Of a stretch of 64,000 nucleotides of DNA, positions 1-64,000 are shown piece after piece. The stretch covers positions 1,798,001 to 1,862,000 of the forward strand of contig NZ_CP035926.1 of the NCBI RefSeq assembly GCF_004214815.1, written 5' to 3'. Origin of the DNA: Aliarcobacter thereius LMG 24486. Lineage in GTDB: Bacteria; Campylobacterota; Campylobacteria; Campylobacterales; Arcobacteraceae. Below the pieces are notes generated by a model. The model had not been told where the DNA came from and ran no database searches. It worked only from the letters and a program-made list of their open reading frames with translations. Both the position numbers and the translations under genes were made by a program. The stretch's first letter is position 1. Each line of letters starts with the position of its first letter.

Positions 1-392
1 ATAACTGCTTTATATGTAATTTGATGGTCAATATTTAAATCATTTTCATAATGAGTAAAAATAATATCTGGGCGAATCTCTTCTTTTACTTTTGAAATTA
101 CTTTTACAATATCCAATAAATCAACACTATCAAATCTATTATCAGGAAAATTATAAATAAAAGTTTTTTTTATTCCTATAGTATCATTTGCTCTTTTTAT
201 TTCGCTATTTAAAATCTCTATTTCATCTTTTTTATTTTCAACCACTCTTTTTTCATCTCTGCTTGTTTTTCCTTCACCCAATATCAAAGTATATGCTTCA
301 TAGCCTTCTTGAATTAATCTTGCGACCGTTCCAAAACATCCTAAAACCTCATCATCTGGATGGGCTGCTACTATTAATATTTTTTTATTCAT
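1..392 (-). CDS. PIG-L family deacetylase (partial, C-terminus outside window)
   Basis: The first 130 residues are visible; the gene runs off the left edge. The N-terminus contains AAHPDDEVLG (His11, Asp13, Asp14), the zinc-binding signature of PIG-L/LmbE N-acetylglucosaminyl deacetylases, and a second metal motif near residues 114-123 (HYENDLNIDH). The family removes N-acetyl groups from sugars or sugar conjugates in the cytoplasm. The ATG at 392-390 overlaps the stop of the formyltransferase by 8 bases, so it is the last visible gene of the pse operon. A deacetylase next to a formyltransferase suggests exchange of an N-acetyl for an N-formyl group on the nonulosonate; this is inference. Family assignment is secure, substrate is not. 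Confidence 0.85.
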   Translation of the reverse strand, partial: MNKKILIVAAHPDDEVLGCFGTVARLIQEGYEAYTLILGEGKTSRDEKRVVENKKDEIEILNSEIKRANDTIGIKKTFIYNFPDNRFDSVDLLDIVKVISKVKEEIRPDIIFTHYENDLNIDHQITYKAV

Positions 393-1080
393 CTTTAGAG
401 ACCTCAAATCTTCCTTCAAGTTTTCCATCTTTTATTATAACTTCAGATAGCTCAATTTTCAAATTATCAAGTTCTAAATAAGCTTTAGGGTAACTAGGAG
501 CATCTAGCATCCTAATAAAATCATATAAGTTATTAATAGAAATATCATTTAATGTTTTTATATTACTTTGTTCTGGTGTTCTTCTTTTAAATAATACAAT
601 ATCTCCTTCTTGTCTTACTGGAGTTGGATTTTGTCTTAAGATATTTGGTATTAATTTTTTAAAAATCAGTTTTGAAGCATTTTCATAAATCTCTTTTGCA
701 CTTCCCTTTGAAATATCAAAATCTTCTTTTAAATAAACATCTCCTTCATCTAACTCTTTTGATACTTTAATTGCACTTATTTTTGTATTATATACTTTAT
801 TTATAATTAAATTTTGTAAAGGGCTTCCACCTCTTCCATAAGGTAAATCAGTCATATGAAATAAAATACACTCATAATTTTTATATATATTTTCTGGAAT
901 TATCCATGACCAATGTGGGAAAAATATATATTTTGGATTAATTTTTCTAATATTATCTAAAGTCAATTCTTCTTTATTATCAATTATATGAAAGTTATAT
1001 TCTTTATATAAATTTTCTTTCAATTTAAAATAATTCTTAATATTCCAATCTTTTATTGTTACAATTAAAATATTATTCAT
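385..1080 (-). CDS. Sugar N-formyltransferase-like protein (Fmt superfamily)
   Basis: A 231-residue protein of the formyltransferase fold. The core motif FHMTDLPYGRGGSP (residues 74-87) carries the catalytic-type His75, and DEGDVY (111-116) matches the conserved Asp loop. The Asn two residues before the His in methionyl-tRNA formyltransferase is Leu here. A smaller C-terminal domain (about 150-231) follows. I place the start at the ATG at 1080, one base after the pseI stop, rather than at the in-frame codon at 1137 inside pseI. It is too short and atypical to be the housekeeping Fmt. Its place between pseI and a deacetylase suggests that it formylates an amino sugar of the pseudaminic acid pathway using N10-formyl-tetrahydrofolate; this is inferred from context. 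Confidence 0.75.
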   Translation of the reverse strand: MNNILIVTIKDWNIKNYFKLKENLYKEYNFHIIDNKEELTLDNIRKINPKYIFFPHWSWIIPENIYKNYECILFHMTDLPYGRGGSPLQNLIINKVYNTKISAIKVSKELDEGDVYLKEDFDISKGSAKEIYENASKLIFKKLIPNILRQNPTPVRQEGDIVLFKRRTPEQSNIKTLNDISINNLYDFIRMLDAPSYPKAYLELDNLKIELSEVIIKDGKLEGRFEVSKDE

Positions 1081-1081
1081 A

Positions 1082-2110
1082 TTAAAACATTTCCAATCTA
1101 TCACCAAATTTATAATCTTTTTTAGAAACCTTCCCAATAATATCGTTTAAATATTTAGGATGAAGCCCATACCCTGGTCTTACACTTCGTATATTATCAG
1201 TATTAAATATTTCTCCTTTTTTTATATCTTTTGATATATATAGACTTCTTGCAAAACGACGCTGTTTTGTTCTTTTTTCATTTAAACTATATTCTACTTT
1301 TCCTAACAACTTTTCACTATCTCTAACAGCTTTTATCATATCTTCAAACTCTTTTTTATCTAAAGAAAAATCAGCATCTGCTCCACCTATACTTTTATCA
1401 ATAATAAAATGTTTCTCTATAATCTTTGCTCCTAAAGTAACTGCAACAACTGGTGCAATATGTCCCATAGTATGATCAGAAAAACCAACTTCTACACCAA
1501 ATGTTTCCTTCATATTTTGTATTGTTTTTAAATTTGCTTCTTCTAGCTTTGCTGGATATTCACTTGTACATTTTAAAAGAATAATATCTTCATTTCCAAC
1601 ACTTTTACAAATATTCACAACATCTTGTATCTCATCAATAGTTGCAATACCTGTACTTATAATTATTGGTTTTCCTTTACTTGCTGTATATTTTACAAGT
1701 TCATAATCTGTTATTTCAAAAGATGCAATTTTATAAGCACTTGGATTAAATTGTTCAAGAAAATCAACTGCACTTTTATCGAAAGGTGTTGAGAAAATAT
1801 CTATATCTAAACTTCTTGCATAATCAAAAAGTTCTTTATGCCACTCCCAAGGAGTATATGCTTCTTCATAAAGTTCATAAAGATTTTTTCCATCCCAAAG
1901 TGTTCCACCACTTATCATAAAATCTTCATTATTACTATTTATAGTCATTGTATCAGCACGATATGTTTGAAGTTTTATTGCATTTGCCCCAATTTCCTTT
2001 GCAGCTTTTATAGTCTCTTTTGCTACCTCTAAACTTCCATTGTGATTTGCACTTAACTCTGCAATTATATAAGTTCCATCTTTATTTAAATCAAATTTTC
2101 CTATCTTCAT
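1082..2110 (-). CDS. pseI: Pseudaminic acid synthase PseI
   Basis: Condenses 2,4-diacetamido-2,4,6-trideoxy-L-altrose with phosphoenolpyruvate to give pseudaminic acid in the cytoplasm. The 342 residues match the usual family length of about 343. An N-terminal NeuB barrel begins with IIAELSANHNGS and includes EKHFIIDKSIGGADADFS, a typical NeuB/PseI signature; a C-terminal SAF (antifreeze-like) domain occupies about residues 280-342. The start codon lies inside the end of pseH (20 base overlap), which implies translational coupling. The pse context separates it from the related sialic and legionaminic acid synthases. Confidence 0.95.
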   Translation of the reverse strand: MKIGKFDLNKDGTYIIAELSANHNGSLEVAKETIKAAKEIGANAIKLQTYRADTMTINSNNEDFMISGGTLWDGKNLYELYEEAYTPWEWHKELFDYARSLDIDIFSTPFDKSAVDFLEQFNPSAYKIASFEITDYELVKYTASKGKPIIISTGIATIDEIQDVVNICKSVGNEDIILLKCTSEYPAKLEEANLKTIQNMKETFGVEVGFSDHTMGHIAPVVAVTLGAKIIEKHFIIDKSIGGADADFSLDKKEFEDMIKAVRDSEKLLGKVEYSLNEKRTKQRRFARSLYISKDIKKGEIFNTDNIRSVRPGYGLHPKYLNDIIGKVSKKDYKFGDRLEMF

Positions 2111-2705
2111 TTTTTAACTCCATACAAATTACATTTATATTATTAACAATTTTTCTATCTACTTCTTTAAATTTATATTTTTTATGTAGATTTATAACCT
2201 TGATATTATTTTCAAATATCTCTAATTTTAGTCTATTTACCTTTAATACATCAAAAGCAAATTTTATTGATGTTTCTTCTAATACTCTTCCTATTCCTGA
2301 AACTGAATTAGGATTTCCATAAAAACCAAAATATGAAAACTCACTATTTATATCAACAAAATAAATTACACCTAAATTATCTCCATCTTTTTTTAATAGA
2401 AAATATAATTTATCTTTATTTATTTTTAAATTTTCAATAAAATTCAAATGTTCTTCTAGTTTTATAATATGTTGATTGTACATCCATTTTCTAACTTCTG
2501 GATTATTTCTCCATTCTAAAATTAGATTATTTTCTTCTAAGCTTAAATCTATAAAATCATGAAGAGTTATACTTTTCCCTTCATCTAGTTCAATTTTTAG
2601 TATATATTTAGTACCATCTACTTCAAAAAATTCTGGATGATTTTCATTATCTATAATTCTCAATAAATTAAATTGTTCTTTTGATGTTGATATTACTTTT
2701 TTCAT
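2091..2705 (-). CDS. pseH: UDP-4-amino-4,6-dideoxy-N-acetyl-beta-L-altrosamine N-acetyltransferase PseH
   Basis: A GNAT-fold acetyltransferase that acetylates the 4-amino group made by PseC, using acetyl-CoA. The typical PseH sequence starts near residue 43 with an ILEWRNNPEVRKWMYN segment and continues through SGIGRVLEE (acetyl-CoA loop) and FENNIKVINLHKKYKF. The first 40 or so residues are extra compared with the Campylobacter enzyme as I recall it, and there is no later Met before residue 75, so the extension appears real. The gene sits between pseG and pseI and overlaps pseI by 20 bases. Confidence 0.88.
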   Translation of the reverse strand: MKKVISTSKEQFNLLRIIDNENHPEFFEVDGTKYILKIELDEGKSITLHDFIDLSLEENNLILEWRNNPEVRKWMYNQHIIKLEEHLNFIENLKINKDKLYFLLKKDGDNLGVIYFVDINSEFSYFGFYGNPNSVSGIGRVLEETSIKFAFDVLKVNRLKLEIFENNIKVINLHKKYKFKEVDRKIVNNINVICMELKNEDRKI

Positions 2706-2728
2706 ATAAATTTACCTTTTAATCATTT

Positions 2729-3673
2729 TTAAACTTTATACTTTTCATTTTCTACACCTAAGATTTTATCTATACCTTTTTCCAACTCTTTTTTATTAAA
2801 GCTTCTCAAAGTTTTATATCCATCTTTTACTATATATTTATACATATATTTTTGATTTTTAGCTGTTTTTATAGCAATAAAAGGAATATCTAAATAAAAA
2901 ACTTCATTTAAAGTAACACTTGGAGTAACTATTGCTAAATCACTTTTAATCATATAATTAGCAATTCTTCTTGAATTAATATGTAAATTTATCCATTTCT
3001 TACTTTTACAATATTTATTTAATTGTTTTAGATTTTTATTTGCATTTGTAGTAAAAAGATTTACTACTATTTTTTCTTTATTCTTTTTTCTAAATTTCTT
3101 AATTATTTTTAAAATTTTTATATTTTTATTTGTATGGTCAGCTCCACCCATAGCTACAAAAATAGTTTTTATTTTCTTATTTTTTTTTATTTTTTTTGTT
3201 TGTTTTTTAGCTTCTAAAAATTCTTCTCTTAAAAGTGTGTATTTACTTCCACATCTTAATTCACAATTATTTGGTACTAGATTTTTATATCTTTTTTCAT
3301 CTGCATAAATATTATGATTTAATAAAATATCACAATAATGTTTTTCATAAGTATCGTCAAACACAAATATTTTTAAACTTGGATTTAACTCTTTTAATTT
3401 TTTCTCAAAATTATAATTTATTTCATAACTATCAATTATTATCATATCGATATTTAATTTTTTAATTAACTCGTTTAATTTATCAAAACTATTTGATTTT
3501 AGAAGTTCTATTTTATAACCTGCTTCAATAATTTTGTGATTTATATTTCCATCTAAATTTTCTGTAGCAAAAATAATATTATCATTTAAATATTGTTTTG
3601 CTAAAACCAAATCTCTCATAATATGCCCCGTTCCAATATATGAGGATGAATTGGCTCTTATTAAAATATTCAT
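2729..3673 (-). CDS. pseG: UDP-2,4-diacetamido-2,4,6-trideoxy-beta-L-altropyranose hydrolase PseG
   Basis: Removes UDP from the bis-acetamido sugar to give the free sugar used by PseI. The 314 residues have the glycosyltransferase-B fold pattern of the family. GTGHIMR at residues 14-20 contains His17, equivalent to the catalytic His of the Campylobacter enzyme, and a nucleotide-binding segment lies near TPSVTLNEVFYLDIPFI. The start is one base after the pseF stop. The middle is very rich in Lys and Asn, in line with the low GC content of the genome. Confidence 0.92.
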   Translation of the reverse strand: MNILIRANSSSYIGTGHIMRDLVLAKQYLNDNIIFATENLDGNINHKIIEAGYKIELLKSNSFDKLNELIKKLNIDMIIIDSYEINYNFEKKLKELNPSLKIFVFDDTYEKHYCDILLNHNIYADEKRYKNLVPNNCELRCGSKYTLLREEFLEAKKQTKKIKKNKKIKTIFVAMGGADHTNKNIKILKIIKKFRKKNKEKIVVNLFTTNANKNLKQLNKYCKSKKWINLHINSRRIANYMIKSDLAIVTPSVTLNEVFYLDIPFIAIKTAKNQKYMYKYIVKDGYKTLRSFNKKELEKGIDKILGVENEKYKV

Positions 3674-3674
3674 A

Positions 3675-4377
3675 TCAAATCTTTTTTATATCTTGTGATT
3701 TTCTAATAGCTTCATACATAATCTCTGCCCTTTGCCAATCTTCAAGTGTATCAATATCTTGTACTAAACATCTAGGAAGTATTATAGGAATACTATCTTT
3801 TCCAAACATTATCTCATCTGATTTTATACTTAAGTTTTCCCAATAAAATTGTCCAGCATCTTGATAAGCCTCTTCTAAATCCTGACTTCGTTTCATAAAA
3901 TTTTCTGGCCAAAACATCTCACATCTTTCATCTTGAGTGATTTTAAATGTTCTTTGAATTGGAAATGGCATAGAAGTACAAGAAAAAGCATTTTTAACAG
4001 TTGAATTTTTGAGTTTAGTAAAACCTTCTATTAGATATTTTTCTTGAAGAAATGGGGCTGTTGCATAAATTGTACAAACAAAATCTATTTTTTCTCCATT
4101 TTGTTTTAAAAAATCTATTGCATGATTTACAACTGCTCCCGTACCAGTAAAATCATCACAAAGTTCTTTTGGTCTTATAAATGGAATATCTGCTCCATAA
4201 TTTTTAGATACTTCTACAATCTCCTCATCATCTGTTGAAACTATAACTTTGGAAAAAAGTTTTGATTTAATTGCTGCTTCAATACTATATGCAATAAGTG
4301 GTTTTCCATGAAAATTTTTTATATTTTTTTTAGGGATTCTTTTGCTTCCACCACGTGCTGGAATTATTGCTACACAA

Positions 4378-4385
<8 letters not shown>
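3675..4385 (-). CDS. pseF: Pseudaminic acid cytidylyltransferase PseF
   Basis: Activates pseudaminic acid with CTP to CMP-pseudaminic acid, the donor for flagellin glycosylation. The 236 residues begin with the nucleotidyltransferase signature IPARGGSKRIPKKN (residues 8-21), shared with NeuA and PseF. The GKPLIAYSIEAA and VSTDDEEI segments are also typical. It overlaps pseC by 8 bases and sits among the other pse genes, which separates it from NeuA and LegF. Confidence 0.93.
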
Positions 4386-6542
<2,157 letters not shown>

Positions 6543-6639
6543 TCAAATTACAAATTTAATCTACATTTTAACCTAATTTATTTATTATTTTATTAAATTA
6601 TGTAATAATAAAGAACTATTATTTGAGAAAAAGAGAAAT

Positions 6640-6828
6640 ATGAGCGAAATAATCCCAGAAAATATTTTAAAAATACAAAAAAAACTTGCAACTTTGCAAA
6701 AAGATTCAAGAAACTATAAAAAATATACAAAGATATTGGCAAAACATATAAAAGCTTATACTATGAAAAAAAGAGTAAATGCCCATATTAAAAGCATTGA
6801 AACTATTGAAGCTTTAGATAAAGAGTAA
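6640..6828 (+). CDS. Small hypothetical protein, 62 aa
   Basis: A short, very basic, probably all-helical protein (15 Lys of 62 residues, no Cys or Trp). A purine-rich ribosome binding site precedes the ATG. It lies alone between the pse operon and recA, with its own start and stop. I do not recognise the family. It could bind nucleic acid given its charge, but nothing in the sequence proves this. Confidence 0.6.
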   Translation: MSEIIPENILKIQKKLATLQKDSRNYKKYTKILAKHIKAYTMKKRVNAHIKSIETIEALDKE

Positions 6829-6915
6829 AAATATTGCAAATTGTAATATTTTTACTCATTTTTAAAAATATGTGCTAATATTCCAACAGAAAAGAAAAAG
6901 GCGAGGTAAAACAAA

Positions 6916-7965
6916 ATGGATGAAAATCAAAAAAAATCACTAGAATTAGCAATTAAACAAATAGACAAAGCTTTTGGAAAAGGTACTTTAATAAGACTTG
7001 GAGATAAAGAAGTTATTCCAACTGAAGCTATTAGTACAGGTTCTTTAGGACTTGATTTGGCTTTAGGTGTTGGTGGACTTCCAAAAGGAAGAGTTATAGA
7101 AATTTATGGACCTGAAAGTTCAGGAAAAACAACTCTTACTTTACATGCTATTGCAGAGGCACAAAAAGCTGGTGGAGTTTGCGCTTTTATAGATGCTGAA
7201 CATGCTTTAGATGTAAAATATGCAAAAGATATTGGTGTTGATATTGATAATTTACTTGTTTCTCAGCCAGATTTTGGAGAACAAGCTTTAGAAATTCTTG
7301 AAACTGTTATTAGAAGTGGAGCTGTTGATTTAGTTGTTATTGACTCTGTTGCAGCACTTACACCAAAAGTTGAAATAGATGGTGATATGGATGATATGCA
7401 AGTTGGAGTTCAAGCAAGACTTATGAGTAAAGCTTTAAGAAAAGTTACTGGTCTTTTAAGCAAAATGAACTGTACAGTTATTTTTATTAATCAAATAAGA
7501 ATGAAAATTGGAATGACTGGTTATGGAAGCCCTGAAACAACAACTGGTGGAAATGCACTTAAATTTTACTCTTCAGTTAGACTAGATATTAGAAGAATTG
7601 CTACACTTAAACAAGGTGAAAATTCTATTGGAAATAGAGTTAAAGTTAAAGTTGTAAAAAATAAAGTAGCTGCTCCATTTAAACAAGCTGAGTTTGATAT
7701 TATGTTTGGAGAAGGAATTTCTAAAACAGGTGAACTTGTAGATTATGGAGTTAAACTTGATATTGTTGATAAAGCTGGAGCTTGGTTTAGCTATGGTGAT
7801 ACAAAAATTGGTCAAGGAAGAGAAAACTCTAAAATATTCTTAAGAGATAATCCAGAAATTGCAAAAGAGATAGAAGATAAAATCTTAAATTCTATGGGAA
7901 TAAATGATACAATTATCACTGGAAGTGATGATGAAGATAGTTCTTCTGACTCTTTAGATGATTAA
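6916..7965 (+). CDS. recA: Recombinase A
   Basis: DNA-dependent ATPase that forms filaments on single-stranded DNA for homologous recombination and SOS induction. The 349 residues are full length, with Walker A GPESSGKT (65-72), the Walker B region [12 protein letters not shown], and the conserved [10 protein letters not shown] and [11 protein letters not shown] segments. The acidic C-terminal tail ([12 protein letters not shown]) is typical. It is transcribed alone and followed by a clear terminator. Confidence 0.98.
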
Positions 7966-7969
7966 TATA

Positions 7970-8004
7970 ATTGAGACAAATTAATTTTGTCTCAATATTT
8001 TTCT
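7970..8004 (+). terminator. Terminator after recA
   Basis: An 11 base perfect stem (7970-7980 with 7986-7996) with a 5 base loop is followed by ATTTTTC. It lies between the convergent recA and transporter genes and may act in both directions. Confidence 0.8.
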
Positions 8005-8018
8005 AAAAAATTTACAAA

Positions 8019-9365
8019 CTAAAAACTTACAAGCCCTGCTTCTTTTAGCATTAAAACAAATATTGCAAAAGGTGTTAAATATCTTAAAACAATAAGCCAT
8101 AAAGAGAATAAGAACTTTCCTAAATATGGTTCAAGTGCTTTTCTTATAACTTCTTTATCTGCAATATATGCGACAAAAATTGATATTGCTATTCCTCCAA
8201 GAGGCATCATAATTGCAGATGTAGAAAAATCTAACCAATCAAAAAATGATCTTCCATAAAATGTTAAATAATCTTTAAAATCATTTGAAAAAGATAATAT
8301 TGCTAAAAGTCCTAAGCTGTATGCAAAAGCAGATACAGTAATTGTTGCTTTTAATCTTTTATATCCTTTTCTCTCCATTAAATACATAATTGCTGGTTCT
8401 ATCATTGAAACAGCAGATGTAATAGCAGCAAAAGCTAAAGCAAGAAAGAAAAATATTGCAAATATTGTACCAGCAAATCCCATATCAGAAAAAATTGCAG
8501 GTAAAGTTATAAAAACCAATCCTACTCCTTTATCTACATTTGCATCTGCACTAAATATTATTGTAAAAATGATAAGTCCTGATAAAAATGCAGTTAAAAC
8601 ATCCATAATTACTACAAAAAGTGTTGCTTTTAGGATATGTGTATCTTCACTTATAGAAGCTGAATAAGTCAAAATAGTTACAACTCCAACAGATAAACAA
8701 AAGAATGCATGTCCAACTGCAATTAAGATTGAATTTGTATCAAAATTCTCAAAATCTACTTTAAACATAAACTCCATAGCTTTTGGAAAACCACTTAAAG
8801 TAATAGAGTAAAAAAACATCAATATAAATATAATAAATAGTGCAGGAATTAGCATATTATTTAATTTTTCTATCCCTTTTTTTATCCCTTTTGAAATAAT
8901 AAAAGCAATTAAGACAAACACAAATGTAAAATATGATATTTGAGATAAAAGATTAGTTTGTGAATAGTTCAAGAAATACTTTTCAGCTAAATCCACACTT
9001 GCAGGCAAAGTTGTAAAGCTTAGAACTGTATAGTGTAAAATCCAAGCTATAACAATAGGATAAAAAGAGATTATTAAGATTCCTGTTATAAAAGTAAAAC
9101 CAATATATTTAAAATATTTATGCTTTTTTGGAGATAAAACTTCAAAAGTTGTAACAGCATCTTTTTTTACAATTTTTCCTAAAATCACCTCAGCAATGAA
9201 TATAGAAATTCCAATAGAAAAAACTGCAAGTAAGAATACTAAAACAAAAGCTCCACCACCATTTTCTCCTGTAATATAAGGAAATTTCCAAATATTACCA
9301 AGCCCAATTGCACTTCCTGCAATCGCCAAAACATATCCAACTCTTGAAAACCTATTTTTATGCAA
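8019..9365 (-). CDS. Sodium-dependent transporter, NSS/SNF family
   Basis: An inner-membrane symporter of the neurotransmitter:sodium symporter family, usually moving amino acids or related amines with Na+. The 448 residues have about 11-12 hydrophobic segments. The N-terminus RVGYVLAIAGSAIGLGNIWK is the family's first helix and contains the unwound sodium and substrate site. The substrate cannot be read from the sequence. It is monocistronic and convergent with recA. Confidence 0.9.
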   Translation of the reverse strand: MHKNRFSRVGYVLAIAGSAIGLGNIWKFPYITGENGGGAFVLVFLLAVFSIGISIFIAEVILGKIVKKDAVTTFEVLSPKKHKYFKYIGFTFITGILIISFYPIVIAWILHYTVLSFTTLPASVDLAEKYFLNYSQTNLLSQISYFTFVFVLIAFIISKGIKKGIEKLNNMLIPALFIIFILMFFYSITLSGFPKAMEFMFKVDFENFDTNSILIAVGHAFFCLSVGVVTILTYSASISEDTHILKATLFVVIMDVLTAFLSGLIIFTIIFSADANVDKGVGLVFITLPAIFSDMGFAGTIFAIFFFLALAFAAITSAVSMIEPAIMYLMERKGYKRLKATITVSAFAYSLGLLAILSFSNDFKDYLTFYGRSFFDWLDFSTSAIMMPLGGIAISIFVAYIADKEVIRKALEPYLGKFLFSLWLIVLRYLTPFAIFVLMLKEAGLVSF

Positions 9366-9565
9366 AACAACCTCTGATATAAACTTTTTTTGATTGTATC
9401 TAAAAGTTTATAATTTTTTTACCTCTACTTTATACTATTATCTCTTAAACACTCTATTATTCTATACTTAGCTGTTTTAGGATATTATAAATTTCTAATT
9501 AAATTGGATAAAGATTATCATAATATGTATATAAATATTACTTTTATTCATAAATAGGAGTTAAA

Positions 9566-10411
9566 ATGAAATTTGTTGGTGCTCATGTGAGTGCAAGTGG
9601 TGGAGTTTATAATTCACCAATAAATGCTAGTTTAATAGGAGCAAAAGCTTTTGCTTTATTTACTAAAAATCAAAGACAATGGAATGCAAAAGCTTTAGAT
9701 AATGAGACAATTGATAGATGGTTTAAAGAGCTTGAAAAAAGTGGAATACAAAGTAAACATATTTTACCTCACAACTCATATCTTATAAATCTTGGGCATC
9801 CAGATAGTGATGCTAGAGAAAAATCTTTAAATAGTTTTATTGATGAAGTTCAAAGATGTGAAATATTAGCTTTAGATAAATTAAATTTTCATCCAGGTTC
9901 TCACTTAAGAAAAATAAGCGAAGATGAGTGTTTAGATAATATTGCAGAGTGTTTAAATATATCTTTAGAAAAAACAAGTGGTGTTAAACTTGTTATTGAA
10001 AATACTGCTGGTCAAGGAAGTAATCTTGGTTACAAATTTGAACATCTTGCATATTTAATAGATAAAGTTGAAGATAAAAGTAGAATTGGTGTATGTATTG
10101 ATACTTGTCATATGTTTACAGCTGGTTATGATATTAGAACAAAAGAAGCCTATGATAAAACTTGGGCAGAATTTGACAAAATTGTAGGAAGAGAATATTT
10201 GGCAGGAATGCATATAAATGATTCAAAACCAGAACTTGGAAGCCGTGTTGATAGACATGATAGCCTTGGAGCTGGTCAAATTGGTTGGGATGCTTTTAAA
10301 TTTATAATGAATGATTCTAGAATGGATGATATTCCACTTGTTTTAGAAACAATAGATGAAAACATTTGGGCACAAGAGATAGAAACTTTATATAGTTTTA
10401 TAGGAAAATAG
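9566..10411 (+). CDS. nfo: Endonuclease IV (AP endonuclease)
   Basis: A zinc-dependent AP endonuclease of base excision repair. The 281 residues contain the family signatures GAHVSASGG (5-13), [20 protein letters not shown] and [20 protein letters not shown], whose His, Asp and Glu residues bind the three zinc ions. TAGGAG lies 7 bases before the ATG. The MFS gene that follows starts one base after the stop. Confidence 0.97.
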
Positions 10412-10412
10412 T

Positions 10413-11603
10413 TTGAAAAAAAGATTAATAAACCCTAAGTTTATAACAACAATTTCACTAATTGTAATTTTATGTTATATGGCTGTTGATATGTATCTAG
10501 CTTCAATGCCTGATATTGCAACATATTTCCAAACTTCATATGCAAAGGTACAGCTTTCGCTTACTTTTTATCTTTTTGCTTTGGGAATTGGACAACTGTT
10601 TTTTGGACCACTTATTGACTATTTTGGAAGAAAAAAACTTCTTCTATTTGGTTTTTTAGTTTATGCTTTTTGTTCATTTTTAATTACAACTGCATCAAGC
10701 GTTGAGATATTTTTATTTTATAGAATAATCCAAGGTTTGGGAGTATCTTTAACTTATGTTTCACTAATAAGTATGATAAGAGATGTTTCAAAAGGAAAAG
10801 TAGCAGCAAAAATATTTGCAATATTAATCACAATAGGAGCGATTACTCCAATTTTAGCACCTGCTATTGGTGGATATATTGATCAGATTTTTGGATGGAA
10901 ATCAATATTTTATGTACTTTGTGTTTTAGCACTAATTTTAACTTTTGTATCAGTTTTTACTTTGCAAGAGACTTTAAAAGAAGAGAAAAGAGTAAAAATA
11001 AATTTTAAAAATGTATTTATTATATATGCTTCAATTTTCAAAGATAAAAAGTTTATAATCCCTGCTTTAGCAACTTGTCTTATGTATATGTTTATTTTTG
11101 CATATATTGCAGGTGCTTCTTATGCATATAGAGAAGTTTATGATATAGATGCAAAAACTTTTGGTCTTCTTTTTGGAGCAACGGGAAGTGCTTTATTACT
11201 TGGAGCTTTATTATCTACTAAACTTCTAAAAATTATGGATATGGATAGATTATCTATTACAGGAGCAACTTTTATATTTATTGGAGCTCTTATAAGTTTT
11301 ACAAGCTCAAATATTGCTGTTATAGGTTTAGATGGAATTGTATTTGGATTTTTTATATCTTTCTTTGGTTTAGGTTTAGCAGAAGCAAGTCTTTTTGCTA
11401 TTGCTATGTCTTCACAAAAAAAATCATTGGGAGCAACTGCTGCACTTTTAGGTTCTTTACAACTTTTACTTCCAGCAACAGTTACTTTAATAGCTGGATA
11501 TCTAGTAGAGATTTCAAACTTTCATTGGCTTAGTTTGATTCTTGTTTTAAGTATCCTATCTTTTGTATTCACTGTAAGAGTATTTAGGAAGAAGAAAGCT
11601 TAA
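10413..11603 (+). CDS. Bcr/CflA-type multidrug efflux MFS transporter
   Basis: A 396-residue major facilitator protein with about 12 membrane helices. The early segment VDMYLASMPDIATYF and the loop motif GPLIDYFGRKK match the Bcr/CflA drug:proton antiporter subfamily. The start is TTG with TAGGAAA placed 6-7 bases upstream, inside the end of nfo, so it is probably co-translated with nfo. Exported compounds are unknown. Confidence 0.88.
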   Translation: MKKRLINPKFITTISLIVILCYMAVDMYLASMPDIATYFQTSYAKVQLSLTFYLFALGIGQLFFGPLIDYFGRKKLLLFGFLVYAFCSFLITTASSVEIFLFYRIIQGLGVSLTYVSLISMIRDVSKGKVAAKIFAILITIGAITPILAPAIGGYIDQIFGWKSIFYVLCVLALILTFVSVFTLQETLKEEKRVKINFKNVFIIYASIFKDKKFIIPALATCLMYMFIFAYIAGASYAYREVYDIDAKTFGLLFGATGSALLLGALLSTKLLKIMDMDRLSITGATFIFIGALISFTSSNIAVIGLDGIVFGFFISFFGLGLAEASLFAIAMSSQKKSLGATAALLGSLQLLLPATVTLIAGYLVEISNFHWLSLILVLSILSFVFTVRVFRKKKA

Positions 11604-11616
11604 TATTAAGCTTTCT
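11593..11616. terminator. Bidirectional hairpin between convergent genes
   Basis: A perfect 24 base palindrome (12 base arms) spans the stop codons of the MFS and SulP genes, which are only two bases apart. A short pyrimidine run follows on either strand. It probably ends transcription in both directions. Confidence 0.6.
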
Positions 11617-13246
11617 CTTTCAAAATTATATTTTCAAGATGCCTTACATATTCTAAAGAATCTTCAATATTTGAAAAGCTTGTAACATAATCAAATTTTG
11701 CTCTTTCTAATTTTTTTAATACTCTATTATTTAATCCTGAAAGAATAAGTTTTTTATTTTTTGCTGCAAATGTATCTATAATAGATTTTAAAGCAACCAT
11801 AGCTGTCATATCAATCATAGAAACATTTTTCATATTTAAAATAACAATATCTCTTTTATCACTTGAGCTAAGTAGTGTTTTCATAGCTTTTTGTGCAGCT
11901 CCAAAAAACATTGGTCCATTTATATCATAAATCAAAACATTTTTTGGCAAATCTGGATGTAGAGTTTTATTTTCACTTACAAGTTCAATTGAGTATAACT
12001 CAATAGTTCTTTTTATAAATAGAACTGAAGCTAATCCAATACCAACTGCAACTGCAACTTGCATATCAATTAAAACAGTCAATGAAAAACATGTAAGAAG
12101 TACATATATATCATCTTTTGGTGCAGTTTTAATAATATTTTTAAAGTGTTTAATTTCACTCATATTCCAAGCAACTATCAATAAAAGAGCAGATAATCCA
12201 GCCATTGGAAGATAAGAGATATATGGAGCAATGAATAAAATTGAAACTAAAATAAATAAAGAGTGAACTATACTTGCTAGTTTTGCTGTTCCACCTGCAT
12301 TTATATTTGCAACCGTTCTTGCTATTGCAGCAGTTGCTGGAATTCCTCCAAAAAATGGAACAACAATATTTGTGATTCCTTGACCTATTAACTCTTTATT
12401 TGGATCTGTTTTATTACCTGTTATTCCATCACTAATAACTGCACACAATAAAGATTCCAAAGCACCTAAAATTGCAATTGCAATTGCATGAGGAAGTAGT
12501 TTTGTAATTAAAGCAAAATTTATCTCTTCTGGTTTTAAAAACTCCCAAGGAAGAATAAACTGTAAAGGAATTGGTGGAATTCCTGTTCCACTATTTTCTC
12601 CAACTTCATAAGAAAAAGTTGAATGAATAGTTGCAATATTTAGCCCAAACTTATGATTAAAATATGCTACAAGCAGAGTTACTATACTTAAAGCTATCAA
12701 AGCTGGTGGAATCTTACTTTTTGATTTTTTCCATAAAATAAGAATAAGCAAAGTTAAACTAGCAGTTAAAAATTCATATAAGTTTATTGTAGGAAAAGAT
12801 TGAAAAAGTAAAAAAATTTTATCAAGATATGAACCTGTAAAGTTCTCAATTGTAAGTCCAAAAAAATCTTTTATCTGAAAAGTTGCAATTACAACAGCAA
12901 TTCCAGAAGTAAATCCAACTGTAACTGGATATGGAACAAGTTCTATTAGATTTCCTAACTTAAATGCACCAACTAAAACTAAAATAACTCCTGACATAAG
13001 TCCACAAAGTAAAAGTCCAGTTACTCCGAACTCTTGAACAATAGGAATTAAAATTACTATAAAAGCAGCTGTTGGTCCTGATATATTTACCTTACTTGAA
13101 CCAAATATAGCTGCAATAATTCCAGCAATAATTGCAGTATAAAGCCCTAGTTCTGGTGGAACTCCCGTTCCAATAGCAAGTGCCATAGATAAAGGAAGAG
13201 CAATAATTCCAACCGTAAGACCAGCAAAAATATTACTTTTTATCAT
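11606..13246 (-). CDS. SulP family anion transporter with STAS domain
   Basis: A 546-residue inner-membrane protein: about 11-14 hydrophobic segments (residues 1-410) followed by a cytoplasmic STAS domain (about 425-540; DIVILNMKNVSMIDMTA). The N-terminus GLTVGIIALPLSMALAIGTG is the SulP signature. Members carry sulfate, bicarbonate or organic anions, and the substrate is not evident here. It lies 11 bases after a lipoprotein gene on the same strand, so the two are probably one operon. Confidence 0.9.
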   Translation of the reverse strand: MIKSNIFAGLTVGIIALPLSMALAIGTGVPPELGLYTAIIAGIIAAIFGSSKVNISGPTAAFIVILIPIVQEFGVTGLLLCGLMSGVILVLVGAFKLGNLIELVPYPVTVGFTSGIAVVIATFQIKDFFGLTIENFTGSYLDKIFLLFQSFPTINLYEFLTASLTLLILILWKKSKSKIPPALIALSIVTLLVAYFNHKFGLNIATIHSTFSYEVGENSGTGIPPIPLQFILPWEFLKPEEINFALITKLLPHAIAIAILGALESLLCAVISDGITGNKTDPNKELIGQGITNIVVPFFGGIPATAAIARTVANINAGGTAKLASIVHSLFILVSILFIAPYISYLPMAGLSALLLIVAWNMSEIKHFKNIIKTAPKDDIYVLLTCFSLTVLIDMQVAVAVGIGLASVLFIKRTIELYSIELVSENKTLHPDLPKNVLIYDINGPMFFGAAQKAMKTLLSSSDKRDIVILNMKNVSMIDMTAMVALKSIIDTFAAKNKKLILSGLNNRVLKKLERAKFDYVTSFSNIEDSLEYVRHLENIILKEKA

Positions 13247-13257
13247 TTTATCTATCT

Positions 13258-13869
13258 TTATTTAGCATATATTTTTTTTGAAAAATCTTTTTTCTTATCT
13301 TGATATAATGAGTCAAAATAGTTTGATTTTTCACTATCTTCTTTTATATATTGTCCATTTGAATATAAAATCACTAACTCTTTTTGTGCATCTTTAACTC
13401 CAGCATTTGCTGAAAATTCAAGAAGCTTAATAGCCTTTTTTGCATCATCATTTGCTAAATAATAAAAAGATATTTTATATGCAGCTATTGGATCTAATTT
13501 TTCAACATCTTTTAAAAGTTTAATTGCCATCTCTTCATCTTTTTTATAGAAAATTCCGTTTTCATACATTGAAGATAAAAAAACATTTGCATAGATATTT
13601 CCAGCCTCTTTTGCTAAAAGGAATCTATCTTTAGCAACAGTTGAGTTTCCTATTTTAAGCTCATAAATTCCCAATCTTAATTGTGCAAAACTATTTTTAT
13701 AAGCTATTAAATCATAACAATCCATCTCTAGTTTTACTTTTTTATTTATACAAGAATCTGCTGTTTGTAACTCTGATTGTAAAACTTCACTATTTTTATA
13801 TTTTGAAAAACAAGCAGTAAAAGCAAAAGAGATTAAGATTATTATTGAATATTTAATAAATTGTGACAT
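13258..13869 (-). CDS. Lipoprotein with Sel1/TPR-like repeats
   Basis: A 203-residue protein with a type II signal peptide: a hydrophobic run (residues 8-17) ends at Cys20 in FTAC. The rest is helical and alanine-rich with Sel1-like repeat character (for example NIYANVFLSSMYENG and DAQKELVILYSNGQ), typical of scaffold proteins. It is upstream of the SulP gene and probably co-transcribed. The partner and role are unknown. Confidence 0.75.
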   Translation of the reverse strand: MSQFIKYSIIILISFAFTACFSKYKNSEVLQSELQTADSCINKKVKLEMDCYDLIAYKNSFAQLRLGIYELKIGNSTVAKDRFLLAKEAGNIYANVFLSSMYENGIFYKKDEEMAIKLLKDVEKLDPIAAYKISFYYLANDDAKKAIKLLEFSANAGVKDAQKELVILYSNGQYIKEDSEKSNYFDSLYQDKKKDFSKKIYAK

Positions 13870-13979
13870 AAATGCTCCCCAGAAAGAATATAATGAATTT
13901 TATCATCTTTTCATTCATTTGTAGTTAAGACGATTTAAGATATCATAAAAACTAATTCAAATTTTATTTTCGGAGCTAA

Positions 13980-15713
13980 ATGCAAGAGGTAATAGACTTT
14001 CTAAAAGAAAAAGATGTAGAAAATACAAAATTTTTTGCACAATTAAAATGTAGTATTGATGAAGCAAAAATCCTGCAATATCTATCAAAAGAGTATATGC
14101 AAGGAAGAGATGTTTTAAGTGTGATTGATATATTAACTCAATTTTATAATATTGAAAAATATGAACATCTTGAGAAGCTAAATATTATAAAATCACTTTT
14201 AGAGTTGGGTTGGGTTATTCAAATAGCTTTTGAACAAGTAAAACTAAATGAAGCCTCAAAATTTGAGCTAATAAACTCTTCAATATCTTTATCAAGTGCA
14301 TATTTAAAAATGCTAGAAAGCGGAACTAGTGAATTTATATTACCTGAAATAAGAAATTATAGTGACCACTTGGAATACTTACAAGATCAATTTCTAAAAA
14401 TTGATATTTCTCAACAACTAAATAGTGTAAAAAGAAATTTTGATATAAATTCTCCAAATACAAGCAGACTTAAAAACAAACTTCTACTTATTGAAAATAG
14501 AATTAAAGATAGAATAAATGCAACAACAAATAAAATTTTAATAGAAGAGTTTTTTAAAGAACACAATTTAAATGAACAAGAGCAAACACTATTTCTAGCT
14601 TTGTTAAAAGAAGAATATAGTGGCGGAGATGGAACATTAAGAGAGATGAACTATCTACTTGAACTAATCTCAAATGATGATTATGAAAAAATAAAATATA
14701 GAAGTTTACTAGAAGAAAGCTCAACACTTATTTCAAAAAATCTATTTGATTATGATGAAGTTTTAACTCCTTTTGGTGGAATAAATAGAAACTTTTACAT
14801 AACAGATGAAGTTTTATATAAAATATCTCATCCAAATAAAAAAGGTTCTGCTGTTGCAAAAATAAAACTTGAAACAATCATAAAAGAGCAAGAGATGTTT
14901 GAGCTAATCACGACAACTAAGACTTTAGAAGATGTAGTTTTAAATCCAAAAACAAAAGAGACTTTAGATAATCTTTTAAAACAAGTTGATAAAAGTGTTA
15001 TAAATAGACTTAAATCTTGGGGAATAAAAGATAAAAAAAGAGGAATTGATGCAAAAATCATATTTTATGGTCTTGCTGGAACTGGAAAAACAATCACAGC
15101 TTTAGCTCTTGCAAGATCACTAAAAAAAGATGTTCTTAGTTTTGATTGCTCTAAAATTTTATCAATGTATATAGGTGAAAGTGAAAAAAATGTACGAAAT
15201 ATATTTGATAAATATAATGAAATAAAAGAGCAAACAAAAACTGAACCTGTTTTACTTTTAAATGAAGCTGACCAATTTTTAAGCTCAAGAACAAGCGGAA
15301 CTGGAAGTAGTGCTGATAAAATGCATAACCAAATGCAAAATATATTTTTGGAACAAATCGAAAGATTTGATGGAATTTTAATAGCTACTACAAATCTACT
15401 TGAAAACCTTGATAAAGCATTCTCAAGAAGATTTAATTACAAAATAGAATTTACAAAACCAAACCATGAACAAAGAGTAAAATTATGGAAGAAACTAACT
15501 CCTAGTGCTTTACCTTTAGAAAAAGATTTTGATTTTGAAAAAATTGCAAATCATGAACTTACAGGTGGGCAAATAGAGCTTGTGATTAAAAATACAGCTT
15601 ATAAATTAGCTGTAAATGATAATGCAGTTTTTACAATAGATGATTTTGAAGAGCAGATTACAAAAGAGAAAAAGTCTCAATTTGATAAAGAGACAAAAGT
15701 TGGATTTTTTTAA
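13980..15713 (+). CDS. AAA-family ATPase
   Basis: A 577-residue cytoplasmic protein: a helical N-terminal half (1-340) of unknown fold, then one AAA module. Walker A is GLAGTGKT (364-371). The Walker B region reads LLLNEAD (425-431), with Asn where the usual Asp stands. Sensor-like TTN (470-472) and FSRRF (481-485, arginine fingers) follow. TCGGAG precedes the ATG. It is followed 11 bases later by the unknown gene at 15725. The function is unknown; AAA proteins of this shape usually remodel protein complexes. Confidence 0.8.
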   Translation: MQEVIDFLKEKDVENTKFFAQLKCSIDEAKILQYLSKEYMQGRDVLSVIDILTQFYNIEKYEHLEKLNIIKSLLELGWVIQIAFEQVKLNEASKFELINSSISLSSAYLKMLESGTSEFILPEIRNYSDHLEYLQDQFLKIDISQQLNSVKRNFDINSPNTSRLKNKLLLIENRIKDRINATTNKILIEEFFKEHNLNEQEQTLFLALLKEEYSGGDGTLREMNYLLELISNDDYEKIKYRSLLEESSTLISKNLFDYDEVLTPFGGINRNFYITDEVLYKISHPNKKGSAVAKIKLETIIKEQEMFELITTTKTLEDVVLNPKTKETLDNLLKQVDKSVINRLKSWGIKDKKRGIDAKIIFYGLAGTGKTITALALARSLKKDVLSFDCSKILSMYIGESEKNVRNIFDKYNEIKEQTKTEPVLLLNEADQFLSSRTSGTGSSADKMHNQMQNIFLEQIERFDGILIATTNLLENLDKAFSRRFNYKIEFTKPNHEQRVKLWKKLTPSALPLEKDFDFEKIANHELTGGQIELVIKNTAYKLAVNDNAVFTIDDFEEQITKEKKSQFDKETKVGFF

Positions 15714-15724
15714 GAAGGAAAATT

Positions 15725-16483
15725 ATGAATTTAGAAAAATATGATTATATTTTAAGCATTGGAACTTTTTTTGAAGATAAAAATTTATTTGAAAATATTA
15801 AAAAAGTATCAGATTTTACATATATGCACCCTATTGATAAAGCTAGTTTAAAAGAGTTTTATTCTCAATTTATAAAATATGAAGTAGGAAGTGAAGAGGC
15901 TGTTTTAGCTTTGGTTTTATACTTCTTTACAAATAATAGATCAAAAGAGTTAGAAGATTATTTAGAAGAGCTTGATATTGGTTATTTATCTGCTGAAAGC
16001 TCTTGCGGAGAAGAGGAGTTTGAAGATAGTTTTGAACTATTTAAAAAAGCTTCAAACAAAGCTTTAGTTTTAGGAGATGATTTAGAAAATCATCAAAATA
16101 TAGAAAATATTTTAGCAATCTTAAAAAACATAGAAAAATATTCAGATTTTGAACTAGTTTTTACAAATAAAAAGCTTGAAAATAGTTTTAAAAATTACTC
16201 TAATTTCACATTAAATGAACCAGAAGAGTTAAAAAGTTTTAATGGAACAATTTTATATTTTTCAAATGACTCTTCATTAGGTACTAACTTAGTAGCTAGT
16301 CAAACATTTTTAAATATTGCAAAGCTAAATGACAAAGATTTTGTATCTTTTTCTATAAATAACAAAGAGTATAAAAAGCAAATAATCTTAGATAAAAATC
16401 TTTTAGGAACTATTGCTTTAATAAATGAAAATATCTCTACTTATAGTTTTTCTAAAGTAGTTTTAAAAAAGGAAGAAATATGA
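15725..16483 (+). CDS. Hypothetical protein, 252 aa
   Basis: An acidic protein without signal peptide or membrane segment. I do not recognise it firmly. The segments NKALVLGDDLENHQNIENILAIL and the C-terminal IILDKNLLGTIAL faintly resemble the C-terminal part of NuoG-type complex I subunits of this phylum, so an accessory respiratory role is possible but weakly supported. Two Cys are present around residue 94. AAGGAAAATT precedes the ATG, and its TGA overlaps the mqnD ATG by 4 bases, so it is coupled to menaquinone synthesis. Confidence 0.6.
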   Translation: MNLEKYDYILSIGTFFEDKNLFENIKKVSDFTYMHPIDKASLKEFYSQFIKYEVGSEEAVLALVLYFFTNNRSKELEDYLEELDIGYLSAESSCGEEEFEDSFELFKKASNKALVLGDDLENHQNIENILAILKNIEKYSDFELVFTNKKLENSFKNYSNFTLNEPEELKSFNGTILYFSNDSSLGTNLVASQTFLNIAKLNDKDFVSFSINNKEYKKQIILDKNLLGTIALINENISTYSFSKVVLKKEEI

Positions 16484-17346
16484 AAAATATAAGTGTAGCT
16501 CACTCACCTGATGCAGATGATATATTTATGTATTATGCTATTAAATTTGGTTGGGTTGATATAAAAGATGCCAAATTTGAAAATATTGCGGATGATATTG
16601 AAACATTAAATCAAGCAACTTTAAAAGGAGTTTATGACATTTGTGCAATATCTTTTGCTCTTTATCCTTTTGTAAAAGACGATTATGCTCTTTTGAAAAC
16701 TGCTGTCTCTTTTGGTGAGGGATATGGTCCAAAACTAATTAAGAAAAAAGGTGTAAAACTAAAAAGGAATTTCAAAGTTGCTTTAAGTGGAGAATTTACA
16801 ACAAATGCACTAATATTTAAAATCTCTTATCCAGAAGCAAGAATCATTTATATGAATTTTTTAGATATTGAACAAGCTGTAATAGATGGAAAAGTTGATG
16901 CTGGAGTTTTAATTCATGAATCAATTTTGACTTACAATAATGAGCTTGAAGTAGAAGCTGAAGTTTGGGATCTTTGGCAAAATTTATGCGAAGATAAAAC
17001 TCTTCCTTTACCTCTTGGTGGAATGTGTTTAAGAAGATCTATTCCTTTAATTGATGCTATAAAATATGAAAATGTTTTAATAAAAGCTGTTGATGTAGCA
17101 AATAAAAATAGAAAAACTTTAGCTCCAATGCTCTTAGAAAAAGGTTTAATAAGAGTTGATGCTCCAACTTTAGATAAATATTTAGATTTATATGCAAATG
17201 ATAACTCTGTAAATTTAAGTCCAATTCAATATAAAGCTATAAATAAACTTTTTGAACTTGGTTATAAACATGGTTTTTACCAAAATTTAATAAAAGCAGA
17301 AGAGTTTTTAATCCCAAGTGAGTATGAAGAGCTAAGAAACAGTTAA
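16480..17346 (+). CDS. mqnD: 1,4-dihydroxy-6-naphthoate synthase MqnD
   Basis: Converts cyclic dehypoxanthinyl futalosine to 1,4-dihydroxy-6-naphthoate in the futalosine route to menaquinone, the route used by Campylobacterota. The 288 residues have the periplasmic-binding-like fold of the family, beginning AHSPDADDIFMYYA and including LPLPLGG near residue 175. The gene overlaps its upstream neighbour by 4 bases and murB by 1 base (TAATG). Confidence 0.93.
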   Translation: MKNISVAHSPDADDIFMYYAIKFGWVDIKDAKFENIADDIETLNQATLKGVYDICAISFALYPFVKDDYALLKTAVSFGEGYGPKLIKKKGVKLKRNFKVALSGEFTTNALIFKISYPEARIIYMNFLDIEQAVIDGKVDAGVLIHESILTYNNELEVEAEVWDLWQNLCEDKTLPLPLGGMCLRRSIPLIDAIKYENVLIKAVDVANKNRKTLAPMLLEKGLIRVDAPTLDKYLDLYANDNSVNLSPIQYKAINKLFELGYKHGFYQNLIKAEEFLIPSEYEELRNS

Positions 17347-18131
17347 TGGAAAACTACTTTAAAACAATAGATTTTAAAAGATACTCTTCAATTCATATTG
17401 GAAGCCAAAAAGAAGTTTTAGTAATAAATCAAATATCAGATTATGAAGATTATCAGATTATTGGAAGAGGAAATAATCTTCTAATCTCTCCAGATTGCAA
17501 TAAAAAATTTGCAATTTTAGGTGAAAACTTTGATTATATAGAAGAAAAAGAAAATCTAATTTATGTTGGATGTGCTACAAGTAGTGGAAAACTTCTTACT
17601 TATACAAGAAAAAATAATATTGCAAATTTAGAGTTTTTAGCAAAATTACCTGGAAATCTAGGTGGTTTAGTAAAAATGAATGCTGGGCTTAAATCTTGGG
17701 AAATTTTTAATTATATTCACTCTATAAAGACAAAAGATGGATATATAAAAAAAGAAGATTTGGATTTTTCTTATAGACATACAAATATAAATACAATTAT
17801 TTATGAAGTAGTTTTCCAAAAAGAGCTAGGCTTTAGCAAAGAAAGACAAGATGAATTTGTGAAGATGAGAGACAATCAACCAAATATTGCAAGTGCTGGA
17901 AGCTGTTTTAAAAATCCAAAAAATGATTTTGCAGGAAGAGTTATAGAAGCTGTTGGATTAAAAGGATATAGAATTGGAGATATGGAGTTTTCAAATACTC
18001 ATGCAAACTTCTTAGTAAATCATGGAAATGGTACATTTGAAGATGCAATTTCTTTGATAAATCTTGCAAAACAAAAAGTAAAAGAACAATTTAACATAGA
18101 ATTAGAAACCGAGATTATAGTTTTTTCTTAA
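17346..18131 (+). CDS. murB: UDP-N-acetylenolpyruvoylglucosamine reductase MurB
   Basis: FAD enzyme that reduces UDP-GlcNAc-enolpyruvate to UDP-MurNAc in peptidoglycan synthesis. At 261 residues it is the short form usual in this phylum. GRGNNLLIS is the FAD-binding motif, LPGNLGGLVKMNAG the second flavin loop, SAGSCFKNP carries the catalytic Ser region, and NTHANFLVN is near the C-terminus. It starts within the mqnD stop. Confidence 0.95.
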   Translation: MENYFKTIDFKRYSSIHIGSQKEVLVINQISDYEDYQIIGRGNNLLISPDCNKKFAILGENFDYIEEKENLIYVGCATSSGKLLTYTRKNNIANLEFLAKLPGNLGGLVKMNAGLKSWEIFNYIHSIKTKDGYIKKEDLDFSYRHTNINTIIYEVVFQKELGFSKERQDEFVKMRDNQPNIASAGSCFKNPKNDFAGRVIEAVGLKGYRIGDMEFSNTHANFLVNHGNGTFEDAISLINLAKQKVKEQFNIELETEIIVFS

Positions 18132-18419
18132 ATATTATCTCTTATGCTGTTAAAGAAGTTTCTCATTCAAAAATTATAAATTTAGATTTTTAATATGAAA
18201 AAAGATTTAAAAATCACTTATCTAAAAAACCAATGAAGTTTTTAAAGAAGTGATAATTGAAGATATTGGCTTTAGAGGAGATATCTATTAATATTTATTA
18301 AATTCTTTATTCTCAATCCATTTTTAATCTCATATATTTACATTATTTAAAATTAAAGTTAAACAAAGGTTAATTAAACTAGTATTAAGAAAAGTAATTA
18401 TTTTAAAGGGGTTTTTGAT
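18132..18419 (+). other. Intergenic region with possible gene remnant
   Basis: This 288 base gap contains short open stretches that look like ends of broken genes: a 20-codon stretch after murB ending near 18195 and a 14-codon stretch ending at about 18290 (…EDIGFRGDIY then stop). None has a usable start and length. The last 70 bases are very AT-rich and end in AAAGGGG before the next ATG, so they hold the promoter and ribosome binding site of the gene at 18420. Confidence 0.35.
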
Positions 18420-19790
18420 ATGATTATAAATACAAGTGCATCTTCATTTAGCTCACAAAGTGGAATTAAAGTAACACAACACAATAATTCTTCAAATAAC
18501 TCTAATAATAAAAATGAAGTAAATCTAAATATTAATTCTAATACTTTAAATAGTTTAAATAAATTATCCTCTTTAGATGAACAAACTTTTTTAAAACCTT
18601 CTGATAATAGCTATATTAATGCAGATAGTGAAGCTTGGCAAAATAAACTAAAAGAACATTATAAAACTATGAATGAGCAAAATAAGAAATTTTCAGATCC
18701 TATGCAACATATGTGGGATAAATATAACAATCCACAGTATAAATATTATATAAAAGAATTAAATACTATTGAAAGAGAAATTGCATATGAGACTGAAACA
18801 AATTATTTTTTTAGAGGCTACCTTAGTAATGCTAGTTCAAAAGATTATCTTGTAAAAGATATGAATGCAGTTTATGATAGTATATTTCAAGCCGAATCAA
18901 AGGTATATTATAGAGATAGAATAAATAATCAATTTCAAGAACTTTTAAATAGATACGATATAGATATTCCAAAAGATACAAATATTAGTTTTACTATTGA
19001 CCCTTATGATTTTAAAGTAAATGTTAGTGGAATTGATGATAATAATCTAAAAACTCTTTTAGAAGATGCTCTAAATACAGCAGATAATTCAAAAAACCTT
19101 TATATTCATATTATACAAAGTAATTATGAATATAAAAATACTCAAATAAATAGAAGTAATGAAGCTAAATATCAGATATTTCATGAGATAAAAGATAAAA
19201 CGGGTTATGATTTAAGAGATTTAGAAAACAAAGATGGAAAGTTTTTTACACAAGATGGAGTAGATATTATAGAATTATATAAAGAAGGTGTTATAAAATC
19301 AAATGATATTCCTGAACAATACAAAGGTTTAATGTTTGACCATAATGTAAAAATATTAAATGATTTAGCTCTTAAAGGATTTGATAATGTTCCTGATATG
19401 AATCTTTCAATAGATTATAAAAATGGAAGTTTTTATGATGTTGGTCAAAATGAAAACTTTGGTTCTGAAAAAAGAGATTGGATTGATAAGCTAAAAACCT
19501 CTTTACCAAAAACTTTTGGTGAAGCTTTTCAAACTGACAAATCAAGTATAGAAAATAATAAAACTAAACAAGATATTATAAAAGAATCACTAGATATTGA
19601 AGATTCAAATTTAAATTTATTTAAATCAAACAATATTGATTTAATAGATAAATATAAAGATAATCCAGAATTACTAAAACTTCTTCTTATTCAAAAATAT
19701 CTATTTGGTAAAAGTGATGATAAATTAGATAAGAAATTCTTTGAATTACTTGAAGATTGGGAAGAACTAAAATCTAATTCTAAAGTATAG
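18420..19790 (+). CDS. Hypothetical protein, 456 aa (possible DUF4885-like)
   Basis: A hydrophilic protein with no signal peptide or membrane segment. The first 60 residues are rich in Ser and Asn (low complexity), resembling the flexible start of secreted or flagellar-exported proteins. The rest is helical with many Asp, Lys and Tyr. I recall similar Ser/Asn-led proteins grouped as DUF4885 in Bacillus and Campylobacterota, but cannot confirm it. AAAGGGG is placed 8 bases before the ATG. It is monocistronic, between murB and topA, with decayed sequence just upstream. Function unknown. Confidence 0.7.
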   Translation: MIINTSASSFSSQSGIKVTQHNNSSNNSNNKNEVNLNINSNTLNSLNKLSSLDEQTFLKPSDNSYINADSEAWQNKLKEHYKTMNEQNKKFSDPMQHMWDKYNNPQYKYYIKELNTIEREIAYETETNYFFRGYLSNASSKDYLVKDMNAVYDSIFQAESKVYYRDRINNQFQELLNRYDIDIPKDTNISFTIDPYDFKVNVSGIDDNNLKTLLEDALNTADNSKNLYIHIIQSNYEYKNTQINRSNEAKYQIFHEIKDKTGYDLRDLENKDGKFFTQDGVDIIELYKEGVIKSNDIPEQYKGLMFDHNVKILNDLALKGFDNVPDMNLSIDYKNGSFYDVGQNENFGSEKRDWIDKLKTSLPKTFGEAFQTDKSSIENNKTKQDIIKESLDIEDSNLNLFKSNNIDLIDKYKDNPELLKLLLIQKYLFGKSDDKLDKKFFELLEDWEELKSNSKV

Positions 19791-19878
19791 ATTTAATTAT
19801 AATTAAATTTTGCATTAAGAAAACCTTACAAATTTTATGTTAGAATGCAAACTTTTATAAAATATGAAGGTAATTTAA

Positions 19879-22212
19879 GTGAAAAATTTAGTAATAGTCG
19901 AGTCTCCAGCAAAAGCAAAAACAATATCAAAATTTCTAGGAAGTGATTACACAGTTATGGCATCTATGGGTCATGTAAGAGATTTACCAAAATCTACTTT
20001 AGGTTTTGATCCAGAAGATAACTTCAAACCAAGCTATCAAGTATCAACTGACAAAAGAAAAGTTATTGCTGAATTAAAAAAGAATATTACAAAAGATACT
20101 ACAATCTATCTAGCGGCCGATGAGGATAGAGAGGGAGAAGCTATTGCTTGGCACTTAATTCCTGCACTTAAAATTGAAAAAAATCCAATAAAAAGAATAG
20201 TTTTTCACGAAATTACAAAAGATGCAATACTTAAAGCATTACAAAATCCTAGAGATGTTGATCAAAACCTTGTAGATGCTCAACAAGCAAGAAGAATTCT
20301 TGATAGAGCTGTTGGATATGAGCTATCTCCACTTTTATGGAAAAAAGTAAGATATGGTTTAAGTGCTGGTCGTGTTCAAAGTGTTGCTGTTAGAATTATT
20401 GTTGAAAGAGAGAATGAAATAAGAGCTTTTGTACCAGAAGAGTTTTGGAAAATTAAAGCAGATTTCATAAATCCTGAACTTCAAAGTGAACTTGCAAAGA
20501 AAAATGGAAAACTTTTAAAAGTAAGAAATGAAAAAGAAGCAAGAGAGATTGAAGCTTCTTTAAATAATGGAAACTTTACTTTAGTTGATATTGAAGAAAA
20601 AGATAGCACAAGAAATCCTGCTGCTCCATTTACTACTTCAACTCTACAACAAGAGGCTTCAAGAAAAATAGGTTTAAGTGTTGCACAAACTATGATGATA
20701 GCTCAACAACTTTATGAAGGGAATACTGCAAATATTCCAAATCATACAGGTGGTTTAATTACTTATATGAGAACTGACTCTTTAAATCTTTCTACTCTTG
20801 CTACAAGTGCTGCTAAAAAAGTCATTGAAGAGGAATATGGGAAAGATTACTCTTTAACAAAACCAAGAGTTTTTAAATCAAAAGCAAAAGGAGCTCAAGA
20901 AGCTCACGAAGCTATAAGACCTGTGGATATGAGTTTGAAACCATCAGATGTAAAAGCTTATTTAGATTCAGCTCAATATAGACTTTATAGTTTAATTTGG
21001 AAAAGAACAATAGCAACTCAAATGGCAGTTGCAAAAATAGCAAATACAACTTATAAAATAGAAGCTGGAGCTAAAAAAGAGTTCGAATTTCAAACAAAAG
21101 GTCAAAGAATTATATTTGCTGGATTTATGAAAGCATATACAGAAGGTAGCGATAATCCTGAAGAAGTTCTTGAAAGTAGTGAAAAGATATTACCAGAAAT
21201 AAAAGTTGGTACAGTTTTAAATCTTGAAAATCTTTCAAGTGAACAACATTTTACAAAACCACCAGCAAGATATACAGAAGCATCTTTGGTAAAAAAGCTT
21301 GAAAGTGAAGGAATTGGAAGACCATCAACTTATGCTCCAACAATTTCAACAATTCAAGCAAGAGAATATGTAAGTAAAACTGAAGATAAAAAACTAATCC
21401 CAACTCCAACAGGAGAGATTGTAAATAGTTTTTTAACTGACCACTTTTCAAATATTGTAGATTTAGGATTCACTGCAAGAATCGAAGAAGAGTTTGATGA
21501 TATTGCTGATGGTAAAAAAGCTTGGGTTGATGTAATGAGAAGCTTTTATGGAGATTTTAAAGAAACAATAAAAGATAAAGAAGAGAATATTAATAAATCA
21601 GATTATCTACAAGTAAGAGAGCTAGGAATTGATCCAAAAAGTGGAAAACCTGTAAGTGCAAGAGTTGGAAGATTTGGTCCATTTATACAAATTGGTACAA
21701 AAGATGATGAAGAAAAACCAAAATTTGTAGCTATTCCAAAAGAGTTAAATATGGATACTATCACTTTTGATGAAGCTATGTTTTTATTTACACTTCCAAG
21801 AGTAGTTGGAATTGATGATAATGGAAATGAGATAAAAGCAAATATTGGAAGATTTGGTCCATATTTACAAGTAAAATCTACTTACTATTCATTAAAAACT
21901 GATGATCCTTATAAAATTGAAGAGAAAAGAGCAAAAGAGATTATAAGTGAAATAGATGAAGCGAAGAGAAAAGCACTAATCCAAGATTTCCCAAAAGAAA
22001 AAATTCAAATTTTAAATGGTCAATATGGTCCATATATAAAACAAGGTAGAAAAAACTTTAAAATACCAAAAACAAAAGATGCTTCAGCTCTTACTTTAGA
22101 AGAGTGCTTAGAGATTATTGAAAAAGATTCAAAAACAAAAAAAGCACCTGCTAAAAAAACTACAACAAAGAGAGCAAGTACAACAAGTACTAAAAAAGAA
22201 AAAAAAGAGTAA
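19879..22212 (+). CDS. topA: DNA topoisomerase I
   Basis: Type IA topoisomerase relaxing negative supercoils. The 777 residues begin with the Toprim domain (LVIVESPAKAKTI, and DEDREGEAIAWHL with the metal-binding acids). The catalytic Tyr is in TGGLITYMRTDS. Instead of Cys-type zinc fingers the C-terminal third has repeated GRFGPF/GRFGPY/GQYGPY modules and ends in a Lys/Thr-rich tail, which should bind DNA. The start is GTG at 19879 with GAAGG upstream. The phosphodiesterase gene follows directly. Confidence 0.96.
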   Translation: MKNLVIVESPAKAKTISKFLGSDYTVMASMGHVRDLPKSTLGFDPEDNFKPSYQVSTDKRKVIAELKKNITKDTTIYLAADEDREGEAIAWHLIPALKIEKNPIKRIVFHEITKDAILKALQNPRDVDQNLVDAQQARRILDRAVGYELSPLLWKKVRYGLSAGRVQSVAVRIIVERENEIRAFVPEEFWKIKADFINPELQSELAKKNGKLLKVRNEKEAREIEASLNNGNFTLVDIEEKDSTRNPAAPFTTSTLQQEASRKIGLSVAQTMMIAQQLYEGNTANIPNHTGGLITYMRTDSLNLSTLATSAAKKVIEEEYGKDYSLTKPRVFKSKAKGAQEAHEAIRPVDMSLKPSDVKAYLDSAQYRLYSLIWKRTIATQMAVAKIANTTYKIEAGAKKEFEFQTKGQRIIFAGFMKAYTEGSDNPEEVLESSEKILPEIKVGTVLNLENLSSEQHFTKPPARYTEASLVKKLESEGIGRPSTYAPTISTIQAREYVSKTEDKKLIPTPTGEIVNSFLTDHFSNIVDLGFTARIEEEFDDIADGKKAWVDVMRSFYGDFKETIKDKEENINKSDYLQVRELGIDPKSGKPVSARVGRFGPFIQIGTKDDEEKPKFVAIPKELNMDTITFDEAMFLFTLPRVVGIDDNGNEIKANIGRFGPYLQVKSTYYSLKTDDPYKIEEKRAKEIISEIDEAKRKALIQDFPKEKIQILNGQYGPYIKQGRKNFKIPKTKDASALTLEECLEIIEKDSKTKKAPAKKTTTKRASTTSTKKEKKE

Positions 22213-22725
22213 ATGAAAATAGGTATTATCTCAGATAGTCATCACAGACTAGATTATTTAAAGTCTTGCATAGATTTTTTGAAATCTAAATCTTGTGAGT
22301 ATTTAATTCATGCAGGAGATATTTGCCAAAAAGAAGCTTTGGAATTACTAGAAAATTCTGGCTTAAAATATATAGCTGTTTTTGGAAATAACGATAATCA
22401 ACTTTTAGCTTACTCAAATGATTTTAATATCAAAAAAGAGCCTTATTACTTCAAAATAAAAGATAAAACTTTTAAACTTATGCACTTGCCTTTTTATCTA
22501 AATCCTGATGCAGATATCGTAATATTTGGTCATACTCATCAATTTTCTTGCGAATATAAAAACAAAACACTATTTCTAAATCCTGGAGAAGTTTGTGCTA
22601 GAGAGAAAGATTTCATAGAGTGTATGAAACTAGAAATTAAAGAAAATGAGTATATAATCAATCGCTATTTTAAAAGAATTGAAGAAAATAATTTTAATAA
22701 GGAAGAGATTAAATATGAACAATAA
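22213..22725 (+). CDS. YfcE/MJ0936-type metallophosphoesterase
   Basis: A 170-residue calcineurin-like phosphodiesterase. Metal-binding motifs are visible: IISDSHH (residues 5-11), HAGDI, GNNDN and FGHTH. The GHG-type motif before the last block is replaced by LMHLPFYL, so one metal ligand may differ from the classic enzyme. The ATG follows the topA stop immediately, and the end overlaps bioB by 11 bases. The substrate is not known. Confidence 0.85.
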   Translation: MKIGIISDSHHRLDYLKSCIDFLKSKSCEYLIHAGDICQKEALELLENSGLKYIAVFGNNDNQLLAYSNDFNIKKEPYYFKIKDKTFKLMHLPFYLNPDADIVIFGHTHQFSCEYKNKTLFLNPGEVCAREKDFIECMKLEIKENEYIINRYFKRIEENNFNKEEIKYEQ

Positions 22726-23584
22726 TGAAGAGATTTTTTTATGTGCAATTTGCAATGTTGAAAGTGGTACTTGCAACGAAGATTGTAAATTCTGTACTCA
22801 AAGTGTAAGATATAAAGCAGATATCCAAAGATACAAATTAAAAAATATAGAACAAATAGTAAAAGAAGCAACTATTGCAAGAGCAAATGGAGCAGTTGGT
22901 TTTTGTTTAGTAACTGCTGGAGCTGGTCTTACTGATAAAAAAACAAAATTTGTAGCTGAAGCTGCAAAAGCTGTAAAAGCTGCAAATTTAGGACTTAGAG
23001 TAATCGCATGTAATGGAATTGCAACAGTTGAACAATTAAAAGAGCTAAAAGCTGCTGGAGTTGATAACTACAATCATAATTTAGAAACATCAAGAGATTT
23101 TTATAAAACAATTTGCACAACTCACACTTGGGATGATAGATACCAAACTTGCTTAAATGTTAAAGAAGCTGGTCTAAAACTTGTTTGTGGTGGAATTTTT
23201 GGAATGGGTGAAACACAAGAAGATAGAGTTTCTATGCTTGAAGCTATAAATTCTTTAGACCCTATGAATGTACCTTTAAATTTTTTCCATCCAAATGAAG
23301 CTTTGCCAATAGTTAAAAATACAATAAATATTGAACAAGCTTTTGATCTAATAACTTTAGCTAGAGAAATGATCCCAAATGCACATAAAATAATGGTTGC
23401 AGGTGGAAGAGAATTGATGTTTGGAGATAGACAATATGAGATTTTTAAACGAGGTGCAAATGCTTTTGTAATTGGAGATTATCTTACAACTACTGGGAAA
23501 ACTCCAAAAGATGATGTGGACGCTCTTGAAAAACTAGGTTTCAAAATAGCTAAACATATGCACTTAATGCCTGACGAAAAATAA
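22715..23584 (+). CDS. bioB: Biotin synthase
   Basis: Radical SAM enzyme that inserts sulfur into dethiobiotin. The CNEDCKFC motif binds the SAM iron-sulfur cluster, and later CxNV and NHNLETS segments match BioB. I choose the ATG at 22715 (289 residues), preceded by AAGGAAG, rather than the TTG at 22679 in the previous gene. The short length is normal for Campylobacterota, whose BioB lacks the longer C-terminus of the E. coli enzyme. bioC is present elsewhere in the window (54567). Confidence 0.94.
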   Translation: MNNNEEIFLCAICNVESGTCNEDCKFCTQSVRYKADIQRYKLKNIEQIVKEATIARANGAVGFCLVTAGAGLTDKKTKFVAEAAKAVKAANLGLRVIACNGIATVEQLKELKAAGVDNYNHNLETSRDFYKTICTTHTWDDRYQTCLNVKEAGLKLVCGGIFGMGETQEDRVSMLEAINSLDPMNVPLNFFHPNEALPIVKNTINIEQAFDLITLAREMIPNAHKIMVAGGRELMFGDRQYEIFKRGANAFVIGDYLTTTGKTPKDDVDALEKLGFKIAKHMHLMPDEK

Positions 23585-23596
23585 TATTTCTTAATT

Positions 23597-24966
<1,370 letters not shown>

Positions 24967-24967
<1 letters not shown>

Positions 24968-25206
24968 TGAAAATAAAAAGTGAAAAAGCAAGATTTGCTA
25001 TTGTATCAATAGTTTCAGTGATTTTCACACTATTTCTTGCTTATCACTTTGCAATTTTACTTTTTGGAGCTAACTCTTTTATTGCTTATGATTCATTAAA
25101 GAATAAAAAAGTATACTTAGAGAGTGAAATTTCAAGACTACAAAGAGAAAATGCTAGATTACAAAAAGAGTATTTTGAACTTAAAAACCTGGAGCCAGAA
25201 GAATGA
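24967..25206 (+). CDS. FtsB/DivIC-like septum formation initiator
   Basis: A 79-residue bitopic protein: short basic N-terminus, one membrane helix (about residues 10-34), then a coiled coil (about 45-75) with LESEISRLQRENARLQKEYFELK. This is the layout of FtsB/DivIC, the small divisome linker. It overlaps eno by 1 base and the AMIN gene by 4. The exact family cannot be settled by eye because these proteins diverge strongly. Confidence 0.75.
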
Positions 25207-25919
25207 AAAAATTACTAAAGACTACATTGTTATTTGCACTAGTTTTATCACTAGAAGCAAGAGAAAACCCTTTCTCAAACTATAAAGATGATGCTGAACT
25301 TAAATCAGCAGTAGAAGCTATGCAAGAAGATATGTATATCAAAAAAATGCAAGAAGAGATAAATAGTAAAACTTCTAAAAAAGAAGAGATAAAGCCTACT
25401 CCTCAAAAGCCAGTTGAAAAAACATATTCGAAAAAAGAGCTTGATGCAATAATTAAAAAATCAAATCAAGCTAATGAACAAAAAACAAAAGAGATGATTA
25501 AAAAAGAGCTTGAAAATGTAAAGAAAGAGCCAGAACAAGTAGTTTATGTAAAACCAAGAGCAGATATAGCAAGTGAAGATGAAGTTGCTAAAGATGAAAT
25601 AAAAACTTTTAGTATTGAAAGAACTGTTCTTCCTTTTTTAAAAATTTCAATAGATGAAAATAAATTTATAATCAAAACAGATTATAAAATTTTAAAGAAA
25701 TTCTCTCTTGATAAAGATAATAAACTTATCTTTGACTTCAAAGCAAAAACAAATTTTTCTACTGTTAGAGAATCTTTTATGGATATAAACTATAAAAGTC
25801 TTGTAGTAGGAAATCACAATAGTGCTGGTTTCTTCAGAGTTTCTCTTGAATTAAATGATAGTGTTTCAAAATATGAAACTGATATAAAAGAAGGTCTTAT
25901 TACTATTACTAAAAAGTAA
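25203..25919 (+). CDS. AMIN-domain periplasmic protein
   Basis: A 238-residue exported protein: signal peptide MKKLLKTTLLFALVLSLEA, a charged, helical Lys/Glu-rich linker (30-130), and a C-terminal beta-rich AMIN domain (about 145-238). AMIN domains target proteins to peptidoglycan or to the division site. Its position after eno and a DivIC-like gene matches Campylobacter gene order and points to an envelope or division role. Confidence 0.75.
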   Translation: MKKLLKTTLLFALVLSLEARENPFSNYKDDAELKSAVEAMQEDMYIKKMQEEINSKTSKKEEIKPTPQKPVEKTYSKKELDAIIKKSNQANEQKTKEMIKKELENVKKEPEQVVYVKPRADIASEDEVAKDEIKTFSIERTVLPFLKISIDENKFIIKTDYKILKKFSLDKDNKLIFDFKAKTNFSTVRESFMDINYKSLVVGNHNSAGFFRVSLELNDSVSKYETDIKEGLITITKK

Positions 25920-25924
25920 TATAT

Positions 25925-25956
25925 TTAAAAGTAGATGAATTTTTATCTACTTTTAA
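25925..25956. terminator. Terminator between the eno operon and hsdR
   Basis: A 12 base stem (25925-25936 with 25945-25956) and 8 base T-rich loop, followed by TCTTATTT. It marks the left edge of the defence island and sits between convergent genes. Confidence 0.65.
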
Positions 25957-25971
25957 TCTTATTTATAAAAT

Positions 25972-28830
25972 CTAATTAAAATTATAAAACTTATCTACAA
26001 ATTCTACAATTTTATCCAAAACTCTAGGAATTACTTTTTTTCTTTCCAATAATTTTGGTTTTACCAAAAGAATATCTACAATGTCATCACTTAGTGGTTT
26101 TCTACTATCATAAAGATAGTTTTCTATCAATTCTTTTGCTTTATCAATATTAAGATTCTCTTCTTTACATAAAATATTAAAAGATTTCTCTTTTTTAATA
26201 TCTATAAACCTAAAGAATTCATCTTCTATATTTTCAATATCAATCCCACTTAAAGTAGTATTTATAAATTCTTCAATAAGTTCTTTTTTACTTCTTAATA
26301 TTGGGTTTGAATTTATAAGATTATTAATATTCTCTTTTTGTTTTGTTTTATCTTTTTGTTTTGATTGGCTATATTTTGCAAGTAGTTTTAAAATATATGA
26401 AACATTTATCTCATCTTTATGAATAAGTTCTAATTCAAAATCTACATCTTTCAAAATAGATACTTTTTTATCATTTGAGCTATTTTCTCTTTTTATCTTG
26501 TCATAAAGGTCTAAATATTTTGATTTATAATCTTCAAATTGTTGTTCACTCATAGATAAATCAAACCATTTAAAATCACTAAATCCTTCCAAAATATTTT
26601 TAACTCTAATCATCTCTCTAAAAGTTTTTATAAACTCTAGCTGTATATTTTCGTCTATTATACTATCCACACTACTCACACTAGGAGCTATTTGTAAAAG
26701 CCTTATAAAAATTTCATTAAATTTTTGTACATAATACTCATAAGATTCCATCAAAACTTTATCAACATTCTCTTGATTTGAAAAAAGAGCTATTGCTTCA
26801 TCTGTTGCATTTTTTAAGTTTCTAAAACAAACTATATTTCCTTGAGATTTTTTTTCATTTAAAATTCTATTTGTTCTACTGAAAGCTTGGATTAATCCAT
26901 GATATTTTAAATTTTTATCTACATATAAAGTATTTAAACTAGGTGCATCAAAACCAGTCAAAAACATATTTACAACAAGCAAAATATCTATCTCTTTTTT
27001 CTTTGTTCTTCTTGAAATATCATCATAATAGTTATAAAAACTTTTTGTATCTTTTGTAGTGTAATTTGTATCAAATAGCTTATTATAATCGCTTATATAC
27101 TCTTCTAATTTATCTCTTGAGTGCTGATTTATATTTGTTTCATCAATCAAAATATCACTCTCATCTAAAGCATAAATTCCATTTGCATCTTTGTCATCTT
27201 CATTTGCACTGTATGAAAATATTGTTGCAATCTTTAAATCTTGATTTTTCTTTTTAAAAGCTTCATAGTATTTACACAAAACCTCAACACTACTAACAGC
27301 AAAAATAGAGTTAAACTCTTTTGAGTGAGTTTTTCTATCATGATTTGTCAAGATATAATCAACTATTTTCTCAATTCTATCATTGCTTTCAAATAACTCT
27401 TTTGTATCAATTCCTTCAACTTCAATATCTATCTCATTTGCACTATCTTTTTTCTTATATCTTCCTACATATTCAACTGAAAACTTCAATACATTTTCAT
27501 CTTTTATTGCATTTGTTATGATATATTTGTGAAGTCTATCTCCAAAAAGTTCTGCTGTTGTTCTTTTTCCAAACTTATTTCCCAAAGCATTATCTTCAAA
27601 TATTGGTGTTCCTGTGAAACCCATAAGTTGTGCATTTGTAAAAAACTTAACAATATTTTTGTGTGCTTCTCCAAACTGGCTTCTATGACACTCATCAAAT
27701 ATAAAAACTATTTTTTTATCTTTTAGGTTTTGCATATCTTTTAAATATCTTTGATTATTTATAGCATTGTTTAGTTTTTGAATAGTTGTTATGATAAGTT
27801 TGCTATCTTTTAGCTCTCCTTTTTTATTTTTATAAACTCCTAAGAACTGCTTTACTAAAGTTTTTGTATTGTCTGTGCCATCTACACTTCCTGAACTAAA
27901 ACTATTAAACTCTTTTGTAGTTTGAGAGTCTAAATCTTTTCTATCTACAACAAAAACTACTTTTTCAACTTCACTAAAATTTGTAAGAATTTGTGAAGCT
28001 TTAAACGATGTCAAAGTTTTTCCACTTCCTGTTGTATGCCAAATATAGCCATTTTTATTTGTATTTTTTACTCTATTTATGATAGCTTCAACAGCCCAAA
28101 ACTGATAAGGTCGTAAAACCATAAGTATCTTTGGAACTTGTGCTAAAACTATATATCTACATATCATTTTAGATATATGGCATTTTTCTAAAAACTGTTT
28201 TGTAAATTGGCTTAATTCTGTGATATTGTTATTGCTTTCATCTGCCCAAAAGAATGTTTGTTTAAATGACTGTTTTTTGTTGTTTGAGTAATATTTTGTA
28301 TTTACTCCATTTGAGATTACAAATATTTGAATATATGAGAATAAAGCACTATTAAAACTATATGAGTGTCTTTGGTATCTGTTTATCTGATTAAAAGCTT
28401 CTTTTAGCTCTAATCCTCTTCTTTTTAACTCTATTTGTACAAGTGGCAAACCATTTATAAGAAGCGTTACATCATATCTATTTTTATAAGCTCCTTGTAT
28501 TGTTACTTGAGAAGTTACTTGAAAAATATTTTGACACCAATTTATACTATCCAAAAACTCAATATATATGGTTGTTTTATTGTCATCTTTTAAAAGTGCA
28601 TATTTACCTCTTAAAGTTTCAGCTTTATCAAATATATCGCCTTTGTTTAGATGATTTAATACTCTTTGAAACTCTGCTTGGCTTAAAGTTATTTTATTGT
28701 GAATTTCAAGCTGTTTTTTTAGATTTCCTAAAAGCTCTTTTTCATCTTTTATATAAACTCTTTCATAATCCAAGCTCTGTAATTGTTTGATTAAATTCTC
28801 TTCTAATGTTGCTTCATCTTGTGTGTTCAT
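25972..28830 (-). CDS. hsdR: Type I restriction enzyme R subunit HsdR
   Basis: The motor and nuclease subunit of a type I restriction-modification complex. It has 952 residues. The N-terminal nuclease has the PD-ExK pattern (Asp120, Glu134-Leu-Lys136) and a QxxxY motif (Gln148-Tyr152). The SF2 translocase has Walker A HTTGSGKT (265-272) and DECH (379-382), then FTGTP and the later QAFSRTNR motif VI. A helical C-terminal region follows. It is the last gene of the island, 41 bases downstream of the DUF2326 gene, which separates it from hsdS by four genes. All motifs look intact. Confidence 0.95.
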   Translation of the reverse strand: MNTQDEATLEENLIKQLQSLDYERVYIKDEKELLGNLKKQLEIHNKITLSQAEFQRVLNHLNKGDIFDKAETLRGKYALLKDDNKTTIYIEFLDSINWCQNIFQVTSQVTIQGAYKNRYDVTLLINGLPLVQIELKRRGLELKEAFNQINRYQRHSYSFNSALFSYIQIFVISNGVNTKYYSNNKKQSFKQTFFWADESNNNITELSQFTKQFLEKCHISKMICRYIVLAQVPKILMVLRPYQFWAVEAIINRVKNTNKNGYIWHTTGSGKTLTSFKASQILTNFSEVEKVVFVVDRKDLDSQTTKEFNSFSSGSVDGTDNTKTLVKQFLGVYKNKKGELKDSKLIITTIQKLNNAINNQRYLKDMQNLKDKKIVFIFDECHRSQFGEAHKNIVKFFTNAQLMGFTGTPIFEDNALGNKFGKRTTAELFGDRLHKYIITNAIKDENVLKFSVEYVGRYKKKDSANEIDIEVEGIDTKELFESNDRIEKIVDYILTNHDRKTHSKEFNSIFAVSSVEVLCKYYEAFKKKNQDLKIATIFSYSANEDDKDANGIYALDESDILIDETNINQHSRDKLEEYISDYNKLFDTNYTTKDTKSFYNYYDDISRRTKKKEIDILLVVNMFLTGFDAPSLNTLYVDKNLKYHGLIQAFSRTNRILNEKKSQGNIVCFRNLKNATDEAIALFSNQENVDKVLMESYEYYVQKFNEIFIRLLQIAPSVSSVDSIIDENIQLEFIKTFREMIRVKNILEGFSDFKWFDLSMSEQQFEDYKSKYLDLYDKIKRENSSNDKKVSILKDVDFELELIHKDEINVSYILKLLAKYSQSKQKDKTKQKENINNLINSNPILRSKKELIEEFINTTLSGIDIENIEDEFFRFIDIKKEKSFNILCKEENLNIDKAKELIENYLYDSRKPLSDDIVDILLVKPKLLERKKVIPRVLDKIVEFVDKFYNFN

Positions 28831-28871
28831 TATTGATTTACCTAAGTTACTATATTTTCAGTTGAATAATT

Positions 28872-30584
28872 TTAATTAAAACTTTCTCCAAATAACCAAT
28901 TTTTTGGTTCAATATCATTTAATTCTAAGATAATACTATCTTCTATAACTTTTTTTTCTTCTTCTGATAAAATATTTATTTGCTTATTTTTATCTAATAC
29001 TTCATTTAATGTGCTATCTCCAACATTTATAAAATATTGTAAAGAGCTATTTTGTACAAGTTCAGTTATAAGCTTAAAAATCATAGTTTTTTGTCTTTTA
29101 TCCATCTCTGAAAAAACACAACCATCGTGAGATAAAAACTCTAATAATTTAGGATTTAACAGATAAAGCAATACATCATAACAAAAGATTTTAACTTCTC
29201 CAACTCCTTGTGAACCTTGTTTTGGTATATCACTAATAATATCAAATAAATATCTGGCTGTTGGTGTTTCTACTATTTTTAGTGAACCACCTGTATTATC
29301 ATAAAATCTTTTAACCAAACTTCTAAATTTCTGTTCTATTTCTTCAAATCTGTTATGATTTTTTTCTAAATAAGATAAACTCTCTTTTTTTATTATAGTT
29401 TCATTCATTTCTAATTGAACTTTATCTTTTTTAAAATCATTTAAAATATGTTCATATTTCTCTAAATCTTTTTGTTCTTCTTCAAGTGTTTTTATCCTAT
29501 CTTTTAGGCTATCCCTCTCTTCTAAAGCTCCACTGTTATTCAAATCTTTTATTATGCTATCTCTTTTAGTTGATATTTCTTGCATACTTTGTTCTAACTT
29601 TATTAATTCAATATTCAAATCATTTAACTCTATGGATAATCTTTTTTTCCTATTTTGTATCAAATTATTATGAAACTCTTGAGCTTCTTCTAATCGCTTA
29701 GTAATTTTTTCTTCAAAAAAGAAATTTGCTTCATCATAAATTTCTTTAATCTTTTCAATATCAACATCAATATTTTCAGAGCTTTCTAAATTTAACTCTT
29801 TCATTTTTATTTTTTTAGAAATGATATAAATTTTATTTCTAAAATCATTAATATTTTGAGTTAATATATCTGCCTCTTGTTTTAAACTATCATAATTTTC
29901 AGCAATAATAAATTTATCTAACTGCTCTTCTAATCTATTAATTTCATCTTTAATATCATTAATATTATTTTTATCAAGTTTTTTTTCATACTCTTTTAAT
30001 GTTTTTTCTGCACTTTTCAATTTAGATAACTTATCTTTTATATCAAAATTTCTTTTAACTAATGACAGATTAATTCCTAATAAAAATAAGTTAGACATTT
30101 TTTGATAATAATCTTCTAAAGGTCTTCCTTGTTGAGTTAAAACATTACTATAATAACTCACTTCACTACTAAATCTTCTTGAAAAACAATTGAATAGTTG
30201 TTTAAAAGATATTTCGCAATTATCTCCTAGAAATATCTCTGTCAATTTGCTTGGATAGTTTGCTTTCACTATTTTTTCATCATTTATATAAAACTCCGAT
30301 TTTGAAAAATCTTTTTTTATTGTATATTCTTGATTGTTATGAATTAAAGAGAGTTCAAAAATTCCATATTCTGACAAATATTTTTCTAGTTTTTTCTCTG
30401 AAGATGTCTTAAATTTTGAACCAAACATATAATGAATTAAAGATAATGATAAACTTTTACCCAATCCATTTATTGTTTTCTTTTGTTCATCTGTTAATTG
30501 TGTACCAACAACTATATTTAAACCATCTTTGAAATTTAATGTTTTAAATTTTGGATTATCTGATGTTAATTGTAATAGTTTCAT
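28872..30584 (-). CDS. DUF2326 ABC-type ATPase of an ABC-3C system
   Basis: A 570-residue SMC/RecN-like ATPase. Walker A is NGLGKS (39-44, Lys43). A long coiled coil fills about 165-410. The C-terminal half has GSQGVGEVKIF (signature region) and HDGCVFSEMDKRQ (Walker B region), as in DUF2326 proteins. This family is the ATPase of ABC three-component (ABC-3C) systems, predicted conflict modules described by comparative genomics. It overlaps the small middle-component gene by 29 bases. The target and mechanism are unknown. Confidence 0.85.
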   Translation of the reverse strand: MKLLQLTSDNPKFKTLNFKDGLNIVVGTQLTDEQKKTINGLGKSLSLSLIHYMFGSKFKTSSEKKLEKYLSEYGIFELSLIHNNQEYTIKKDFSKSEFYINDEKIVKANYPSKLTEIFLGDNCEISFKQLFNCFSRRFSSEVSYYSNVLTQQGRPLEDYYQKMSNLFLLGINLSLVKRNFDIKDKLSKLKSAEKTLKEYEKKLDKNNINDIKDEINRLEEQLDKFIIAENYDSLKQEADILTQNINDFRNKIYIISKKIKMKELNLESSENIDVDIEKIKEIYDEANFFFEEKITKRLEEAQEFHNNLIQNRKKRLSIELNDLNIELIKLEQSMQEISTKRDSIIKDLNNSGALEERDSLKDRIKTLEEEQKDLEKYEHILNDFKKDKVQLEMNETIIKKESLSYLEKNHNRFEEIEQKFRSLVKRFYDNTGGSLKIVETPTARYLFDIISDIPKQGSQGVGEVKIFCYDVLLYLLNPKLLEFLSHDGCVFSEMDKRQKTMIFKLITELVQNSSLQYFINVGDSTLNEVLDKNKQINILSEEEKKVIEDSIILELNDIEPKNWLFGESFN

Positions 30585-30789
30585 CGTTACTCTCCACTTT
30601 ATTTATTATATATAGAAAATCTATACACAAAATTAATTTTTCAATAGATATTTTTTTATAATATTTTTCATTTAACCTATCTAATAAATCATCTAAAGAT
30701 ATTGCTTCATTTTTAAGAATATCTAAAACAACAGATGAAATACTAATCAAACTATCAACTGGTTGAATTATTTTTGTAGGCATTATCAT
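30556..30789 (-). CDS. ABC-3C middle component, MC6-like
   Basis: A 77-residue protein starting MIMPTKIIQPVDSLI, which resembles the MC6 class of ABC-3C middle components (typically starting M-[IL]-x-P-[TS]-K). The rest is a small winged-helix-like fold (DDLLDRLNEKYYKKISIEKLILCIDFLY). Its start overlaps the SMEK gene by 4 bases, and its end lies 29 bases inside the ATPase gene. The middle component is thought to link the sensor/effector protein to the ATPase. Confidence 0.75.
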   Translation of the reverse strand: MIMPTKIIQPVDSLISISSVVLDILKNEAISLDDLLDRLNEKYYKKISIEKLILCIDFLYIINKVESNDETITINIR

Positions 30790-31775
30790 TCTTTTATCCC
30801 AATATCACATATTTCAAAGAAAAATGATATTATTATCCAAATTACATTTAGTGAATTAAAATCATCAATTTCAACTTCACTTTTTATATTTTCATATAGT
30901 TCATTTATAATTTCATTAAAATCTAAATTGTGTAATTTTGATAAAATATGTAGTTCTGATATATTTTTATTTAATATTTCTTCTTTTTTTACTTTAGTTA
31001 GTAATTTTCTCTCTAATATCGATTTATATTTATCTTCTACAATCAAAGCTTTTAAATCTGTAATTGTATTATCTTCTTCAAGTTTATCAATCAATACTCT
31101 ATAATCAAGCCCACTGTTAATTTGAGATGAAATTCTTTGGTTTATTTGATTTAATTTTAATTTTTCATTACTTTCAATAGTTCCAAAATCATCATTTCCA
31201 TAAGCTATTCTAATCTTTTTTTGAATTAAATGTTTAATAACCAAATCCAATACAGCAAGTTCTGAATATTTATTTTCTAAACTATTAAAATATTTATTAT
31301 ACAAATCTTTTAATTTTGTAGTTTCTAAATCATTTATCTCTCTTATTAAATCACTTGAATCATATAAGCAATATAATAAATCAATATTATATTTAGAATT
31401 AAGCTCTTTTATTGTTTCTTGATTTGGTTTTGATTTTTCTAATAAATATAAAATTTTAATTTCATAATCTTTATAATTTCCATCATTAAAAACTTGTAGT
31501 GTATTTTCAATTTTATCTTTTGTTCTTGTAGTTGTAATTTGAAAAAACAGTTTTCTTTTTTTATCAACTAAATCAATAAAAGGAGTATTTTGTTTTTCTT
31601 TATTTGAATTAATAAGTTCATATCCATAAATAAAATTTAAAATATCTCTAAAAAAGTTTTCTGAGTGTATATTTAAACCATAATCATTTATTGATTGTCT
31701 ATGTTCAATATCATATTTTGTAATAGCTAAACTTTTACTAATTTTATTAAATATCTCTTCTCTAGTTTCAACCAT
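30786..31775 (-). CDS. SMEK domain protein of an ABC-3C system
   Basis: A 329-residue protein with an N-terminal SMEK-type domain (about 1-150): the segments SENFFRDILNFIYGYELIN and FIDLVDKKRKLFFQITTT match SMEK proteins as I recall them. The C-terminal half is helical without motifs I recognise. SMEK proteins are the first component of ABC-3C modules. A TATAAT sits 30 bases before the ATG, so the triad may be expressed separately from the hsd genes. Confidence 0.8.
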   Translation of the reverse strand: MVETREEIFNKISKSLAITKYDIEHRQSINDYGLNIHSENFFRDILNFIYGYELINSNKEKQNTPFIDLVDKKRKLFFQITTTRTKDKIENTLQVFNDGNYKDYEIKILYLLEKSKPNQETIKELNSKYNIDLLYCLYDSSDLIREINDLETTKLKDLYNKYFNSLENKYSELAVLDLVIKHLIQKKIRIAYGNDDFGTIESNEKLKLNQINQRISSQINSGLDYRVLIDKLEEDNTITDLKALIVEDKYKSILERKLLTKVKKEEILNKNISELHILSKLHNLDFNEIINELYENIKSEVEIDDFNSLNVIWIIISFFFEICDIGIKE

Positions 31776-31804
31776 TTTATTTGCCTTAAAATAACTAATC
31801 TTTT

Positions 31805-31810
31805 ATTATA
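31805..31810 (-). promoter_or_regulatory. Possible -10 box for the ABC-3C genes
   Basis: TATAAT on the minus strand in the 47 base gap before the SMEK gene, the widest gap inside the island. No good -35 box is seen. Confidence 0.4.
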
Positions 31811-31822
31811 CTTTAAGTTTAG

Positions 31823-32953
31823 TTAATAATTGTTTTTAAAAGCCTTATATATTAAATCTTTTATATCCTTTGCATAATAAATATATCCACCATTACTTGT
31901 TATAAATTTTTTCTCTATCAAATCTTCTAATATTTTTTCCAAATCCATTCTTTTATTAGAATAATATTTTTGTATTTCATCAATAAAATTTGAATACAAA
32001 TGATTATCTTGTATATTGTTTTTATAAATTATTTCTAAAAATTTTATTTCATCTATTGTAAAATCTTTTAAAATATCTTTTTTTTGTAATTCAAACATTC
32101 TATTAGTCTCTTTTTCTCTTTTCTCAAATTCTTCCAATTTTTTGAATTCATTTTCATAATTAGTTAACTTATTTTTCAATTCTTCATTTGTCTTTCTTAT
32201 AGCATTTACTTCATCATCTTTTTCACTAATCCCTTTTTCATACTTTTGTATTAAATCTTGTCTAAAGTTTTGATTATCGGTTTGTAGTTTTTCTAAATTA
32301 TTTTTAGTTTTATTATTTAATTCTTCAGATTCTTTCAGTAACTTCTTAACATTAATTATTTCTTCATCTTTTTGTTTTTTTATCTCATCTTCTTTTGCCT
32401 TTAATCTAATTTCAATATCAGCATTTAGTCTCTCTTTTTCTTGTTCAAATTTTTCTTGTTCATTTTTTATTGCTTTTTCTATTTTAGTTTGAGTTGCTAA
32501 ATCAATATTTGTTAATTCTTCTTCTAACTTTTTTGTCTTTTTTCTTATGTTGGATATAGAACTCAAATATTTATCTCTTTCACTTCCTAAAAATATCTCT
32601 TCTTTTTCTAGTTTTGCAAATTTTTCCTTTAATTTATTTTGATGCCATTTCCATATCGGCATTGAAATATATCTTTCAAAGAAAGGTATAATTCCTATCC
32701 AAACAAAAGCAAAGAAAAATGGATAAATTAAAGTAGTTTGATAAAACAAGTCTATATATGGAAGTTCAAAAATTAAAGTTGGTTTATATGTATCTATAAA
32801 ATTAAATTTATCTTCTATTGATTTTGTAGATAATAATACAAGAATATATCTATAATTAAATATCAAAATACCTATTAAAAAAGAACTAAAAAATGGCGAT
32901 TTTATTCTTTGAAAAAGTGAAGCTTTTAACTCTTTTGAAATTTCTTTATACAT
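31823..32953 (-). CDS. Membrane-anchored coiled-coil protein of unknown function
   Basis: A 376-residue protein. Two membrane segments lie at about residues 22-42 (FSSFLIGILIFNYRYI) and 72-94. A long, strongly charged coiled coil (about 105-290) follows, and a compact C-terminal domain (about 295-376) looks like a winged helix. The N-terminal pattern RIKSPFFSSF…FNYR resembles small uncharacterised membrane proteins I recall from defence islands. It begins 9 bases after hsdS in the same operon. A membrane-bound sensor or effector is plausible, but no catalytic motif is visible. Confidence 0.7.
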   Translation of the reverse strand: MYKEISKELKASLFQRIKSPFFSSFLIGILIFNYRYILVLLSTKSIEDKFNFIDTYKPTLIFELPYIDLFYQTTLIYPFFFAFVWIGIIPFFERYISMPIWKWHQNKLKEKFAKLEKEEIFLGSERDKYLSSISNIRKKTKKLEEELTNIDLATQTKIEKAIKNEQEKFEQEKERLNADIEIRLKAKEDEIKKQKDEEIINVKKLLKESEELNNKTKNNLEKLQTDNQNFRQDLIQKYEKGISEKDDEVNAIRKTNEELKNKLTNYENEFKKLEEFEKREKETNRMFELQKKDILKDFTIDEIKFLEIIYKNNIQDNHLYSNFIDEIQKYYSNKRMDLEKILEDLIEKKFITSNGGYIYYAKDIKDLIYKAFKNNY

Positions 32954-32962
32954 ATTTCTCTC

Positions 32963-34186
32963 CTATACAAACATCTGTTGTAAAAGAGATTTTTTAAACT
33001 CTTTTGATTTTTTTAAGATTTTTTGGTTTTCTTCTATTTTATCATCTATACTAGATAAAAAGTTTGCTATTTTATTTTGTTCTTCAATTTGCGGTAATTT
33101 TATAGAAAATCTTAAAAAATCTTCAGCTTTAACAGCTTGTCTTTCATAAACAGTGCCTTCTTCATATTTTCTAACACTATTTATAAAATCTCTTCGTGTA
33201 ACAAGGTATTCAATAAAACTAATATTTGCGTTTATCACTTCAAATGTTACATATATAGGTGAAAAAATCCCATCTTTATATTTATTTCTAGCAATAACTC
33301 CAAATTTTAAATTTGCTGGATTGTAACAAATATCATTTAATTTGGTAACCTTATATTTTTTTATACTATCATCACTAACAAGAAAATCCCTTTCATATCT
33401 TTCAGTTTTTGCAACAACTCCTTCAACAGTCAATGAAATATGTTCATAGTTTTTAGATTTTGTTACCATTTGTTTTCTTTCTTTAAAAATTGATTTTAAT
33501 GATATTATTTCCCACTCTGGAAACTCTTTCCCTTTATCATCTTTAAATATAATCTCTTGAGAAAAGATTTTTTGCATAATAGATTTTTTATATTGTTGTA
33601 AAAGTTCATCTTTTTTTGTAAGTTTTTCTATTTTCTCATCAACACTATTTAAAAATATAGCAATTTTTTCTTGTTCTTCTAAAGTTGGTAATTTTGCTTT
33701 TAATTGTTTTAAATCTGAATTATAAACATTGCTAATACTTGAACCTTTTGCCAATGTTGATATTTTCTTTCTTAGTTTTGAATTTATATAGTATGAAACA
33801 AATATTTGAGAATATATATTTTGTTTTAGTGGTTTTAAAATATTTATTGTTCTTCCTATTGCTACATTTTTTAAAGTTAAAGCTGAAGCCAAACCAATAT
33901 CTAGCGGGTCTTCTCCTGCTGATGGCATTAATATTTCATCTCCATCACTAAATAAAAGTTCGGATTTGTCTAAATTTGTTTTATTAATTACTTTTAAAAT
34001 AACTTCATTATACATATGATAAAGTTCTCCATACCGAACACAAGGAGTTTCATAATCTGGTGAAGCTTCATTTTGTTTTATATTTTTACCTATTGAAAAA
34101 CTAAAAATATCTTCAAACTTTTTTTCTTCCCACTCTCCACTAAACTCTTTAAATCTTAATTTTGGTACATTTATATTTTTACTCAT
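32963..34186 (-). CDS. hsdS: Type I restriction specificity subunit HsdS
   Basis: Recognises the two half sites of the target DNA and joins HsdM and HsdR. The 407 residues have two target recognition domains, each followed by a helical spacer ending in similar repeats (LPTLEEQEKIAIFLNSVDEKI and LPQIEEQNKIANFLSSIDDKI). I use the ATG at 34186, two bases after the stop of the RhuM-Fic gene; the codon at 34192 is TTG inside that gene. The recognition sequence cannot be predicted by reading. Confidence 0.93.
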   Translation of the reverse strand: MSKNINVPKLRFKEFSGEWEEKKFEDIFSFSIGKNIKQNEASPDYETPCVRYGELYHMYNEVILKVINKTNLDKSELLFSDGDEILMPSAGEDPLDIGLASALTLKNVAIGRTINILKPLKQNIYSQIFVSYYINSKLRKKISTLAKGSSISNVYNSDLKQLKAKLPTLEEQEKIAIFLNSVDEKIEKLTKKDELLQQYKKSIMQKIFSQEIIFKDDKGKEFPEWEIISLKSIFKERKQMVTKSKNYEHISLTVEGVVAKTERYERDFLVSDDSIKKYKVTKLNDICYNPANLKFGVIARNKYKDGIFSPIYVTFEVINANISFIEYLVTRRDFINSVRKYEEGTVYERQAVKAEDFLRFSIKLPQIEEQNKIANFLSSIDDKIEENQKILKKSKEFKKSLLQQMFV

Positions 34187-34188
34187 TT

Positions 34189-35184
34189 TCAACCTTGTAA
34201 AATATTTACTATTAAATTTACAATAGTTTCTTTTTGTTTTGGCTCACTTTTTGCTGTCATAAGTGATAGTGCAACCAAAGCATTATCATTTATTTTAAGT
34301 TCTCCATTTGATTTATATAGCATATTGTTTTTACTTAAAAAAAGTATAAACATAAAAGCACCTATTCTTTTATTTCCGTCATTAAAAGGGTATCCTTTGA
34401 TAATATAATAGAGCAAATTTGCAGCCTTTTCTTCAACACTTTGCAGTAAATCAACTCCACCAAAAGTTTGATAAATATTTCTTAAAATCCCTTCAAATTC
34501 TCCTGCTTTTTCTCTACCAAAAAGTTCTGTTGCTTCACCTTTTTTTATAAGTTCAGCTTTTAGTTTATATATGGAAGTTTTTGCTTCATCAATATCTAGT
34601 ATAAACTTTGTTTCTTTTATTGGTATAAAATCTATTTTCAAAGAGTCTTCATCATATCCTTGCAAAAGTGTCCAAGTTCTTGAGTAGTTTAAAATTACAT
34701 CAAGTAAACCTTTTGCTTCATTTAGTTCTAGCTCTGATTTTGAAATATTATCTTTTAAAAACTCTATTGTTTTCTCTAGCTCTTTTAAGCCTTTTTGTTT
34801 CAATATTTTATTATTTATAGAGTATCCATTTATAATATAATCTTTTAAAATTTTTGTTGCCCAAACTCTAAAACTTGTAGCTCTTTTTGAATTTACTCTA
34901 TATCCTAAAGATATAATCATATCAAGATTATAATATTCTACTTGATAAATTTTTCCATCAGTAGCAGTTGTTGCATTTTTTGCAACAACTGAATTTTTAT
35001 CAAGTTCCTCTTCTTTAAGAATATTTTTTATATGTCTTGAAATAACAGATTTATCTCTATCAAACAAAACTTCTAGCTGTTTTTGACTAAGCCATAAAGT
35101 ATCATTTTCAAGTGAAACATCTAGCTTTACCTCTCCATTTATATCTTCATATATTACTATTTGATTATTTAGTTCATCTCTCAT
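34189..35184 (-). CDS. RhuM-Fic fusion protein with altered Fic motif
   Basis: A 331-residue protein: N-terminal RhuM-type domain (about 10-125; LWLSQKQLEVLFDRDKSVIS, then SLGYRVNSKRATSFRVWAT) joined to a C-terminal Fic/Doc domain (about 200-325). The Fic motif reads YPFNDGNKR (265-273): Tyr265 stands where the catalytic His is expected, and the rest is intact. Fic enzymes usually transfer AMP to a target hydroxyl, so activity may be lost or changed. Such fusions are common between hsdM and hsdS. The gene lies 9 bases after hsdM. Confidence 0.85.
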   Translation of the reverse strand: MRDELNNQIVIYEDINGEVKLDVSLENDTLWLSQKQLEVLFDRDKSVISRHIKNILKEEELDKNSVVAKNATTATDGKIYQVEYYNLDMIISLGYRVNSKRATSFRVWATKILKDYIINGYSINNKILKQKGLKELEKTIEFLKDNISKSELELNEAKGLLDVILNYSRTWTLLQGYDEDSLKIDFIPIKETKFILDIDEAKTSIYKLKAELIKKGEATELFGREKAGEFEGILRNIYQTFGGVDLLQSVEEKAANLLYYIIKGYPFNDGNKRIGAFMFILFLSKNNMLYKSNGELKINDNALVALSLMTAKSEPKQKETIVNLIVNILQG

Positions 35185-35193
35185 AAAATTCTC

Positions 35194-36753
35194 CTAAAAC
35201 GGTGTAGAAATACCCAGTTCTGTACAAAAAGAAGCTATTGTTTTATCTGTTTTTTTCATACTAATTTCAAGCTCTTTTAACTCATAGCAAACTTTGTCTA
35301 AATCAATAATCTCTTCCTCTTCAAATGTATCTACATATCGTGGGATATTTAGATTGTAGTCGTTTTCTCTTATCTCATCTAAACTTGCAAGATGAGAGTA
35401 TTTTTCTATTTGTTTTCTACTCTTATAAGTATCTATGATTTTTTGTATATCTTGTTCTCTTAAAAAGTTTTGATTTTTTGCCTTTTCAAAATCTTTTGAA
35501 GCATCAATAAAAAGTATATTATCACTATCTACTCTACACTTTTTAAAAACTAAAATACAAGTAGGTATTGAAGTACCATAAAAGATATTTGAAGGAAGTC
35601 CTATAACTGCATCAAGATAGTTTCTATTTTCAATTAAATATTTTCTTATATGCCCTTCACTTGCACTTCTAAATAAAACTCCGTGTGGTAAGACAACAGC
35701 CATTGTTCCATTGTCATCAAGATGATGTATCATATGAGTTACAAAAGCGAAATCAGCTTTGCTACTAGGTGCAAGTTTTCCATATTGGCTAAATCTATCA
35801 TCATTTAAAAATAGATTGTTTGCACTCCAATTTGCACTAAAAGGTGGATTTGCTACTATTGCTTCAAACTTCATATCAAAATGTTGTGGGTGTTCTAGTG
35901 TATCTTCTTGTTTTATATCAAACTTTCGATAATGAATATCGTGCATTATCATATTCATTCTTGCTAGATTATAAGTTGTTCTATTTAACTCTTGCCCATA
36001 AAAATTTGATACATCTTGTACCTCTTTTGCAACTCGTAAAAGCAAAGAGCCACTTCCACAAGTTGGGTCATATACAGATTTTAACCTCTCTTTTCCAATA
36101 GTTACAAGTTTTGCTAAGATTTTAGAAACTTCTTGTGGAGTATAAAACTCTCCAGCTTTTTTTCCTGCACCTGCTGCAAATTGTCCAATTAGATACTCAT
36201 AAGCATCACCTAAAACATCTCTATCATGATTTTTTAGTTCAAAATTTACTTTGTCTAAATGTGATAAAACTTTAGATATTAAACTATTTCTTTGCTCAAC
36301 AGTTCGCCCTAGTTTTGTAGAAGTTAAATCTAAATCTTCAAATAAGTGAATAAAATCATCTTCACTTTCAGTTCCCATAGTTGAAGACTCTATATTTCTT
36401 AATATTTTTGTTAAATCATCTAATATAAAATTATTTGTTTCTTCATTTCCTCTTTTTGCAATAGAAGAAAATAGTTCATCAGGTTTTAAAAAATATCCAA
36501 GCTTTTCTATTGCTTCATTTTTTATATCTTCTAAAAACTCTTCTTTATCTTTTAGGTTAAGAATATCAAGATAAGTTATATTATCATTTTGTAGAATTTC
36601 ATTTGCATAATCAACCATTTTTTCAGATAGATATTTATAAAAAATAAATCCTAAAATATAATCCCTAAACTCATCTGCATCCATCTTTCCTCTTAGGGCA
36701 TTTGCTATATTCCAAAGTTGCTGTTCTAGTATCTTCTTTTGTTCTTCACTCAT
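35194..36753 (-). CDS. hsdM: Type I restriction-modification methyltransferase HsdM
   Basis: N6-adenine methyltransferase subunit. The 519 residues include the N-terminal HsdM helical domain, the SAM motif DPTCGSGSLLLR (near residue 240) and the catalytic NPPFSANW (near residue 305). It is the first gene of the island operon, with a 77 base AT-rich gap to mnmG on the same strand that probably holds the promoter. Confidence 0.95.
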   Translation of the reverse strand: MSEEQKKILEQQLWNIANALRGKMDADEFRDYILGFIFYKYLSEKMVDYANEILQNDNITYLDILNLKDKEEFLEDIKNEAIEKLGYFLKPDELFSSIAKRGNEETNNFILDDLTKILRNIESSTMGTESEDDFIHLFEDLDLTSTKLGRTVEQRNSLISKVLSHLDKVNFELKNHDRDVLGDAYEYLIGQFAAGAGKKAGEFYTPQEVSKILAKLVTIGKERLKSVYDPTCGSGSLLLRVAKEVQDVSNFYGQELNRTTYNLARMNMIMHDIHYRKFDIKQEDTLEHPQHFDMKFEAIVANPPFSANWSANNLFLNDDRFSQYGKLAPSSKADFAFVTHMIHHLDDNGTMAVVLPHGVLFRSASEGHIRKYLIENRNYLDAVIGLPSNIFYGTSIPTCILVFKKCRVDSDNILFIDASKDFEKAKNQNFLREQDIQKIIDTYKSRKQIEKYSHLASLDEIRENDYNLNIPRYVDTFEEEEIIDLDKVCYELKELEISMKKTDKTIASFCTELGISTPF

Positions 36754-36830
36754 TTTTCATCTTTATATATAAATAAGTGATTATTTTATCCAAATCTCTA
36801 TAAATAGTTAAAAATCATACTTTATACAAA

Positions 36831-38684
36831 TTATTTATTCATATTCAAATGTATAATATCAAGTGCTGCTGGTGTAACTCCCGATATTAAACTAGCATTA
36901 TATAAAGTTGGTGGCTGATTATTTTCAAGCTTTTCTATAACTTCATTTGAAAGCCCTGGAAGTCCTTTATAACAAAAATTCTCAGGAATTCTAAGCTTTA
37001 GCATTTTCTTCATTTTCTCTATCTGTTTTTGCTGTTTTTGAATATATCTATAATATTTTGCTTCAACTATTATTTGCTCTTTTAAATAATCATCAAACTC
37101 TTTAAAACTAGGTACCAAAATATCTAATTTTGAAATATCTATTGTATTTCTTCCTATTAAATCTATTAAAAGTACCTTATCGTTTATTTTCTCTTCGCCA
37201 ATAGATTCTAAAAGTTCCAAAGTCTCTTTTTTAGAAGTTATCCAAGTTTCTGCCATATAAGAAATAGCATCTTCAAGAGTCTTTTTCTTATTTAGCATTT
37301 TATTATATGAATCTTCATCAAGTAAACCAATCTCATATCCATATTTTGAAAGTCTTATATCTGCATTCTCTTCTCTTAGAAGAAGTCTATATTCAGCACG
37401 ACTAGTAAACATTCTATATGGTTCGTGAGTTCCTTTTGTAACTAAATCATCAATCAAAACTCCAATATATGCTTCATCTCGTCTTAAAACAAATGGTTCT
37501 TTACCATCTATTGACAAACAAGCATTTATACTAGCCATTAATCCTTGAGCTGCTGCTTCTTCATATCCTGTTGTTGCATTTATTTGTCCAGCGTGATAAA
37601 GGTTTTTTATTTTTTTTGTTTCTAAAGTATGTTTTAACTCTGTTGGATCAACATAATCATACTCAATAGCATATCCATATCTTATCACTCTTGCATTTTC
37701 AAGACCTTTTACACTTGCTATCATTTTCTTTTGTATCTCTATTGGAAGTGAACTTGACATTCCATTTAAGTAATATTCTGTACACTTTGCTGTTTGTGGC
37801 TCTAAAAATAGTTGATGCCTTTCTCTTTCACTAAATCTTTTTACTTTATCTTCAATACTTGGACAATATCGTGGACCTAATCCCTCAATTTGCCCTGTAT
37901 ATATTGGTGCTCTGTGGAAATTTGCTGATATTAATTCATGAGTATTTAAATTTGTATAAGTTACATAACATGGATATTGAGTTGGATTAAAAGTTTTTTT
38001 ATCTGTTCTAAATGAAAATGGTGTTGGATTTATATCCCCACCGTGAGTCTCCATAACTGAAAAATCAATAGAGTTTGCATCAAGTCTTGATGGAGTTCCA
38101 GTTTTTAATCTTCCCACTTTTAATCCCATCTCTTTTAACTGTAAAGATAGAGTTGTAGATGGCAATTCCCAAGCTCTACCAGCTTCATATTTATTTTCTC
38201 CAATATGAATTAATCCTCTCATAAAAGTCCCAACTGTAAGAATAGTTTTTAAAGCTCTAAACTCTTCTCCTAATTTTGTTTTTACTCCTAAAACCTCATC
38301 ATTTTCTAAAATAAGAGAACTTACCTCATCTTGATAAATATCTAAATTTGGTGTGCTATGACAAACTTTTCTCATATACTCTTTGTAAAAATCCATATCA
38401 ATTTGAGCTCTAGTTCCTTGAACTGCTGCACCTTTTGAGCCATTTAAAACTCTAAATTGAATTCCTGTTTCATCAGTACAAAGTCCCATTTCTCCACCAA
38501 GAGCATCTACTTCTTTTACTAAATGCCCTTTTGCCAATCCACCAATAGCTGGATTACAACTAGCAGCTCCTATTTGTTCGACTAGCATTGTTATTAAAAG
38601 TGTTTTTTTACCAAGTCTTGCACCTGCTAATGCTGCTTCAATACCAGCATGACCTGCACCTACAACTATAATATCGTATTGCAT
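36831..38684 (-). CDS. mnmG: tRNA uridine-5-carboxymethylaminomethyl modification enzyme MnmG
   Basis: FAD protein that with MnmE modifies U34 of certain tRNAs. The 617 residues start with the FAD-binding [17 protein letters not shown], followed by [41 protein letters not shown] lies near residue 365 and a helical C-terminal domain ends the protein. It is transcribed from the divergent region shared with ribE and lies directly before the defence island. Confidence 0.97.
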
Positions 38685-38792
38685 AATTATTCCTTTTTCT
38701 ATATAGAGTATTAGATTTTTAAATATTTGTAGAAATTAGCTTCTTATAAATTTTTGGCTATTATAACTAAATTTTATCTAAAGGTTTTTTAA

Positions 38793-39407
38793 GTGTTTAC
38801 AGGACTTATAAGAGAGATGGCAAAAGTTGTTAATTTCTCAAACAATATTTTAACTCTACAAGCAAATTATTCCCCAAAGATTGGGGATTCTATTGCAGTA
38901 AATGGGGCTTGTTTAACTGTAATAAAAATTTCAAATGATACTTTTAGTGTTGAGTTATCTCCTGAAAGTACAAACTTACTTGCTTTAGAAAATTATAAGA
39001 ATTTTGTACATATAGAACCAGCTATGCAAATGGGTGATAGATTTGAAGGACATATTGTTCAAGGACATATTGATTGTCTTGGAATTATTGAAAAGATAGA
39101 AAAAAAAGGGAACTCAACAGATTTTTATATAAAAGTACCAAATGAGTTTATAAAATATATGATAAGCAAAGGAAGCGTAGCAATAGATGGAATATCTTTA
39201 ACTATAAATGAAGTATTTAAAGACTCTTTTAGACTTACAATAATTCCTCATACAATAGAAAATACACTTTTCAAAAACTATAAAGTAAACTCAAGAGTAA
39301 ATGTAGAAACTGATATGTTTGCAAGATATATTTTTAATATGTTTAAGAAAAATGATAAAGATAATTTAACTTGGGAAAGTGTAGATAGAATAATGGCTAA
39401 TTATTAG
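38793..39407 (+). CDS. ribE: Riboflavin synthase alpha chain
   Basis: Dismutates two lumazines to riboflavin. The 204 residues hold two lumazine-binding repeats: MFTGLI…, SIAVNGACLTV and GHIVQGHID in the first, and SVAIDGISLTIN and IIPHTIENT in the second. The start is GTG at 38793. It faces the convergent mgtE. Confidence 0.95.
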   Translation: MFTGLIREMAKVVNFSNNILTLQANYSPKIGDSIAVNGACLTVIKISNDTFSVELSPESTNLLALENYKNFVHIEPAMQMGDRFEGHIVQGHIDCLGIIEKIEKKGNSTDFYIKVPNEFIKYMISKGSVAIDGISLTINEVFKDSFRLTIIPHTIENTLFKNYKVNSRVNVETDMFARYIFNMFKKNDKDNLTWESVDRIMANY

Positions 39408-39423
39408 CCATTATCTAAAGAAT

Positions 39424-40803
39424 TTATGGTGTTGGTAAATCAAGAATTGCAGTTGCAATAGAGAAGAATATTACAACACCTATTGCATCTGCAATTGAAG
39501 TTATCAAAGGTGCACTAGCTGATGCAGGATCTAGTTTAAACTTACTTAATAAAAACGGTAAAGACATTCCAATTATACTTCCTACTATTACCACAAGAAC
39601 CATCGTTAAAGATACAATTAAAGCAATATCATATCCACCTCTATAAATACCTATAAAAGATACAGCTAAAGCCATAGTAAACCCAAGTAAACTTGCAACA
39701 ACAAGCTCTTTTCCTAGCATTCCAGCCCAATCTTTTAGTTTAACATCTCCAGTTGCTAAAGCTCTTACCATAAGTGTTGCTGATTGTGAACCAGCATTTC
39801 CTCCACTATCTACAAGTAATGGCAAGAAGAATACAAGTGCAATATATGCAGAAATTGTATCTTCAAAATATGCTATTCCTGCACCTGAGAATATATTACC
39901 AAAAACTAAAATAACAAGCCAAAAAACTCTTTTTTTATAAAGTGTTGAAATTGTTGCTTCTTTTATATTTGTTAAAAACCCTACATTTCCATGTTTACTT
40001 ACTTCAACACTTGTACCACTCATTTTTTGGAAATCTTCTTCTGCTTCTTCAATAGCAACATCTATAACATCATCATAAGTGATTATTCCCACAAGAATAT
40101 TATTCTCATCTACAACAGGAGCAATAAGTAAATCATAATCTTGAATTACTTTAACACAAAATTCTACTGGATCACTAGCTTTTAAAGAGATAGGATTCTT
40201 TCTCATAAAATCTTCTATTAGACTATCTGGTTCTGCCATAATTATAGATTTTAAAGATACACTTCCTAATAACTCTCTATTTTCATTTATTACAAATGTT
40301 TCATAAATAGTTTCAATATCTCCAGCAATCTTTCTTAGATAAGAAATTGACTCTAAAGCATTCATATTGGCTTTTAAAGTAGCATAATTTGATGTCATAA
40401 TTGAACCAATAACATTCTCTTCATATGATGATAATTTTATTATGTCTTCTTGCTCAGCTTTAGTTAAAATAGGCAAAATTCTATCTTGTAGAGTTTCCGT
40501 CATTATGTTAAATAAATCGGCTCTTTCATCACTTGGCATCTTTTCAAAAAGCTCTTTTATCATTGTTCTATCCATAAAATCAAGGATAATTAACTGCATT
40601 CGTTCATCTAAGTATCCAAATAACTCTGAACTATTTTTAAGTGGCATCAAAGATATAAAAGTAAAAATTTCTTGTGGTTTTAACTCTTCAAAAGCTTCTT
40701 TTAAATCTACTGGATATGTATGGTGTAATATTTTTACAATCTCTTTTTTACTTCTAGTTTCTATAACATTATGTATGCTAGAAATTAATTCTTTTTTATT
40801 CAT
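39424..40803 (-). CDS. mgtE: Magnesium transporter MgtE
   Basis: A gated Mg2+ channel of the inner membrane. The 459 residues comprise an N-terminal helical domain (1-130), two CBS domains (about 135-255; LIAPVVDENNILVGIITYDDVID) and five C-terminal membrane helices with the pore segments DSGGNAGSQSATLMVRALATG and a final ISLTMVL… region. Mg2+ binding between the CBS and N domains closes the channel. Its upstream region is unusual (see the leader ORF and inverted repeat). Confidence 0.95.
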   Translation of the reverse strand: MNKKELISSIHNVIETRSKKEIVKILHHTYPVDLKEAFEELKPQEIFTFISLMPLKNSSELFGYLDERMQLIILDFMDRTMIKELFEKMPSDERADLFNIMTETLQDRILPILTKAEQEDIIKLSSYEENVIGSIMTSNYATLKANMNALESISYLRKIAGDIETIYETFVINENRELLGSVSLKSIIMAEPDSLIEDFMRKNPISLKASDPVEFCVKVIQDYDLLIAPVVDENNILVGIITYDDVIDVAIEEAEEDFQKMSGTSVEVSKHGNVGFLTNIKEATISTLYKKRVFWLVILVFGNIFSGAGIAYFEDTISAYIALVFFLPLLVDSGGNAGSQSATLMVRALATGDVKLKDWAGMLGKELVVASLLGFTMALAVSFIGIYRGGYDIALIVSLTMVLVVIVGSIIGMSLPFLLSKFKLDPASASAPLITSIADAIGVVIFFSIATAILDLPTP

Positions 40804-40845
40804 ATTTTACTCCCTATATGTTTACATAATTTACAATAGTTAAGT

Positions 40846-40851
40846 ATTATA
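40846..40851 (-). promoter_or_regulatory. Possible mgtE-proximal -10 box
   Basis: TATAAT on the minus strand, 42 bases before the mgtE ATG. If used, it would make mgtE partly independent of the upstream leader ORF. Confidence 0.4.
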
Positions 40852-40921
40852 TTGATTACAATCTACAATTAAGATTTTAGGATTATCATACAAAACTATC
40901 AACATTGGCTTAAACAATTTA

Positions 40922-41012
40922 CATGAAGTTTTAATGACTTATAAGATTTTTAAGGTTTATATTAATATTTTAAATACTCAAGTTTATATTAATCATAAAA
41001 TAAAACTTCATG
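40922..41012 (-). repeat. Inverted repeat in the mgtE upstream region
   Basis: Perfect 12 base arms (CATGAAGTTTTA at 40922-40933 and its complement at 41001-41012), 67 bases apart. The upstream arm lies inside the small leader ORF. A 12 base direct repeat (GTTTATATTAAT at 40955-40966 and 40982-40993) lies between the arms. In RNA from the minus strand the arms can pair, which would fold the end of the small ORF. Confidence 0.6.
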
Positions 41013-41041
41013 AATCTACTCTGACTACTATCTGAATCCAT
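40970..41041 (-). CDS. Small ORF, 23 aa, candidate leader peptide upstream of mgtE
   Basis: Begins ATG at 41041 with AAAAGGAG (41047-41054) five bases upstream, among the strongest ribosome binding sites in the window, and stops at TAA 40970. The peptide starts MDSDSSQSRFMKF and is otherwise hydrophobic and Asn-rich. It lies 166 bases before mgtE and 74 bases after mreC, on the same strand. The acidic start followed by a basic segment recalls MgtL, the leader peptide of the Mg2+ transporter gene mgtA in enteric bacteria, but this is an analogy only. Confidence 0.5.
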   Translation of the reverse strand: MDSDSSQSRFMKFYFMININLSI

Positions 41042-41115
41042 TTCCGCTCCTTTTATGAAATATTTAATTTTGCCGTAGTTTAGAAAAATATTTCTTAATT
41101 TTTAATTAATAGATT

Positions 41116-41880
41116 TTACTCATTTATAGTTTGATATGTATAAAAATATCTTTTTGTAAGTGGTTTTGCATAGGGCTCAATATATGCCACTTTCATATCT
41201 GGATACTCTTTTATATCAACCACCTTACCTACTCTTACGCCCTCATAAAAGATATTATCAAGACCTGAAGTTATAACTTCATCACCAAGTTTTACTTTTG
41301 CCCAAATAGGTATAAATTTAACAGACAATAATCTTTCATCACTATCATTTGACATCACAATTCCAGAATTCCTATCATTCCCTACAAAAACAGCATAAGA
41401 ACAATCTTTATTTCCATTTAGTAAACCTACACTTTTACCTTGCTTATTTAAAGCAATTCCAGCAGCATAGTTTTCTGATATAAGTCCTACAATCTCATCA
41501 TCTAATTTTTTATCTATCCAAACTGTTGTAAAATCATCAAATTTTACATATGATAAAACTCTTACTATATCAATTTTTGCATTTATACTAGGAAGTTCCA
41601 CATTTAACAAAAATTCTCGCAAAGAGTCTATTTTTGAGGTTGTAGATTCATACAAAATTTTGTACTCTTTTAAGCGTAAGTTCTCTTCTTGTAATTTCTT
41701 TATAAGTTCTTCATGAGAAAAATGATCTTTAACTTTTTGTGATAATTCTATATAACTATTTAAATAAGATTTTTTTATCTCTGCAAAAAATCTAAACTGT
41801 TTTGAAATATATTCATCTATTTCAAATAAGTATAGTAATCCTGCAAAGATAAATAGAGATAAAAAAAGAAATCTTTTCAT
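41116..41880 (-). CDS. mreC: Cell shape protein MreC
   Basis: A bitopic protein of the elongasome. The 254 residues begin with a membrane segment (2-20), then a coiled coil (about 55-95) and the periplasmic beta-domain (100-250) with GLISENYAAGIALNKQGKSVG and the GDEVITSGLDNIFYEGVRVGKV segment. It follows mreB by 7 bases. The operon order fabZ-lpxA-clpX-mreB-mreC is the same as in Campylobacter. Confidence 0.94.
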   Translation of the reverse strand: MKRFLFLSLFIFAGLLYLFEIDEYISKQFRFFAEIKKSYLNSYIELSQKVKDHFSHEELIKKLQEENLRLKEYKILYESTTSKIDSLREFLLNVELPSINAKIDIVRVLSYVKFDDFTTVWIDKKLDDEIVGLISENYAAGIALNKQGKSVGLLNGNKDCSYAVFVGNDRNSGIVMSNDSDERLLSVKFIPIWAKVKLGDEVITSGLDNIFYEGVRVGKVVDIKEYPDMKVAYIEPYAKPLTKRYFYTYQTINE

Positions 41881-41887
41881 CTAATTT

Positions 41888-42925
41888 CTAATTTTTCATC
41901 TCTTCAATAATTTTTAGTAATTCTGGTTCATCAAGAACTTGACTAGTTCCATATGCAACAGAAAGTAATGGTTCATCTGCAATCTTTACAGGTATTTTAA
42001 CAATTTCAGATAGATATTTATCTATTCCTCTAATTAATGCTCCACCACCTGTTATTATAATTCCATTATCAACAACATCTCCTGCTAAATCTGGTGGCAT
42101 ATTTTCTAATACACTTCTAATTGCTGAAGCAATTTCTTTCAGTGGTTCTTTTATTGCAATTCTAACACCTTCACTACCTAATTCAATAGTAGAAAGATAA
42201 CCTGAATGATCTTTTCCTTTTATTTGGAATTTTAATTCAGGATCAAGTTTTGAAGCAGCACCAATAGCTATTTTAATATTTTCGGCTGTTCTTTCTCCTA
42301 TAAAAAGATTATAGTTTTGTCTTACATACTCAACAATTGATCTATCAATTTTATCTCCACCAACTTTAACTGATTTACATAAAACCAATCCTCCTAAAGA
42401 AGTAACACCAATTTCAGTTGTTCCTCCTCCAATATCAACAACAACATGTCCATCTGGATCAGAAACAGGTATTCCAGCTCCAATAGCAGCTGCCATTGGC
42501 TCTTCTACTAAGAAAACTTCTCTAGCTCCTGCACTCATAGCTGACTCTTCAACTGCTTTTCTTTCAACTTGTGTAATTCCATAAGGAATACAGATAATTA
42601 CTCTTGGTCTAATAAATGATTTTCTTGAGTGTGCTTTCTCTATAAAGTATCTAATCATTCTTTCAGTCATTTCAAAATCAGCAATAACTCCATCTTGCAT
42701 TGGTCTTACTGCTTGAATATTTAAAGGAGTCTTTCCAAGCATTCTCTTTGCTTCTTGACCAACTGCTAAAATTCTATCTTTCCCTTGTCTATCAACTTGA
42801 ACAGCTACAACTGAAGGTTCATTGATGATTACCCCTTTTCCTTTAACACTAACAATAGTATTAGCAGTTCCTAAATCTATTGCCATATCATTTGAAAATA
42901 TTCCTATTAACTTATCTAAAATCAT
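41888..42925 (-). CDS. mreB: Rod shape-determining protein MreB
   Basis: Bacterial actin that guides lateral wall synthesis. The 345 residues contain the phosphate-1 loop AIDLGTANTIV, phosphate-2 VVVDIGGGTTEIGV and adenosine motif IIITGGGALIRG. It starts 4 bases after clpX and leads into mreC. Confidence 0.97.
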   Translation of the reverse strand: MILDKLIGIFSNDMAIDLGTANTIVSVKGKGVIINEPSVVAVQVDRQGKDRILAVGQEAKRMLGKTPLNIQAVRPMQDGVIADFEMTERMIRYFIEKAHSRKSFIRPRVIICIPYGITQVERKAVEESAMSAGAREVFLVEEPMAAAIGAGIPVSDPDGHVVVDIGGGTTEIGVTSLGGLVLCKSVKVGGDKIDRSIVEYVRQNYNLFIGERTAENIKIAIGAASKLDPELKFQIKGKDHSGYLSTIELGSEGVRIAIKEPLKEIASAIRSVLENMPPDLAGDVVDNGIIITGGGALIRGIDKYLSEIVKIPVKIADEPLLSVAYGTSQVLDEPELLKIIEEMKN

Positions 42926-42929
42926 CTAT

Positions 42930-44153
42930 TTATCCTTTGCTTACTTTAGGTTCTTCTTCTTTTAGAATAACTTTTTGTGTAATTGTAATTTTTTTATTTT
43001 TAAAATCTGGAAGATTAAACATAATATCAAGCATAATATCTTCCAAAATAGATCTAAGTCCTCTTGCCCCTGTTTTTCTCTTAATTGCTAAATCTGCTAA
43101 TTCTAAAAGAGCATCTTTATCAAAATCTAAAGTTACACCATCCATTGCAAATAGTTCTTTATATTGTTTAATTAATGCATTTTTTGGTTCTGTTAAAATA
43201 TGAACCATATCTTCTTTTGTAATCTCATTTAATGTTGCAATCATATGAAGTCTTCCAATTAATTCTGGAATAAGACCATATTTTACTAAATCATCTGTTT
43301 CAACTTTTGAAACAATTTTATCATTATCTTCTTTTGACTTTTTATCTTGATTGAAACCTAAAATATTTGCACCTTGCTTTCTTTTTATAATATCTTCGAG
43401 TCCATCAAAAGCTCCTCCACAAATAAATAAAATATTTGTAGTATCTACTTGTAAAGAGTCTTGTCCAGGATGTTTTCTTCCACCTTTTGGTGGAACATTT
43501 ACAACTGCTCCTTCAACAATTTTTAGTAAAGCTTGTTGAACACCTTCTCCTGAAACATCTCTTGTAATACTTCTATTTTCACTCATTCTTGCAATTTTAT
43601 CAATCTCATCAATAAAGATAATTCCTCTTTGTGCTTTCTCAATATCTCCATTTGCAGCTTGTACAAGTCTTGTTACAACATTTTCAACATCATCTCCTAC
43701 ATAACCAGCTTCAGTTAAACTTGTTGCATCTGCAATAGCCAATGGGACATCTAAATATTTTGATATTGTTTGAGCTAAAAGAGTTTTTCCACTTCCTGTT
43801 GGTCCTATTAAAAGTACATTTGATTTATTTAATTCAATGTCATTCTTGAGTTCATCTTTTCTAAATATTCTTTTATAATGATTATAAACTGCAACTGAAA
43901 GAACTTTTTTTGCTCTTTCTTGCCCAATTACATACTCATCTAAAATACTCTTTAGCTCAGAAGGTGTTTTGATTTTTATCTCTTTTTCTTCAAGCTTAAT
44001 CTCATTACTCTCAAAGTTTCCATCTATTTGAGAAGTCATAATTTCATTTGCAGCTGTTACACAAGATTTACAAATACAAGCATTGTCTCCCGTTATAATA
44101 GGATTAGTCTTTGTATCATTTGCTCCACAAAAATCACAAATAATTTTACTCAT
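42930..44153 (-). CDS. clpX: ATP-dependent Clp protease ATP-binding subunit ClpX
   Basis: AAA+ unfoldase for ClpP. The 407 residues begin with the zinc-binding domain (CDFCGA…CICKSC), then Walker [13 protein letters not shown] and Walker [12 protein letters not shown]; the pore GYVGDDVE and RGLRS sensor motifs are present. I use the ATG at 44153, overlapping the lpxA stop by 8 bases; the codon at 44159 is GTG. Confidence 0.96.
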
Positions 44154-44949
44154 TTTCACTCTTTACTGTTCTTTCAAAAGGTATTCCTCTTTTTGTATTT
44201 ATTACAAAACCTGCTAACTCTTTTACTAATTCATTTTTACTTGTCTCAAATAGTTCTTTTGCTACTTCTTGAAGTGGTTTACCTGAAGCAAAAAGTAATC
44301 TATATGCACTTTTTAAATCATTAATATCTTCTTTGTTTTCTAATCTTCTTCTTAAACCAACTAAATTTAAACCTCTAATTGTAGCTTTATTTCCTTCTGC
44401 CAAACAAAAAGGTGGAATATCTTGTGCAACTGCACTAGCACCACCAATCATAGCTTGAGTTCCAATTTTACAAAATTGATGAACGGGAGTTAGTCCACCA
44501 ACAACAGCAAAATCATCAACTTCAACATGTCCTGCAAGAGTAACTCCATTTGCAAAAATACAATTATCTCCAATAATGCAATCATGTGCTACGTGTGTAT
44601 AACCCATAAATAAATTATTGTTTCCAATCTTTGTAACTGCTCCACCACCAATAGTTCCTGGATTAAACAAAGTAAATTCTCTTATTCTGTTATTGTCACC
44701 AATTATTAACTCAACATCATCGCTTGGATTAAATTTTAAGTCTTGAGGTATTGAACCAATTGATGCATGAGAAAATATATGATTATTTTTACCAATAGTT
44801 GTTTTACCTGTAATTAATGAGTTAGAATCAACAATCGTTCCATCTCCTATTTTTACATTTTTTCCTATTATGGTATATGCACCAATTATTACATTTTGTC
44901 CTAAAATTGCACCATCTTCTATTATGGCTGTTTTATGAATATTACTCAT
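44146..44949 (-). CDS. lpxA: UDP-N-acetylglucosamine O-acyltransferase LpxA
   Basis: First step of lipid A synthesis. The 267 residues form a left-handed beta helix of hexapeptide repeats (1-185) followed by a helical C-terminus with the catalytic His in [14 protein letters not shown]. It starts 11 bases after fabZ, in the usual lipid A/fatty acid cluster. Confidence 0.96.
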
Positions 44950-44960
44950 ATTAGTCCTAA

Positions 44961-45404
44961 TTATTTATCTACTATCATTGCTTTAAATTCAGCTTCAGCT
45001 GTAAGTTTTCCATCTATATATGCTTTTCCTTCAAATACCATTAAAGTACTTTTCATTTTGATAGCTGTTAATTCATAATCTAATCTATCTCCTGGACGAA
45101 CTGGATTTCTGAATTTAGCTTTATCAATACTCATAAAATAGATAACTTTACTTTTTAGCTCTTCATCACTTAATCCAGCACTCTTTAGAGCCAAAACTCC
45201 TCCACATTGAGCCATTCCTTCAAGAATCATAACACCTGGATAAATTGGATGCCCTGGAAAATGACCTTGAAATGCTGGTTCTGAAATAGATATATTTTTA
45301 TAACCTTTTATTGTCTTACCAGCTTCCATATCAGTAATTCTATCCACTAAAAGTAAAGGGTACCTATGTGGTAAAATCTCTTGAATTTGCATAATATCAA
45401 ACAT
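44961..45404 (-). CDS. fabZ: 3-hydroxyacyl-[acyl-carrier-protein] dehydratase FabZ
   Basis: Dehydrates 3-hydroxyacyl-ACP in fatty acid elongation. The 147 residues have the hot-dog fold with catalytic His in [14 protein letters not shown] and Glu in ILEGMAQ. It is cotranscribed with lpxB upstream and lpxA downstream. Confidence 0.96.
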
Positions 45405-45455
45405 ATTTGTGTCCTACTAATTTTAAAATTGCTTTCGATTATATCTAAAAGAAGT

Positions 45456-46499
45456 TTAGTTTTTTATAATCTTAGCAACATTTTCTGAACTTCCCTCAAT
45501 TAAATAATTTCTTAGAATTTTAGAATTATCAAAAAAATCATTTCTATTGAAAGTATTATAATCATTTAAAAGATTTTCAACTGTTACTTCATCTTGTAAA
45601 AATTCACTATGAAGTGCTTTTCTTCCCATTTTCTCAAAAAATATATTTGCTAAACCAACATATGGTAACTTAACAAAAGTTCTTCCTATAAAGAAATCTA
45701 ATTTCTTTGCAATATAAGCTAAAGTAAATGGAGTACCAATAAGAGATGCTTCAAGTGTTGCTGTTCCACTACAAATAAATGCATATTCTGCTTCATATAG
45801 AGCTTCATGAGAGTTCTTTGATATAGAAAAAGAACTAATATCTCCATAGTTCTCTTTTATATATTTATTATCAAACTTTTCAGGAACAACCAATATGTAC
45901 TCTTTATTTGGAATTTTTTCTATAAGCTTTTTAAAAATTGGCATAAGGTTTCTTATCTCTGTTTTTCTACTTCCTGGCATAAAAATAATTTTATTAGAAT
46001 CTATCTGTTTTTCTTTAAAGTTTTTTATTTCATCTAATAATGGATGACCTACATAAGTTATTTTCTCTTTTTTTGTATATATATTTTTTTCAAAAGGCAA
46101 TATTGAACATAATTTTGTACAAGTATCTTCCAAAACTTTTACTCTTCCTTTTTTCCATGCCCAAGCTTGTGGTAATATATAGTAAATAATCTCTTTCTTT
46201 GGATATTTTTCTCTTAACTTTTTTGCTAAAGGAAGATTAAAACCTGAACTATCAAGCAAAAGAACCTTGTCACAATCTTTTGCTAAATCAACCATTTCAT
46301 CTCTTAGTTTAAAGAAAAACCTAAGTTTTTTCAAAGCATCAATTATTCCCATGATTGCTAATGAACTTAAATCATACAATGGCTTCCCTAACTCTTTATC
46401 GAAAACTCCTACAAATTCAATATCATTTGGCAGATATTTCTTTAACTCTTTTAAATGTACATTTGATGATGTTTCCATAGCACTTACCAAAATCTTCAT
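45456..46499 (-). CDS. lpxB: Lipid-A-disaccharide synthase LpxB
   Basis: Glycosyltransferase joining UDP-2,3-diacylglucosamine and lipid X. At 347 residues it is slightly shorter than the E. coli enzyme, as is usual for this phylum. The N-terminal SAMETSSNVHLKEL replaces the SGEASGDLHG of the enteric protein. YYILPQAWAWKKGRV, FMPGSRKTEIRNLMP and CSGTATLEASLIGTP are clear family motifs. The ATG overlaps queH by 4 bases. Confidence 0.93.
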   Translation of the reverse strand: MKILVSAMETSSNVHLKELKKYLPNDIEFVGVFDKELGKPLYDLSSLAIMGIIDALKKLRFFFKLRDEMVDLAKDCDKVLLLDSSGFNLPLAKKLREKYPKKEIIYYILPQAWAWKKGRVKVLEDTCTKLCSILPFEKNIYTKKEKITYVGHPLLDEIKNFKEKQIDSNKIIFMPGSRKTEIRNLMPIFKKLIEKIPNKEYILVVPEKFDNKYIKENYGDISSFSISKNSHEALYEAEYAFICSGTATLEASLIGTPFTLAYIAKKLDFFIGRTFVKLPYVGLANIFFEKMGRKALHSEFLQDEVTVENLLNDYNTFNRNDFFDNSKILRNYLIEGSSENVAKIIKN

Positions 46500-47569
46500 A
46501 CAATCTCCTCTTTTATATCTTCATAATTTATACTATTAATAAAAATATCATATTTTTCATCTACTACTTCATCTAAAACTATAATTGGTGATAAATCGTA
46601 ATAACTTTTTAATATTTTAAATCTTAATTCTATCTCATCTTCTATTTTTAAAGGGTTATACATTAGCTCTTTTGTACTTTTATAAGTAGAATTTGATAAT
46701 TTATTAAAAGTATTTATAGTAATAAGTTTTACTTCATCACGATTCAAATAAAATATTCCATCTTTTTCAAAATCAATTTTTGTACTAATTTGTTTTTTCG
46801 TTCCTAATGAATAAAAAAATATATAAGATGGAATTACCTCATTTTTTATAGAAATCTTTCCACTAAAAAGTCTATAATTTAGAATTTTCTGCTTTATCAG
46901 TTTATAATTTATTTTATTCTCTTCTAATTTATTTCTTTTATAATATAACTCTAATCTTTGCTCAATTGATTCAGGTAATATTTGATTTGATATTGGGCTA
47001 AACATCTCATCCATAAGTTTTTTTTGATGTTCTCTTTGAGCACTCAAGCCATATATACAACCACAATAATTTTGCCTATAAAGATTGTTTTCTTTTACTC
47101 TTAAACCTTGCATTTGCATACCAATTCCACTTCTATAATCTTTAAAAACAAATTCTATTCCAGTTCTCTTAGATAAAATATTACCTATTATTTCTAATTT
47201 CTCTTGAGATTTTTTTGGTGAAATTAGAAGTGTAGTTGTAACTTTATTATGTCCAAGTTCAATAGCTTTATCAAAACTATTTTCAAGCCTAAAATCATAA
47301 CAAACTGTACATCTTTCACCTTTTTCAGGTAGTTCTTCCATTCCTTTTGTTTTTTTTAACCAAGCTTCTAGATTATAATCTCCCTCAAAAAGTTTTATGC
47401 CAAGCTTTTTACAAGAGAATTCAACATCTAAATATCTTAATCTATATTCACTATAAGGATGAATATTAGGATCATAAAAATATCCTACAATTTCTTCATC
47501 TTTATACTCTTCTTTTATTTTTTCTAGAAAATAATGGCTATCAACTGAACAACATATATGTACAAGCAA
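46496..47569 (-). CDS. queH: Epoxyqueuosine reductase QueH
   Basis: Non-orthologous replacement of QueG; it reduces epoxyqueuosine in tRNA to queuosine. The 357 residues carry the Cys motifs HICCSVDS (near the start), GERCTVCYDFRL and NYCGCIYGL, which bind the iron-sulfur cluster. A long C-terminal part (about 190-357) follows the catalytic region; related proteins of this phylum, such as the one of Helicobacter, are also long. The start is TTG at 47569 with AAAGGAA upstream. It leads the lpxB-fabZ-lpxA-clpX-mre run. Confidence 0.9.
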   Translation of the reverse strand: MLVHICCSVDSHYFLEKIKEEYKDEEIVGYFYDPNIHPYSEYRLRYLDVEFSCKKLGIKLFEGDYNLEAWLKKTKGMEELPEKGERCTVCYDFRLENSFDKAIELGHNKVTTTLLISPKKSQEKLEIIGNILSKRTGIEFVFKDYRSGIGMQMQGLRVKENNLYRQNYCGCIYGLSAQREHQKKLMDEMFSPISNQILPESIEQRLELYYKRNKLEENKINYKLIKQKILNYRLFSGKISIKNEVIPSYIFFYSLGTKKQISTKIDFEKDGIFYLNRDEVKLITINTFNKLSNSTYKSTKELMYNPLKIEDEIELRFKILKSYYDLSPIIVLDEVVDEKYDIFINSINYEDIKEEIV

Positions 47570-47660
47570 GTAATTCCTTTAAAATAGTTCCATTTTTTAA
47601 GGAGTCTATCGAATTTTTTAATTATAATTATAGTTAATTTTTTTAAATAAAGGATTTACA

Positions 47661-48047
47661 ATAAAAAAATATTTTCCACTTGCATTAATTTCAATATTTA
47701 TAAGTGCTTGTAGTATAAAACAGCCAATAATATCTTCAAATAGTGCAACAATACTATTTAAAACACCTACAATTAAATTTCATGATAAAGGTTTTATTTA
47801 TAAATATAAAAACTACACTAATATTCAAGTATTTACAGCTGGAAATATAATTTTTGATGCAAATATATATGAAGATGAAATTTGTACTGGGAAATTCAAA
47901 TGTATGAGTTTAAAAGAGTTTAATAAAAATAATTTAAGTTCTGAATATAATGATAATTTTATTAAAAAAATAATTGATGAAGAGCAAAAAGAAAGCTATT
48001 TTAAAGATCAAAAAAAAGGTATTCTAATAAAAATCATAAGAGATTAG
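47661..48047 (+). CDS. Small lipoprotein with apparent ATA start
   Basis: A 128-codon reading frame. It begins with a lipoprotein signal (KKYFPLALISIFISACSIK, lipobox ISAC, Cys17) and continues to TAG at 48045. No ATG, GTG or TTG lies between the in-frame stop at 47631 and the signal; the only candidate is ATA at 47661, six bases after AAAGGA. The C-terminal YFKDQKKGILIKIIRD looks like a conserved envelope lipoprotein tail. Either ATA is a true rare start, or it is a mutated ATG and the gene is poorly expressed. Function unknown. Confidence 0.65.
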   Translation: MKKYFPLALISIFISACSIKQPIISSNSATILFKTPTIKFHDKGFIYKYKNYTNIQVFTAGNIIFDANIYEDEICTGKFKCMSLKEFNKNNLSSEYNDNFIKKIIDEEQKESYFKDQKKGILIKIIRD

Positions 48048-48070
48048 GGGAAGTTGTTGGGGTATGGGTA

Positions 48071-48124
48071 TAAAAAAAGCTTAGCTTGCTTTATAAAAAG
48101 ACATATAAAGAAAGCTAAGCTTTT
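48071..48124 (-). terminator. rRNA operon terminator
   Basis: A 13 base perfect stem (48075-48087 with 48112-48124) followed on the minus strand by a run of seven T. It lies just after the 5S gene. Confidence 0.85.
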
Positions 48125-48150
48125 GTAAAATATAAAATAAATACTCAAGA

Positions 48151-48267
48151 GTTGGCAGTGACCTACGTTTCCACAGGGGGACCCTGCAGTATTATCGGCG
48201 ATGAAGTGCTTGACTACCAGGTTCGGAATGGGGTCTGGGTATTTCCACTTCTCTTTAACCACCAACA
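48151..48267 (-). rRNA. rrf: 5S ribosomal RNA
   Basis: About 117 bases. The complement contains the conserved CCCATTCCGAACCTGG loop and pairing ends (TTGGTGGTTAAAG at the 5' end, CACTGCCAAC at the 3' end). It lies 150 bases after the 23S gene and before the terminator. Ends are approximate. Confidence 0.92.
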
Positions 48268-48382
48268 AATTTGAGTAGTAAAAGCTTATATCAAACTCTT
48301 AATACTCAAATCAGATTGAGTTAAATCTAATGCTAAAGTCTTCTTCATATAATATTGTCTAAAACAAACTACTAAGTATACA

Positions 48383-48410
48383 CTTAATAAGATAGTAAAA
48401 CCAAAGAATT
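48383..48410 (-). other. 3' half of the 23S processing stem
   Basis: Complementary to 51374-51397 on the other side of the 23S gene (CTTTGG then CTATCTTATTAA are shared with small mismatches). Together they form the precursor stem usually cut by RNase III. Confidence 0.6.
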
Positions 48411-48415
48411 CATAA

Positions 48416-51326
<2,911 letters not shown>

Positions 51327-51596
51327 TTTGCCTATAAATATATATACTTAATATATATTTATAATTTGATAATATTCTTTGGCTACTATCTTATTAAACA
51401 TACATCTAATAATCTAGTTGTGTTATATCATTATTGATATGAAATTTATTTTTAAACTCAAATATCTCTATTTAAATTTACGAAAAAATTTTAAAGACTT
51501 TAACATTATATTTTTAAATATCACTCTAGTTATGAAACCAGATATAAATTCTTAATCTCTCTTAAAAACTTATATCTAATCTCTTTTTCACATATA
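51327..51596 (-). other. Internal transcribed spacer, tRNA-Ala to 23S
   Basis: About 270 bases, very AT-rich, without a gene. It contains the 5' half of the 23S processing stem (51374-51397) and TA-rich palindromic sequence at 51331-51362. Confidence 0.7.
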
Positions 51597-51672
51597 TGGT
51601 GGAGAATAGCGGGATCGAACCGCTGACCTCCTGCGTGCAAAGCAGGCGCTCTCCCAGCTGAGCTAATTCCCC
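51597..51672 (-). tRNA. tRNA-Ala (TGC)
   Basis: 76 bases with encoded CCA. The acceptor stem GGGGAAT pairs with ATTCTCC (with one G-T pair), the T-loop is GGTTCGATCC, and the anticodon loop has TGC. It is in the usual place inside the rRNA operon. Confidence 0.97.
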
Positions 51673-51686
51673 AAAAGATTATTTAA

Positions 51687-51763
51687 TGGTGGGCCTATCA
51701 GGACTTGAACCTGAGACCTCACGATTATCAGTCGAGCGCTCTAGCCAGCTGAGCTATAGGCCC
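51687..51763 (-). tRNA. tRNA-Ile (GAT)
   Basis: 77 bases with encoded CCA. The acceptor stem is GGGCCTA/TAGGCCC and the anticodon loop CTGATAA has GAT. It sits between 16S and tRNA-Ala. Confidence 0.97.
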
Positions 51764-51792
51764 CTTCACCTACATGTGTTTCTCTAAATAAC

Positions 51793-51818
51793 CTTTATAA
51801 ACCGAACATATATTGTTA
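51793..51818 (-). other. 3' half of the 16S processing stem
   Basis: Complementary to 53519-53545 in the 16S leader (CTTTATAAACCGAA is shared exactly). The pair closes the precursor 16S stalk. Confidence 0.65.
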
Positions 51819-51860
51819 ATTGTTTATCTATTAATAAGCAAATATTAATAGTTTTTCTTT

Positions 51861-53380
<1,520 letters not shown>

Positions 53381-53571
53381 TTTTATTTATTGATGTCTGA
53401 ATCTGACTTTTTTGTTTTTAATTACTTAATTACAAAATTATCACTCAAAAGTTTATAGACAAGTTTCTATCATATTTATATCTCTATAAATACTAACTTG
53501 TACAAATTTTTATTTTTTTAACAATTATATATTCGGTTTATAAAGATTACTCTCTAAAAAAAACCTATCAG

Positions 53572-53583
53572 ATTTTAAAGAAC
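53572..53583 (-). promoter_or_regulatory. boxA-like antitermination site
   Basis: GTTCTTTAAAAT in the rRNA leader resembles boxA (TGCTCTTTAACA), where NusB/NusE bind. It lies about 30 bases after the -10 box. Confidence 0.5.
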
Positions 53584-53615
53584 TTATTTAACCGCTCTGG
53601 TCAAATTGGACGGGA

Positions 53616-53644
53616 ATTATAATAGGAAAATTCTCCTTTGTCAA
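53616..53644 (-). promoter_or_regulatory. rRNA operon promoter
   Basis: A full consensus promoter: TTGACA (53644-53639), 17 base spacer, TATAAT (53621-53616). A consensus -35 box is rare in this phylum and fits strong rRNA transcription. Confidence 0.88.
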
Positions 53645-53790
53645 GAGCTTAACGCTTAATTGAAGCTTAAATTTGAAAATTCGTCCCCCTACACATAAAA
53701 ATCACCTCTAATCGCCCTTAATATAAGGACTTCTCCTCTATTGGTTTTAAAAAGAATTTTATTAATCTTTTATTTACATATTTTTTATAC

Positions 53791-53823
53791 TATAATTCTA
53801 CAAATACAAATTGCTTTTGTATT
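53791..53823 (+). promoter_or_regulatory. BI-1 gene -10 box and 5' hairpin
   Basis: TATAAT at 53791-53796 followed by an 8 base inverted repeat (AATACAAA at 53803-53810, TTTGTATT at 53816-53823) at the expected 5' end of the transcript. Confidence 0.45.
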
Positions 53824-53854
53824 AAATAATATATAACATATATAAGGAAGGGAA

Positions 53855-54550
53855 ATGTACAATAGAGATTATTTAACTGATAATTCATCTTCACATTCAA
53901 ACGAGTCTTCACAGGCTTATTTAATTAGCTTTTTAAAAGCTACATATCAACTATTTGCTGGTTCATTATTAGCTGCTACTGCAGGAGCTTATATTGGTTT
54001 AGGTTTAGTTCACTTTATAGCAGGTCCAATGATGTGGGTACTTTTTGCTATTGAGTTAGCTTTAATATTTTTCGTAATTCCAAGAGTAAAACATACTCCA
54101 GGTGTAAATCTTGCAGTTTTATTTGCATTTACATTTATTACAGGTCTTACAATTGCTCCACTATTAACATCAATTTTTGCAATGCCAGGTGGTGCTTCAA
54201 TTGTTGGTCAAGCATTTTTAATGACTTCAATTGCTTTTGGTGGAATTTCAATGTTTGCAATGACAACTAAAAAAGATTTCTCATTTATGGGTAAATTTTT
54301 GTTTATTGCACTAATTATAATGATTGTTGCTGGTATTTCAAATATCTTTATTCAATCTTCAATGATGCAATTAGTAATTGCAAGTGCAGGAGCTCTTCTG
54401 TTTTCAGCATTTATTCTTTACGATACACAAAATATTATTAAAGGAAATTACGATTCTCCAGTTGAAGCTGCATTGTCTCTATATTTAGATTTCTTTAATC
54501 TATTTATATCATTACTTCAAATATTAGGAATTATGAAAAACAATGAGTAA
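53855..54550 (+). CDS. Bax inhibitor-1/YccA family membrane protein
   Basis: A 231-residue inner-membrane protein with seven hydrophobic segments and a polar N-terminus of about 25 residues. The pattern of helices, SAFILYDTQNIIKGNYDSPVEAALSLYLDFFNLFISLLQ at the C-terminus, is the BI-1 (UPF0005) signature. In E. coli, YccA modulates the FtsH protease; others leak calcium or protons. AAGGAAGGG precedes the ATG. The gene is single and ends in a hairpin terminator. Confidence 0.92.
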   Translation: MYNRDYLTDNSSSHSNESSQAYLISFLKATYQLFAGSLLAATAGAYIGLGLVHFIAGPMMWVLFAIELALIFFVIPRVKHTPGVNLAVLFAFTFITGLTIAPLLTSIFAMPGGASIVGQAFLMTSIAFGGISMFAMTTKKDFSFMGKFLFIALIIMIVAGISNIFIQSSMMQLVIASAGALLFSAFILYDTQNIIKGNYDSPVEAALSLYLDFFNLFISLLQILGIMKNNE

Positions 54551-54579
54551 ATAAAAGACTAGGGAACTAGTCTTTTATT
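54550..54579. terminator. Bidirectional terminator overlapping the bioC stop
   Basis: A perfect 13 base stem (54550-54562 with 54567-54579) with a GGAA tetraloop and T-rich flanks. The bioC stop codon lies within the hairpin. Confidence 0.85.
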
Positions 54580-55256
54580 GCTTTTATAAATATAACCTCA
54601 AATTCTAAATAATTTAAATCATACTCTTTATATAACTTTTTAGCATTTTCAAATGATAGTGTTGCACTTGAACTTACACCTGATTTTTTAATATAAGAAA
54701 ATAACTCTTTTTTTGAATCAAACTCTAATTTATAAGTTATAAGTTCAAATTTACATTCATAATATTTATTGAATGCTTCTTTAATACTTTCTTCATCTAA
54801 TATTGGTGATTTTGTATTTGTTATATTTTGAATAGTTTTAAATGTATTTGATGTAAATAAAACTGCATTTATCTCTTTTGTTATATATGATAAGTTTTCA
54901 ACTATTTTTGAAAGATTACTTGACCATTGAAGTGCAGATGAAGATAAAACCATATCAAATTTATATTTATTTATCTCATTAAAAAACTCTTCACTATCAA
55001 AATCAAAACATTTTACCTCAAGATTTTTACTTTTTGGATGAAGTTCACACATATCTTTTGAAGCATCTATTGCTAAATATTTATCAAATCCCCAAGATAT
55101 ATTTGAAAATATCTGTCCACTTCCACAACCAAGTTCTAAAATAGTTTTTGGATTTGATTTGATTTCTCTAACTAATGATTTTGCACAAATTTGTTGAATT
55201 ATATTATTTGATTTATACTCATTTGCATATTTACTGAATTGATTTTTACTTTTCAT
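54567..55256 (-). CDS. bioC: Malonyl-ACP O-methyltransferase BioC
   Basis: A class I SAM methyltransferase of 229 residues. Motif I is LELGCGSGQIF (near 41), followed by AIDASKDM and FDMVLSSSALQWSSNL, the BioC-like post-motif containing the conserved ALQW. The N-terminal FSKYANEYKSNNIIQ also matches BioC. It would methylate malonyl-ACP to start pimeloyl synthesis for biotin, which is finished by BioB (22715). No other bio genes are adjacent. Confidence 0.82.
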   Translation of the reverse strand: MKSKNQFSKYANEYKSNNIIQQICAKSLVREIKSNPKTILELGCGSGQIFSNISWGFDKYLAIDASKDMCELHPKSKNLEVKCFDFDSEEFFNEINKYKFDMVLSSSALQWSSNLSKIVENLSYITKEINAVLFTSNTFKTIQNITNTKSPILDEESIKEAFNKYYECKFELITYKLEFDSKKELFSYIKKSGVSSSATLSFENAKKLYKEYDLNYLEFEVIFIKAIKD

Positions 55257-55351
55257 TTAGATCTTTAATTAAAAATTTAAGTTCTATTTTAGCTTGTTCT
55301 TAATAAGTATTGGATAAAATTGACACCATTTTTAAAAAAGGAATATAGATT

Positions 55352-55681
55352 ATGACATCTACACTTTTAATAGTTCAGTTCGTTTTAGCAGTACTAATAG
55401 TGATTGTAGTACTACTTCAAAAAAGCTCAAGTATTGGGCTAGGAGCATATAGTGGAAGCAATGACTCTTTGTTTGGTGCAAAAGGACCAGCAAATTTCTT
55501 ATCAAAAGCAACTATGGTTCTAGGTATTGTTTTTGTAATAAATACTTTAATTTTAGGTTATGTTTATAACCAAGAGAAAAATAAAAGTGCAGTTGATAAT
55601 GTAAAAATAGAATCATTAATTCCAGCAAAACCAGTAGAAAACAATTCAACACCTGCCCCAACAGTACCTGAAGTAAAATAG
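55352..55681 (+). CDS. secG: Protein translocase subunit SecG
   Basis: A 109-residue inner-membrane subunit of the SecYEG translocon. Two membrane helices (about 5-22 and 50-70) flank the conserved loop with QKSSSIGLGAYSGSNDSLFGAKGPANFL. The C-terminal tail is Pro/Ala-rich. It leads secG-frr-pyrE, an order also seen in Campylobacter. Confidence 0.94.
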   Translation: MTSTLLIVQFVLAVLIVIVVLLQKSSSIGLGAYSGSNDSLFGAKGPANFLSKATMVLGIVFVINTLILGYVYNQEKNKSAVDNVKIESLIPAKPVENNSTPAPTVPEVK

Positions 55682-55696
55682 TTAAGGAGATTTTTT

Positions 55697-56254
55697 ATGT
55701 TAGAAGAGATTTATTCACAAACAAAAGAGCAAATGGAGAAATCTATTGATTCTTTGAAAAGAGATTACAAAACTTTAAGAACAGGTAAAGTAAATGTAAA
55801 TATTTTAGATAATATCAAAGTTGATTATTATGGAACTATGACGGATTTAAGTCAAGTTGGTTCAGTTTTAGCAACTGATGCTACAACGATTACAATAAAC
55901 CCTTGGGAAAAAAATCTTTTAGGTCTTATTGAAAAAGCTATTCAAACAGCTAATATTGGGGTTAATCCAAATAACAATGGAGAATCTATAAAACTATTTT
56001 TTCCTCCAATGACTGTTGAACAAAGACAAGAAACTGCGAAACAAGCAAAAGTTATGACAGATAATGCAAAAGTTGCTATTAGAAATATTAGACAAAATGC
56101 AAATACAAAAGTTAAAAATCTTTTAAAAGATAAAGAGATTACAGAAGATGATAACAAAAAAGCACAAGATGAAATTCAAAAAATAACTGATGGTTTTGTT
56201 GCAAAAGCAGATGAAACTCTAAAAGCAAAAGAGAAAGAAATTTTAACGGTATAA
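55697..56254 (+). CDS. frr: Ribosome recycling factor
   Basis: Splits post-termination ribosomes with EF-G. The 185 residues have the family motifs [30 protein letters not shown] and [17 protein letters not shown] lies 8 bases before the ATG. pyrE follows 2 bases after the stop. Confidence 0.97.
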
Positions 56255-56256
56255 AT

Positions 56257-56865
56257 ATGAATATAGAACAAATTTACAAAGATGCAAATGCTCTATTAGA
56301 AGGACATTTTAAATTAAGCAGTGGAAATCACTCATCATTTTATCTTCAAAGTGCAAAGGTTTTGGAAGACCCAAAAACTGCTAAAATTTTAGCAGAGAAA
56401 CTTGCAGTTGAAATAAAAAAATCTGGTATTAAAATTGATGCTGTTTGTGCTCCTGCTCTTGGTGGACTTATTGCTGGTTTCGCTTTAGCAAGTGCTTTAG
56501 ATGTAAGATTTATTTTTGCAGAAAGAGTTGAAAAAGAGATGACAATCAGAAGAGGATTTGAAGTAAAATCTGGTGAGAGATATCTTGTTTGTGAAGATAT
56601 TATTACAACTGGTGGAAGTGCTTTAGAAGCAGCTGCTCAAATCATAAAAGATGGTGGAGAAGTTGTAGCTTATGCAGCTTTAGCAAATAGAGGTTTTTGT
56701 CAAAGAGTTGGAAGTAATATTGAAAGAAAAGATAATTGTAAACTACCTTTAGATAAACCACTTTTTGCTTTAGAAGATTTTGCATTTGAGATGTATAGTC
56801 CAGAAAACTGTCCTATGTGCAAAAATGGAAGTATTGCTATAAAACCTGGTAGCCGAGGGAACTAA
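56257..56865 (+). CDS. pyrE: Orotate phosphoribosyltransferase
   Basis: Makes orotidine monophosphate in pyrimidine synthesis. The 202 residues carry the PRPP motif [17 protein letters not shown] and a [13 protein letters not shown] start, as in the Campylobacterota form. A C-terminal [10 protein letters not shown] adds a Cys pair often seen in this branch. It overlaps the RDD gene by 1 base. Confidence 0.95.
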
Positions 56866-57347
56866 TGGCAAAATGGAGAGATGTAAAACAAAAAAGATTA
56901 GATAAAACTCTTTTTGAAAAGAACTCTCCAAAACATAATCCTACAAATCTAGCATCTGTTTCTCAAAGATTTAAAGCCTTTTTAACTGATTCATTTTTAG
57001 TTACAACTCCTATTATGTATATTGTTATTTATCTAATTATGGGTGGAGGAGAAGGCTTTTCTTTAAATAGATCTCTTGGTTGGAGTATTATTCTATTTGC
57101 TACTTTTGTAATAATAGGAATATTTTGGCTTAAGAATGGTCAAACTCCTGGGTTAAAAGCTTATAATATAAAACTTGTAGATGCAAAAACTGAAGATAGA
57201 ATTTCTGTTTTTCAAGCATTTATAAGATTTTTTTCTACACTATTTGCAATAATTTTATTTGCTCCAATGTTTTTTGTATTTTTTAATAAAAACAAAAAAA
57301 CTTTTCAAGATATAGTTTCAAATACAAAAATCATTATTGAAAAATAA
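56865..57347 (+). CDS. RDD family membrane protein
   Basis: A 160-residue protein with three membrane helices (about 42-60, 75-92, 120-138). The RDD pattern appears as RFKAFLTDSFLVTTP, with Arg and Asp conserved at the start of the first helix and GQTPGLKAYNIKLVD after the second. RDD proteins are mostly uncharacterised; some are Na+/H+ antiporters. It overlaps both neighbours by one base, so it is translated with pyrE and the MFS gene. Confidence 0.88.
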   Translation: MAKWRDVKQKRLDKTLFEKNSPKHNPTNLASVSQRFKAFLTDSFLVTTPIMYIVIYLIMGGGEGFSLNRSLGWSIILFATFVIIGIFWLKNGQTPGLKAYNIKLVDAKTEDRISVFQAFIRFFSTLFAIILFAPMFFVFFNKNKKTFQDIVSNTKIIIEK

Positions 57348-58429
57348 TGCTATTTTTTAATATCTCTGCTTTTTATTTTTTTTACTTTGCTGCTGTTGGA
57401 GTATATGTAATATTTTTACCAAAAGTACTAAATGATATTGGTTATAGTGCTTTTGATATTGGTATTATTTTAGCAGTAGCACCTTTGATGAAATTTTTAA
57501 TGCCTTTTTTGTTTTTAAAACATATTAGTTTAAATAGGAAAATGTTTAAAAAAGCTCTTTTTTTAACAGTTTTTTCTGTTTCACTATTTTATTTAACAAT
57601 AGAAAACTTTTATATATTTATGCTAAATAATGCAATTTTGGCAGCTTGTTTATCATTGATTTTACCCTATCTTGAAGTTACAACTGTAACTCTTTTAGGA
57701 AGAGATAAATATGGGAAAGCAAGACTTTTTGGCTCTATTGGTTTTGCACTTATAGCACTTATTTTAGCAAAAGTTTTAAGCACTCCTTTTGTAGCACTTC
57801 ATTACTATTTAGCTATTGTTGTTTTAGTTGTTGTTTTTGCTTTACTTCTTTTAAAAAATGATTTTGAAGATAAATTAAATCCAATTAGTGATGAAGTTTT
57901 TTCATTTTTAAAGTATTTTGCTTTTTGGGCAAGTATATTTTTTATGCAAGTTAGTTTTGGTGGATTTTATAATTTCTTTACAATTTATGAATTAGAACAC
58001 GGTTTATCTCTAGAAATCATATCTTATCTTTGGGCTTTTGGTGTTTTATGCGAAATATTAATGCTCTATTTCCAAGCTCCAATTTTGAAAAACAACCTTT
58101 TATCTATAATTAAATTTTGTGTAGGAGTAACAGCTCTTAGATGGTTACTCCTATATCTCTATCCTGATTCATTAGAAATTGTCTTTTTGACTCAAGCAAT
58201 ACATGCATTCTCTTTTGCACTTTTTCATAGTGCTGTTGTAATATATCTTTATTCACTATATGACAATAAAAAATTAGCACAACAATTTATGTTTGGTGTG
58301 GGATATGGTTTAGGTGGTTTTGTAGGTGCTTTAGTTTCAGGAGCTACTTATGGAGAAAATCTATTTTTATATAGTGCATTTTTTGCATTATTATCTTTTA
58401 TTTCTATCTTTTTTATAAAAAAAAGTTAA
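57347..58429 (+). CDS. MFS transporter (MFS_1-like)
   Basis: A 360-residue inner-membrane protein with about 11-12 helices, short loops and the FYFFYFAAVGVYVIFLPKVL start typical of the nucleoside/phenylpropionate-permease-like MFS group. The substrate is unknown. It ends the secG operon. Confidence 0.82.
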   Translation: MLFFNISAFYFFYFAAVGVYVIFLPKVLNDIGYSAFDIGIILAVAPLMKFLMPFLFLKHISLNRKMFKKALFLTVFSVSLFYLTIENFYIFMLNNAILAACLSLILPYLEVTTVTLLGRDKYGKARLFGSIGFALIALILAKVLSTPFVALHYYLAIVVLVVVFALLLLKNDFEDKLNPISDEVFSFLKYFAFWASIFFMQVSFGGFYNFFTIYELEHGLSLEIISYLWAFGVLCEILMLYFQAPILKNNLLSIIKFCVGVTALRWLLLYLYPDSLEIVFLTQAIHAFSFALFHSAVVIYLYSLYDNKKLAQQFMFGVGYGLGGFVGALVSGATYGENLFLYSAFFALLSFISIFFIKKS

Positions 58430-58510
58430 TTTAATACTTATTTAGATTAGTAACACGAAATATAAATAAACTTAAGGTACTATATTCAAAAAATTTTAAT
58501 AGGATGGATT

Positions 58511-59959
58511 ATGGGAAAAATTAAATTTTTTAGTGGTGAGAATATTCCTTTAGAAATGCATAAAGTAAGAATTGTTCAAAAGTTAAATTTACCTTGTATT
58601 GAAGATAGATTGAAGTTTATACAAGAAGCAGGAAACAATACTTTTTTACTAAATAATAGAGATGTATTTATGGATATGCTTACAGATAGTGGTGTAAATG
58701 CAATGAGTGACAATCAACAATCTGCTATGCTTATTGCTGATGATAGTTATGCAGGAAGTGAAACATTTACAAGATTGGAAAAAACTTTAGAAGATATTTT
58801 CCAAACAAAATATTTTTTACCAGCTCACCAAGGAAGAGCTTGTGAAAATATATTAGCTCAAGTATTTGTAGAAAAAGGAACTGTTGTTCCAATGAACTAT
58901 CACTTTACAACAACAATGGCTCATATTGTACTAAATGGTGGTTCTATTGAAGAGATTGTTATTGATGAAGGTATCAAAGTTACAAGTAAACATCCATTCA
59001 AAGGAAATATGGACTTAGATAAATTAAGAGCTGTAATTAAATCTTATGGCAAAGATAAAGTTGCTTTTGTAAGAATGGAAGCTGGTACAAACTTAATTGG
59101 TGGACAACCATTCTCTTTACAAAATCTAAAAGATGTTAAAAAAATCTGTGAAGAGAATAATCTTTTACTTATTTTAGATGCTAGTTTATTATCTGATAAT
59201 TTACATTTTATAAAACAAAGAGAAGAAGCTTGTAAAAATATGAGTATAAAAGAGATTACACAAGAGATGATATCACTTTGTGATGTTACATATTTTTCTG
59301 CTAGAAAACTAGGTTTCTCAAGAGGTGGTGGAATTTGTACAAATAACAAAAATTTATATATGAAAATGAGAGAACTAGTAACATTATATGAAGGTTTCTT
59401 AACATATGGTGGAATGTCTGTTAGAGAGATGGAAGCACTTAGAATTGGTCTTGAAGAAACTATGGATGAAGATATTATAGGTCAAGGTCCTTTATTTATT
59501 GAATATATGGTAAATGAACTTGATAAAAAAGGTGTTCCTGTAATAACTCCAGCTGGTGGTTTAGGTTGTCATATAAATGCTATGGAATTTGTAAAACATC
59601 TTCCTCAATCGCAATATCCAGCTGGGGCATTAGCAAGTGCTTTATATATTGTAAGTGGTGTAAGAGGAATGGAAAGAGGTAGCTTATCTGAGCAAAGAGA
59701 TGAAAATGGAAATGAAGTTTTCTCAAATATGGAGCTACTAAGACTTGCAATGCCAAGAAGAGTGTTTACACTTTCTCAAGTTAAATATGCTATTGATAGA
59801 ATAGAATGGCTTTATAAAAACAAAGAGCTAATTGGTGGTTTAAAATTTGTTGAAGAGCCAAAAACTCTAAGATTTTTCTTTGGAAGACTTGAAGCTACAT
59901 CAAACTGGCAAGATGAATTAGTAAAAGCATTTAGAAAAGATTTTCCAGATAGCTTATAA
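58511..59959 (+). CDS. tnaA: Tryptophanase-family beta-eliminating lyase
   Basis: A PLP enzyme of 482 residues in the tryptophanase/tyrosine phenol-lyase family. The phosphate loop AHQGRACEN (105-113), Asp223 in ILDAS, and Lys266 in YFSARKLGF line up with the family, although the enteric SAKKDAM sequence reads SARKLGF here. It probably cleaves tryptophan to indole, pyruvate and ammonia; tyrosine as substrate cannot be ruled out. No tnaC-like leader or tnaB permease is nearby. AGGATGG precedes the ATG, and the gene appears monocistronic. Confidence 0.85.
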   Translation: MGKIKFFSGENIPLEMHKVRIVQKLNLPCIEDRLKFIQEAGNNTFLLNNRDVFMDMLTDSGVNAMSDNQQSAMLIADDSYAGSETFTRLEKTLEDIFQTKYFLPAHQGRACENILAQVFVEKGTVVPMNYHFTTTMAHIVLNGGSIEEIVIDEGIKVTSKHPFKGNMDLDKLRAVIKSYGKDKVAFVRMEAGTNLIGGQPFSLQNLKDVKKICEENNLLLILDASLLSDNLHFIKQREEACKNMSIKEITQEMISLCDVTYFSARKLGFSRGGGICTNNKNLYMKMRELVTLYEGFLTYGGMSVREMEALRIGLEETMDEDIIGQGPLFIEYMVNELDKKGVPVITPAGGLGCHINAMEFVKHLPQSQYPAGALASALYIVSGVRGMERGSLSEQRDENGNEVFSNMELLRLAMPRRVFTLSQVKYAIDRIEWLYKNKELIGGLKFVEEPKTLRFFFGRLEATSNWQDELVKAFRKDFPDSL

Positions 59960-60006
59960 TTTTATAGAATAGAGTAATTCTCTATTCTAATTTTGAAGGG
60001 ATTTTT

Positions 60007-60159
60007 ATGCAAACATTTATGACTATTTTATTTATTCTTTTATCTGTAATAGCTATGTTTTTGACTCTTTTGGGAATTAAATATTTTTTACATATGACTG
60101 ATTATAAGAATAGAAAGAAAGATGGAAGTGAAGATGATAAATTTAAGAAATTTGATTAA
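60007..60159 (+). CDS. Small membrane protein, 50 aa
   Basis: A short gene starting MQTFMTILFILLSV with one membrane helix (about 5-30) and a charged tail (YKNRKKDGSEDDKF). GAAGGGA lies 7 bases before the ATG. It is 47 bases after the tryptophanase gene and may be co-transcribed. I do not recognise the family. Confidence 0.65.
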   Translation: MQTFMTILFILLSVIAMFLTLLGIKYFLHMTDYKNRKKDGSEDDKFKKFD

Positions 60160-60170
60160 TCATCTTTTTT
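60131..60170. terminator. Weak hairpin between convergent genes
   Basis: An 8 base stem (60131-60138 with 60159-60166) with a 20 base loop followed by TTTTC. It overlaps the end of the small membrane gene. Confidence 0.35.
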
Positions 60171-60177
60171 CTTAAAC

Positions 60178-61146
60178 TTATATCCACTTATTTCTTTTAA
60201 ATAATAAAAACTGAAAAACAACAACGAAAAGCAAAATCACACTAAATATTAAAAAAGCATTTTCATTTGATGAACCAGGAATTCCACCTACATTTATTCC
60301 CAAAAGTCCTGTCAAAAAAGTAAGTGGTAAAAATGTTGCTGATATGATTGCTAACATATACATCTTTTTATTTATATCTTCACTTAAACGATTTCTTAGC
60401 TCTTCTTGTATTAGAATTACTTTATCACGAATTGTATCAAGCTCCTCAATATGTCTTATTAATTGATCATTTGTCTCTCTTATTTCAACTCTTTGATACT
60501 CATCTATCCAAGATATTTTCTCATTTGAAAGTTTAATTAGTGCCTCTTTTTGAGGAGATAGATATCTTTTTAGAACAATAGATTCTCTTCTTATTTTTAA
60601 TATCTCATTTCTAAATTCAAGACTTTTCATATCTATTATATTTTCTTCTAAATAATCTGTCCTATCTTGTATTTGCTCGATAGTATCATCCATTCTATCA
60701 ATCATTTTATATGTAAGTTCTACTAAAAATTGAGAAGAACTTTTAACCCCAATTCCATTTTTAAGCTCATCAATTATCTCTTCAACTGATAAAATCATCT
60801 CTTTACTTGTAGATATAATAAGATTTTCTGAAATATAAAGCCTAATTGATTTCATATCTTCTGGATTTGCATCTGCATCAAGATTTACTCCTCTTAAAGA
60901 TAGAAGTAAATTATCTTTTAAAACTATCATTCTAGGTCTTGTTTCATCTGCTAAAAGTGCATCAACTGCTACATCTTCTATTTCACTTCTATTTGTTATC
61001 CAATCTATTGCATCATCTTTTGTATAATCAAAATGTAACCACAAAAGATTTTCACTATTTTTATATTCGCTTATCTCTTCAAAAACTATCTCTTTTGCAT
61101 AAGACTTTCTATCTAATACAAAGCCTCTAAATGATTTTATCTGCAT
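60178..61146 (-). CDS. zntB: CorA/ZntB-type divalent metal transporter
   Basis: A 322-residue protein: a large cytoplasmic domain (1-255, with a long helix near 190-250) and two C-terminal membrane helices. The pore motif is GIN (FLTGLLGINVGGIPG) rather than the GMN of CorA, and it ends KRNKWI; both are closer to ZntB, a zinc transporter. Metal choice cannot be decided by reading. Confidence 0.82.
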   Translation of the reverse strand: MQIKSFRGFVLDRKSYAKEIVFEEISEYKNSENLLWLHFDYTKDDAIDWITNRSEIEDVAVDALLADETRPRMIVLKDNLLLSLRGVNLDADANPEDMKSIRLYISENLIISTSKEMILSVEEIIDELKNGIGVKSSSQFLVELTYKMIDRMDDTIEQIQDRTDYLEENIIDMKSLEFRNEILKIRRESIVLKRYLSPQKEALIKLSNEKISWIDEYQRVEIRETNDQLIRHIEELDTIRDKVILIQEELRNRLSEDINKKMYMLAIISATFLPLTFLTGLLGINVGGIPGSSNENAFLIFSVILLFVVVFQFLLFKRNKWI

Positions 61147-61149
61147 TCT

Positions 61150-61887
61150 TTATCCTATATTATAAACTATCTCTTTTTTTAATCTCTTCTGTGCTATTTC
61201 AACAATACTAAGATTTTCTATTTGCATATTTAAAAGCTCATCAAAGTTTTTTATACTATTTTGTGCCATTAATTTTAGAACTTCTCCTCTATATGCTTTT
61301 GCAAAATGACTAACAACTTTACCATCTTTTATAAATTTCATTGTGTAATATGCTTTCTTTATATTATAAAACTTCTCATAAAATCCTGCTCTTAAATCTA
61401 AAATATCTTCATCTTTTAAATATTCATCAAGTACTTCACTAAAATTCTCATTGTAAAACTTATCTATTCTTAGATTATTAAAAGTTTCACCTTGTTTTAA
61501 TTTATAATCAGGAATTTTATCACTAGCTTTTAAAACTCCAAAAAGATTTGAAAAGATAAGAGTATTTTCATCTATATATTTTTTCTCATCATCTTTTAAT
61601 AATTCATATTTTAAATAATCATAAGCAACACCTGTATATCTTTGTATAGCTTTCATAGTTTCTTGAGAAAATATATCTGTTTGATATTTGTTTATAATAT
61701 CATCTTTCTTTGTTCCAAAAAGTTTTACCAACTCAAGATTTGATGCTTTTTTTATAAAATCATTATATAAACTTAATATTTCAAATCTTTTTTCATATAA
61801 ATCTTTGAAAATAAAACTATTTTTATCTATATATTCATCTATTCCACCACAAATTTTTGTCTCACTTGGAGAAAATAAGATTTTCAT
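61150..61887 (-). CDS. yaaA: Peroxide stress protein YaaA
   Basis: A 245-residue protein of the YaaA (DUF328) family, which in E. coli limits free iron during peroxide stress. The start MKILFSPSETK and the segments VAYDYLKY, NLFGVLKASDKIPDYKL, LDLRAGFYEKFY and HFAKAYRGEVL are family hallmarks. It is three bases upstream of zntB on the same strand, so the two are co-transcribed. Confidence 0.9.
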   Translation of the reverse strand: MKILFSPSETKICGGIDEYIDKNSFIFKDLYEKRFEILSLYNDFIKKASNLELVKLFGTKKDDIINKYQTDIFSQETMKAIQRYTGVAYDYLKYELLKDDEKKYIDENTLIFSNLFGVLKASDKIPDYKLKQGETFNNLRIDKFYNENFSEVLDEYLKDEDILDLRAGFYEKFYNIKKAYYTMKFIKDGKVVSHFAKAYRGEVLKLMAQNSIKNFDELLNMQIENLSIVEIAQKRLKKEIVYNIG

Positions 61888-61994
61888 TTTTATCCTTACT
61901 TCTTCTAACCATAATTTACTAAGCTTTATTATACAATTAGAGTCTAAATACTACTCTTGTATTATGCTTACAAAGTGAAAGAATATGAATAATT

Positions 61995-62840
61995 ATGAAA
62001 AAAAATGATTTAAAACAATATATATTAATAATATTAGGTTCCTTTTCTTTATCTTTTGGTGCTGTTGCTTTTTACTCACCAAATGAGATAATTTCAGGTG
62101 GAGGAATAGGTATTTCGCTTATGCTTCACTTCTTATTTCCAGATATTACTCTTGGAATTTTTATGGCATTAGTTAGTACTCCTTTTCTAATATTATCTTA
62201 TATATTTTTTGGAAAATACTACTTATTTAAAACATTTATAGTAGTTGTTTTATTATCAACTTTTACAGATATCTTAAAAGAAATTTTAAAAATTGATGCA
62301 ATTACAAATGATATCTTATTAGCTGCTATTTTTGGTGGTATATTCATTGGTCTTGGAATTGGGCTTATAATTAAAGGTAGAGCTTCAACAGGAAGTACTT
62401 CTGTAATAGGAGAAATCTTAGCAAAGAAAACAAAATATAAAGCAGCAGAAGTTTTATTAACTATTGATGCTTTTATTATGTTGGCATCAGTTTTTGTATA
62501 TCAAGATATTGATAAATCACTTTATAGTCTGCTTAGTGTTTATATAGGAATGAAAGTTCTTGATATTTTACTAACAGGTCGTCCTTCTAAAAAGATTGTA
62601 AATATTATTTCTACAAATGTAGAAGTATTAAAAGAGCAAATTAGGGATAAAATTGAAGAGCACGGAACAATCTTAACTGGAATTGGTCTACATCAAGCTC
62701 AAAATAAAACTATAATTTATGTAACAGTTGAAGCAAGTAAAATTGAACTTCTAAGAGATTTAATAAGAAAATATGATCCAGACGCTTTTATGATAATCTC
62801 TGAAGCATCTGAATTTATGGGAAGAGATAATAGTATTTAA
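61995..62840 (+). CDS. YitT family membrane protein (DUF161/DUF2179)
   Basis: A 281-residue protein with five to six membrane helices in the first 190 residues (start LIILGSFSLSFGAVAFYSPNEIISGGGIG-type motif) and a cytoplasmic DUF2179 domain (about 205-275). The YitT family is widespread; its function is unknown. Confidence 0.88.
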   Translation: MKKNDLKQYILIILGSFSLSFGAVAFYSPNEIISGGGIGISLMLHFLFPDITLGIFMALVSTPFLILSYIFFGKYYLFKTFIVVVLLSTFTDILKEILKIDAITNDILLAAIFGGIFIGLGIGLIIKGRASTGSTSVIGEILAKKTKYKAAEVLLTIDAFIMLASVFVYQDIDKSLYSLLSVYIGMKVLDILLTGRPSKKIVNIISTNVEVLKEQIRDKIEEHGTILTGIGLHQAQNKTIIYVTVEASKIELLRDLIRKYDPDAFMIISEASEFMGRDNSI

Positions 62841-62867
62841 ATTATTATTGTATATTTAAATACACTT

Positions 62868-62897
62868 TAGCTTAGAAATTAAATTCTAAGCTATTAT
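62868..62897. terminator. Hairpin between convergent YitT and TraF-like genes
   Basis: A perfect 10 base stem (62868-62877 with 62884-62893) with a 6 base loop. The flanks are T-rich in both directions. Confidence 0.55.
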
Positions 62898-62898
62898 C

Positions 62899-64000
62899 TT
62901 ACCAAGAAAAAGACAATGATGCATTTATATTTGCATATTTTGGATACTTATCTCCATCAATTTCAGTTGTTTTTGAAGCCATTTGTCCAGATATTTCAAG
63001 TGGTCCAATTCCAATACCTGCTGTATAAACAAGACCTGCATTATCACTATTTGCAAGATTTTTCATAAGTCCTGCATTTATTTGGAAAATCCATAAATCA
63101 AAACCAACTCCACCACCAACAAATTTTGTTTTGTATCCATTTAATGATTTACTTTCTGTTAGGTCTGCATCGAATGCCAACTCCATAAAACCTAGTTCAT
63201 AAGCAGCTCCCACTCTTAACATAGGATCTAAAGAGTGGTTTCCATTTACTAAATCAAATTTTGGTTTATTTAAATTCTTTCCTACTAAAGCTAATGTTAA
63301 ATCTTTATCAAAAGCTGGATTATATGCTAATCCTAAATCAATACCAATATTACTTGACTCTTTTTTACTATCATCAAAATCATCAAATATATCTTTATCA
63401 CTATCTAATCTATAAAAACTAGAATATGCATATCCTTTCATAAATTTAACAGCTCCTCCAAGATATACATCTCCAAAATCACCATTGAATTCATGTCCAT
63501 AAGCAAGAGGAACTTCAACTATTCCTAAAGTTTCTAACTCAACTCCTGTTTTTGCATTACAAGACGAATCATCATCCATAGCACAAATTAAAGATGAGCT
63601 TTCATAATCATTTTGAGTTACAATTTGAGCTGTTCCATTTTGTAGAATCTCATAAAATCCGCCACTATTATCTTTAAAAATCAACCTATTATAATCTTGG
63701 TCAATCTCAGCAGTTGCACTCATATCAGCTGTTCCAAATATTCCAAAACCAAAGTTTTTTATTGCAAAAGATAGATCAGTAGTTGGATTTGCTTGCATTG
63801 ATGCCTCATCCATATTTAAAATGATATCTCTTGCTTCAAATAAAGTATTTATATCGTTTATATCTACATTTGTAGGTGTTGTAGAAACATCTTTATACTT
63901 ATCAATTAAGTCTGAAAAGCTTAAATCATCAAGTTTATCAACTGATGCAAAAACATCATTATCTGTTAATCCAACTCCAACTCCTGTATGAAAAGCAAAA
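62899..64000 (-). CDS. TraF-like outer membrane protein (partial, N-terminus outside window)
   Basis: The frame is open from the right edge to the stop at 62899, about 367 residues; the Met at 63813 is internal. The sequence is beta-rich with alternating hydrophobic strands and ends in aromatic Trp (LSFSW), as in outer-membrane barrels. Repeated phrases such as GIDLGLAYNPAF, LALVGKNLNKP and MLRVGAAYELG match the plasmid transfer TraF (TraF_2) family, which in this phylum is a chromosomal outer-membrane protein of unknown role. Two Cys (CAMDDDSSC) could form a disulfide. Confidence 0.75.
   Translation of the reverse strand, partial: FAFHTGVGVGLTDNDVFASVDKLDDLSFSDLIDKYKDVSTTPTNVDINDINTLFEARDIILNMDEASMQANPTTDLSFAIKNFGFGIFGTADMSATAEIDQDYNRLIFKDNSGGFYEILQNGTAQIVTQNDYESSSLICAMDDDSSCNAKTGVELETLGIVEVPLAYGHEFNGDFGDVYLGGAVKFMKGYAYSSFYRLDSDKDIFDDFDDSKKESSNIGIDLGLAYNPAFDKDLTLALVGKNLNKPKFDLVNGNHSLDPMLRVGAAYELGFMELAFDADLTESKSLNGYKTKFVGGGVGFDLWIFQINAGLMKNLANSDNAGLVYTAGIGIGPLEISGQMASKTTEIDGDKYPKYANINASLSFSW

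What the first reader, a model, noticed from the sequence alone, without database searches (positions are those of the whole stretch)
40846..41054. Possible leader peptide and attenuator upstream of mgtE
A 23-codon ORF with a strong ribosome binding site sits 166 bases before mgtE. Perfect 12 base arms place one arm inside the ORF and the other downstream of it, so ribosome progress could decide whether the hairpin forms. The peptide begins MDSDSS then turns basic, similar in style to enteric MgtL, where Mg2+-dependent ribosome instability at an acidic start controls mgtA. A direct repeat lies between the arms. A TATAAT nearer to mgtE could bypass it.
Basis: partly seen in the sequence, partly recalled or inferred. 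Interest (0 to 1): 0.6.

Follow-up and report, generated by a model that had tools for sequence, protein, structure and literature searches.

The report
Ribosome-sensing leader switch before mgtE
A tiny gene in front of a magnesium-transporter gene appears to act as a ribosome-position sensor, because an RNA strand can pair either with the tiny gene or with the transporter's ribosome-binding site, and this layout is kept in four related bacterial species.

Summary
On the minus strand, the 23-codon ORF (41041-40970, AAGGAG ribosome site) and a ~310-nt leader precede an orthologous mgtE in 4 of 31 genus genomes, in three upstream gene contexts. Both 12-nt arms are invariant in all four; ORF and arm blocks change far less than mgtE four-fold sites. 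The hairpin extends to 12+6 pairs in 4 of 4. In a folding model a ribosome at codons 1-5 lets the arms pair and frees the mgtE site; at codons 8-17 the 3' arm closes it (pairing probability 0.00-0.27 versus 0.55-0.98, 4 of 4). Shuffled arms reach the observed change in Shine-Dalgarno exposure in 1 of 240. Best reading: a translational attenuator built like Salmonella mgtQ-mgtB, on another transporter family. No terminator-like site or Rfam RNA was found in the leader. Open: Mg2+ sensing, translation of the ORF, and bypass by the proximal TATAAT. There is no covariation in the arms, and whole-leader folding energy is ordinary.

The parts
41077..41112 (-). block A, promoter-like start of the conserved unit (CTATTAATTAAAAATTAAG...TATTTTTCTAAACT; TAAACT at 41082-41077)
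   Evidence: 32 of 36 columns invariant in four genomes; similarity begins here although the upstream genes differ; that it is a promoter is inference
41051..41058 (-). region 1: UCAUAAAA, pairs with UUUUAUGA (41000-40993) in hairpin H0, which also pairs the leader AUGGAU (41041-41036) with AUUCAU (41015-41010)
   Evidence: 8 pairs kept in 4 of 4, one A-U to G-U change in G015; fold shown; H0 probability 0.79-0.95 before the 3' arm is made
41047..41052 (-). leader Shine-Dalgarno AAGGAG
   Evidence: GGAG invariant in four genomes
40970..41041 (-). 23-codon leader ORF MDSDSSQSRFMKFYFMININLSI, Asp2 and Asp4
   Evidence: open and same length in 4 of 4; Ser5 to Gly and Asn20 to Ile in G012
41001..41012 (-). 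region 2: 5' arm CATGAAGTTTTA inside the ORF; stem continues with ATGATT at 40996-40991
   Evidence: 12+6 pairs kept in 4 of 4
40922..40933 (-). region 3: 3' arm TAAAACTTCATG; stem continues with AGTCAT at 40939-40934
   Evidence: the 12 bases are invariant in four genomes
40918..40929 (-). anti-Shine-Dalgarno ACUUCAUGUAAA (overlaps the 3' arm); UCAU at 40937-40934 can pair with the mgtE start AUGA
   Evidence: windows overlapping it are the best complement of the mgtE start region in each of four leaders; pairing
40809..40820 (-). region 4: mgtE Shine-Dalgarno region CATATAGGGAGT, partner of the anti-Shine-Dalgarno
   Evidence: first 10 pairs: 9, 9, 10 and 10 formed in own, G015, G014, G012; pairs 11-12 fail in own and G015 and pair 12 in G012
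40835..40900 (-). spacer hairpin S2: GATAGTT (40900-40894) with AACTATT (40841-40835), GTATGATA with TATAATAC
   Evidence: 55 of 56 pair cells are standard pairs, G-U counted, one break in G014; fold of this stretch is not significant alone (z -0.94)
40846..40851 (-). proximal TATAAT, possible internal promoter that would bypass the leader
   Evidence: sequence; TATAGT in G012; function untested
39424..40803 (-). mgtE, Mg2+ transporter, 459 aa
   Evidence: TIGR00400 352 bits; Pfam MgtE_N, CBS, MgtE
39390..39414 (-). inverted repeat ATAATGGCTAA/TTAGCCATTAT just after the mgtE stop, the other end of the conserved unit
   Evidence: a like repeat follows mgtE in all four genomes (window); not scored as a terminator by the scan

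Best explanation
The region is the leader of a long mgtE transcript and works as a uORF-controlled translational attenuator. Shown in the sequence: four segments can pair as 1:2 (H0, which ties up the leader start codon), 2:3 (the 12+6-bp stem S1) and 3:4 (the 3' arm on the mgtE Shine-Dalgarno, with UCAU able to reach the start codon, S3); S1 and S3 exclude each other, and all three are possible in four species. Inferred: a ribosome held or lost at codons 1-5, at Asp2/Asp4, breaks H0 and leaves region 2 free, so S1 forms and mgtE is translated (ON). Ribosomes moving through codons 8-17 cover region 2, region 3 pairs with the mgtE start site and mgtE is OFF. Inferred one step further, by analogy with MgtL and MgtQ: low Mg2+ destabilises ribosomes at the early acidic codons and so turns mgtE on.
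For: Association: the full leader is in 4 of 104 family genomes; these are the 4 of 31 genus genomes with this mgtE at 85-100% identity. Constraint: the ORF/arm blocks B1+C (Shine-Dalgarno to codon 17, plus 3' arm) differ at 2 of 85 columns (own-G014) and 4 of 85 (own-G012), against 42/144 and 36/139 at mgtE four-fold sites; binomial 1.4e-10 and 2.7e-7, or 1.3e-4 and 4.1e-4 with the lowest rates tried. S1: 18 pairs in 4 of 4. S3: 85.4% of cells pair, against 25-50% in slid registers. Ribosome-block model: S3 0.00-0.27 for codons 1-5, 0.55-0.98 for codons 8-17, in 4 of 4 genomes and three footprints. Null arms that keep S1: 1 of 240 reach the observed mean change in Shine-Dalgarno exposure, 2 of 240 the duplex energy. 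Background: of 247 gene starts, 5 have an 11-bp or longer repeat whose 3' arm pairs with the start region at -7 kcal/mol or better: 3 are mgtE, 1 reads the same repeat from the other strand, 1 is unrelated. Strong ribosome site. Acidic residues at both 2 and 4: 0 of 51 window ORFs, present in the leader in 4 of 4.
Against: The 12-bp arms never vary, so they give no covariation; the shuffle control on S3 has no power (500 of 500 equal). Folding energy is ordinary (z 0.12; alignment z -0.94 to -1.43). In G012 the change in Shine-Dalgarno exposure at codon 3 is small (0.20 versus 0.17); exposure of the mgtE start codon does not rise in G014 (0.16-0.17 against 0.14-0.21); a wider start-region measure is reached by 14 of 240 null arms. 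The ribosome-free full-length state is mostly H0+S3 in own and G015 but S1 in G014 and G012, and a ribosome at the stop codon leaves own closed, G015 mixed, G014 and G012 open. Four sequences only, in two close pairs. A promoter-like TATAAT lies downstream of both arms. Two acidic residues without proline may be a weak destabilising motif, and no EttA above the family cut-off was found. Peptide-level selection is not shown: changes in the ORF are too few.
Confidence: 0.58

Rival explanations
1. Structured leader without a role for the peptide: a Mg2+-sensing RNA in which H0/S1/S3 exchange with ion binding, and the ORF is incidental or serves only as RNA sequence.
For: Constraint is at nucleotide level: among four genomes the first 17 codons show no synonymous change and one amino-acid change. 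S1 and S3 need no ribosome in themselves.
Against: AAGGAG at close spacing and an intact 23-codon frame with acidic codons 2 and 4 in all four. No known aptamer: no Rfam match in the leader at gathering score, and only a nematode snoRNA at E 9.8 in the permissive scan. Fold energies are not unusual.
Confidence: 0.2
2. The ORF block is its own small gene or small RNA, and mgtE is transcribed from the proximal TATAAT (40851-40846) without the leader.
For: Block D2 around the TATAAT is conserved (37 of 39 columns). An RNA that starts near 40840 would still have a Shine-Dalgarno.
Against: Both changes in D2 fall in or next to the TATAAT, in G012 (TATAGT). It leaves the invariant 3' arm and its match to the mgtE start site unexplained. 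In the genomes searched the ORF was not found without mgtE.
Confidence: 0.15
3. Transcription attenuation (Rho-dependent, as for mgtA/corA in enteric bacteria, or intrinsic).
For: corL and mgtL leaders are reported to act this way in Salmonella (PMC11552253, passages), with the same logic that efficient leader translation turns the transporter off.
Against: No terminator-like site in 40600-41900. The leader is poor in C, unlike known Rho sites (recalled). The 3' arm fits the mgtE start site instead.
Confidence: 0.1
4. Recent transfer: the leader looks conserved only because the mgtE unit spread recently, and the pairings are chance.
For: mgtE is a recombination mosaic and its own-G014 four-fold divergence (0.29) is below that of most neighbours; chance inverted repeats of this length occur in 10 of 400 shuffles.
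Against: The leader blocks are less diverged than mgtE four-fold and third positions from the same unit, and the least conserved parts include the loop between the arms (3 of 11 columns invariant).
Confidence: 0.1

Closest known systems
[quoted passage not shown] outline and passages read)
   Same: Short ORF behind a strong Shine-Dalgarno; acidic codons at the start (Asp2, Glu5 there; Asp2, Asp4 here); alternative stems 1:2, 2:3, 3:4 with the transporter's ribosome site in 3:4; a ribosome on region 1 favours 2:3 and opens the site; acts on a Mg2+ transporter.
   Different: 8 codons against 23; inside an operon against a 5' leader with its own promoter-like block; MgtB against MgtE; region 2 lies inside the ORF here, so passage of the ribosome itself closes the site; different bacterial group; shown by experiment there, predicted here.
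MgtL leader of mgtA (PMC11282234 and PMC11552253, passages read)
   Same: Leader peptide with acidic residues at 2 and 4; poor leader translation gives transporter expression.
   Different: MgtL has EPDP with prolines and is described as acting on transcription elongation; here no proline, and the target is the mgtE start site.
M-box riboswitch (ykoK, a MgtE-type gene), including the translational M-box of mycobacteria (PMC12810186, passages read)
   Same: Leader of Mg2+-related genes; in mycobacteria an anti-Shine-Dalgarno exchange of the same logic.
   Different: No M-box match here.
mgtE motif of Thioalkalivibrio (PMC11109978, passages read)
   Same: Proposed leader RNA that includes the mgtE Shine-Dalgarno and start codon.
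   Different: Reported from Thioalkalivibrio alone as a riboswitch candidate; no sequence comparison was made here.
erm-type translational attenuators (recalled; abstracts seen in the listing)
   Same: Ribosome on a leader ORF decides whether a downstream start site is freed.
   Different: Signal is a drug-stalled ribosome; unrelated gene.

Membership tests
mgtQ-type uORF translational attenuator | short ORF with strong Shine-Dalgarno upstream of a Mg2+ transporter gene | tested here: met
   kept in 4 of 4
mgtQ-type uORF translational attenuator | alternative stems 1:2, 2:3, 3:4 with the transporter Shine-Dalgarno in 3:4 | tested here: met
   possible by sequence and folding model in four genomes; not probed, no covariation in the arms
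mgtQ-type uORF translational attenuator | early acidic codons cause ribosome destabilisation | tested here: inconclusive
   Asp2 and Asp4 present in 4 of 4; the effect cannot be tested here
mgtQ-type uORF translational attenuator | descent from mgtQ | not tested
   different gene and length; treated as working like mgtQ, not as a homologue
MgtL | proline/acidic leader peptide upstream of mgtA | tested here: not met
   no proline, and the gene is mgtE
MgtL | Rho-dependent control of transcription | not testable with these tools
   no transcript data
M-box riboswitch RF00380 | covariance-model match | tested here: not met
   no match in the leader at gathering score or at E up to 10 in 40750-41160
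intrinsic-terminator attenuator (trp/leu type) | terminator hairpin between leader ORF and gene | tested here: not met
   0 terminator-like sites in 40600-41900

The most novel reading that the evidence does not exclude
A ribosome-stability Mg2+ sensor of the mgtQ/mgtL logic has arisen separately outside the enteric bacteria, in front of the MgtE family, with region 2 inside the ORF so that the ribosome's own progress reads both states: early loss or stalling opens mgtE and passage through the ORF closes it.
Probability: 0.4. Interest if true: 0.72.

Novelty: new variant of a known kind. Interest (0 to 1): 0.57.

Why it matters
If true, control of a Mg2+ transporter through the stability of a ribosome on a leader ORF is not an enteric peculiarity, and it reaches the MgtE family. 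It would be a compact, testable case: one strand has two exclusive partners, so few changes separate ribosome position from RNA structure.

Tried and rejected
Rejected: M-box or any Rfam RNA in the leader; terminator; a wider family of the element: a covariance model over 31 genus genomes gave the four known leaders plus two weak hits, G004 (E 0.005) and G028 (E 0.05); the first lies inside a coding frame, the second across the end of one coding frame and the gap before the next, and neither was followed further. No match in plasmids, and no exact match of a 33-base ORF pattern in viral contigs. Other mgtE genes: in a sample of 398 genomes of the order 6 match at E<=1e-60, four of them these; G196 (58% identity) has a coding frame that ends just before mgtE, and G403 (42%) showed no such leader by eye nor to the model. 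The family genomes outside the genus were searched with the leader DNA, but with the mgtE protein only as far as the order sample reached. The genome-contig scan returned 13 distant mgtE only; the tool says near genomes may be left out. Of the 39 of 104 family genomes with some DNA match, 35 have only short pieces of 50 bits or less and were not counted. Rows G015 and G012 of the alignment and row G015 were misplaced; redone. In the start-site background G015 mgtE was missed, probably because the script chose an earlier ATG. EttA was sought and not found above cut-off, though weaker ABC-F-like matches were; one bL31 is present.

Full report
What is there. All coordinates are on the minus strand. 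A 23-codon ORF (41041-40970, MDSDSSQSRFMKFYFMININLSI) lies between a gene that looks like mreC (name recalled; stop at 41116) and mgtE (start 40803), 166 bases before mgtE. It has AAGGAG five bases before its ATG. In the 64-kb window four ATGs on the two strands have AAGGAG at 4-9 bases; of their ORFs only this one and a 185-aa gene reach 20 codons. The arms CATGAAGTTTTA (41012-41001) and TAAAACTTCATG (40933-40922) are perfect. On the single sequence this is mildly unusual: 10 of 400 dinucleotide shuffles have such a repeat, 2 of 60 such a duplex; the whole leader folds no better than shuffles (z 0.12). mgtE is secure (TIGR00400, 352 bits).

Conservation. Searching the 312 nt upstream of mgtE over 104 family genomes gave four full matches (100, 95, 92 and 90% identity; own, G015, G014, G012) and 35 genomes with short pieces of at most 50 bits. 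These four are the only ones of 31 genus genomes with this mgtE at 85-100% identity, and a 28-base ORF pattern with up to three mismatches finds only them (4 of 31). In own and G015 the unit follows the mreC-like gene. In G014 it lies between a ribE-like gene plus an SBF-family (weakly ACR3-like) transporter gene and an mnmG-like gene, in G012 between the ribE-like and mnmG-like genes. Despite this, similarity begins at the same place about 70 nt before the ORF and ends after an inverted repeat behind mgtE.

Constraint. mgtE is a recombination mosaic, so its own synonymous sites are the fairest clock. Four-fold sites differ at 42/144 (own-G014), 36/139 (own-G012) and 18/161 (G014-G012). The block from the leader Shine-Dalgarno through codon 17, plus the 3' arm, differs at 2, 4 and 2 of 85 columns. 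The binomial probabilities at those rates are 1.4e-10, 2.7e-7 and 2.8e-3; with local third-position rates of the first mgtE codons they are at most 1.3e-4, 4.1e-4 and 5.4e-5. Own-G015 is not informative in this way, because intergenic regions between them are 88-100% identical anyway. Five own-G014 intergenic controls are 58-81% identical (three more could not be aligned), with the leader at 92%. The loop between the arms is among the most variable parts (3 of 11 columns invariant). No synonymous change occurs in the first 17 codons, which points to constraint on RNA as well as, or rather than, on peptide.

Three helices. (i) H0, regions 1:2: UCAUAAAA (41058-41051) with UUUUAUGA (41000-40993), and leader AUGGAU with AUUCAU. 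(iii) S3, regions 3:4: ACUUCAUGUA of the 3' arm with the mgtE Shine-Dalgarno; of the first ten pairs 9, 9, 10 and 10 are formed in own, G015, G014, G012, and UCAU pairs with the mgtE start AUGA in the fold with a ribosome at codon 12 in all four. Slid registers pair 25-50% of cells against 85.4%; the shuffle control there has no power. Windows that overlap the 3' arm are the best complement of the mgtE start region in each of the four leaders. Region 3 therefore has two partners, which would explain why it is invariant.

Ribosome model. With a ribosome footprint made unpairable, S3 has probability 0.00-0.27 when the P site is at codons 1-5 and 0.55-0.98 at codons 8-17, in all four genomes and for three footprints; Shine-Dalgarno exposure is 0.31-0.55 against 0.12-0.24. 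Weak points: in G012 at codon 3 exposure is 0.20 against 0.17, and in G014 exposure of the start codon itself does not rise. When the arms are replaced by shuffled arms that keep S1, the mean change in Shine-Dalgarno exposure reaches the observed one in 1 of 240 and the duplex energy in 2 of 240; a wider start-region measure is reached in 14 of 240. This measure was chosen after the effect was seen. As the RNA grows, H0 forms first, S1 replaces it once the 3' arm is made, and S3 becomes possible last. Without a ribosome the full-length state is mostly H0+S3 in own and G015 but S1 in G014 and G012, so the default state is not predicted consistently. Among 247 gene starts in the window and fetched stretches, 17 have an 11-bp or longer repeat and five of these a 3' arm that pairs with the start region at -7 kcal/mol or better: three mgtE, one gene that reads the same repeat from the other strand, one unrelated; the fourth mgtE was missed.

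Mechanism. The layout is that of Salmonella mgtQ-mgtB: stems 1:2 and 3:4 against 2:3, transporter ribosome site in 3:4, strong leader Shine-Dalgarno, acidic codons 2 and 5 that destabilise the ribosome (PMC8092293, outline and passages). Here the acidic codons are 2 and 4, as in MgtL, where they also matter (PMC11282234 passages). None of 51 window ORFs has acidic residues at both positions. I therefore propose: ribosome held or lost at codons 1-5, S1 forms, mgtE on; ribosomes passing codons 8-17, S3 forms, mgtE off. The possible pairings and the conservation are shown; translation of the ORF, regulation and Mg2+ as signal are inferred. One bL31 gene is present; no EttA above the family cut-off.

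Limits. The 12-bp arms do not vary, so they give no covariation; alignment folding z-scores are -0.94 to -1.43. Four sequences from one genus are few. A TATAAT (40851-40846) inside the leader could start a shorter mRNA; it is TATAGT in G012. The model leaves out pseudoknots, kinetics and Mg2+.

Literature. Searches for mgtE with leader peptide, with Arcobacter or with uORF, for Campylobacter leader peptides, and for magnesium with translation attenuation or uORF listed no report of such a leader in this group (open-licence PubMed Central only; 15 of 51 papers were listed, and most were seen as listings). A structured-RNA survey that included Arcobacter sp. L leaves most of its remaining Arcobacter candidates unnamed, and its supplement was not read (PMC6429828, passages). 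The mgtE motif in PMC11109978 is from Thioalkalivibrio (passages).

Noticed in passing
window 39424-40803 and L082, L083, L084: mgtE is a recombination mosaic among the four species: own and G015 have 0 of 40 third-position differences at codons 201-240 but 13 of 19 at codons 441-459, where own is close to G014 (2 of 19).
   Followed up: partly
window 38793-41880; L083 2353-5945; L084 3766-6486: The mgtE unit sits on different sides of a ribE-like gene: before it in own and G015, after it in G014 and G012, suggesting separate insertions or a local rearrangement.
   Followed up: partly
L083 2962-3930 minus: In G014 an SBF-family transporter gene is divergent from the mgtE leader; read from the other strand the same inverted repeat pairs with its start region at -8.3 kcal/mol.
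   Followed up: no
window, gene starting at about 36753 minus: Beyond the mnmG-like gene own has a gene starting MSEEQKKILEQQLWNIANALRGKMDADEFRDYILGF (looks like a type I restriction methylase, name recalled); the G015 stretch shows another gene at that place, and the window ORFs between 25919 and 36831 gave no accepted match in the fetched G015 stretches.
   Followed up: no
window 1082-3673: Three neighbouring ORFs have no four-fold differences from G015 (0 of 109, 0 of 43, 0 of 63) while the ORF before them has 17 of 34 and later ones up to 30%, a sign of recent exchange.
   Followed up: no
window 60193-61053 minus: A CorA-family gene lies in the window and a second one elsewhere in the genome, so mgtE is an accessory Mg2+ route; 30 of 31 genus genomes have a CorA match.
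   Followed up: partly
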